This document shows, piece by piece, positions 1 through 64,000 of a stretch of DNA of 64,000 nt (position 1 is its first letter; each line of letters opens with the position of its first letter). Source of the stretch: Apostichopus japonicus. Lineage: Eukaryota > Echinodermata > Holothuroidea > Aspidochirotida > Stichopodidae. The DNA is taken from NCBI RefSeq assembly GCF_037975245.1, contig NC_092562.1:21965054-22029053 (forward strand), in the 5' to 3' direction. The translations under genes and the position numbers were made by a program. A model generated the notes under the pieces. The model had not been told where the DNA came from, made no database searches, and saw nothing but the letters and a program-made list of their open reading frames with translations.

Positions 1-2440
1 AAACTTTTCTAAAGCGCCTTTCTTAATTTATTTGCTTTACGATCTTTTACGATTCCGTTCGAAAACTGACAAATTGTTCGTTCAAAAAGGTTGGTTACAT
101 TCAGTATTAATGACATGCATGCAACTATAGAGAGAAGGCAGAAAGCGAACCATCATCATCGTTAGCCTTCATGGTAGAGATATGATAAACAACTTTCCTA
201 AACTGCTACAAAAAGTTGTATTCAATTTGTTTAGTTAGACAGGTTAATCGTCCTGCGTACCGAACACTTGTGTGTTAAATATGACATTGGTCCACATGTG
301 CTTGAAATTTTAATTTTAATTTAATTTTTATTGCTTTCTTAATTTGCAAGGCTCATTGTATGTATTGGAGGTTTTATTGGAGGATTGCTTGTTTTCGAAG
401 TTAGTATACATGGTGTTGGTATTGGACTGAAGCTATAATCAACACTATTTACATTCACATTAAACTAAAATGAAAAGGAAAGCAGAGCGAAATTACATGC
501 TATCATGTCTTTGACAGTGGCGGCCAAGACGATCTGGGGGGGGGGGGGGGTGCAACTAGGGGCAATGCATATCTTTTTTTTGGGGCGGGATATAACACTG
601 ATATAGAGGAGGGGTGTAAGGGGTTTCGTCTCCCCTTTGGGGAGTAAAGTGACTTAGACGCAAACATGGTGCTATCATTTGCTAATTTTTCACATTAATG
701 CATTTGCATAAGCTGAAACGATTAGCCTAATTCTACTTATTTTGGATAAGTAGCATTTCTGATTGGAGCAACTGAGGGGGGGGGCAAGGGGAAAATATGA
801 GGGCAAAATTGCCCCCTCATGCCCCCAGTACTGTGCTTTGGTGGCACTTTACGGCATCATATATTTACAAAATAGCAGCCCCTGACAAGGCATTTAAACC
901 TGTGTATATCTCTTATAAACGCGGAAGATTTACCTTAGATATTGGGGAAATTGTTCGTAACGCAGTGATCTACACTGTAAAAAAAAATCGTAAAGGTTTG
1001 TCTTGATTTGGATTATTGTTTACAGAGGGAGAGGATTTTTCTCAGTTAAGATCACAAAACGAGTTTTCTAAAACCAATGTAGAGCGCAAGGTTTCCTCAT
1101 TTTTACGGGTTAGAAAGGAGAACTTTAGCTGGATGAACGAAAATCTATCAGAACGCTTTTCTATTACTGAATATACGGATAAACGTTTTACCAGATTATC
1201 CGGAAAGTTACTGTTACTCTGTCCAACAGGTAATGTTTATCTCTGCAAGCATTTTTGGTTTTGACAAAAGCGCACATACGATTAATGTTAACACATTTGC
1301 TAGAATACGTAAAACCGGTTTTCGTTAACCCATCGATCTCGACATACACGCCAACGGCCACACTCGCACCAAACTTGGTTACCAACGAGGTAAATTTCTC
1401 GAATTTTAAACAGTTTGCACCCATTAAATCAAGTAACTTAGCTCTTTCATGATACAGTAGGATATGCTCAACAAAAGGGAATCGCATTTCTTTCAAAGTA
1501 TTTGATAAATTCTGTATTTTCGTGGTAAAATTCGTCACGTCGGGTTCGTTGATGCGGTGGAGATGGTTAGGCTTGCAGGAGCATACAGCATCTGTAGTAT
1601 AGTAGCTCGTATACTAAGGCCCAATGTTACGTGTTAGGCTATATGCTACACAATGAACGTATACTGTAGCTAGCTTACTACGATGAGTGTACAGTATAAT
1701 ACAATAACAAACGTTAGGCTAATCTATTCCTAAAATAAAGCAGGCCTGAGTCTAGCCTTTATAGTTTAGGCCTAATATCACGTCAGAGTAAACACAGAGT
1801 CCCTCTTAGTTTTGGCGTTATACGTTTAGACGGTGTACAAAAGGTAATTGTGCATATAACTAGGTCAAGGCTAGTGCAATGAAAATGTACAAAGAAAGCA
1901 GGTCCTCCTGTTTTCTAAATTCAGAAAATGTGGATGGAGACTTAAAAGTAAATAAGGCTTAGACTTAGGCTTACAACTTTGGGGTTCCTTGCTGCTGAAA
2001 GCAAAAGGAAACTATGCATTCAGATTTGTGTGTGTTTGGATGCATGTATATGTACCCAAGTGACGCCTAGCTAAGGTTCAGGATTAGGGAATGCCCGATG
2101 TTCATCACATTCACTATGTAGATGCATTATGTATAGTGAGTGCAAGAACAGTATTGTTTTTGGTAGTTATATCATGATAATGAATGAGGTCACTGGGTCA
2201 AACCTGAAATCTACATATGTTGTTAGCATACTCGACAACCGCAGTTCCCATTCTATCGTGTAGTTAAGATAAAACAGTTGTGTGTTGATGTTTATTAAAT
2301 TTGATATATTAGCATATTAATGAGGGGGTGTGGCGTCATATAATTTTGTAACAATAAGCAATAACTTGATAGTTTTTACCCGTCTTAAAATCATGAAGCA
2401 TGCATCAAACGTAAAGCTATACATGATGCAAACTATCACA
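1..2440. other. No supported gene
   Basis: AT-rich, non-coding in appearance. Contains G-tracts near 538-550 and 775-785. Short frames here have no recognisable similarity or splice context. Confidence 0.6.
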
Positions 2441-2471
2441 TCGTGTTCTTCACCATTGTTTTCTATTCCAG

Positions 2472-4510
2472 GAACATTAGAAGCTCTGAGGTAGACAGAA
2501 CAGAGGAACAGAATAAAGCAGGATTACAGTTGCTACCATTGCTGCTACGGGAAAATGAAGAAGACTTCGTTTCCTACACAAATGTAAGATCAAAGTTGAA
2601 AAGAATATTTGTGATCGTGGCATGTTTGGTATCACCTGTTTTCATGTTCTGAGTAAAATAGCATATCTTATGCAGGTGTAGATTCAGGTGGGGTTAACCA
2701 TCCCAAGCCCCTTTCACCTTCACATGCTGATGAAAATGCTTTTCATTATCCTGATAATGATTATGAGTCAGTATCCAGGAAATTGCATGTAAATTGGGCT
2801 TCTTTACTTTCAAAATTCTGGCAGAAGACTCACAGGACACCGACAACAGGCAAGTCTTTGGTGCTCTTGTGGCCACCCACCACTGTCTACAGAACCTGCC
2901 TCTGATGTGTGTCATGCATGTAGTTATAGGGGAAATCAAGTGTGATGCATTTATGGATACAGAATTTAATTTACTGACAGGTTAATTGTAGTGCATGTTT
3001 AGTCTTATTGCATTTAACAGTTTTCAACATGAAATCTTTGAAGTATCTCAAACCTAGCATTTAGGCTTTAACATCAGTGTCAACTTGGTGCATCTAATGA
3101 TATGTATAGGGTAGATGTACAGTGTTCTTTGTCAGCAGGGCTGTAAAAATATACCAGATTATACCAAAGTGTATATAACTTGAACACATCTATTTTGTAG
3201 TAGATGTCATTTGAGGTTACAATCAATCTTGTAGTGATATTACCTCAATATAACTCATTTAGGTGATGATCTTTATTTAATTATCTTATTTAGTTATTTA
3301 ATATCCCAATGTATTGTGATCCTATTGATTGTTGAAGACTTATGCTGATTGGTTGAAAGGAAAGCCAGCTATGTTAATTTTGATGAGGCTGCCACTTGAT
3401 GTGCTGTTCCAGTGGTCTGCAGATGGTCTCTGCCACCTAAGAGCATGTCTACTCAAATTGTCATTAGCAAGTATCAAAGCAAATCAAACTAAATCTTTAC
3501 AGAAGGGATTTTGTCTCTCATCTTATTCCTTACAGTGAGATGAGTTAGCAAGTAATATTTCTGAGATTTATGTTTCGCAACTGTAGCCAATGTGTTGCTC
3601 CTGTTGTTATCAAAGATTACAATTTACTTATTGCATCCATTGTAATCAACTCCTCAATGACTTAAAGCGTTTGTATGTAAATCATAACCTTTCTTGTGTA
3701 TTCTTTATTAATAGTCTTCAAGCATGACAACATGAACTACATCCCATTTTAATATTAAAGTTTAGTAGCTTGTATAGATCCTTACTATGGGTATAAAGTA
3801 CCATAGAAGCACCTATGAGTCATATAGGGATGCGCACATATAGGGTATGGGAAGGACAATTGTCCACGCATGGACCAAGTGTAATGCACTGTAAAGAGAA
3901 AGACATGTCTTATCCTGTCATTCTAAACCCGTTGCATTATGACATTTCGTATGTATTGTTTTTATTCATTTCAGACTTCAAACGAATTTCAAAAGATTGC
4001 AGAGTCAGTGTCAACCCCAAAAATTCTAATCAGTGAAAGTACATGTGCAGTTGCTGCTGAGTCCCAAGTGGTCAAGGAAGGTGATTCTGTGGACAGCCTC
4101 ATTCATCTCATCAGTATGTTTCATGTTGTCAATATCGAATACCAGAGATCATGTAACTGTGAATTTTCATATGTACAAAAGGAGATTTTTGAAATCACTG
4201 ACAATAGGAAGGTACCTGTTAAGTTGGTAACCTTTGTAACAAAAGTCGCTAGCCAATAGATGATTATAACCCCAAGCGGTCAGAACATGCAACAGTAAGC
4301 GAATTCAGCTCCAGCACAGCTACTATACCAGAGCAGGAAAGGGAATTAGAATGTAAAAGCGACATTAGAAAAGCTTGGAAGCACAATCTAACTGCATTTC
4401 TTTCTTCCAAAAAACTTTGTTTTAAAGATTTGGAATTTTCTGTTAGGCCTTGTGTAGATTCAGCATTGTTCATTAGGTTGGGAGTGACTGATGAAAAAGT
4501 AATGCATTGA
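2472..4510 (+). other. Cluster of unidentified open frames (possible decayed gene)
   Basis: Three or four segments look more protein-like than their surroundings: 2472-2583 (KAGLQLLPLLLRENEEDFVS, after CCAG and before GTAAGA); 2678-2899 (ADENAFHYPDNDYESVSRKL, VNWASLLSKFW); 3976-4112 (TSNEFQKIAESVSTPK, SVDSLIHLI, before GTATGT); about 4250-4510 (DIRKAWKHNLTAFLSSKKLC, VDSALFIRLGVTDEKV). I do not recognise the family. Simple joining of the first two segments meets a stop, so it may be a broken gene or transposon-derived copy. Confidence 0.2.
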
Positions 4511-4739
4511 AAAATGAAATTTTAAAACATTTTTTGAGGGGGTAAGAGGGTAGCAAATTTGTATTTTGTTGAAAATCTATTCCTCCAGGGGCAAAGCCCA
4601 TTAATTGCAAAGTTATCATATACTGAACTGTGAGAAAATAAAAACTGTGGTCAGTCATCAGGTTGCTCTCAGCTTTTTGATAATATTAATATATGATAGA
4701 GATATGTAATACTATGGGCATATTTTAATTTAAAGAGTT

Positions 4740-5240
4740 GATGAGAAAACAAGAATTTACTGCACTTTGGTTTAATCAACCTTTTAGGAAGGGTGACATG
4801 ATCAACATCTATTCTGTTAAATCTGTCGCATGGGTTACACTCTTGGATCACTAGGTAAATCGTTGCTAGTAGACTGACAGTACACATGGGATACTATGTG
4901 GTGTTGAGATTAATTATTTCAAATAATGGTAACATATAATATTTTTATATTTTTAAATTTTAATTGATTGTTTGTTCTTGCTTCATGTGATACTTTGTTG
5001 TATACACCTATTTTGTCTATGGGGAGAAGGTGTACTCTTGGTTAAACTAGGAAAATTGTTGCGAGTAGACAGGTGGTATTTAAAAGGTGTTCGGTGGTAA
5101 CGTCATTCCCACCCTCCACCCTATATGGAGCTTTTTCATTTTGTTTATTAATTTAAATAATGTTTGACACATAATCTTTCTGAATGATTTAATTGTAATT
5201 GATTGTTTGTTCTTGCTTCAAATGATAGTGTTTGTATACA
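4740..5240. repeat. Diverged ~235-bp tandem repeat, AT-rich
   Basis: A 25-bp block containing TAATTGATTGTTTGTTC recurs at 4961 and 5196, with TAGTAGAC- and GGTGT-type words around both. A further weak copy may start near 5440. Confidence 0.5.
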
Positions 5241-5509
5241 TGTAGTCTTGGGTAAATAACAAAAAAAATGTTGGTTAGGCATGACATGCTTATAGTAGGT
5301 GTTCGGATGTGAGATTTGGTTGTGATAAGGTGAGCTGAGATGAATCAATGTTATATATCGAGAAGCTCTTTTGAATTCTTGATTGTATGGTCACCGCATC
5401 CTACACCGCATCTTAAGGGATTTTTCATGCTGTATTTTTATTTTAAATAATGCTAGACATGAATGTTTGTATATTTTTAAATTGAAGTTGATTTATCTCT
5501 TCTTATCTT

Positions 5510-8150
5510 TATAATTTGTAGTTGATTATTCTTAACTTGTTTGAATTCGTTTTTTTTTTCTCTTTATGGGTAAGGGGTGTAATGCTAATAGCGGCCTTCA
5601 TTCTGACACTGCCAAGGCATGAAACGATGTCATTGGAACAATTTTACTCAGTCATGTATATAAGATGGGTGTTAGAGCTAAATGTGGTCGGAGTTAAATA
5701 AGGACAAAATTATTGGAGACCAATTTTATCAGTTTTAAACACAGTCTCTAAGTTTCACTTGTAAAAGCAGCCCACCCTTCTCCACATATAGGTGCTTGTT
5801 CCATGTGTTTGTTATCTTTAGTGATACATATAAAATACTTAACTGTTCATTTTTAAATTTTCATTGATTATCATTGCATGGTATTATTTATTGGTTTTTA
5901 ATAAATATTTCTTACTTTAAAATCAAGTTTGTATCATTTTCAGTCTCACAGCTTTTACTATTCGTTGTTATTATTCTGTAAATCAATCTTAAAAGGCAGA
6001 GAATTCCATCATACATAATTTTCCACGCAAATATATGTACTGTTTAAATAGTGATCTGAACAGATAATTGAACGATAATCTCTAATTTCTCAATAAGGAA
6101 GGCTAAAACTGAATCCGTTGAAGGTAACTCTAAAAGTGGTAATATTTCAGGAAACACTTGCGTTTTTAAGGAGAAAACACCGTTTTCGGTTGCAGCAACT
6201 CAATATTGATGAAACACGCAAAACAGGATGAACGTTTAACCAAGATACGGTTAACATCTCATGGATTAATCTGAGGAAACCCGACTTTTGGTTGCAGCAA
6301 CTTTAAACCATTTTCAAGTAAACGTTTACGATTTTTTTTTACAGTGTATTATATAAAGTAAAGACTTACCTCTTGTACCCCTAAAACTAAAATGTTTTTT
6401 ATCATGTGAAATGAACTTGCAACCGATTGAGGTACCAGACCGCCAGAGTATATTTTAGGGATGGGGTGAGATGTAGTGGGGGGGGGGGGGAGCGGTCGCT
6501 GTGTGAAACAAACCAAACCAAACGTTAGCCAAAGTTTAGCGGCAGAGTCATAAATTGTCAACGAAGTTAAATGGTTCGTTCCTTTCTCGACATAAAGAAA
6601 TAAGTCTAATCTACAGTTTTATGCAACCGTTCTGTGCGACGAAGAGCAGTTTGTTGATCTTGGATGGAAAATTCCTCTTTCCATTAAAACAAACATATTG
6701 TCAAACTGGGATACGTTTGATAAATTGCAAAGGGGGGAATAAAGTACAAAACTACCATATTGTAAAGTATTAAACATACAGATGACATCACATTACTCCG
6801 AGTTACTATAAGTGACCTATTTGACTTCATAAATTATAGGCCGGTATATCATGTACTGTATATGAACCAAAGTGACTAAAGATGAAATAAGAAGGTAATA
6901 TACACGGACCATAAATCAAGTTCAGTATTTTACCAAAAATATTTACAATAAAGACCATGACTCATGAGGAATTTGAGAAACATTTGGGTGACGTCGCCGG
7001 GATTTCAGTGGAGAGGCCGGGGGTGTAGTTCTTCTTGTGACAATAATGGATTGGTAAAACAAAGGCTGGAAGTGAACACTGTTCAATCAGAATTGGGATA
7101 GGGGGCAGGTTGGACCCCTAATGTAAGCACCACCACTTCGTTGTTACGATATTACAGATGTCTCAAACGAAACAGACTTGTATACAAACTAAGTTCTAAA
7201 GTCATTAATGAAATCAAATAGACAAAAATCGTTCTATTTATTTATTTTTTAAAACTTGTTTTATATGCGTGCATAATTTCGGACCAGTGAAGGTAATACA
7301 TTACAGAATGTTGTCAGTGCATATTACACTCGAATATGTCTACATATATACGTCATTGGTCCTCATGTGCTTGAACATTGAGAGTTTCTTTCTATATTTA
7401 CAACATATTACATCGTTTCCCTTAGACTTTAAATTTTGAGCATTTGCCCATTATACTTCGGTGGCTCACCTAGCAAAGTGACTGGACAGACGAGTTTAGT
7501 ATATGCAGATAATTAATGCAGTTCCCTCGACAATATAGGAAACATTCCTTCACATCAGTTGGAAATCAAAAGATAATCGCGATCGCAAATAAGGCCAAGT
7601 AAAACATCATTGAGATCATTTACATAGAACAAAAAAGAGTAAATTGGACTAATAGAAACAGCTATGCCTTCACTGATGGAGAAGCTGACGTCATCGGCAA
7701 AATTTAAACTTTAAGTAGTATTCCAGATAATAAACATATTTAAAGCATAAGTCTTGACACACAAGAGAAAGCATTCTTTGCCGCGTACGTAAATTTTTTT
7801 TGAAGTTTGAGCATGAATGAGTGGGTGACCATTACACTTTCTAGCATATATGGATGAATTATACTTTTGTTAGTTTTAAACCAGACAAACCATTGTCTAT
7901 AGTTTCCGTTGAATGGCAATACATTATATATACCTAAACTTTAATTATTGTAACATGAATACCTGATGCATATTGGACACTTAGCACAAAGCATATACAT
8001 AAGATACAACACAGTTTCTAGTCAGTCTTTGTAATACCGTGTCTAAGGTTACTCTGTCCACGTGATGTCGTTGCCCAGACATGACTGCTGTGAGGCAGGT
8101 AAGGCGATTTATCCGTCTCATCCCCCAACGCCCCCCCGGATACACGCCTG
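5510..8150. other. No supported gene
   Basis: AT-rich intergenic sequence with a 14-base G run near 6478 and no convincing coding signal on either strand. Confidence 0.6.
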
Positions 8151-8152
8151 AA

Positions 8153-8290
8153 ACCTGCACATGATTTCAAAGGTAGGCCCATAATGGGCCAAGTTACCCC
8201 GACTGATATAGGAATGTATACCTGCACATGGTTTCAAAGGTAGGCCCAATCATAGGGGGCAAGTTACCCAAACAGATTTAGGAATGTGCT
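8153..8290. repeat. ~70-bp tandem duplication
   Basis: ACCTGCACATG(A/G)TTTCAAAGG and the following AGGCCCA...AAGTTACCC...TAGGAATGT occur twice in direct succession with small differences. Confidence 0.85.
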
Positions 8291-8964
8291 CAAAACCATT
8301 ATGTAAGGGCGTCATAAGCCCGGCGGAATTGTATAATTCTTCCAAGCTGATTGCCCCCACCCCCAAAAACAACAACTGACGATGGAGGTGGTGGTTCTGG
8401 TGGTGGTGGTATGTGGGGGGGGGGGGGGGTCCCGGGCCCATATGAGGACGCAACTGCTATTAAGGGTTCATCGAGTCATTTCTCTTTCGGTTTTGAAAAG
8501 TCCGTTTCGCTTTTATACATGCATAATTGTAGCCTGCAGATTCCCCCCCCCCCCACACTCCTCCACCTGCTTTGAGCCCCTCCCCACCAGTATTCGTCAA
8601 CAACTCAAATAAAGGGGGGAACCGCAGTATATTACAGCATTCGTTTATAATTTCCAATGAACTTAATACCGCAACGTCATGGTCACTCAAAGTGATCTCC
8701 ACCCCAAAAACAAAGATGGTGGACTTGCTTGAAGATCATTCTTTGGAGAATTAATTCCACTGAATACTCCTGCGTAGTGAGCTATCTTGTTTACTTTAGT
8801 ATCATCGAAAATGAGAAATCAGAAAGAACATTACTCTAAAGTTCATTATTCATTACTGCGGAGGCCGTGTAGACTGGTCTACCTTCAAACCAGCACGTGA
8901 CCCGTTGGGCTTGTTGTGTCTGAGGCGCCGTACAAATGTTGGCTGCGCTACTGCATATTGCCTC

Positions 8965-9040
8965 TACTACGCGTAACCGAAGTTCTACTACGCGTAACCG
9001 AAGTTCTACTACGCGTAACCGAAGTTCTACTACGCGTAAG
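8965..9040. repeat. 21-bp minisatellite, 3.6 exact copies
   Basis: The unit TACTACGCGTAACCGAAG+TTC repeats three full times plus 13 bp without a mismatch, indicating recent expansion. Because 21 is divisible by three, it opens a - strand frame with a repeated seven-residue word; no start, homology or splice context supports coding. Confidence 0.95.
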
Positions 9041-9097
9041 ACCCATACGTTATGACCCCGACGGCTTGCCATAGCCGTCCGGTTGAGGTAACCAATG

Positions 9098-9160
9098 CAC
9101 CGTTTTCCCTTTGGTCGAGGAAAATGCTAGTTTCGTCCGATGCGCTAAATGCAATGTTTT
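9098..9160. repeat. Dispersed repeat copy 1 (related to 52.48 kb)
   Basis: Shares about 60 bp with 52476-52540, including TTTTCCC, TGGTCG and CGATGCGC(T/C)AAATGC. Confidence 0.5.
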
Positions 9161-9599
9161 TGTATCCAGGGCCCCAGCCCCGCCGGTAGAAATTTATACA
9201 TTGCAGGCCGCCCCTGGATTGAGGAAAATACAATTTACAGATATTTACCTGTCTATAAATATCGAGAAAGCCACAAATTCCAATATGTTAAGACATTATT
9301 ATTTTTCATTTTCCAAAAGTCATGTAGAGAATTCCCATGAGTGTTGTATTTGGAGTTGACAATAAAATGTATAACAATAGATTTCATGACCTTTACACTC
9401 AGCACTGGTGGGACTGTCTGTCTTTGATTACACAAGGCCAAGACCTGTCGCCCGTCATAAAAATGAGGGCTATTTTAGCATTTCCAATCATCTTCGGGGT
9501 ACAAAACAACCATGCAATGGATACCGAAAAACAAAACAGTGGAACGAACAGATTAGCCTAACTAGACGAACGAGAAAAGAAAAAAGATAAAGATCAAAG

Positions 9600-11060
9600 G
9601 CGGATCAATACAGGATTCCATAAAGGAGGGGTTGATCCTGGGATCGTTACAGCTGACGCTAGGGTATAGGGTGGTATTTTGGTCTCCTCCAGGAAAAAAA
9701 GAAATGTAACTCAATTTTTTTGACGTCAAATGGGGTATTCTGTCTCGTATTTAGACTAACTTATGACTATGGTCTATGATTAGTTTTAAATGCAAAGTTG
9801 TGCTAAGGCTATAGGGCTACACCTTTGCGTGAGAGGGGGAGGGAGGCGGGGGGGGGGTGGTGGAGGAGTCTGAATGGACTCACCTGGCTTGTACATATTT
9901 GCCATATGTCATATTGCTACAACATCATATTAATTCCTTTGAGCACTCCCTGGGCAATACGCGTGATGCTTGTCATGTCTTACTGCATGGCTTGTCATGT
10001 CTATATGCATTAACCACAGGGCACATTTATCCACTGCGATAACTAATTGCTATTGCTGGGTTCAAGCGGTAATTAACAGACAGAATTGTTTCCTCTTGAA
10101 TTCTTAAAGTTTCTTTGCAAAACAAATATTATCCCAACCGGACTTGGGTGGGAAGGGGGGGGGGGGTCGAAGATACACAATTCGGAAAGTTCGAGTTCAT
10201 ATAACACATTGAAAGTGCACGGTAAATAGTACAACAAAACACTTCTTGAAAAAGCTCTCCTTTTCATCGTAATAATTTCCATTGAAAGAACATTGATCAC
10301 ATCCTTTCTAGCGGCATTACAAAGGGCATACATTTCTACTTTTCATTGATATAAACCTGATTTGCATTCGTCAATTCTCTCAATCGGATCTGATATCAAT
10401 CAGCCTTGTAAGAAAAATATCGGATTTACCATCTCAAATTGCATGGAAAGAGATTGACGCTGCATTGTGTGTTAATCTCCGTACATGCTGCACACAACAC
10501 TGTGTTCTATACTGGAATACCGTACACAAGAAACATCATGAAATGAGGTCCATTCGAAGCCTATTTCTTTGCATTTTTGCAAAATTATATTGCCAAGGGC
10601 ATCATTAACCAGTTAATTCTAGTAGTAGTTATATTTTGATTCATAAAAAGAAGAAAAGGTATAAGGAAAGTCCATTTTCATTATTAGGGGTGGTGTATGT
10701 AAAATATATATATAACTAAGTAATAATATTGAATTTAACGGTGTTGCAACAAAATAATAATAATAATGCTAATACCAATAGCTATAGATAGTTTTAATCT
10801 TGTTTGCTTCTGTTTTCATTCAGTTTTACTCAAGAAAAAAATATAATTATTCATGCGTTGCGTTTTGGGAGCCCGCTTCAAAATCGAACAGCCATGCGTA
10901 CTGCACATTGGTTGTATTTATTGAGGCATTTTAGTGTACAGTTTAGGGAGAAAGGAATTGATATGGCTGGAGCATTAAAGAAAGATAAGATTCACGATAA
11001 CAACAACTACTTACTTGACCTGAAATCACACCAGTAATAATGAAATGAGGTGTTTTTGGT
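9600..11060. other. No supported gene
   Basis: Intergenic, with G-tracts near 9848 and 10156 and a short (AAT)n run near 10756. Confidence 0.6.
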
Positions 11061-11069
11061 TAGCGAATG

Positions 11070-11351
11070 AAATTTGTGGGATGCAAAGAGCTTTTGCTGC
11101 TGCTGCCCCTTCTCTGTGGAACAGCCTTCCAGAACATGTAAAACACAGTCCATCTCTTGCTTCTTTTTAAACGCTCTCTCAAGACTCATCTGATGAAAAC
11201 TGTTTCATTAATTGTTGCCCATTTTTGCTTGCATTTTTGTCTTGTACACTTGTGTTCACTGTTCTTTTGTTTTGCTGTCGCACTGTTTGTATCACTGCGC
11301 CATGAGCGTCTTTCTTTTTTTTTTGACGGATACCGGCGCATTATAATTGTC

Positions 11352-11391
<40 letters not shown>

Positions 11392-11395
11392 GTTA

Positions 11396-11427
<32 letters not shown>

Positions 11428-11430
11428 TCG
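11070..11430 (+). pseudogene. Non-LTR reverse transcriptase 3' end followed by (TTA)n
   Basis: Encodes RAFAAAAPSLWNSLPEHVKH, SPSLASF, then after a one-base insertion (five T instead of four near 11162) FKRSLKTHLM. This is the standard C-terminus of CR1/L2/RTE-like reverse transcriptases. The frame breaks and the (TTA)n run about 140 bp downstream may mark the 3' tail of the insertion. Confidence 0.7.
11353..11427 (+). repeat. (TTA)n microsatellite
   Basis: Nearly pure ATT/TTA trinucleotide run with two TTG interruptions. It generates poly-Tyr and poly-Ile phantom frames. Confidence 0.95.
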
Positions 11431-12034
11431 ATACAGGAGGCAAAATCCTATAGAGGAATGACGACCTTCCTTACTGGTTTCGAACACCGGCCTAGGCATA
11501 CAATCAGTGCTCAGCCTCCCTCAAAAATACGGCAAACTGAAGTAGAGGTCTCTCTTCATCAATTCAATCACAGCTCTCTGGGTGTACAGTGCGCGGTTTA
11601 AAAGTGCAGTGACAGCATCATACTCTATGATATTGCCACTTCCCAAGCGTAGAAACCAAGCAGACCTTTGAAAATGAATGACCATTTGAATGAAAATGAT
11701 CTAAGCCCAAGACTTCGATGCTATCTTTCCATACATGTTAGTGATGATGTGACCTGTCACCACGTCCACTTTTTGTTGCATTTTGTTTTTACCTCCGTGG
11801 TTGAAGTAATTACTTATTCTCTTCGAGAAAATACTTTCCACAAGTAGCATGTTGAACCAGTTGCATTGTTGAAATAAATATACGATATAGAAATTCATAT
11901 GAGCCAGATCATTAAAGAAAAAAAATTGATATTACAACTCAAAATACATCCTATCCTCAAATTCCTCTTGATAAATCTAGCTCGCACACTGTACAAAAGT
12001 GTGTCAGTTTGTCATTCATAACAGTCAAAGTTTT

Positions 12035-12044
12035 GCGCATGCGC
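12035..12044. promoter_or_regulatory. NRF1-type palindrome GCGCATGCGC upstream of the kinesin start
   Basis: A perfect GCGCATGCGC palindrome lies 106-115 bp upstream of the kinesin ATG (12150). This is the consensus for NRF1, a factor typical of TATA-less housekeeping and cell-cycle promoters in animals. No TATA box is evident between it and the ATG. Function is inferred from motif and position only. Confidence 0.55.
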
Positions 12045-12149
12045 AGTATCAGTTAATTTTAAATTCAACAATACTGAGCAGTTCCAAGTCGCAAGAACGA
12101 AATCACAAACATAACGATTTCTCAATTTACGGACCACACCTTCGCCAAA

Positions 12150-27341
<15,192 letters not shown>

Positions 27342-27719
27342 AATTGGTATGACTGGGTTGTTTTGGAGCTAGTACCTGTCAGTATCTGAATGTGTTCTTA
27401 GTTTTTTTTTCTCTTCAGTCGACCTCCGAAGAAGCTCCTGCTAGGATCATAACGTCAGGCCCTGTAACTTTTACATTTTTACCTACACAGGCTCTCTGCA
27501 GTAAATAATCAGTGTCTACATCTGTTAGGGATCATCTAGATATGATATTGTGACAGAGTAGATGTGCATTAGGTTGTCCAAATATTGACATTGGTTTTAA
27601 GAATTGAGAAACGTTAATGCTAACCATACTTCAGAAGATTTGTGGCTGTTTGTTGTGGCTGGATAGTGGGAGAACATTGTATTAAGAGAAACTGTTTGAA
27701 GGGTAAACTGATCAAGTGA

Positions 27720-27725
27720 AATAAA
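27720..27725 (+). terminator. KIF2A: Candidate polyadenylation signal AATAAA of the kinesin gene
   Basis: First canonical AATAAA downstream of the stop codon, about 380 bp into the 3' flank. Other AT-rich candidates occur further on, so the true 3' end is uncertain. Confidence 0.4.
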
Positions 27726-28349
27726 TTACCTTTCAGAGGGTTAGTAAAAAATTCCTAACATTGTTGGTGAAATTGGGGAATAGTTAACTATGCTACATTG
27801 TTGGTGAAATTGGGGAATATTTCACAATGCTCATTATTTGAATCGTGGTTAACTTTCCCTTTAATATAATATTCACTGAATCTAGTTGTTTCGGAGTTAA
27901 CAAACTAACTGGAAAATCAAAAAAAAGATGAAGAGGTTTTCATATTTTACAGTAATTCTAGACTCATTTTAGACATCTGCTTTTTCTAATCCACCGAGTA
28001 TGACCTACGTATATATTGAGACGACCTTCAATTCTTTCTTTCTCCTTCCTCCTTACCGTAGTTGGAACCGTAGTGTACTCTTGGCTTTCATTTTTCAAAT
28101 ACATCGTGTAGAAGTTGAAGTGGTATCCACTGTATGCAGCTTACAGATCATCTTCCGACCCTGTCTAAAGAAGCCTTCGCCATTTCCCGTTCACAGCGTT
28201 GCATGAAAATGAGAAGAACTCGTTTTGTAGTTTTGAAGATGACATTTATTTATTTCACCGAGGGAGAGCCAAATCCAACCATCATGATTGGTCAATGTGA
28301 TAGAGGTACGGTACTTGTGTTAATAATTTCCCTGAGTTAAGATATAACA

Positions 28350-29540
28350 GATTTCCGCCATTCAGTGAGAACTGCTTTAGTGTGTTCCCTTCTGACACAA
28401 AACGGTAGACTTTAACAAGTCTAAAGATGACACGACTGTGCCACACATGCTAGAATGTATCTTTATCACAATGCATATTTTGAACATTTTCCTTAAAACA
28501 GATTGGGTGTAGTAATTGCTGAACGTAAAATATTGAAGTTCTCAACATGACCTAATAGTGGCACTGACTTCATTGATAAACATCAATTATGAAAATAAAA
28601 GGGAAGTTAAAGCATGCACCATCTGGTGGCTTCTTGACATCACTCATTGTCAAAACTATTGCCACCTGAGTCCTGACACAACATTAAAACTGTGATGTCT
28701 CCCAAACATTGTGATCTTCTTTGACATTTGTGGGTAGGGGTGGGGGTGGGGGGAGTAGGGCCGATGGAGGATCTGTCATAGATGCTATAGATGATGGCTA
28801 GTTTTGCACCTCCTTTCAGCTGGACCTTGGGTGAATTGCGGATATATGCTATTAAAGCTGTTGTTGTACAGTTAGTTGACTGTATTGTGTAAGAGTGTGG
28901 ATATAGCCTGAACTAATATTTAGTTCTGGTAACAGATATTGATAGCGTATCTCATGTTGTTGGCACGATACCGAGAGGGTGAATTCATACAGAAGGACAT
29001 TTCATTGCAATATTTAGTTAGAACTAACAAATGAGTGTTTCTGTGCTTTATCAACTGGTTACATCTGAGAGGATGCTGTTGATAGTATCTTATTGTTTGC
29101 TTGTTTACATAACTTGCTGCATCGCACAGTGGGAATAGTTGTAGACTTGAAGAGTCAAACTTTGATGTCAACCCTGAGGGATTATTTAAAGTCACGATCA
29201 CATTTCACGAGAGTCAAATAAGTTATTATTTATTTGTGATACAACATATCTGATAGATAGAACATGCAAAACAGCGTATATATGATGATCTTGCTTTGTT
29301 GGTTGGGACTGGAAATCTCTTACTATTGCTCACAATTGGTAGCTTACATTCACTAAGTAAATAAGTATGTAGATATTATATTATCTTATTCCCTGCAATA
29401 TGTATGATTAAATATATCATTTGTTTGCCTTTACTGTTTCAACTTAGAAACGATCCACATATAAATATTGCAGCAACAATATTTCGTAACATATTACAAT
29501 AATCTAATATAATGAAGCAAAGTTGTTCATGTTTGCATCT
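28350..29540. other. No supported gene (downstream flank of kinesin)
   Basis: AT-rich, with a G-rich stretch near 28735-28752. May include distal 3' UTR of the kinesin transcript. Confidence 0.5.
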
Positions 29541-29543
29541 GTT

Positions 29544-29925
29544 ATAGTCTACATATGACTGCCATAGTCTGTATATGACTGTCAGAGACTGATATGACTG
29601 TCACAGTCTGCATATGACTATCAGACTGCATATGATTGCCATGATCTGCATATGATATGACTGTCACAGTCTACACTCACAGACTGCATATGGTTGCCAT
29701 GGTCTGCATATGACTGTCACAGTCTGCATATGACTGTCACACTCTGCAAATGATTGCCATGATCTGCATATGACATGACTGTCACAGTCTGCACTCACAG
29801 ACTGCGTATGATTGCAATTGTCTGCATATGACTGTCACAGTCTGCATATGACTTTCATACTCTGCTTTCATACAGCAGATGATTGTCATGGTCTGGATGT
29901 GACTGTCACAGTCTGCTTATGAATA
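29544..29925. repeat. ~20-bp minisatellite with ~120-bp higher-order period
   Basis: Variants of CATATGACTGTCACAGTCTG repeat throughout. A larger block (ATTGCCATGATCTGCATATG ... CACTCACAGACTGC) occurs from about 29631 and again from about 29751, giving a higher-order unit near 120 bp. Confidence 0.9.
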
Positions 29926-31000
29926 TAAAGGTCACAGGTCAGTTGGTTTCTGGTGTTTTGTCACCCTATCTGTCTTGCTGTAGAAACACATTTGTCTTCC
30001 TGCATCTCAGTGAATGATCCGAGTACGACACTGCTCTACTTTGTAATCTGGTGACTCATTATACATTGGTGCTGTCTTTGTCATCAGACATTACCCTGCT
30101 GAAGAAATGTAACAGTATCTTAAAAATGACATTGCCTGTGAGTCAAGAAAATAGTGGGATTGGAAACGCTACAACTTTTATGTATTTTCCACTGAATTCT
30201 GTACATAAATATATTAAGTTATTTATACAGCATGCTAGATGTTAGAGCAAATTAAATTATGCATGTCAGTTTTTAATGCTTGGGATCTGGGTCCAGGGGA
30301 AGGGGAATCAATGAGATATACTTGAATTGTTCGAGTTTATTTAGTTTGTGCCTTCCGTAGGAGATTTTTTTTTATGAATGATTAATGATCAACTGAAGCT
30401 TTATCTCATGGAATTCACATGTAAGAATGCATGAAACTAACACCAGCAGAAACTGGAAAGTACGTACAACGTAATGATAAATCCATCACCTTCTGGATTT
30501 GGTAATTTGTACAATGATCTTTTAAAATTATTCCAAAGACAAGCCAATTTCAAAATATTTCAAGTAGCAAGCACCATTTTGCATAGCAACTAGCATTATT
30601 TTGCATAGCAACTATCAAAATTAGCATAAAATGTACCGATAGACTCATTTCATGTTTATCTTCTAACCAATGTTGAGAAATTTGGATCAAATGTCTTCAA
30701 AAATGTTGGTGTTCATTTTTACTTTCTTTAAATTATTATTGCCATTTACTAATATTATTTTGTTCTCATAGAATTGGTTACTAGAATGTTGCTTGCCGAT
30801 TTGCCATTGTCCTCTTGAATTCACTGGATGCAGAAACACCTCTCCTAATATCACATTGATATGCTTTAGCCATATAATTGAACATAAATTTGTTAATTCT
30901 GGTTGAAATCTGGATAAATAATGAGACAAAACTTCACGACCTGTCCAATTTTAGAGCCTACGATTGTGACACTTTACTTTAAGCCATATATAAAACTTGC

Positions 31001-31068
31001 ATGTTATCATGTTAACATGTTATAATGTTAACATGTTATAATGTTATCATGTTATAATGTTATCATGT
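31001..31068. repeat. Short ATGTTATAATGTTAAC-type tandem repeat
   Basis: Alternating ATGTTATC/ATGTTAAC/ATGTTATA octamers, partly palindromic (CATGTTAACATG). Confidence 0.85.
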
Positions 31069-32537
31069 GTTTTTTTTTTGTTATTTCCTTTTGCTCTTGT
31101 TATGACACATATGTATGCATGCCAAAAAGACGTTTGTTGTAGTTGTTAATATCTGTACAGTATTTATAGTAGTTCATAATCCGTTAGACAACAGGGTGGA
31201 ATACCACTGCTTACATTCCAATAAAAACATGGCTAGTGCTCTCGTCTCATTCTGATTTCCAACTGCGTGTACGGTATGAAAGCTTTTCATTTACAACATG
31301 TCACATTTTGGTTTAGTAGAACAATTCATATTCTTTTCCCATTCAAATTAGTTTTCATTCTTGTCCATTAAATGCAGATTTTGCTTTCACCTGCTGATGT
31401 TCAATACAGGCAGTTCACCTACCGAATTCATAATTTAGCTGCAAAGAAAAAAAAAAAAAAAAATTATCACAGTGCTGGACAAATTGTACTTGAAGAAAGT
31501 AACAATAATATTTCCTTAAACACATTTAAATATTATTGTTCTACAACTTTGAGGAAATTGAAAGAAACTTAAAACTATGATCAGAGTAGTTATCACTGGT
31601 ACAGAACTGATGTGTTTTAAAATTGATTAATTTTCTGCAAACTGTTTTAGCTGGCTAACTTTTGATTGTATGATAACATGCTCACATTGCTCACTTATCT
31701 AATATTAACATTGTTCAATCGCAAGTACATAAGTGAATGCAAAAACTTTAATGTTGTTCAGTAGCCAATTGAACAGTCTTATTTCTGCATCTCGTTCATA
31801 AATATGTCAGTGTCGTTTCAAGATGTTTAAGTTACCAATCTTATCTGCATGATTTTGCTAACATGTCAATGACCACTGAGCACAGCCATGGTAGAGAGAC
31901 ACACATACCTGTAGTGGTATATTAATGTATTTTGTTCTATTTTTAAATGGCTGCATTGACCCTTGAGTTCAAACCATTGTTGTGATTAAGACCTAGTAAT
32001 CACTTTATCTCAACACATCACGCTATAAAGGACTTAAATATACTCAAGACTTTTGTGGATTTGACTACTGCTGGTTTGATCAGCATTCCTTGACCAAGAT
32101 AGATCTCGTCTGCAAATTCTTTATCAAACGACTGTGTATAAGATTAACGATTACAAAGCTACTAGTGTAAAGTAATTAACAAGGCTTGAAAGTCACCGTG
32201 ACTGTTATATTACGTTATCACGTTAGGCGACAAAGGAGCCGTTTAAACTCAAGAATATGTATATCTCGATAGGATTAACTCTTCTGCTCGTTCGTCTTTT
32301 ATCAAGTTCGTTCTTTTAAATTTGCATGTAGAATGTCATGTACGCTGTAGACTATCAATACACGTACACAGTTTTATTTGAGCTGACATTCAGAGGACGT
32401 TTATGCTTTCTTTGAAAATTGTGAGCTCGTCATGATTAACACACGAATCAAATTTCTCTGTTCGAGAAAAAGCGAAAAAATGGCTCTTAGTCCTGAGTGT
32501 TCCGTCATGAAATTGAGGTCAATTCGTGCACAAGATC

Positions 32538-32630
32538 ATACATATATATATATATATCATATATATATATTATATTATATATATAATATTATATATATAT
32601 AATATATATATTATATATATATATATATAT
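32538..32630. repeat. (AT)n microsatellite
   Basis: About 90 bp of AT/TA dinucleotides with few interruptions. Confidence 0.95.
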
Positions 32631-33439
32631 GCTGCATCGTTTCCACCTATACCCTCTCATCTGTATGGGTACTGTTCTGAAACGGTGACAAGAGGTCACC
32701 TCAAACTTCTTTTATGTCATTCAGTAGATTCCGGTTTATTCTCAGTCTTCAGGTTAAATATTTATGTAATGTTTGCTTCATCTGCTCACAGAATTCGCAA
32801 CGTTTGCAATCAAGGCAAGCAATTGGCAACGGCAGTGAATTTGCCGATTTAAGTTAACTCTTAGTTAATCATTCTTTGTTTCTCAAGTATATTAGGGGAA
32901 AATGCGTTAGTACGTTAAGATGACAAGATTTTCTGAAGGTAATGGCACCCTAAGGGTGGTAGATTTTACTAAGGAGGAAACTTCCATTTGCCATTGTAGA
33001 ATTAAAGGAAGGGACTATTTAGGTGAATGCACGTCACTGGTGACGTATACGTGATTCATAATGTATTATAGTATATGTATTTGCCCAATCTGTAAGTAGT
33101 GTATGATATATGTATATGGTTTGAATCCTAAAACGGGACCATTTATGCAAGAAGCTGTCTGTTCAGGACCACCAATGCCGCATGTATTTGAACGTGTTAC
33201 GTCACAGTATTCAATTGCCGTTTTGTGTTGAATAAAATGAAGAAGCGTTGCTTTAAATAATTTTCCCTGTTCAGTAATCTTTTGCTGTCCTTACCATTTC
33301 AACCCAGTTTGGATAAATGATATTTCCTCACGCGGAGAGACAACAATAATTCCTTTTTTTCTGAACCGCTTCACCTATACCTTATTAAACCAACTGAACC
33401 TACTAGTAAACCGAACTAAGAATAATGCAAGCAGCAATA

Positions 33440-34037
33440 ATACAGAAAGTATTGTTTGTTTGTTTATTTATTTATTTGTTTTATCACAAAAAAAAATACA
33501 ATGTGAAAGGAAGTCTTCTATAAAGCCAGAATTGGCTTAACAGAGTAGAAGACTCCCTGGTAAAGAAGAAAAATATAAAAATACAAGTTGAATGAGCAGA
33601 ATGATACAGATATTTTAAGGATTAATAACTAGACAGGATAATATTGTCCTAGTTCAAAAAGAATTTAGCTATACATGTAATTTTTTAATACATATAAATA
33701 TAGCATAAAGACCGTATTAGTATGTGGTGATGATCTATTTTCTTAAATACTTCTTAAATAAACTCAACGACTTTTTGGTCTTTATATTATCTGAAAGGGA
33801 ATTCTACGTTTTAATTATACGGTTACGAAAGCTATAGGTTCCTATAGTGGTTATACGGTAAAAATGACGATGTACATTATAAGTATGTCTCGTTTGATAG
33901 TGATAAAAAGTTTTGTTACTATTAATAAAACTGGACATTTTCCGGCAGTAACCCATTCCATGATTTGTAAGCAAAAGCCGCAAGCTTCATTTTGATGATA
34001 TCCTCGAGTTTAAGCAAGTTTAGCTTTAAGTGAAACA
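33440..34037 (-). pseudogene. Non-LTR retrotransposon 3' end (CR1/L2/Jockey-like reverse transcriptase tail)
   Basis: The - strand reads LNLLKLEDIIKMKLAAFAYK, then YQTRHTYNVHRHFYRITT, FRNRIIK, a stop, NSLSDNIKTKKSLSLFKKYL. The L-x-x-R-x-x-x-x-W-N-S-L-P-x-x-I...L-x-x-F-K-x-x-L-K pattern marks the C-terminus of many non-LTR reverse transcriptases; here W is replaced by a stop. The element ends in a repeated AAATAAA/AAAC tail (reverse complement at about 33450-33485). It is cut exactly where the long-TIR element begins. Confidence 0.7.
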
Positions 34038-34459
34038 TACGGAGAGCCAAACGTTCCATAAATGTCGAAAAAGAAAGTGAAGTGTCCAAGTTAATATATA
34101 TATGTCCAAATCGATATCAACATGTTACAATTCGATATCAGCATGTTACAATTCCATATGAACATGTCGAAACAAAATACAATATGCCATTGCGTCTATC
34201 AACATGTCAAATTCAACATCAGCATGTCGAAAACTTGTAACAGCATGCCATTACTACATTGGTCATGTCAACATGCTATATTTACGTCGTGCTATAATTT
34301 TGGAACTTCGGCGCGCGCCAACGTTTCATATATGTCGAGATTTATTTCAGTATGTCCAAAACTTGTGTCAGCATGGTGAGCGAAGAGTAGTGAAGTATTG
34401 CCATGACAACGTTGCACATGGTTCGTGTCGTTCACACGGTACTATGGTTGAATATACTG

Positions 34460-35180
34460 TAGCGGAAAGCTACGATTTTTCCTTAGTGAGATACGTTTCG
34501 TTCCCTCAGGGGTTACATCTGTTGCGCTCCGCGGAGGTAACGAGAGATGTTTATCCGAAACAGGAACAGGAACTGATTACGTAATTTTGCTATATCGATG
34601 TATTCCCGTGACTGGCATAGGCAGGCACGGCGGTAGGTGTGTGAGTCGATCCCATTGGTCGCAACCCATCGTAGTTATATACAGGTAGTCCATGATTGGT
34701 CTAAGCCTTTTTTTTACAGTTTATGTACGGACGTGTGTATACGGGGGTTATTTCCGGGGTATTTTAATGAAGGGTTCTTTCGTAAATGAGTGAGTCAGAG
34801 AGTCGGAGAGTCGGTCGAGTGCAAGACGAGGAACTTTCCTTCCTCGTGGTAAAGCCTTTGATATTTGCCTAAGTCCAAACAAATGTGTTTAGGCATTTTA
34901 GAGTGCCCGACACCTGCGCTGCCCGAGTCCAGCGGAATGCCCGAAGCCTGTGCTGCCCGACACCGGTGGATTGCCGATGTTTAGACTGCCCTACCCTTGC
35001 GCAGCCCCAGTGTTATGCCTGCGTATCCTTGGGTTGTGCCCGACCCCAGTACGTTATATTGGGCAAATGTAAATATTGTGTATTATACGCTGTAGATGTA
35101 GAACGAGATGAGAAATTATACTTTTATTAAACATACCACTCTGGTGTCTGCCTCCTGATTTAGAGTTAATCTGTACCCGT
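34460..35180 (+). mobile_element. Possible solo LTR or LTR-like segment
   Basis: Starts TGTAGCGGAAAGCTACG, a common LTR-like opening with a short palindrome. It is GC-richer than its surroundings and contains an ATTAAA (35126-35131) near its 3' side. Its 3' boundary and a target duplication could not be fixed, so this is tentative. Confidence 0.25.
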
Positions 35181-35196
35181 CCCCCATCTACCTCCC

Positions 35197-35690
35197 CTAC
35201 CCTCCTCCAGTTGGTTTCGAGACAGGTTTTACACTACCAGACGTTGCAAGGTCTTCATGTTTAAAATTTGCTTTGTCTGAAATTCCAGTCTTGAAAAGCA
35301 TGAAAATATTATCATTAACTAAGATTAATCCACCTCTATTTTGTTTTTCCACCCAGGCTTTACTGTAATCTAACAAACTGTGACCTTCACCTGCAACAGA
35401 CATACAGTTTAAGTACTGTAAAAATATTAAAGCATTCTGAGTACTCTTAACTTTCATGTAACGTTTTTTAAGGGCAAATGGCACATAACCTGCTAATTAT
35501 CTTAGAATTTGTTCCTCATGTTTTTCAACATTTGTATCTTCCAAATTTATGTCGTCTGGAACATCCAGCCTCTCAAACTCTTCAATCATCAGCTTCAAAT
35601 TCAACTATATCCTGTAGCATGAACATTTCTAATGTCCTCGGCGGATGCAAAGTTTTTTGGCAGCCATGTTTCGTGTTAAATTAATTTTGT
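35197..35690 (-). pseudogene. Transposase C-terminal fragment inside the long-TIR element
   Basis: The - strand reads LAGYVPFALKKRY, then a helical stretch, then DYSKAWVEKQNRGGLILVND and NIFMLF. The AGYV...NRGGL spacing is characteristic of the C-terminal part of several eukaryotic DNA transposases. A stop lies immediately before LAGYV, the frame has no own start, and it is short, so this is a remnant. The exact superfamily is not resolved by eye. Confidence 0.5.
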
Positions 35691-36619
35691 TAATTTTATA
35701 ACACTAGGTGCCCAATGCAATAACAAACAGCACTAACGTTATTTGCCTAACGAACGAAGAAAAGTTTTATCGGAAAATACTTGACTAAAAGTACCTATTT
35801 CGCCATTACTTGTTCATATATTGCGATGAAATATATGCTGAGATAAACAATTAATTATTAAATACTAATCTTCGCATGATTCGGTGAGAAATGAAAGATA
35901 TATTCCGATCGAAATTCTTACAGGTATGCGTAACGTAACATATATGAGTACTGCGTATACTATTTCAATTACATATACGTTAGGATCGGAGTGTCTGTTG
36001 TTATGTTGTGAGGGACGCTATATACGAAATGACCTTTGTACCAGGATTACGTAATAGCTGATGATGGCTTTACCCGTGTTTGTGCCCTGAGGCATGTTTA
36101 CTTATGGCGATCAAATTTTGTCGGTTACAATGATACTTCAAAGTGGGTTTTCTCCTTCTGTTTATAGCTCCATGATTCAACCATAGTACCGTGTGAACGA
36201 CACGAACCATGTGCAACGTTGTCATGGCAATACTTCACTACTCTTCGCTCACCATGCTGACACAAGTTTTGGACATACTGAAATAAATCTCGACATATAT
36301 GAAACGTTGGCGCGCGCCGAAGTGCCAAAATTATAGCACGACGTAAATATAGCATGTTGACATGACCAATGTAGTAATGGCATGCTGTTACAAGTTTTCG
36401 ACATGCTGATGTTGAATTTGACATGTTGATAGACGCAATGGCATATTGTATTTTGTTTCGACATGTTCATATGGAATTGTAACATGCTGATATGGAATTG
36501 TAACATGCTGATATCGAATTGTAACATGTTGATATCGATTTGGACATATATATATTAACTTGGACACTTCACTTTCTTTTTCGACATTTATGGAACGTTT
36601 GGCTCTCCGTAGAAACAAG

Positions 36620-37505
36620 TAACGTGAAACGTGTAAAGTGAAACAAGCGTTGTCCGCGCTGATATAGGCAGGACATTTTCTAGGTTCAAACAAAAGGTTG
36701 TGAGACTCAGTATGGCTCCCATTGACCTTCGGTCTACGTTTTTGCTTGTCGGCTACTACTTTGATCCCTATGATGATCCTACAATAACTTCGAATATGAA
36801 AAAAAAGGCTGTAGAAACATTTTCACACTGACAGCGACACTGAAACTTTTCAGAACCACATAATAGCGGATACGTCAAATCTGACAGTTTTGAGTAACAT
36901 AATTGAAAATGTGCTTGCTTATCGATTGCATTTGAAATTGTCTTTACTCGAAGATGTGCAATTATATATGATAACTGACCTCACCGCTGTACTTTACCAA
37001 AACAGCAATGTATTTCTGAAGCCTAATATCAGCAATGTTATTGATAAGAAGGGGGCTGTTTGCCTCATCCCATTCTCCTTTTCAGCTGGAAGTTGAAAGG
37101 ATCGACATTGACATCTTAGTTTGTAATTGGTATGTTGCTATTAAATGAGTTCAGTCTAACCTCAAAATGCTTTTGGCATAAAGTTATAAATGATACTCTT
37201 GTTTCCTCGTCATTAATAAGCTTACCACGACGTACCGCAGATTATGGCCCATTTTGTTGACTTTATATACCAGGGATGTGCTCAGGAATATTTGAATGCC
37301 GGGCGCATTTGTGCGGTAGTGTTATCCACGTCCCGGCGAGGGGTTTAAGGGATGGTGTGTCACCCTCCCTTTTGGAAAACCCTATTCTGAACCTAAAGTC
37401 TGTGCTAAGTTTTCAACCACATTTTGTAAATGTTAACATTTGTTAAATTAATCATCAAAAATAGTGTCGGGCGGAATTTTTTTTAAATACTGTTTGTGCT
37501 GGGCG
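36620..37505. other. No supported gene
   Basis: Flank between the long-TIR element and a non-LTR remnant. Short frames only. Confidence 0.5.
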
Positions 37506-37509
37506 GCAT

Positions 37510-38350
37510 TTGATTTGATTTATTTCTACCAATTCAAAGACAAAGATAATACTATTACAAATAATGTGAAAGTAACAACATAAATAAATTGAAATAAAGC
37601 TATACAGTATCTGAATGGTAGAGGGAACCAAAAATAAGCAAAGCTTTTCTGGTTTGGCTCCCGTATACAATAAATATTAATGACATGTTTAATCATGTAT
37701 AAGCAAATACTAAACAAAGAAAATAATTTATTAAAAAAAAAAAAAAAAAAAAGTTCGAAATAACAAACGTTTATGATATAATAATGAAATAATTAATTGG
37801 GTTGAGAGTTTAAAAGATAATATTTGAGTGCACACTTAAAGGAGCACAAGGAACCTGTTGACCGAATAGAATGTTGGAGACTGTTCCATAAGACTGTACC
37901 TGAATAATGTACTTGGGATTGCCTTAACTTATAGTAAAAGATGACTTGATGTGAAGTAAGTTACTACTATTACGAGTATTATGATTATGCAGACTAGAAT
38001 TTCTACTAAAGAATGAATTATAAATAAACGGAAGAAGCCCATTGCAATGTTTATAAACAAACACGCCTCATGGAAGGGAGCACATTTAATTCCCTAAATA
38101 GGGATTACATATTATATAGGGATGAATATTTCTGACAGCAAGCTTGAATAAGATATATACTACGAATGGCACAATCTGCTGAATTTCCCCATGCAAGAAG
38201 TTTGTACTTTAGATGAGGTAGCATTATCGCATTGTAAAGTATAAGTAAAGTTGATTTTTGCCAAAAATGTTTAAGCACATTAATAACCCCATTTATTCTT
38301 GCAATCTTTTTTTTTGTGCTTACAACATAGAGCTGCAGGGCGCAGCTGCC
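37510..38350 (-). pseudogene. Second non-LTR reverse transcriptase remnant
   Basis: The - strand encodes KIARINGVINVLKHFWQKST, LLILYNAIMLPHLKYKLLAW and GNS, the thumb/connection region of CR1/L2/Jockey-type reverse transcriptases. After frame changes come NHNTRNSSNL, WNSL-like and FK-x-x-LK-like words near 37.8-38.0 kb. A 3' tail resembling AAATAAATCAAATCAAA ends near 37513. Several frame breaks show it is dead. Confidence 0.7.
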
Positions 38351-38359
38351 CGCCGCCGA

Positions 38360-39640
38360 CCGATGTGAGGACATCCCTTCACTTTGCTGACATCTATAGT
38401 AGTAAGGCGGTCATTCTAGTAAGGTTAATCAAAGGGTCGCAAACCTGCTAAGGCCAATTAATCTTAAAAGTATTTTGAAACTTGTCAGCTACAATGTATG
38501 CAAATTCAAGCTGAAAGAGCTTATGAGTAAGTCTAGGATTAATTGATCATGTATAGAACTTTGATTGTGAGGGATTTTGTTTTTTATAAAGACCTCGGAA
38601 TTTCCACCCACAGAAGTTATTAGCTACCAGGTTTCGGTGGTATTGAAGCCTCAGTATAAACTGGGAATAAAGGTGAGATTACAGTCACTTTACATGTGAA
38701 TAGATATAGTTAATTATTATTTTATTGACGAAAAGAAAGAAAAAGAACAAGCAGCAGAAGCGACAAGCGTATAGAGATTACAAAGTCTACAACCAATCAA
38801 ACTAGCTACCAGAGGTCATCACGCTTACCTGGCCAAAATGGTGTAATAAAACTTGCTGACAGTATTTAAAGGTGCCCTCTCTGACTGTCCAAATAATGTC
38901 AGATATTGAGCGGTTGTAACTATATACTGACGCTTAGCTCAGATAGGGAAACTTCTTGGTGAAGTTGTGTCATACATGTGTTTGGGTGACCATATTTCAG
39001 GACGACAATATATGACGTTCGATCCTGAAAATGATCTTTTGGGGTGTGGAGGGGAGGGGTGTGGAGGCGGTTAAACGACTGTTTTATTTTACCTTTCACT
39101 AAAACTATGATGGGGTTGGAAAAGAGTAATGTTCTTAAATGTTATGTTGAATATACTGCAAGTTTACACTACGTCCCCATGTGTCAATAGTACTAAAAAA
39201 CAAACATTGGACATACGTTATAATTGCTGTACTTAAGGATGAATAAGTATTACCAAGGACCTCCTAATTAAGCAGCCTGATGTGATACCTGCAACTCTTG
39301 GGAAACTCGTATGCGAAAGAACTTCCATCATCGAAGCAAATTAATTAGGGCATAGTTAGATATATGCATGCATGTGACTGGTGACACTGAGTGAACCTAC
39401 CAGTCTGCATATCAATTGTACAAAAGCATCGGAATATCTTGTTCATCTCAACTACATTTCCTTTCCGAGAAGAGAGTCAGAGAAGAGACGTGATGTCAAA
39501 AATGTGGATAGTGTCATTCGATGTGAACAAACTGACGCCTATCGATGTCTTTCTTAAGTCAGCAAAATGTCTAGAGTTATTAAGCCAATTGCTATGTACA
39601 ATGATATGAACTCTTTCATGGTGTCTTCTTTCTATTGAGC
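38360..39640. other. No supported gene; 3' flank of LRAT-like gene A
   Basis: AT-rich spacer. The gene A 3' UTR should lie at the right end of this stretch; its polyadenylation site is not clear. Confidence 0.5.
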
Positions 39641-39642
39641 AG

Positions 39643-41133
39643 TTACGGAAAACAGCCGATCCTGCCCGCCAGGCTCTGGAATTGAACTTCCAGGCCCCTA
39701 ATCTTTTCCTCTGGAAGACCAGGTTCGGATATCATTTCTGCAAAGTGTCTATCCCAGTCTACTTTCTTCTCTGGACGCCGTGGTACGGAATCTGTTTCAT
39801 CGTCACCTTTACACTTACATTTCTTTGCAAACGTTTCACAGTTGTACGTAAACCAAGAATAATTATTTACATTGCGCCTAACAGCCCCATAGGCTCTTTG
39901 TACGGTCTCGTGTTCGTCGTAGCACTCTGATTGGTGATAATGATAGCGATAAACCTCTCCCGGATTGAACGAAACGACCTCTTCGATCTCGCCTCTCTGG
40001 TATGTGTTACGAATAATCTTCATCTTTCCATTGGCCATTTCTTCAACGAATATTGCGTGACAATTAGGATGGAGGAACCATTCGTACTTGCTAATGTGGT
40101 CTCCTCTTTTCAGCTCTTTCAAGTCTTTAACTATTCGACAATCGGCACCAGACCCAGTGCCTAACCAAGATGCAACGTAGCCAAATACATGGCCAACTGC
40201 AAGACCGCCAAAGCCGAGCAAACATGCCAGCAGTATTTCGAATACCCAGCTGGGGGAAAAGCAACTGCAAACGAGCCCAGCGATACCACCTGCCATCCAA
40301 CCAAGGTAACGAACGAAACAGTTATCTGATTCCGCCCAGTCGAGAAGCACCATGGATATGAATGCACCAGTAACGGTCATTAATACCATAAGTATGGCTT
40401 TGGGAGTAAGCAGAGCAACTAGGCCTCCACCCAACGCTGTCCCAATGCTGCTGAAGATGGCCATGGAAAACTGACGGATTACAAGCTCTGTGAATGTCTT
40501 CCATGTGATATCACCCTCTTCCAGTCTTTGGTAAGCAGCGTAGAACTCCATCAAGAAAAACACAGTTTGCAGGCCAAAAATCGTAATGATGCCAATTTTC
40601 TCGGCTCCTCCGAATAACAACTCTACTAACTCGGCGGTAATGGGCCTGCCAAAGCTTTTCACAGCTTGAACCACTGAGTTGACTCCAAACCATTGCGTCT
40701 GAAAGCTTTCCTTGCCCTCTCGCTTACATTCTTGGACTAACGTTTGACAATTCTTGAAGAGAAGGTGGTAACCCTTTTCTCCGAGTTTATTAAGCATTAT
40801 CCTAAGCATCTTAGAGAATGGTATGTTTTCTAGATCCTCATCACATCTGTAAAGTTGCCCCATCTCATCGTCCAAGCTGATCCAATTTATAGCCACCTCT
40901 ATGCCATTCTCGTTCTTTGCCCTCTCAAAGACGCACAACTTTTTGTCTGCTTCATTGACTCCTACTACTATAGCTGTATGAATGATCCCATAAGGTCGAT
41001 GCCAAGCAATTCTGTCTCCAAAACTCAGGTAGCTGTCTATAACCCTGTAGTGCTTTCTATCAATTCGTGTCGTCTTTCCTGGTGGAGAAAGAAGCATCTG
41101 CTCCATAAAACTCGTTTCCCTCCCGAGAGCCAT
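39643..41133 (-). CDS. Intronless two-headed LRAT-like membrane protein A, 496 aa
   Basis: A single uninterrupted frame of 496 residues starting in a good context (ACTATGG). Residues about 35-150 form an LRAT-like domain: LSFGDRIAW, His52 in IIHTAIVVGV, Asn128-Cys129 in NCQTLVQEC, then GKESFQTQW, which resembles the G-x-x-S-x-Q tail after the NC motif of LRAT proteins. Residues about 182-325 contain roughly five hydrophobic segments (about 182-200, 221-243, 245-264, 276-291, 297-324), many Gly-rich. Residues about 340-445 repeat the fold: GDHISKYEWF, His359 in CHAIFV, NCETFAKKC with Cys432. LRAT/HRASLS enzymes are Cys-His acyltransferases or phospholipases acting on lipids. Here the first His and the Cys are kept in both domains, but the second His of the usual ViH motif is not obvious (CVFERA; IIRNTY). 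It pairs with a divergent paralogue at 46.3 kb. Substrate unknown; membrane topology is inference. Confidence 0.85.
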   Translation of the reverse strand: MALGRETSFMEQMLLSPPGKTTRIDRKHYRVIDSYLSFGDRIAWHRPYGIIHTAIVVGVNEADKKLCVFERAKNENGIEVAINWISLDDEMGQLYRCDEDLENIPFSKMLRIMLNKLGEKGYHLLFKNCQTLVQECKREGKESFQTQWFGVNSVVQAVKSFGRPITAELVELLFGGAEKIGIITIFGLQTVFFLMEFYAAYQRLEEGDITWKTFTELVIRQFSMAIFSSIGTALGGGLVALLTPKAILMVLMTVTGAFISMVLLDWAESDNCFVRYLGWMAGGIAGLVCSCFSPSWVFEILLACLLGFGGLAVGHVFGYVASWLGTGSGADCRIVKDLKELKRGDHISKYEWFLHPNCHAIFVEEMANGKMKIIRNTYQRGEIEEVVSFNPGEVYRYHYHQSECYDEHETVQRAYGAVRRNVNNYSWFTYNCETFAKKCKCKGDDETDSVPRRPEKKVDWDRHFAEMISEPGLPEEKIRGLEVQFQSLAGRIGCFP

Positions 41134-41208
41134 AGTGACTTTTTACCCCAATGTTGTCGAAAGTCTGAAAGAAGAAAGGATAATAAACTGTACAATGTGC
41201 AGGTATAA

Positions 41209-41226
41209 ATCAATCAATCAATCAAT
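41209..41226. repeat. (AATC)n microsatellite
   Basis: About four to five AATC units about 75 bp upstream of the gene A start codon (on the - strand). Confidence 0.85.
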
Positions 41227-42480
41227 CGGGTGGGAGCAAACTAATGGGAAGCATAGATTGGCTGTCTTAATATTCACTGAAGTCATAGCCTTAAGTAATT
41301 ATTGATTACATATTTAAGTAGCGTTAATTAGTTAAGTGTTCTGCAGGTACAGGGCAGTGGTGGAAAATAACCAGTTTGGCAAATTAACAGTGAGGAAATA
41401 CAACTGTTGGGTCATGCACTGCTGATAGAAAAAGGAAATAAATTGCTTCTCTTATTCGGTTTAAGCAATTCTCAGGATTTTTAATCCATTGCTGATCATT
41501 AATACCGATAAACATTTCATAGAGTTATATTTATCACAATATTGATCACATATGCAACCGTACAATTATAGTCGAAGAATCTGTGGAGCGCGGTATGGGA
41601 CAGTTGCATTGTATAATGTCAAGCGTCACTTGCAATAATCGCGGCACATTTAGCTTAAAACAATTCTGAAAATGCTTGAACGTTTCGTAGAGGTTGATCT
41701 GAATCCTCCATAATTGATTATAAGGTTTTAATAAGACTTTAAGGTACAAGTAATGGGAGACGATTAGAGTGAGAAATGATATTTAATTTATTAATTTAAT
41801 TAAAATTTCCTAACTTTGGCAATTTGAGTGATCAGATTTTGTCTGGATAATTCTTTATTTGGGACCAACTGTGACTCACGTAAAGTCGGCATTCAACTAC
41901 GTACTTTTCTTCAGAAGAATTTCTTTCTGCAAAACTAAAAGAATTTGGTAAACTGGGTGGTATATGATCACAATACCCCAACCCTTATAACACAGAGGTC
42001 ATTGCTCACTTCAATGTTGGTATACAACACACTGTTTCAGTATGCGCAATTACTCCCCCCCCCCCACCACCACCACCCACCCCAGAATGCTACAGGAGGG
42101 GTTTTAATTCATGTTCTAACGAACGGTGAAAGACTATAGAAACATTGATTGTAGTTAAGGGACAGATAGAACTAACATTTCACTAATATGATGAGCAATA
42201 TGCAGCGCACCGGGGTATCCCGTTAGGATATCCAAAGCGTTAAGTGTTCTCATGATTAGTGAATCCCTACTAGGGCCCATTTGCGCGAGACAGCTTTGAA
42301 ATATTAACCAAGCTAGATTCGCCCCGCGAAAATGAGAACCAATGTGTGCTTGAAGGATCATAACGATGGTCACAATGGAACAATAAGGCTACAGGACATC
42401 ACATTTTCGATGTATGAAAAATTTACATATTTGTCCATAACTGGACTTCCAAAATGTGGAGCAATATAAATGAATTCTAA
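41227..42480. other. Shared upstream region of LRAT-like gene A
   Basis: No coding signal. Contains a C-tract with CCACC repeats near 42053-42083. Any promoter of gene A should lie at its left side. Confidence 0.5.
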
Positions 42481-42487
42481 CAATTTG

Positions 42488-42970
42488 AAAGATCTCCTTT
42501 AAGTTTAACAAACGCATAGAAAAAGAACAGATGAACAACTCATATTTTAAAAGCATTTTGGTCATGTATTATAGCATAGGCCTGTACTTACACGTTAATG
42601 ACAACTTCCAGTTCCGTATAGCATGAAACACCGTCACGGAGTAATGTTGTGAAAATACAGTATACTGTCAGATTTACAGTATTGTATTGCACACAACTTA
42701 ATAACTTGCTACTATCACTTAATAACTATATAACTTCATAACTTACCTAAAGAGCTCCTTTAAGTTTAACATACGCATAGAAAAAGAACAGATGAACAAC
42801 ACATACAGTATTTTAAAAGCATTTTGGTCATGTATTATAGCATAGGTCTATACTTACACGTTAATGGCAACTTCCAGTTCCGTATAGCATGAAACACGGT
42901 CACGGAGTAATGTTGTGAATATACAGTATACTGTCAGATTTACAGTATTGTATTGCACACAACTTAATAA
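42488..42970. repeat. Tandem duplication, ~260-bp offset, between the LRAT-like genes
   Basis: Two copies (about 42490-42710 and 42750-42970) share CATAGAAAAAGAACAGATG, AAGCATTTTGGTCATG, CGTATAGCATGAAACAC and CAGTATTGTATTGCACAC in the same order at high identity. Confidence 0.9.
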
Positions 42971-45480
42971 AGTTTCCTACATAACGGCACAAACTGCCAA
43001 CTCACAGTGATACTGTAAGGGGTATTTCCTCTTCAGAAAAAAGAAAGAGTGCTTTGGGTGTACAGCTGTACACTCCAATGGTTTTCATACTATATATTAT
43101 AATTACACACACATAATACTTCTTTGCAGACCGTACATTAAAGGGTGATCATTTTTATTATGTTTATATTGATATAGGAGATATTCATAAACCTCAGTTA
43201 TGTGAGCTGACGGGCTTACATCAATACAATCAATGTTTGCATTTGCTTGGCGCCCTTTAAAGTCCAAAGTACTCAATTTATCGGTGTACACACTTTACTT
43301 TTGTTTTAGTCTAAAAAATAGGTAAGGCACTGATATGTAATGACTTTCGCTTTATGGCTTCATGCTGCGTGATACTAAAATCAAATTTCAGTAGAGATAG
43401 TTAGCTGGTTTAGGTAAGTAAATGGGTTCTGTGTTTAATGGTAACCTTCCATGATAAGTGTCTAAATATGGAGGGTTGAATCAAAGTTCTTTAAGAACTT
43501 AAACATAACCCTTCCTTTGGTGGAAGTAGCCTATGTAAGTGGTAATCCTCAGGAAGTTTTGAAAAACAAAATGCTGGCCAAACTAAATAGTCCTCACACA
43601 TGGCACTTGGCTTATGATCCCCTTCCGCTATTTTTGTACTCAGTCTGACAATTAATGAAATCAGTTAACTTAAAGGTGTGTTCCGAGTTGAGTTGTACCT
43701 TTGAGTCAATTATGGCTAAGTTCATCGTTCTTGCATGGTTCTATTATGGCGTAATTGCAAAATATGATACTTTATGTAAAAGTTCACTTTATGTACCTTA
43801 CCTTTCCATACAGGTCATCTATAGCCACTGCCCTTTGTTGGGACAAATTCAATGTTTGCTCTTGAACTTTTTCATACTTACATAGTATTCATACGTTGAC
43901 CAAAGTTGACCTCAAATGACCTTTAACCTAATCAAATAACGACAGGCTGGAGTATGACTCAGTAAGATGGAGTATGAAACAAAAAATTACGCTTCCCAAG
44001 TTTGAAGTTGAACCATTATCATGTCCTTTTTATTGAGCTCCTGTGTGAAATCAAACGACCTTTGACCTCTACTGAGCCATTCTATTATTGTAGTCACAAA
44101 GTTTCAATCACATATGCAAGTTGTGAAGTTCAGTGAATTTTTGCTTCTGCAGTGCGAATACAAGGTTCTTAGATTTTCAACTCCGGTGACCTCAAATGAA
44201 CTTTCACAAACACACACCAGGGTTCTTCTACTTATCATGATACATTCACACGGCAACGTATAAATTTAAACCAATACATACATAGGCCTACATACATACA
44301 CTCATCCACCCACATACACCCAACATGTTATGGTACCTCTTTAGTGCAGGTAAACATGAAACGCACAGGGGAATCCCTTATATTGCAACACCCCATGCAA
44401 TACGTTTTACAAACAAGTTGAGATATATATAGATCTATGTTGAAGAGACCGTGTACATTACAAATGGAAACACGAATGTATAGTGAACAAAGGCTAAACG
44501 CATACGGCTTCCGTGATTGCAATTGAGATTCTCGCTCAAGTTCAACATTGTTTGCTCATAATGAGCCGCTCAACCTGACACTGAGACACGTATGTATCGT
44601 TTTGTATGTGCTATCTTATTTTTTAAGGCACCGATAATTTCCTGCGTTTTGTTTTCTTTCATCTAAAATTCAAGTTCGAATCATAAGTCACGGTCAACTT
44701 TATAACGCTAGATGTACTACATGTTAGATATAGGCCTAGATATATAATCCGTGTAGAGATGATGGACCGCTCTGCTGGCGTAGAGTTCCACACTTAGTAT
44801 AGTGCGAATGCAGCTAGTATGGATATCTGTTCTTACTAAACTTACTTGTCAGGTGTAGTACAATACTATACACCAGCAGCTTCGCATCATAGTCTGGATT
44901 TGTACACTAGTTTCAGTCAAAGTTAGCCTCTAATGGTTCTGCATTAAAACTGTCTGCTGGTTCCTTGCAGACACTGTTTGTGATTGCATGTTTGATTTCT
45001 ATTGTTATCGTAATACCTATGGAACGCGAAAAGGAAGGAAACGATTCCATATAATGTATTCGTTATATATTATTGAGGTGTTACAAATACATTTGCTAAA
45101 AATAGGAATTATTCATGTTCTATTTGTGAAAATTAATTTGTTACAAATATGTTGATCTTTCTGTAGAAAAGGAATGATTGTAATTAATTAGGAAAAAGTA
45201 AGTAAAATATTTGTTGTTGTTGAAACAAATTTCACACAACTACTGGAATTTCTAGGTGATGTATGCTTTGCCCTCACACATCATAGCCACATGTTTCACT
45301 GTCCCTCATAAGTATTATTATATTGCTTGTCGAAGGCAAAGGAATTTATGCGATGGTGATGGCGTGTGCATATGACGCCTTGGCTATTAAACGCTGTTAC
45401 TCAAAGAAAATGTGAAGTGGATGAAATCCATACTTAATATGTTGATCCCCTCTATGAGTAAAAGAAACCTATGATATTGG
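42971..45480. other. Intergenic between the divergent LRAT-like genes
   Basis: No coding signal. Scattered TGACCT/AGGTCA words (43.9-44.2 kb) and an ACATAC-rich stretch near 44270-44315. Confidence 0.5.
43907..43922 (-). promoter_or_regulatory. DR4-type nuclear-receptor-like site (repeat-derived)
   Basis: TGACCT-CAAA-TGACCT, i.e. two AGGTCA half-sites on the - strand spaced by 4. A degenerate relative follows at about 44187 (TGACCT-CAAA-TGAACT). Confidence 0.35.
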
Positions 45481-45483
45481 TGG

Positions 45484-45496
45484 AGGTCAAAGGTCA
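45484..45496 (+). promoter_or_regulatory. Perfect DR1 (AGGTCA-A-AGGTCA)
   Basis: Two consensus half-sites spaced by one base, 0.8 kb upstream of LRAT-like gene B. DR1 is the classic arrangement for RXR/HNF4/PPAR-type receptors. It is part of the repeat, so function is not implied by the motif alone. Confidence 0.4.
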
Positions 45497-45771
45497 TTGA
45501 AGTCAACATAGGCCAAAGTCTGGAAACCTTATAAGTACGATAACTGAGAAATGCCATTGTGGTTGAAGTTAATAAATGGTATGTGGATCTCCCCTGATGA
45601 TTAAAAGCATTCTATCGTAATTGTCGGACATCAAAGTTCAATCGAGTTTAACAGAGTCCAAAATATGAAAACCTTGTAATTACGATAACCCAGAAATTTC
45701 ATCATGTTTGGAGTCAAACGTGGTATGTCGATCGTGAGTACAAGAACTTTATTGAAAATTGAGGAGTACAA

Positions 45772-45787
45772 AGGTCATCTGAGGTCA
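45772..45787 (+). promoter_or_regulatory. Perfect DR4 (AGGTCA-TCTG-AGGTCA)
   Basis: Consensus half-sites spaced by four, about 0.5 kb upstream of gene B, inside the degenerate repeat. Confidence 0.35.
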
Positions 45788-46031
45788 ACAGAGGCCAAAA
45801 TATGAAAGCATTATATGCACGATAACTCAGAAACTTCATCGTGGTTGAAGTTCAAATGTGGTTTGTAGACCCCCTTGATGAGTACATATTAAGAATCCTG
45901 TTGGAGTTCAAAGGTTACTTAAAGTCAACAGAGGCCAAAGTCTGAGAACCTGATAAACGGGACACCAAAATCTTAATCTACGTTGAAGATAAAGAATTTT
46001 ATTGAAATTGGTTGAGGTCAAACGCTAATTG

Positions 46032-46047
46032 AGGTCAACAGAGGTCA
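46032..46047 (+). promoter_or_regulatory. Perfect DR4 (AGGTCA-ACAG-AGGTCA)
   Basis: Consensus half-sites spaced by four, about 0.25 kb upstream of the gene B start. An identical element is at 57677-57692. Confidence 0.35.
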
Positions 46048-46287
46048 AAGTCTGGAAACATTGTAAGTGAAATAACTCTGAAAATGCAGCTTAGTCGTAC
46101 TTAATACGTAATATGTGTATCCACCTTGGTCTGTACATCAGTAATCATGAAATTGGTGAAGGTCAAAGGAATTGAGGTCAACAGAGCTCACTTTGAAAAT
46201 ATTGTCAATCTGATAAAGTTAGTTTGGTTTTGCCTTTTTCGATAGGTGTATGCATATCTCGTTTGATAAACCGGAATAACCAGAACG

Positions 46288-47781
46288 ATGGCTACACTGC
46301 GGAGAAACTTTCTCGAGGCGATGCTGCTCTCACCGACGGGGAAGACAACCAGAATTGAGCAAAGACATTATCAGGTTATCGAAAGATATCTCAGCCCAGG
46401 CGATCGTATCGCATGGCAAAGACCATGGGGTGTCATACACACTGCTATAGTGTTATGTATTGATGAAGACAGGGGAAGGTTGTGCGTTTATGAAAGGTCG
46501 AAAGATGAAGACAGCAAATGCTTGGAAGTTACAATCAACATTATCACATTAGAAAAGCAATGGGGCCAACTTTACAGATGTGATGACGATGCGGAGCAAA
46601 TGCCTTTATCGAAGAAGTTAAGAATCATGTTGGATAAGTTTGGTGAGAAGGGATACAACCTATTCGGAAAGAATTGTCAGCACTTAGTAGCAGAATGCAC
46701 TCGTCATGAAGGTAAAGAGAGCTTCCAAACTAAATGGTTTGCAGTAAATATGACAATTCATGCCATCAAAAGCTTTGGGAAGTCCATCACTTCAGAGATA
46801 GTTGAGGCGTTCTTTGGTGGGGCTGAGAGAATTGGCGTCGTTACCGTGGTTGCCATCCAAATCATCTTTTTCTTGATTGAGTTTTACGCAGCGTGTGAAA
46901 GACTGAAAACAGGAGATATATCATGGAAGCATTTCGCGGAACTGGTAATCCGCCATTTTTCTATGGCATTCTTTAGTTGCATAGGATCGGCCTTGGGTGG
47001 GAGTCTCGTTGGTTTTCTCCTTCCTAAGGTGATATTGTGGGTAGTTCTGTCAGTCTTTGGAGCCCTCATCGCCGATTATCTTCTGGACTGCTTTGGGACA
47101 GATAACCAATATCTTCGTTATCTTGGTTGGATGGCTGGTGGGATCGTCGGATTCGTATGCGGCTGCATCTCTCCCGACTGGGTTATTGAAATTCTCTTGG
47201 CATGCATGCTTGGTTTTGCTGGTCTCTTCGTTGGCCATACTTTTGGTTATTCTGCGTCATGGCTGTTCAACCGCTCTGGCGCCGATTCTCGAATCGTTAA
47301 TGAATTAAGCGACCTTAAAACAGGGGACCACATAACTAAATACGAATGGTTTTTGCATCCACATTGCCACGCAATCTTTGTAAAAGCCATGCCCAACGGG
47401 ACAGAAATGAAGATTATTAAGAACACTTATCGAAGAGGAGTCATAGAAGAGATTGTTCCATTTACAGAAAGGAGTGTCTATCGCTACGAGTATCAGCCCT
47501 CCGAATGTCACGATAGCGATCAGACGGTACGAAACGCTCGGTCGAAGCTCGGGGAAGACCACTATAACTGGTTTACATACAATTGTAAGACATTTGCTAA
47601 AGAGTGTAAATGTCGTAATAATGACGAGACAGATTCAAGAGCGCCCCCACAACAGGAAATGGATTGGGATCAACAGTTTGAAGAGATGATTGCAGAACCT
47701 GGTCTACCAGAAGAAAAAGTAGAACAGTTGTCGAGGAGGTTCACAAAAATGATGCGTAAACTGAATTGCTTTGCAATATGA
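46288..47781 (+). CDS. Intronless two-headed LRAT-like membrane protein B, 497 aa
   Basis: Paralogue of the gene at 39.6 kb, alignable end to end with only one- or two-residue gaps. N-terminal LRAT-like domain: LSPGDRIAWQRPWGVIHTAI with His51, then NCQHLVAEC with Cys130 and GKESFQTKW; NCQH is even closer to the classical NCEHF. Hydrophobic core about 183-327, including FFGGAERIG, LGWMAGGIVGFVCGCIS and EILLACMLGFAGLFVGHTFG. C-terminal domain: GDHITKYEWFLHPHCHAIFV with His361, then YNCKTFAKECKC with Cys433. Both paralogues end MI(S/A)EPGLPEEK-rich and cysteine-containing (NCF / GCF). The start is ACGATGG. No introns interrupt the frame, unlike the neighbouring genes. An acyltransferase or lipid hydrolase activity is plausible but unproven. 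Confidence 0.85.
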   Translation: MATLRRNFLEAMLLSPTGKTTRIEQRHYQVIERYLSPGDRIAWQRPWGVIHTAIVLCIDEDRGRLCVYERSKDEDSKCLEVTINIITLEKQWGQLYRCDDDAEQMPLSKKLRIMLDKFGEKGYNLFGKNCQHLVAECTRHEGKESFQTKWFAVNMTIHAIKSFGKSITSEIVEAFFGGAERIGVVTVVAIQIIFFLIEFYAACERLKTGDISWKHFAELVIRHFSMAFFSCIGSALGGSLVGFLLPKVILWVVLSVFGALIADYLLDCFGTDNQYLRYLGWMAGGIVGFVCGCISPDWVIEILLACMLGFAGLFVGHTFGYSASWLFNRSGADSRIVNELSDLKTGDHITKYEWFLHPHCHAIFVKAMPNGTEMKIIKNTYRRGVIEEIVPFTERSVYRYEYQPSECHDSDQTVRNARSKLGEDHYNWFTYNCKTFAKECKCRNNDETDSRAPPQQEMDWDQQFEEMIAEPGLPEEKVEQLSRRFTKMMRKLNCFAI

Positions 47782-48494
47782 TTGATAGTTTACATCTTAT
47801 CTGTCCAGTATATAGATAAGTGTCTTGAAACATTTCGAAACTGGCTGCAGACAGATCCATCGATAAATTAAGTGAAAACTACACATTAAAGGAAATTCAA
47901 CTTAGTCAAGATCACGATGAGAAGGCGTACCTTGTTTGCATATAACCTATGTACGGTAGTTTTGTGCCTTCCAATCTGTATATGTTACATATATCTAGAA
48001 GCGTAGATATCTGTAGCTAGAAATGGTTGCTAACTTTTATTTTTAGTTTATCGTTTTTACTTGGTTTTTCTCAGTTTTTCAGATTTATTAATTTTTAATT
48101 TCTTCCTTTTCTTTCTTCAGTCTATTAAGGTATATATGTTTGCCTATGTACAAATGTTTAATCATGCATGACAGAAATCTCAAAGAAGTGAAACAATACT
48201 GGTTAAATAGAGGTAAAAGCCAGTGCTCGGTCACAATGTGGAGTACAAGAACTTTATTCCAAGAGGTCGTTTTGTTCAACCACCCGGGTCTGTTCAATAG
48301 CTTAATTGGAACTTTCAGAATATGTTAAATAGCTAAGATTTATCTAATATTTCGAATGTACACGAATACACGTCAGTTATTCTGATTCTGATTTCAAACG
48401 GAGTTTTTCCATTTTAAAGCAACCTACTGATTTGTGTCTTTCATTATAAAATATCAAACCAAATTTGATTTATAATTTAACCAAACGAAACCAT

Positions 48495-48880
48495 GATTTC
48501 TAGATTTCTAAAACAGCTGCTTGTGTATAACATTTAGCAATAATGATAAAATAGCTATATTAGTTTATGTTAATAACCGAAAAGTGAGCTGTTTAATTCA
48601 CCAGCCATGCCACTCCATGTAAACACACGTTATAAGAAAACGCGATTAAACCTTTTCCACCAAACAATCATTGTAAACATGTGCTTTGTGATTTCTAGAT
48701 TTTAATTTTTATAAACAGCTGCTTGCGTATAACATTTAGCAATAACGATGACACAAGCTATATTTGTTTATCCTAATAACAGTAACGTGAGCTGTGTAAT
48801 TCACCAGCCATGCCACACCATGTAATCACACAGAAAAAAACTGAAGAAACCATTTTCAACAAAATATCACTGTAAACATG
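48495..48880. repeat. ~190-bp tandem duplication downstream of LRAT-like gene B
   Basis: GATTTCTAGATTT, ACAGCTGCTTG(T/C)GTATAAC, ATTCACCAGCCATGCCAC and TGTAAACATGTGCT appear in the same order twice. Confidence 0.85.
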
Positions 48881-51800
48881 TGCTATTGCACACAAAGCCC
48901 TTATAAAACTAAGATACATACTCGAATAGTGTTTACAGATATCTATACATTAATACACAATTACGCCTTACATTACATATACCACTTATACGCTCCAATT
49001 ATTATCAATGCGATTAAATCCATATATCATTGATTATTTCGTCTCCACCGCACTACGGGATTCGCAAGCAAATGAGTGATACGTGGTTGGAATTTTGTGT
49101 AAAACTAACTATAAACACATCGAAATTGACAACAAATTGACAACAAAGATGTGACAATACACAACAACTCTGCGATAGAATACACAATTATACTTTAATT
49201 TCACTGCATGAGGAGCTATAGTATAACATGTTCTAAATATCATATATATGGTGTTTCATGTGTATAACGACAGCTGTATTCAACGGAAAAAATGTAAATA
49301 TCTTGATTTCCAATCAAGCTAGATCTTTGAATGAATTAAAGACAACTCGATCGATTGAGAGATAGATAGTTATACAGAGAGAGGGAGAGGAGGGGGGGGG
49401 GGGTGGGGGTGAACGTTTCGATCAAACACATGCTCAATCAAACGTATATGGTCACGGCAAGTAATACAATTTCACTTGATCCGGGATACTGTAAATGAAA
49501 CCAAACTTGAACATGAAGGTACCAATATATGTTACAGGGCGTATAAGGGCATCTCCGCAAAGTTCCATACCCGGCGAATGGATTGCATTGAAAATCAAGA
49601 CTGGCCAAAATGAAACAAAATACCTTTAGTAGATTTTGAGGTCATGTTTGGCGTCCAAAAATGGTTATGCCGGTTACAAATATGTGTGGGTGGGTGTTTT
49701 TTAAGCATGCATTGTTCTATTAATTTCACAAAGGATGAAATGTTGGTGGATAGGTCTATAGCAAAGTTGTTTGTTATCAAACTATATGTAACTAGCCCTT
49801 TCACGATGAAAAAAACCCCCACATATATTAAGTGATGTTGTTGGATTTTGTAGTAATAAAGCAGAAGTCAGGAAAAACTTGCGGGGATTTGATTATAAGA
49901 TAGGTAATAACTTGTGTGGAATATTTGAAAGATCGTCAGTTCTGGAATCAATTTCTGGATTAACCGCTTATCATGGTAAGTTCAACACAACCCATGCATG
50001 TGATTTCTTGAACAACTCATACATGGACTTCCTTGCAAAAATAGGCATTTTTCTAGTTCTGTTTAATTTCGAGCCTTCGATTTCTTTTCTTTTTCTGTAA
50101 GCTATACACTGTTAGCTCTTGTGAAGTGCAACTGGTGGTCTTTATTTCAGCAAAGATGGCAACATGATATGAACAACAATAATGGTAGATAACTTTAATC
50201 GACTATCACAAGTCTTGGAATAAATCAATTTACTTTCACATGCCAGAGATATGCGATGAGGTGGGTGGGGAGGAGGTGTTTTCTTCTTTCGAGGTGTAAG
50301 TGCATCTTGCATAAATGCGGTTGAAACCACCCAATGTACATGGCTTGATTAGTTTGTACTGTGAATAAGAGACAACCGTTAATCAGTATAAGGTGAAGTG
50401 TGTTATAACACCGTAACACATGTTAGACATGTCAGCAGATGCTACTGTGGAAAAATTACTAACAAACAAATTCAATACTCAAAGGCTGTTTAAACTAATG
50501 ACTGGTTAGGAGCCTAAAAACTGTCCGTATATTTGACTAGTCTGTATACTTTGTAAAGATGGTTCGCCGTGTTTTGAGCGTTTACAGTAACGTGTCAGCC
50601 ACTTTCTGTTAAAATGTGGAAATCTTTTATGTTGAAACCTTCTGGTTGGTCCAGTCAATCTCGATGCACAACATTGTGTTTAGCATTTTATGTTTGTCAG
50701 TTCATCTCAGTACCACGATCTGGTCATAAATGTAACACACATCAGTTTTAACTGATTAACGGGTTCCCACCTCTACCACCCTTAGCTTAATAAAGCTACG
50801 AGAATCGTGTGTTAAAACTGATACCGTTAGGTCGTGGAATATTGGCGATAAGCCCAGCAAAAGGTTATTAAATAGATAAAAACCAGTATGCGCTTAATTA
50901 AAGAGTAAAAGTTGTAGAACGATAAGATCCGTGTTCCATTATCTCCATAATACATAGATCATAATTGCTGTTTTAATACAGCTTTTACTAGCTCCAAAGT
51001 CTGACCACCATCAAGATCATTGTTCTACGGAATAACGCTTCTCTGTTTAGTATTGCTATTTTTAATGTCATGTGAATGACAACCTCATCTTAAGTTTTTG
51101 ACTAGTCGTCGATCGGTGCCAATGTTATGTTTTACAACGTAGTTTTTCGTAGTGTTTAGTTTAGCGACATTTTGTCCGAGTCTCGTTTCTAATTTCATGT
51201 GCCCACTACGGTAAAACGTCCCTGACAAATAACGTTCATTGATTTACTTCCTTGCTCCCTTCTTGCTAATGACTGAATCGTGGACTCTCTACAGAAAATA
51301 AAAACATCAAGGAAAGCACATAATCATACCACCCGATTGACACAGCAATAGTATTGTATCATAATATGAAAACAAAATCAACAGTATAATCGTTGTTATA
51401 TATATACACCTCCCTCGGTAATATAACACATCCACAATAATATTGTTGCATATATGTAGTTTTACATGGTACAATGATATATTATAATAACAATGATGTT
51501 GTTCAATAATAAATGCAGTACGATCATAGTATTATATACTAACATACAGTTAACATTAACCAATCATTGTAGGTGATCTTTGCACAGCGCACTGCAGTAT
51601 AAAATTGCATCTCATAAACTAACAAAATCAAAGGAACTCGCGACACTGTATTTGATGCAATGTATGCATGATCACACTGTTACAGACTCAAAGAAAGACG
51701 GTTGAAAGTTGAATGAATGTGTTTAGTTTCGTACACAGGATCTATAGTTTGTGTTAAAGTTCTTATCTGAATCTCTATAGCCCTTTTTACAGACTTGAAA

Positions 51801-52475
51801 GTTTATCTGCGTCGAGGGTTCTCTAGAGTGATTGTTCCTTCTCCTTAGCTTTCGTCATTTCCGTGTAAGTGTATTTTCTATATATCCTAGAAAGAGGTCA
51901 ATTCTTTCTATAAAGAACCCCACCCCCCCCCCCCCAACCACCTGCCGTTACTCTTTGGAATTATGGTTACTGTTGAATCCTTAGAATATTAAAACTAGCT
52001 TGTCAGGGTAGAATGGTACCTTACTTTTCTAATTTTAATTAAAAATATTATACACCTTGCAATGAGGATTACAATTGACTTCAACAATGCATTCCATGTT
52101 TTTCTTTAGTCGTTTTATTTTTGGGCTAGTGAGGGGTAGCGGGGGTGTGGGGGGGGGGAGATGTTGATCTTAAACATAAAGGAGAGGTGCAGTAGGCTCA
52201 TCAAGGAAGGTCTTTAGTGAATATAATTATCAAAATAGAACATTCAGCGTCGAACGTAACCTAAACAACTAAACGATAAAGACCTCTCCACCAACTCCAT
52301 AGGCTTGTGACTTATGGCCTTTGAGCATTTCAAGGTTCATACCAGTCAATCGCATCAAAAATTGTATACAGAGGAATAACTCTTAACTTAAAACTCATTA
52401 CCCAAAGGGGTGGATTGATTCCATCGGTTTCAGGTCTCGCAACCAGTGCGCCGCCGACTCCGAGGAATCAAATGC
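48881..52475. other. Intergenic between LRAT-like gene B and the lipid transfer protein
   Basis: AT-rich. G/C homopolymer tracts near 49394, 51925 and 52148. No supported gene. Confidence 0.55.
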
Positions 52476-52540
52476 GCTGATTTTCCCCATGGTCGTTAAA
52501 TATGCTAATTTGATGCGATGCGCCAAATGCGATGCTTGTT
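52476..52540. repeat. Dispersed repeat copy 2 (related to 9.10 kb)
   Basis: Counterpart of the 9098-9160 copy, same orientation, estimated by eye at roughly three-quarters identity. Confidence 0.5.
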
Positions 52541-52842
52541 ACAAGGCCTAAGTAAGACCGGTTTGGGTCACGGAGCCTGTCACGAAAAAGTTAGCCGAAT
52601 GTATAGACTAGTTCCAAACAAAGTTCATGGTGGAAATATTTATCACTCTTCGCGATCTTTTGCTTTTTATGTAGACTCCAAGGTAAAAAGTCTGATCCAT
52701 TTCAAGGAGACCTTGGTTGTCATGCAGCCAATGGCTTACTGAAATTAACATCTTATGTTATCTCAACGTCTTAGTTGATACAATTGTCGATAACGGAGAT
52801 TTGTAATTGCACCTTACGACTTATAACCAGATGAGGAATCCT

Positions 52843-52850
52843 TGATAAGA
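52843..52850 (+). promoter_or_regulatory. GATA-factor consensus (TGATAAGA) just upstream of the lipid transfer protein
   Basis: TGATAAGA matches WGATAR and sits about 35-42 bp before the ATG; a TATA-like TTATAA lies about 20 bp further upstream. GATA factors drive digestive and fat-storage genes in many animals. A short motif alone is weak evidence. Confidence 0.25.
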
Positions 52851-52884
52851 CATTACAGGACCAGTTGGTTCCCACGGCAGCACC

Positions 52885-52933
52885 ATGAAGTATCTTCTTC
52901 TGTTATTCCTGTCAGTGGTAACAGTGCATGCTG
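52885..52933 (+). CDS. Lipid transfer protein exon 1, signal peptide
   Basis: ATG in the context CACCATGA, then a hydrophobic leader (KYLLLLFLSVVTVHA) and a GTAAGG donor in phase 1. A signal-peptide-only first exon is common for secreted animal proteins. Confidence 0.85.
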
Positions 52934-55900
52934 GTAAGGATACACTTGTTTTCTCATTTCTTTGTACAGTCATGTGATTTTCTCGAAATAAATGAGACAT
53001 AATAACGACATATACTGATTTGAATAAAAATATATATATAACAAAATATGTTTAACCGCACGTTTGCTGATTGTGCCATTGTGTAGCTTACTTCGACAAA
53101 TAGTTTGCTTGCTTCAGTTCTCTTACGCAATACAAATTAATATATGGTTCTTCTTATACGTCTATCATTGCATTCAAGTGCACATAAATGGTTGAAGTTT
53201 GATCTGTTTTTTTTTTTTAAATTAATTGCAAAGTATTGTCATACTCGGGGGTTGATGAAATCGTCGACCACGGCAAGCAAAATACTACTTTAAAACTGTT
53301 GCAACGCCAGCCAGTTTAATATCAAAGTCTTCTCGATTTCTTAATTAACAATTAACAACACCAAGTTGACAATATTTTTTTGTAGCAAATGAACAAATAT
53401 ATTTTGTTAATAAACCCTCAAATTTTCGTGGTATTTTCACAATGGAAAATGGTTGTTGATTATTTTTTTTTGAAAGAGTCTATTCCTTTCAAACCAAACT
53501 TTAACAGGTTGGCCAGTATAGTATACATTTTTATACTATAGTAGTAACCAGCCTAGCTATATACTTTGCACGTTATAAGTAGCGGGACTGCAGTGTATTT
53601 TGACATTGGCTGTTGATGCTATATGTTGTCTTATTGAACGTAGACCTTATATGGAACATCCATCTAGGACATTGAGTGAGTTATATCAGCAGTATAGTAT
53701 TGTGACGTAGACTTTATATGGAACATCCATTTAGGACATTGAGTGAGTTATATCAGCAGTATATTATTGTGACGTAGACTTTATATGGAACATCGATCTA
53801 AGACATTGAGTGAGTTATATCAGCAGTATAGTATTGTGACGTAGACTTTATATGGAACATCGATCTAGGGCATTGAGTGAGTTATATCAGCAGTATAGTA
53901 TTGTGACGTAGACTTTATATGGAACATCGATCTAAGACATTGAGTGAGTTATATCAGCAGTATAGTATTGTGACGTAGACTTTATATGGAACATCCATCT
54001 AGGACATTGAGTGAGTTATATCAGCAGTGTAGTATTGTGACGTAGACTTTATATGGAACATCGATCTAGGACATTGAGTGAGTTATATCAGCAGTATAGT
54101 ATTGTGACGTAGACTTTATATGGAACATCCATCTAGGACATTGAGTGAGTTATATCAGCAGTGTAGTATTGTGACGTAGACTTTATATGGAATATCGATC
54201 TAGGACATTGAGTGAGTTATATCAGCAGTATAGTATTGTGACGTAGACTTTATATGGAACATCGATCTAGGACATTGAGTGAGTTATATTAGCAGTATAG
54301 TATTGTGACGTAGACTTTATATGGAACATCGATCTAGGACATTGAGTGAGTTATATCAGCAGTATAGTATTGTGACGTAGACTTTATATGGAACATCGAT
54401 CTAAGACACTGAGTGAGTTATATCAGCAGTATAGTATTGTGACGTAGACTTTATATGGAACATCCATCTAGGACATTGAGTGAGTTATATCAGCAGTATA
54501 GTATTGTGACGTAGACTTTATATGGAACATCGATCTAGGACATTGAGTGAGTTATATCAGCAGTATAGTATTGTGACGTAGACTTTATATGGAACATCGA
54601 TCTAGGACATTGAGTGAGTTATATCAGCAGTATAGTATTGTGACGTAGACTTTATATAGAACATCGATCTAGGACATTGAGTGAGTTATATTAGCAGTAT
54701 AGTATTGTGACGTAGACTTTATATGGAACATCGATCTAGGACATTGAGTTAGTTATATCAGCAGTATAGTATTGTGACGTAGACTTTATATGGAACATCG
54801 ATCTAGGACATTGAGTGAGTTATATCAGCAGTATAGTATTGTGACGTAAACTTTATATGGAACATCGATCTAGGACATTGAGTGAGCTATATGAGTTGTA
54901 TAGTATTGTGACGAAAATGCACAGGGAAGTAGCTGCTTGAAATGTGTCTTTCAACTCCATCTTTCAGCACCAGCATCACTACACCAAGAGGAAACATGTC
55001 AAAGTAAGTACACCGCCTCTGTTTGCATAAATTAATTAGCATAGTATGTCTCCGAGAGAGGGCGATGGGTTTTTGTTTGTGGCAACCAGTGGGGTTAATC
55101 CTTTAATTTTCGTATACTATATGCGGCTTGACTTTGGTACAATACCCAGTGTACTGTCCTCTAATATCCTGTTACAAAACAGTCCTATTGACAGTATCCT
55201 ATATGAACAGTTCCTAACCGTTATCTAATAGAAACATGAATATTCATATTAGCCATAATGTCACTTCAAGAACTGTAAACCCACGAAGGTAAATACTCAA
55301 CATGTAAGCCTGTTACTAGACAAACGTTCGTCATGATCACGTGGTCACAGTCCTGACGTACGGGACCCAATTCTGGGCGTATCTTTATGCGCTGAAACTG
55401 ACAGTTATACTTTCTCGCGCCCTGCAGGCTCCTGGGTGACTTTCCATAGAAATCTAACTCTCGCAATTTTACTTCATATGACGCAATTCTGGTTAGTTGT
55501 GTGATCTAGTTCCAAGAGAAATCGAGTTTGGCAATTTATTCTTACTCATTGATTAATTTAATTCAGATGGTGCATTGATTCTTTTGAAATGTTCATCTTC
55601 AGACAAGATAGATCGGTTAATTCATGTCAAGAAAATATACATTATTAGTAAACTTTTATTAAATAAAAGAACATGTGGATATATTGTAGACTCATATAAG
55701 TTTAATATTTAGAAAAAAAAAAACTTCTATTGGGTTAAATAATTATCTTTAGGTTGGATAGAGCCGGGAAACAGTTATACTTACAGTTATAACGCTACGG
55801 CGCAAACGGCGTTCGATGGAAACTTTCCAGAAAACGCGTATAAGACGAATCTCATCTGTGAAGTCCTTATTAAGTCTCCGGAGAACTGTGTCATCGTCAT

Positions 55901-58900
55901 GACAACGAGGTCATGTGAGATCTTTCCGGAGTCAGAACAGGTAAGCTACAACATCACCATGTAAGTTCGTTTCGTGCCAAATCATAGCTTCCGAAACTTC
56001 TATAAAGATCTCCCTCAAAATAAAATAAAACTGTTAGAAAACTGCTTATCCACTAGAGAGCCTGTGTAATAGAATGTGTAAAAGTAAGTAGGCCCGACGT
56101 TTCGATCCTAGCAAGATCTTCTAAAGAGGCTAAAAAAAAAATATATATATTAGAAAAAAAGCCTCTAAAGAAGATCCTACTAGGATCGAAACGTCAGGCC
56201 TACTTACTTTTACAAGATCTCTCTCCACACAAAACACGTTAATGCATAAATGCTTTTAAAGTACGCATTCCTTTCGATGCTTTTAAAGTAAGCATTCCTT
56301 TCGATCCTGAACGACCAACTGTTTTCCTATTAGATTTTAATCACACGCAAAACCAATCGGTTTCTCTTTGAATTTGCTTTTGAGCTTTGTTTTCCATATG
56401 TTTTACATTAACTATACTTAAAGATTTGAAAACTATAATTAAACTAATGAAATACACTGTATGGTTGAACACGAGCCCATTTCACTATATTGCTCCAAAC
56501 TCCAGTGAACTTTTTTCTGAAATTTACATTATATTTCCGCACCAAACCGTTTCATTACTCCTGGAAATTGGAACAAAAAGAGTTCCCTATTATTTAATCC
56601 CGACAAGTGTTCCTTACAGGCTGTCAATGTACTCTTAAATTGTAATTTGCAGTATGGGTTGAACATTTTCTTTTATCTCTTAAGTAACATACGTGAGTAT
56701 CAAATCAACGATGTGTTTGAAAACAGAACATACATAATGTCAACAGAAACGCAACATAGCTAAGCAAATTTTGGCAAATATTTCAAAGGTTTGTGAACAA
56801 AAGTCATGGGAAACGAAGTTTTCTGTAAGAGATATCCCTTACAGAAAACTTCGTTTCCCAAGACTTTTGTTCTCCTTCATTATTTCTTAAGGCAATTTTC
56901 CTACAGGCTATCAGTCATAATTCGCAAAGCATAGAACAATTTAAGGAGTTTTGAGACAAGTTTGCTGCTGTTGCTGCTAGGATTTTTGGAAGATAGATGC
57001 TCTTACAACCTCAGATTTTCATTGCGTAAAAGATCGCTTTGATTTAGGCAGTGCAATGGAGGAATAGCGATATTTGTACGCACATCAATCTGCAGCTTTG
57101 TACGAAGTCGCCGCTCTAATCGAGCAGCGGTTCAAAGTAGCAGTGAGGTACTGTATATGCTTGAACTCCCGCACACCTTACTGTATGACTAGTAAAATAG
57201 TGGAGCCCTAATGTAATAGAAGCCAAGCTATCTTCGTAGGTATTTTTTACAGATGTTGTATTTTTAATTGTTTGAGACACTACAGTAGGCCTAGCTGCTT
57301 ATTTATGATTCATCACTTACTTTTGGTGGAAAAAGGTTAAATTTCATACTGCACAGAAACATAATTGTCCAATGTGCAATTTACGTAGCACCATGCATCT
57401 GCCTAAGTGCCTAATATTTTTTTCTCACAGAAAGTATTGATGTTGTAGATCTGTGCTATGGAGACTTGAACAGCAATGATAGGCCTAGTGGCGAGGGAAA
57501 TTTGGCGAGTAGATTGTTCGTCAATAGCGAATACTTTTAAAAATATTTGTCGAGGCCTGAAAACCTTTGAAACATGACTCTCATGGTAAAAATCATGGAT
57601 ACTTTTCATAAATGGAAGATGGATTTGCCATATTGAGTACAAGAATCCTGTTGCTTGGGAGGTCAAATCTCCATTGAGGTCAACAGAGGTCAAACTCTGA
57701 AAAACCTTTTACATGGTATCTAACGATGGAAATCGTGGATACCTCTAATACTTGGTGTGTGGATTCATAACTTTGAGTACAAGACCCCTATTGTTTTTGA
57801 TGGAGGTGTGTATAGCAACGAACAGTATACTGACCTGTGTTTAACATGCCATAGCGTTATATTGTATCAAAATGGTGGTTCGGGCCATTTCTATTGTAAC
57901 AGCTAGCTCTGAGAATACTAACAACCAGAAGTCAAGTGCACTGAAGTCATCAAAACCTCAATGCATTTTGCATTCTGGTTTTTCTTTCCACTGATTCCAC
58001 CAACACTGCAGAAAAGTCACTGTTAAGGTTGTGAGACTAAAACAAACTGAATGACAGTTCACTTAAATCTAACAAACTTTAACTCATTGTACGCCATTAT
58101 CACAGGGTTTTGAAGAAGCCAAAATCGGTAATTTTATGTTTATTCCGAAACGGATGATTTTGGAATCGGTTGCTACGGCAGTTACTAAAAGGCTAAAACC
58201 ATTACGCATCCCTAGTCTATAATGAAGTTACATTAGCCAACTTATAAACCTCAGGCACAGGCTAGGTCTCTAGACCTAACGTTAATTGCCTTCGATGTTG
58301 GATTAGCCTCAAATAAGACATCAGCAGTAAAACAGTGACTAGCAAGATCGTTCGCTCATCCATTTGAAGGGTTTGTAAGAAATTCCAATCTGGGTTAACG
58401 TGTAATGGAAGTGGTAAGGATTGGTTTGAAATTTGAATACAGCATACTGTTTATGTGCAATAATAAAAATATTGAACGTTCCGGCGCAGTGGTGTACGGA
58501 GTAGAATGTACCAAATTAGTATATCACATGTAAAAAAGATTCATTTGTTTTCCCTAAAACAATGAACTTAATTTGTAGGTATAGACGTGAATTGCTACCG
58601 ACATTAATGTGATAAAAAGTTCATACACTTCCAACTTCAGATTTCGTATTTCAATACCCCCCCCCCCCCCCCGTCTTTGTACTGTCCTAACCACTCATCC
58701 TCTAAATTTTTGTTAGGGGGTATCACTTATACCTGGAATAAGTTATTATTACACCTGGGTTAAGACCTATGCTATATTCACACGTCCGGAACAGCCACCG
58801 GTGATACCCAGGACGGGAAGAATAAACACTATTAGGTAGCCTACTGATAACCTTCAATCGGCTATGATTATCTTTTGGTCAATTTGATTAAAAAAGCGTT

Positions 58901-61900
58901 AGGGAACTACTCGCAACAAACAAACAAGCAAACAGATTAAGTAATCTAGCTAATTGTAATCCTTCTGTTATAGATAAACGGATTATTTCATGTAATGGAT
59001 ATCTCATATGTAAACAGAGGATTCAGAGTGACAAGGAAGGCAGAATGACAAAGGGATGGGTCAATTGTATTAGTCAAAGATCGAGATAATTCAAAAGTTT
59101 TAATAAGCCGCCGGACTGGAGAGTATTCAAAAGTATAAACACAGACACGAACCCATATTTGAACTGGTAGAAAAGGCACCCCGACCCATCAGGCTATCTT
59201 TTGATTCACCACATGGTTGAGGGATTACTGAAACCATTATACAGGGAAATGTTGGTGGAGGAAGGGTGGCGCACGGAGAGGGGGAGAGGGGGGGGGAGAG
59301 GGAGGCCTTGATTCTACTTGACCGTCTACCACACTTCAATAGATGGTGGAAGGCAAAGGCATGGATCAATTGTATATATTAGACAAAGACCAAGATAATT
59401 CAAAATGTTTTAAGCCGGATCGTAGAGTACTAAAAGTATACAAAGACACACGAAACCATATTTAACCTGGTAGAAAAGGCAATTGCCCCACCCCGGCTAC
59501 CCCGTTCCATCAGGCCATCTTTTGATTCGCCACACGGTGGAGAGATTACTGAATTCATAATACAGTGGTGGTGCCTGAGAGGGGGTGGGGGGGGGGAACT
59601 CTTCATTCTACTTGACCATCTACCATACGTCTACCTTACTCTTCTTTGAAGGCAAATTCTGTTGGTGACAGGTTGAACAGATACGATCTAGCTGCTAAGA
59701 CGAATGACGGACTGATCGAAGAGATTTATCCAGATGTACGAGAAGAAATGGAGATCCTTAATATTAAAAGAGGGATCCTCAGCGCTTTACAAATACAAGT
59801 AACAGAGAAACGTCAGACTAAGATCGTTCGGAATGACCTCAGCATCCATGGAAACTGCTCCTCTGATATGTCCATCTCCAAGTTGAAAGGAGACGATCTA
59901 ACGACAGTGTTCAGTGTAACCAGGGACTTAACGTCGTGTAAAATCAATACTGCACAGGATGAGAATGTATGGTTAATGCTTTCTCCAAGCATGGTAGGAC
60001 TATTGTTTTCCCCTTCAGTGCATTTTGATGCTTTCCAAGCTCATTATTGTACAATGCTTTCCTCGTCCGTGGTATGCATATAGGTCGCAGGTGGGGGGGG
60101 GGGGGTCGGGGAAGGTTTGCCGAATCCCCGTTGTCAATCGGGTAGTATGACGAAATGTGGGATGAAGGTTAATTTATTCCCTTTTTAATAATATAATGTA
60201 GAAAAGTTGAAATACTCATAGAGAGGGCGCTGTGATATACTTGCTCTAAAAGCCCGACCTGTTTGCATGTGTGGTACACTACCTGTTTATGAAATGTGTC
60301 ATCCTTTCACGTTCCTTGTTTGTGTAGAATGTATAAAAATAATTTCCTGGTTATGCTTTCTACCCTCAACGTCTTTTCATGAATGTTCATTTCCTCGTCC
60401 ATTATGCTGAAGATGATTAAAATTGTTCAATGCTTCCAATGCAGTTATGATTTTTGTCATGACATGTTCAAAGTTTTCAATGGTAACATCGAAATGCTTT
60501 GCTAGTCCCTGAAGTGTTGTTGTGTTAATATTCTGTTTGTCAGTTTTCAGTTAATTAAGCCTTCGTTTAACGTTGTTTCCTATCCAAAGATGAACCGTGC
60601 ACCGCTTAGATCGTCTCAAAACTGCAACTACGTGACGTCATCTGGTAGGATTGAACACGTGAGCTGTCTAGAAGTCCATACATATGAGCCGATGGGGATC
60701 CCTGTAGCGGGAACCATGCAAACTACAATTCATCAACATCTAGAGTTAATAGATTACGAAAGGGAGAACTACATGGATTATTCATTCCGTAGAGGTAAGT
60801 TAAATGCAGCATATTATGCACACTGTCAAGCCCACGATCCAGCTGAAGTTTCGATGAGGACTGAGCCACGACCCACTTGATGCCCACTTCCCTTCATAAT
60901 CGATGCTCTGAATACGAAGCTTGGACTATGTGGACTATGAACTATGGATGTTAAAATTAGCATAATTCGTTTGTCCAGGTTATACATTAGTTATTATTAA
61001 TTTAATTAAGTAATGAAAGACTGTCGTGTAGTGCTGTACTTATACGATGAAAAACTTTCATACCGTTAAAAAAAAAAATCCCTGATTTTCAATCCATGGA
61101 AAGTTCCATAGTAATTCGGTGGAATCAAGGGAACCACCGAAAACAAAATTAGCAATCTGCTTTAGGATGCGTCTCAAAGTTTCGGGCTGTCGGTTTAGTG
61201 TATAAAATATTCAAAACAATCAAATTAACCAGGAATAACATTCATTGACTTATACACCAGCTAGGAAAGGGTTGAAGCAAAATTGTAACACCCTCTCCCC
61301 TGCGGCATTTATTGACTGTGTATAAGTTGTACAGGTCGTTGAAAAAACCCAAGAAATACTAGAACAATGTCTTGCAGTAGCACCCTATATCGAATAACCT
61401 GAGGTATCAGACCATATTAAACTTTAAAATATCACGTTAAGAATAAAGTCAGCCCCTCAATCACACAAGTGAATTCAGTGTGACAACCGTGTCGACACGT
61501 TCTCTGTATGTATAGGTTACAAAGCCTATACTAAAGATAATTCAATAACCATTATATGTTAGTTTAAATCTTTTAGACTATCGTATATGTTGTAGTGTTT
61601 TATTATATCAAATTCAATCATCATTATTTGTGCAGCGTCAAATTCGTGTACTCGTGTATAGGCCTACTCGTCCCACATAGAAAAACAATATATAAAAAGG
61701 AGGAAAATTAATAAATCATGCAAAAAATGTCATCTCATTAGGTATGTTTAATTAAGCTTCTTTTCCCCCCGTTTGGGAGGGTGGACATTGAATAGACAGG
61801 TCTAATTGTATAATGGTATCTTTCACGTAAGAATAGGGCATCGTATGACTACCTCTGTAGTGAGTTGCCTATACATATAGTGTATGATGGTATTTTATAC

Positions 61901-63448
61901 AACTCACAACCGCACAATTGCATGTCGGCACTTGTATGAAAATATATTTTCATAATATGCAATCGAACAAATAAAATAAAATAATAAACTGGTAAATTAG
62001 TACTTGTATATTAGCATTTTGAACTAATTTGAACTTTTCTCAAGATTAATCTGCTTGGATATCTAGGATATGAATATGTCATCATAGGTAAGTTGCGGTT
62101 GAACTGGAAGAACTTGTTATTGTCATTGATAATTATCGTCTTTCGCGGAAGGGGAGGGGAGGGGTTTGAGGGGGTTACGTCGGTAGAAAGATATATAAAC
62201 AACTGTATATCTGAAAGGAATTAATATTGATATTGACCTTAGATGAGAGAAGAACGACTAACATCGTTCAAGAAATAGAAAAAGAAGTAACCGAGGAAGT
62301 TTCATCGGTAGATGCTTTGGTCGACTTCCGCCAACTCCTTTACAACTCCCGCAACGAAGTGCAAATGGATACCCCTCGTCAGTTTAATAAGTGGTTGACG
62401 TCTTTGCGAGGCTTGAGCAATGATTCCATTCATGCGGTATTTGACTTTATCTATGAATACGACCATTCTTCATCCGGTGAACCAGAAGAACTGGGACGGT
62501 AAGTTTCGTTAGAGAGGGAGCTAGATACACGACTCACGACTGAATCTTAATCTGTTTACATTGATCAAATTGAAACTAGCACCCTCTATATTTGGTTCGT
62601 TAGGCACCACATAATTTTGTCTTACTGTGGTATTTATTGTTTTCCACAATATTTAAGGACGAATTCAGGATTTGGAAAAGGAGGGTATGTGCATGACCGT
62701 GGGGTGTTTGAAGCCGAATCTCATGTAGGGCGCGTGGAAGGATTGGGGTGGGGGCGGTCTTTCTGTCAGAAATAGATGAGAAGTTGAAACTGGCATTCAT
62801 ATGCATTTGAGGCCATAAAAGGTCTGCACGAATGATTATGGCTACTTTTTATAGTTTTTGTGTGGGGTTGATAAAAACAAGGGGGACATTATGTCGCCAA
62901 ACGAAATGTCGATCAATCACTTTTTAGCCATATTGAATGACGTTTCCTCACTGACACCAGACGCCGCCTTTAAAAACTAAATATGGGAAGGAAAGAGGGA
63001 TAATGGGTACCCGTATATTGCAGGGAATGGGAAAATATAAACCTTACTTGGAGAACACAGGTTTTTTGATGTGGTTGAGTGGTTGTTGAGACAGACAGCC
63101 ACCTCGGCTGATTCGATTGCTACTTTTAGTCGCCATGCTCACCTTTAGGTTAATATTCATTTTTTGTTTGTAATCACAAATAGCGAGTACCTGTGGGATG
63201 GTTTACTACAATGCGGGACACTTCCCTGCCTGTCGGTCATCAACACCGCCATCATACAAAATCGAATTCCCAAACCGCTTGCCCACATCATGATGTATAC
63301 AATGGCATTCAGAGATCAACCGACCCTTGACCTTATCGCCGAGGGTTTTCGACTTGCTCAAGTCAACCGCACAAGGTCGACGTTTCTACCTGTTAGTGCC
63401 ATGATCTACCAGTACTGGGTGGAACATCCTGAATTAGAAAACAGTGAG
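52885..63448 (+). CDS. Large lipid transfer protein (vitellogenin/apolipophorin/apoB family), 5' part, seven exons, continues beyond the window
   Basis: Exons 52885-52933, 54968-55003, 55753-55940, 59652-59966, 60590-60794, 62243-62498, 63184-63448 join in phase into 438 residues. The protein opens with a signal peptide (MKYLLLLFLSVVTVHA). It then has the start of the Vitellogenin_N / LPD_N domain: WIEPGNSYTYSYNATAQT, two Cys in a CEVLIKSPENC segment, LNIKRGILSALQ (about 127-138; the NIKRGIL signature is family-wide), GNC, VTRDLTSC, SSQNCNY and RIEHVSCLEVHTYEP. Exons 6-7 encode the alpha-helical solenoid, with LLQCGTLPCLS resembling the QCGT motif of LLTPs. Family members are secreted carriers or assemblers of lipid particles, usually thousands of residues long, so most of the gene lies to the right. 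Vitellogenin, apolipophorin and apoB-like identities cannot be separated from this part. The exon 4 boundaries are the least certain. Confidence 0.88.
53640..54912. repeat. 67-bp minisatellite, 19 copies, no length variation
   Basis: The unit beginning GTAGACTTTATATGGAAC and ending TATTGTGAC repeats 19 times. The first copy starts at 53640 and the last at 54846, exactly 18 x 67 apart. Copies differ only by substitutions (ATCGATCTAGG/ATCCATCTAGG, CAGTATAG/CAGTGTAG). It fills most of intron 1 of the lipid transfer protein and ends about 55 bp before exon 2. Confidence 0.97.
54968..55003 (+). CDS. Lipid transfer protein exon 2, 36 nt microexon
   Basis: Short exon (APASLHQEETCQ) between TTTCAG and GTAAGT. 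It restores phase between exons 1 and 3. A second in-frame AG 6 nt downstream (CACCAG) is an alternative acceptor. It lies immediately 3' of the 67-bp minisatellite. Confidence 0.75.
55753..55940 (+). CDS. Lipid transfer protein exon 3, start of LLTP N-terminal domain
   Basis: Encodes SWIEPGNSYTYSYNATAQTA and a C-x(10)-C segment of a beta strand pair. W-x-x-G-x-x-Y-x-Y-x-Y is the usual opening of the LLTP beta barrel. GTAAGC donor, phase 0. Confidence 0.88.
56078..56214. repeat. Inverted repeat, ~55-bp arms, GACGTTTCGATCCTAG family
   Basis: GTAAAAGTAAGTAGGCC plus GACGTTTCGATCCTAG on the left pairs with the reverse complement on the right across an A/T-rich loop. A diverged single arm occurs at 27427-27473 in the kinesin 3' flank (CTGCTAGGATCATAACGTCA), so this is a dispersed family. 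Confidence 0.85.
56795..56872. repeat. Near-perfect 35-bp stem hairpin
   Basis: GAACAAAAGTCATGGGAAAC and the following GAAGTTTTCTGTAAG pair with CTTACAGAAAACTTC and GTTTCCCAAGACTTTTGTTC, with one mismatch and an ~8-nt loop. It lies in intron 3 of the lipid transfer protein. Confidence 0.85.
57677..57692 (+). promoter_or_regulatory. DR4 (AGGTCA-ACAG-AGGTCA), dispersed copy
   Basis: Same 16-bp element as at 46032, within a related CAAATCTCCATTGAGGTCA context in intron 3 of the lipid transfer protein. Confidence 0.3.
59047..59640. repeat. ~310-bp tandem duplication abutting exon 4 of the lipid transfer protein
   Basis: GGATCAATTGTAT / AAGATAATTCAAAA / CTGGTAGAAAAGGCA / CATCTTTTGATTC(A/G)CCACA / ATTCTACTTGACC blocks occur twice (about 59047-59335 and 59357-59630). 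Each copy has a G-rich tract. The second copy ends just before the exon 4 acceptor. Confidence 0.85.
59652..59966 (+). CDS. Lipid transfer protein exon 4, NIKRGIL motif
   Basis: Contains EEMEILNIKRGILSALQ, GNCSSD and VTRDLTSC, all standard in the LLTP barrel. The acceptor chosen (TTTGAAG) lacks a strong polypyrimidine tract; an AG at 59671-59672 is an alternative. The donor at 59967 (GTATGG) is preferred over 59994 because it joins directly to the exon 5 SSQNCNY region; both keep frame. Confidence 0.78.
60590..60794 (+). CDS. Lipid transfer protein exon 5
   Basis: Encodes MNRAPLRSSQNCNYVTSSGR then IEHVSCLEVHTYEPMG. The paired cysteines and the C-x-E-x-H-x-x-x-P pattern are conserved in vitellogenin/apolipophorin N-terminal barrels. 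GTAAGT donor, phase 1. Confidence 0.88.
60795..62242. other. Intron 5 of the lipid transfer protein
   Basis: Nothing beyond AT-rich intronic sequence is visible. Confidence 0.6.
62243..62498 (+). CDS. Lipid transfer protein exon 6, start of helical solenoid
   Basis: Encodes an amphipathic helical region (VDALVDFRQLLYNSRNEV, LTSLRGLSNDSIHAVFDFIY) typical of the LLTP alpha-helical horseshoe. GTAAGT donor, phase 2. Confidence 0.86.
63184..63448 (+). CDS. Lipid transfer protein exon 7, QCGT-type solenoid helix
   Basis: Encodes LWDGLLQCGTLPCLSVINTA and following helices. L-x-D-x-L-x-Q-C-G-T is a recognisable LLTP solenoid sequence. GTAAGA donor at 63449, phase 0; no further exon is visible before 64000. 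Confidence 0.88.
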
Positions 63449-63647
63449 GTAAGATCAGATAATCACAAGTGAAATAAAAACAGAAAAGAACAGTTATCAG
63501 GAATTTGAGACAAAGCATTTTCGAAAAAAAAAAACACAAATAATAAAGCCTACTCATTAAGGATCATCTTTCATGCATCCAAACATTTTACAATGACTAA
63601 AATGGTCAACTGTGGTCATACGTTTATACTTGTTACACTTATGACTT

Positions 63648-63716
63648 CTAGAACCTGATATGAACCCGTGACCTCTGGATTGTAATCCTGGGTCACTGGT
63701 TCGAATCGCGTTCTAG
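63648..63716 (+). pseudogene. tRNA-like remnant (B-box GGTTCGAATC, closed acceptor stem)
   Basis: CTAGAAC at 63648 pairs with GTTCTAG at 63710 as a 7-bp acceptor stem, and GGTTCGAATC resembles a tRNA T-loop/B box. D and T stems do not close well and no clean anticodon arm forms. It is best read as a decayed tRNA or tRNA-derived SINE head. Confidence 0.3.
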
Positions 63717-64000
63717 TGATAACAAAAAGGAGCAGATTTGCTTTTTCTCAAAATTCATTACCCGAGAACATGTTTTTGTGACCCAAGATTGGATGTATTC
63801 GACCAAACGAACATAGGCCTATTTCACTGATTAACAACAATTAAATTATTGCAACTATTTAAAGGTAAAGTGCCGCCTTGGTCAGAATGACTTACATGTA
63901 AGATATATACATATTAAAGTCTACCAACTTAGTCCAAGTTGGTAGACGTATGCGATTATACATCGAAGCTAAAATTCTATATAGTTCATGTCTTGACCAG

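Follow-up and report, generated by a model that had tools for sequence, protein, structure and literature searches.

Proteins of the LRAT/PLAAT type act in phospholipid remodeling and are described as having one head, usually with a single membrane anchor; tandem LRAT entries may be listed among the domain architectures of InterPro and UniProt. The PLAAT/HRASLS proteins, such as PLAAT3 and PLAAT4, share with the proteins studied here the Asn-Cys motif, the His and Cys of the N-head, and, as predicted for the C-head, a permuted papain-like fold of the LRAT type. As described in excerpts of PMC4624172 and PMC5133064, they carry one head and, except for HRASLS5, a single C-terminal membrane helix, and both HRASLS/PLAAT and LRAT act on phospholipids. 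The third catalytic residue varies among the enzymes, being Asn in HRASLS1 (excerpt of PMC4624172). Vertebrate LRAT, compared here by description rather than by sequence alignment, belongs to the same Pfam family and has the same nucleophile motif, but differs in its one head and its vertebrate-specific hairpin (excerpt of PMC5133064). The toxin Tox-Act1, a permuted NlpC/P60 protein, is a phospholipase (excerpt of PMC12994826), and LRAT, C97, and TMEM222 are placed in one cluster within the papain-like superfamily (excerpt of PMC10318531). Among the matches listed from open-licence PMC, with PMC10672672 and PMC12443165 ('two LRAT') left out, no paper deals with LRAT proteins carrying two heads or with LRAT families of echinoderms, and LRAT and three related terms are absent from PMC8834484.

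The window analyzed here, a 64,000-nucleotide stretch of the Apostichopus japonicus genome, contains two neighboring genes whose products differ from PLAAT proteins in that two heads flank a multi-segment core. The mitochondrial genetic code likewise indicates an echinoderm. Gene A (39643..41133, minus strand) is an intronless frame encoding P0001, of 496 residues plus stop, and lies within a stop-to-stop frame of 499 codons (39643-41142(-)). Gene B (46288..47781, plus strand), also intronless, encodes P0002, of 497 residues plus a TGA stop, within a stop-to-stop frame of 503 codons (46270-47781(+)). Given the local base composition, the probability that a given run of 496 codons in one frame contains no stop by chance is ~6e-16. 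The two proteins are 61% identical across 492 aligned residues, while codon identity between the genes is 70%, 82%, and 43% at positions 1, 2, and 3, respectively. The dN value is 0.28, and the dS value of -1 returned by NG86 is read as saturation. Because of these long open frames, the position-3 divergence, and the dN and dS values, the two genes look like old coding genes on which purifying selection acts.

The original prediction had placed an LRAT-like domain at each end of both proteins, and the profile searches bear this out. Specifically, whole P0001 (27.1 bits) and whole P0002 (35.4 bits) exceed the curated cut-off of LRAT (PF04970), 24.3 bits, and LRAT ranks first in Pfam for both, as it does for each of ten other whole proteins. 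At a lax threshold (E<=10), two LRAT stretches appear in each of the two proteins, and both heads of each contain a GD motif on the first strand and an Asn-Cys motif with the nucleophile Cys. The cut-out C-head pieces of 166-167 residues match LRAT with E-values of 1.4e-4 and 5e-5, slightly below the cut-off, and the trimmed C-head of P0001 rises above it (E 2.3e-5, 25.1 bits). The two cut-out N-heads match weakly (E 0.015 and 0.041), and the trimmed N-head of P0001 stays below the cut-off (E 0.005, 17.6 bits). At the level of sequence, the family alignments decide the LRAT identity of both heads where such single pieces score weakly: 8 of 8 N-heads (best 2.7e-14) and 12 of 13 C-heads (best 1.1e-9) match LRAT at E<=1, and the N-head and C-head profiles align with 99% probability (E 2.9e-18). 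Both profiles also match those of bacterial LRAT heads, with E-values of 1e-20 for the N-head and 7.9e-23 for the C-head.

The N-head of gene A (residues 31-142; 40708..41043, minus strand) is of the LRAT type, with Gly39-Asp40, His52, Glu70, and Asn128-Cys129 located by family alignment A2. That of gene B (residues 30-143; 46375..46716, plus strand), which is weak in Pfam alone, contains His-Thr-Ala-Ile and Asn-Cys-Gln. The base His, corresponding to His60 of LRAT and His23 of PLAAT3, is present in both, as His52 in gene A and as the equivalent His in gene B. Across the 58-head alignment, His and Cys are both kept in 9 of the 12 N-heads; the two-headed relatives L015, L022, and L024 have lost both residues and show no hydrophobic segment at 1.6. 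Glu70 is a candidate third catalytic residue of the N-head of gene A; it occupies the third-residue column in the 58-head alignment only and stands two columns off in A4.

The C-head seems to have an altered site. In gene A (residues 336-445; 39799..40128, minus strand), the H355-P-N-C358-H359 motif (40057..40071, minus strand) places C358 in the catalytic-His column in two of three alignments (the hhalign profile and the 58-head alignment), whereas A5 places H355 there; Arg375 (40009..40011, minus strand) aligns with the second triad His, and Cys432 (39838..39840, minus strand) with the nucleophile. The C-head of gene B (residues 338-446; 47299..47625, plus strand; Pfam E 5e-5 for the cut-out piece) similarly contains an H-P-H-C-H motif, Lys at the second triad position, and Asn-Cys. 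This pattern extends over all 23 C-type heads of the 58-head alignment, where the catalytic-His column holds Cys in 22 and Ser in one, the second triad position holds Arg in 21 and Lys in two, and H355, H359, and the nucleophile Cys are invariant. The residue following Arg/Lys375 is Asn in 10 of 13 two-headed C-heads, Phe in two, and Ser in one, and it is Phe in 10 of 10 single C-heads. Compared with PLAAT, therefore, both triad His residues are missing from the C-head in the profile and 58-head alignments. These two alignments, unlike A5, do not support the proposal of two equivalent Cys-His heads. Nor do they show CHAIF as a canonical His motif, since they set its His one position away from the catalytic column, which holds Cys. 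The best reading, based on these alignments, is that the two heads probably differ, the N-head being classical and the C-head altered.

The C-head is predicted to adopt the permuted papain-like LRAT fold. The AlphaFold model reaches a pLDDT of 81 and a pTM of 0.78, although the LRAT fold may be favored in it since the input alignment consisted of 14 bacterial or phage LRAT heads; a full-length model of the two window proteins (pLDDT 37) was set aside. The highest VIA-align scores of the C-head model are with four PLAAT3 entries (Z 9.3-9.4, rmsd 3.2-3.4 over 96-99 residues), with which a Euglena complex subunit ties (Z 9.1). Aichivirus 2A, a B. cereus C92 peptidase (3kw0), and TseH, which are single-domain viral or bacterial proteins, follow below PLAAT with Z of 6.0, 5.7, and 4.7, values that can reflect a common arrangement. 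When the model was compared with the PDB by Foldseek, no match reached E<=0.001, and PLAAT was absent from the best 50 matches listed. By sequence, the top PDB matches of both heads are PLAAT proteins (E 5.5e-4 and 1.6e-3), with the matched region confined to the Cys half of the head; this search cannot separate PLAAT from LRAT, because the only LRAT entry listed is an HRASLS3 chimera that scores among the PLAAT entries.

Between the heads lies a Gly-rich segment, for which the original prediction gave about 140 hydrophobic residues; that figure fits the hydrophobic part (~140), but the whole inter-head segment spans ~190. By hydropathy, the core of gene A (residues 147-333; 40135..40695, minus strand) contains 4 or 5 hydrophobic segments and that of gene B (residues 148-336; 46729..47295, plus strand) 3 or 5, depending on the threshold. 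All segments found in the window pair lie between the heads and none after the C-head. Both proteins are probably membrane-bound, and their heads may face the same side of the membrane, as the original prediction suggested, or opposite sides. A short motif links the window-pair core to the cores of C5 two-headed proteins (E 1.9e-4, 48% probability) and of C13 one-headed proteins (E 1.1e-4, 56%), the latter match scoring 34.4, whereas the best of 50 column shuffles reached 19.5. The hydrophobic control COX1 gave E 0.78. A relationship with the C7 one-headed core was not supported, as its matches (E 0.065 and 0.086) fall within the shuffles, one of 50 scoring higher (24.6 vs 16.8), and C5 cores likewise showed no match to C7 one-headed cores (E 0.023). 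In L005, Pfam weakly recognizes a pore-forming domain (15.9 bits vs a cut-off of 27), which was taken as hydrophobic composition.

The architecture is not confined to this pair but recurs in the same genome, where 12 frames carry both heads by alignment, alongside one-headed and head-only relatives. The one-headed LRAT proteins, on C13 (L068-L071), C7 (L031, L032, L035), C15, C20, and C5, resemble the window proteins in having an N-type head followed by a hydrophobic region, but show no C-type head in the frames read; since such proteins exist, the C-head is not universal. The head-only C-type genes number ten, all on C7. Bacterial and phage LRAT proteins (L038-L061) have the same head, followed in L038, L046, and L058 by an Ala/Gly-rich hydrophobic tail, but only one head per frame read. 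In the 58-head alignment, all 13 bacterial heads retain His and Cys, and 12 of the 13 also retain the second His. Among 98 genomes of the phylum of the Limnothrix record, 21 gave LRAT matches and none had two whole LRAT domains in one frame. A scan of viral contigs using the N-head profile yielded 38 candidates, none of which was confirmed.

Next, we considered the tree of 58 heads, rooted on the bacterial ones, in which the program flagged the long rows N2_L003, B_L057, C2_L003, and B_L039. The count leaves out L006, L025 (the same gene as L008), L027, L028 (mostly N), L030, L036, L037, and L072-L075, as well as the N-half of L004, which is split across two frames, and the bacterial L061, which is close to L060. 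The 23 C-type heads all fall into a single clade (100/99), and the N-heads group with the one-headed proteins (98/93). The same sub-clades return in both halves: C2+C19, and C10 together with C7 (at 1.3 Mb). We infer that the split between N-type and C-type heads is older than the radiation of the family; a recent internal duplication of one head in each protein is therefore rejected, the N- and C-heads lying in two separate clades. The ten stand-alone C-type genes on C7 are likewise rejected as the source of a fusion, because all of them nest with the C-heads of L016 and L019 (97/89); they would instead have lost their front part later. Among the one-headed heads, the 12 N-heads are not monophyletic: they need 2 changes, and 1% of bootstrap trees place them together on one side of a branch. 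Perhaps the heads were joined early and once, which is the preferred reading and would then require later losses of the C-head; more than one joining may also have taken place.

Together, these data point, with a probability we place a little above even, to a tandem LRAT-family protein in which a membrane-bound, PLAAT-like thiol enzyme, the N-head, is joined to a rewired C-head. The hydrophobic core would anchor the protein in the membrane, with Cys129 of the N-head as putative nucleophile, His52 as base, and Glu70 as candidate third residue. By analogy with HRASLS/PLAAT, LRAT, and Tox-Act1, the N-head would move a phospholipid acyl chain onto Cys129, from which it could be handed to water or another acceptor. 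The C-head, presumably kept under selection, would be a rewired partner rather than a classical second enzyme, and may serve acyl or ligand binding, a redox or metal site, or a different chemistry. A more specific proposal, possible but doubtful, is that C-type heads have an active site of a new class, built on the LRAT fold, with Cys358 and Cys432 where a Cys-His pair is expected and H355, H359, and Arg/Lys375 around them, acting as a metal site, a redox-switched dithiol, or a thiol-to-thiol acyl relay with the N-head. It is rather unlikely that both heads are active thiol enzymes, forming a double-barrelled phospholipase/acyltransferase in which His355 or His359 is the C-head base and Asn376 the third residue in most two-headed members. 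The invariance of H355, H359, and Cys432, the A5 alignment of H355 with the catalytic His, and the Asn found after Arg/Lys375 in most two-headed C-heads, as at the third position of HRASLS1 (excerpt of PMC4624172), agree with it, but in both the hhalign and the joint alignment the base column is occupied by Cys358 and the third by Arg, and that Asn gives way to Phe in every single C-head and to Phe or Ser in the three other two-headed ones.

Three other accounts were considered. That the proteins are peptidases or isopeptidases of PPPDE/DeSI or RTE1/TMEM222 type is very unlikely, even though P0002 matches PF05903 (PPPDE/C97; E 6.2e-4, 20.1 bits, below the cut-off of 29.2; P0001 11.0 bits) and reaches the cut-off of RTE1 (PF05608; E 9.8e-7, 29.4 of 29.4 bits). 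Each half of P0002 remains below that cut-off (19.5 bits for the N-half, 14.3 for the C-half), and P0001 has no RTE1 match row in the Pfam search. In the isolated N-half of P0002, RTE1 (E 0.0011) and PilZN1 (E 0.004) both outscore LRAT, each below its cut-off. LRAT is nevertheless the top Pfam match of whole P0001, whole P0002, and the ten other whole proteins, PLAAT proteins lead the PDB matches of both heads, and weak cross-matches are to be expected since LRAT, C97, and TMEM222 share one papain-like cluster (excerpt of PMC10318531). It is also very improbable that neither head is catalytic and the protein is a membrane scaffold, sensor, or decoy binding lipid or a protein of a pathogen. Some family members may be non-catalytic, as L015, L022, and L024 have lost both N-head residues and show no hydrophobic segment at 1.6, and the near-copy clusters resemble families in conflict; the window pair, however, retains the His and Cys of the N-head and the Cys of the C-head under apparent purifying selection. 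Least probable of all is an echinoderm LRAT proper, engaged in retinol esterification and vitamin A storage. A sea cucumber gene, which may or may not be a relative of the present ones, is named LRAT in a SwissProt-based annotation (excerpt of PMC13403383), but excerpts of PMC5133064 describe LRAT as a vertebrate innovation with a 30-residue hairpin and report that, in reciprocal BLAST, the LRAT-like genes of invertebrates return HRASLS and not LRAT.

A radiated family in which a classical head is coupled to a conserved altered head through a hydrophobic core may illustrate a route to new chemistry or regulation. Its two-headed members, those with a decayed front head, and the rear heads standing alone would provide a natural series for probing the altered site. 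Additionally, we observed that decay of the two-headed proteins affects the core and the residues of the N-head, as in three N-heads and ten head-only genes, and that the C-type pattern is retained in 23 of 23 C-type heads, one of them with Ser in place of Cys358.

The two genes in the window, A and B, look like an old, intronless pair under selection. Gene A (39643-41133, minus strand) encodes P0001, of 496 residues, and gene B (46288-47781, plus strand) encodes P0002, of 497 residues, in agreement with the two proteins of about 496 residues that had been predicted. Both are open frames of intronless appearance, arranged head to head with a gap of 5.2 kb, and the chance of a 496-codon open run at the local base composition is about 6e-16. 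The proteins share 61% identity over 492 residues, with 65% in the front LRAT-type domain (N-head), 63% in the hydrophobic core, 60% in the rear LRAT-type domain (C-head), and 46% in the tail. Identity between the genes is 70%, 82%, and 43% at the first, second, and third codon positions, respectively; dN is 0.28, while dS was returned as -1, which we read as saturated.

The whole P0001 and the whole P0002 both score above the cut-off of the Pfam LRAT family (PF04970). When heads are scanned singly, the match is clear for the C-heads and weak for the N-heads; for the isolated N-half of P0002, RTE1 and PilZN1 outscore LRAT, all below cut-off. The LRAT type of both ends is decided by the family alignments A2 (8 of the 12 N-heads, omitting the most diverged, those of loci L015, L022, L023, and L024) and A3 (13 C-heads), because their profiles match each other (99%, E 2.9e-18), 14 bacterial/phage LRAT heads (E 1e-20 for A2 and 7.9e-23 for A3), and PLAAT3 and PLAAT4. 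The latter two rank first in the PDB sequence search with A2 (E 5.5e-4) and with A3 (E 1.6e-3), the matches spanning the Cys half of the head. The original prediction of an LRAT-like domain at each end thus holds after profile checks of both halves, albeit with weak N-heads when taken alone. The AlphaFold model of the full-length pair was unusable (pLDDT 37); that of the C-head, built from 18 rows (4 window heads and 14 bacterial/phage heads), reached a pLDDT of 81 and a pTM of 0.78. In VIA-align, four PLAAT3/HRASLS3 entries top the list for the C-head model (Z 9.3-9.4, rmsd 3.2-3.4), with 96-99 residues aligned out of about 102-105; level with them is a Euglena complex subunit (Z 9.1, rmsd 4.3), and the next Z falls to 6.1. 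A Foldseek search of the PDB with the same model gave no match at E<=0.001, and PLAAT was absent among the best 50 rows.

The pair belongs to a larger family. Searches of the whole A. japonicus genome returned at least 40 matches for PF04970, at least 29 for P0001, at least 54 for the two-headed L019, and at least 32 for the one-headed L032. By alignment, 12 frames carry both heads: the window pair (L001 and L002) on contig C2, L003 on C19, L005, L007, and L008 on C5, L016, L019, L022, and L024 on C7, and L015 and L023 on C10. L004 has its N-head divided across two frames, and none is present in the frame of L006. Ten two-headed frames, all but L022 and L023, were scanned whole with Pfam. Seven of them show a pair of LRAT matches (P0001 and P0002 at E<=10; L005, L007, L008, L016, and L019 at E<=0.05), and L003 (below cut-off), L015, and L024 show one each. 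The evidence for the N-heads of L015, L022, L023, and L024 is thus their place in the alignment and the tree. One-headed LRAT proteins, with hydrophobic stretches after the head, occur on C5, C7, C13, C15, and C20, and ten short frames on C7 (146-209 codons, stop to stop) each encode only a C-type head. Also on C7, at 25.82-25.94 Mb, five one-headed genes near L032 are 87-98% identical to it, and two further genes, at 25832931 and 25894254, have identical scores; this points to recent duplication. Many members (L005, L007, L008, L015, L016, L019, L023, L024, L029, L034, L035, and L068-L071), the window pair not among them, carry a Cys-rich N-terminal stretch ahead of the first head. Its Cys residues come in C-x-C or C-x-x-C pairs, in many cases followed by E-W or E-Y, and among the members scanned it is covered by no Pfam family above cut-off.

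The two heads differ in their active-site columns, as compared in one alignment of 58 heads (12 N-heads, 13 C-heads, 10 single C-type heads, 10 one-headed, and 13 bacterial). In the bacterial heads, the base column, that of the catalytic His, is His in 13/13, the column of the third triad residue is His in 12/13, and Asn-Cys is present in 13/13. One-headed echinoderm heads all keep the base His and the Cys (10/10 each), with Glu (4), Gly (3), His, Gln, or Ser (1 each) in the third column. Among N-heads of two-headed proteins, 9 of the 12 have the His and the same 9 the Cys, both being gone in L015, L022, and L024; the window N-heads read His, Glu, and Cys, although another alignment, A4, shifts that Glu two columns away. 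In the 23 C-type heads, the base column holds Cys (22) or Ser (1) and the third column Arg (21) or Lys (2), while H355, H359, and Cys432 (P0001 numbering) are invariant. The hhalign register agrees with this placement, which puts Cys358 in the base column and is the one we favor. Alternatively, H355 could itself be the base of the C-head; this reading is kept because a MAFFT alignment, A5, moves H355 into the base column by a three-residue insertion, against the placement shared by the 58-head alignment and hhalign. The expectation of two Cys-His heads is borne out for the window N-heads; for the C-heads it is not supported in the favored register.

PLAAT enzymes attack the acyl ester of a phospholipid with the Cys, the His serving as base and a polar third residue orienting it, and the acyl chain passes to water or another acceptor (PMC4624172). 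By analogy, the window N-head would use its Cys and His, perhaps with the Glu for orientation, while held at the membrane by the core. The C-head retains the thiol and, with Cys358 in the base column, would place a second one in the base position; a binding, redox, or metal role, or a shifted base, would all fit.

The cores share a short motif between the window pair and the two-headed proteins of C5 (E 1.9e-4). Pooled two-headed cores (C2, C5, and L019) also have this motif in common with the one-headed cores of C13 (score 34.4, against <=19.5 in 50 column shuffles); compared likewise, the one-headed cores of C7 do not share it. Simple hydropathy counts 4 segments at a threshold of 1.6 and 5 at 1.3 in gene A, 3 and 5 in gene B, 4 at 1.3 in L007 and L008, 4 at both in L019, and other numbers in L003 and L005. 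No segment passes the 1.6 threshold in L015, L022, L023, or L024, and all of these but L023 have lost the N-head His and Cys as well. The segment counts would fit either both heads on one membrane face or one on each.

In the IQ-TREE head tree (58 heads, 119 columns), in which the program flagged some rows with long branches, all C-type heads form a single clade (100/99), and N-heads and one-headed heads together form the other (98/93). Two sub-clades appear in the N half and again in the C half, one of C2 with C19 and one of C10 with the C7 members at 1.3 Mb, so the N- and C-types would have parted before the family radiated and moved together since. In the N half L016 is paired with L019, and in the C half the two group with the ten single C-heads (97/89), so the stand-alone C-type heads would be derived. 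Within the clade that includes the one-headed heads, the 12 N-heads are not monophyletic: they need 2 changes, and a branch uniting them is present in 1% of bootstrap trees. Either a single joining was followed by losses of C-heads, or more than one joining took place.

In a sample of 98 genomes from the phylum to which the Limnothrix record belongs, an LRAT match occurs in 21 and a frame with two whole LRAT domains in none; no report of two-headed LRAT proteins appeared among the matches listed from the open-licence literature. Novelty refers to these genomes and papers, and metazoan protein databases may already list the architecture without description.

Several other features were observed. 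In the window, 34162-34584(+) and 36125-36466(-) translate to almost identical protein sequences from opposite strands, an inverted duplication with a spacing of about 1.5 kb. Frames at about 20572-24810(+) carry kinesin motor-like motifs, one of them a run of 12 protein letters, and are presumably KIF2-like exons; a frame at 59616-60083(+), which contains NIKRGILSALQ, may encode a large protein of the lipid-transfer/vitellogenin type. On the phage-like contig of L038, the neighbor of the LRAT gene is a 374-residue frame (277-1401, minus strand), presumably RelA/SpoT-like. COX1 on the mitochondrial contig C35 is unbroken under code table 9, which serves echinoderm and flatworm mitochondria, with AAA read as Asn at many places (e.g., GGFGNW). 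This Asn is a conserved one, and the protein resembles holothurian COX1 and not that of flatworms, in keeping with an echinoderm genome. Five COX1-like pieces also occur on another contig, C29 (about 31 kb), as either an insert in the nuclear genome or a second assembly of the mitochondrial one.
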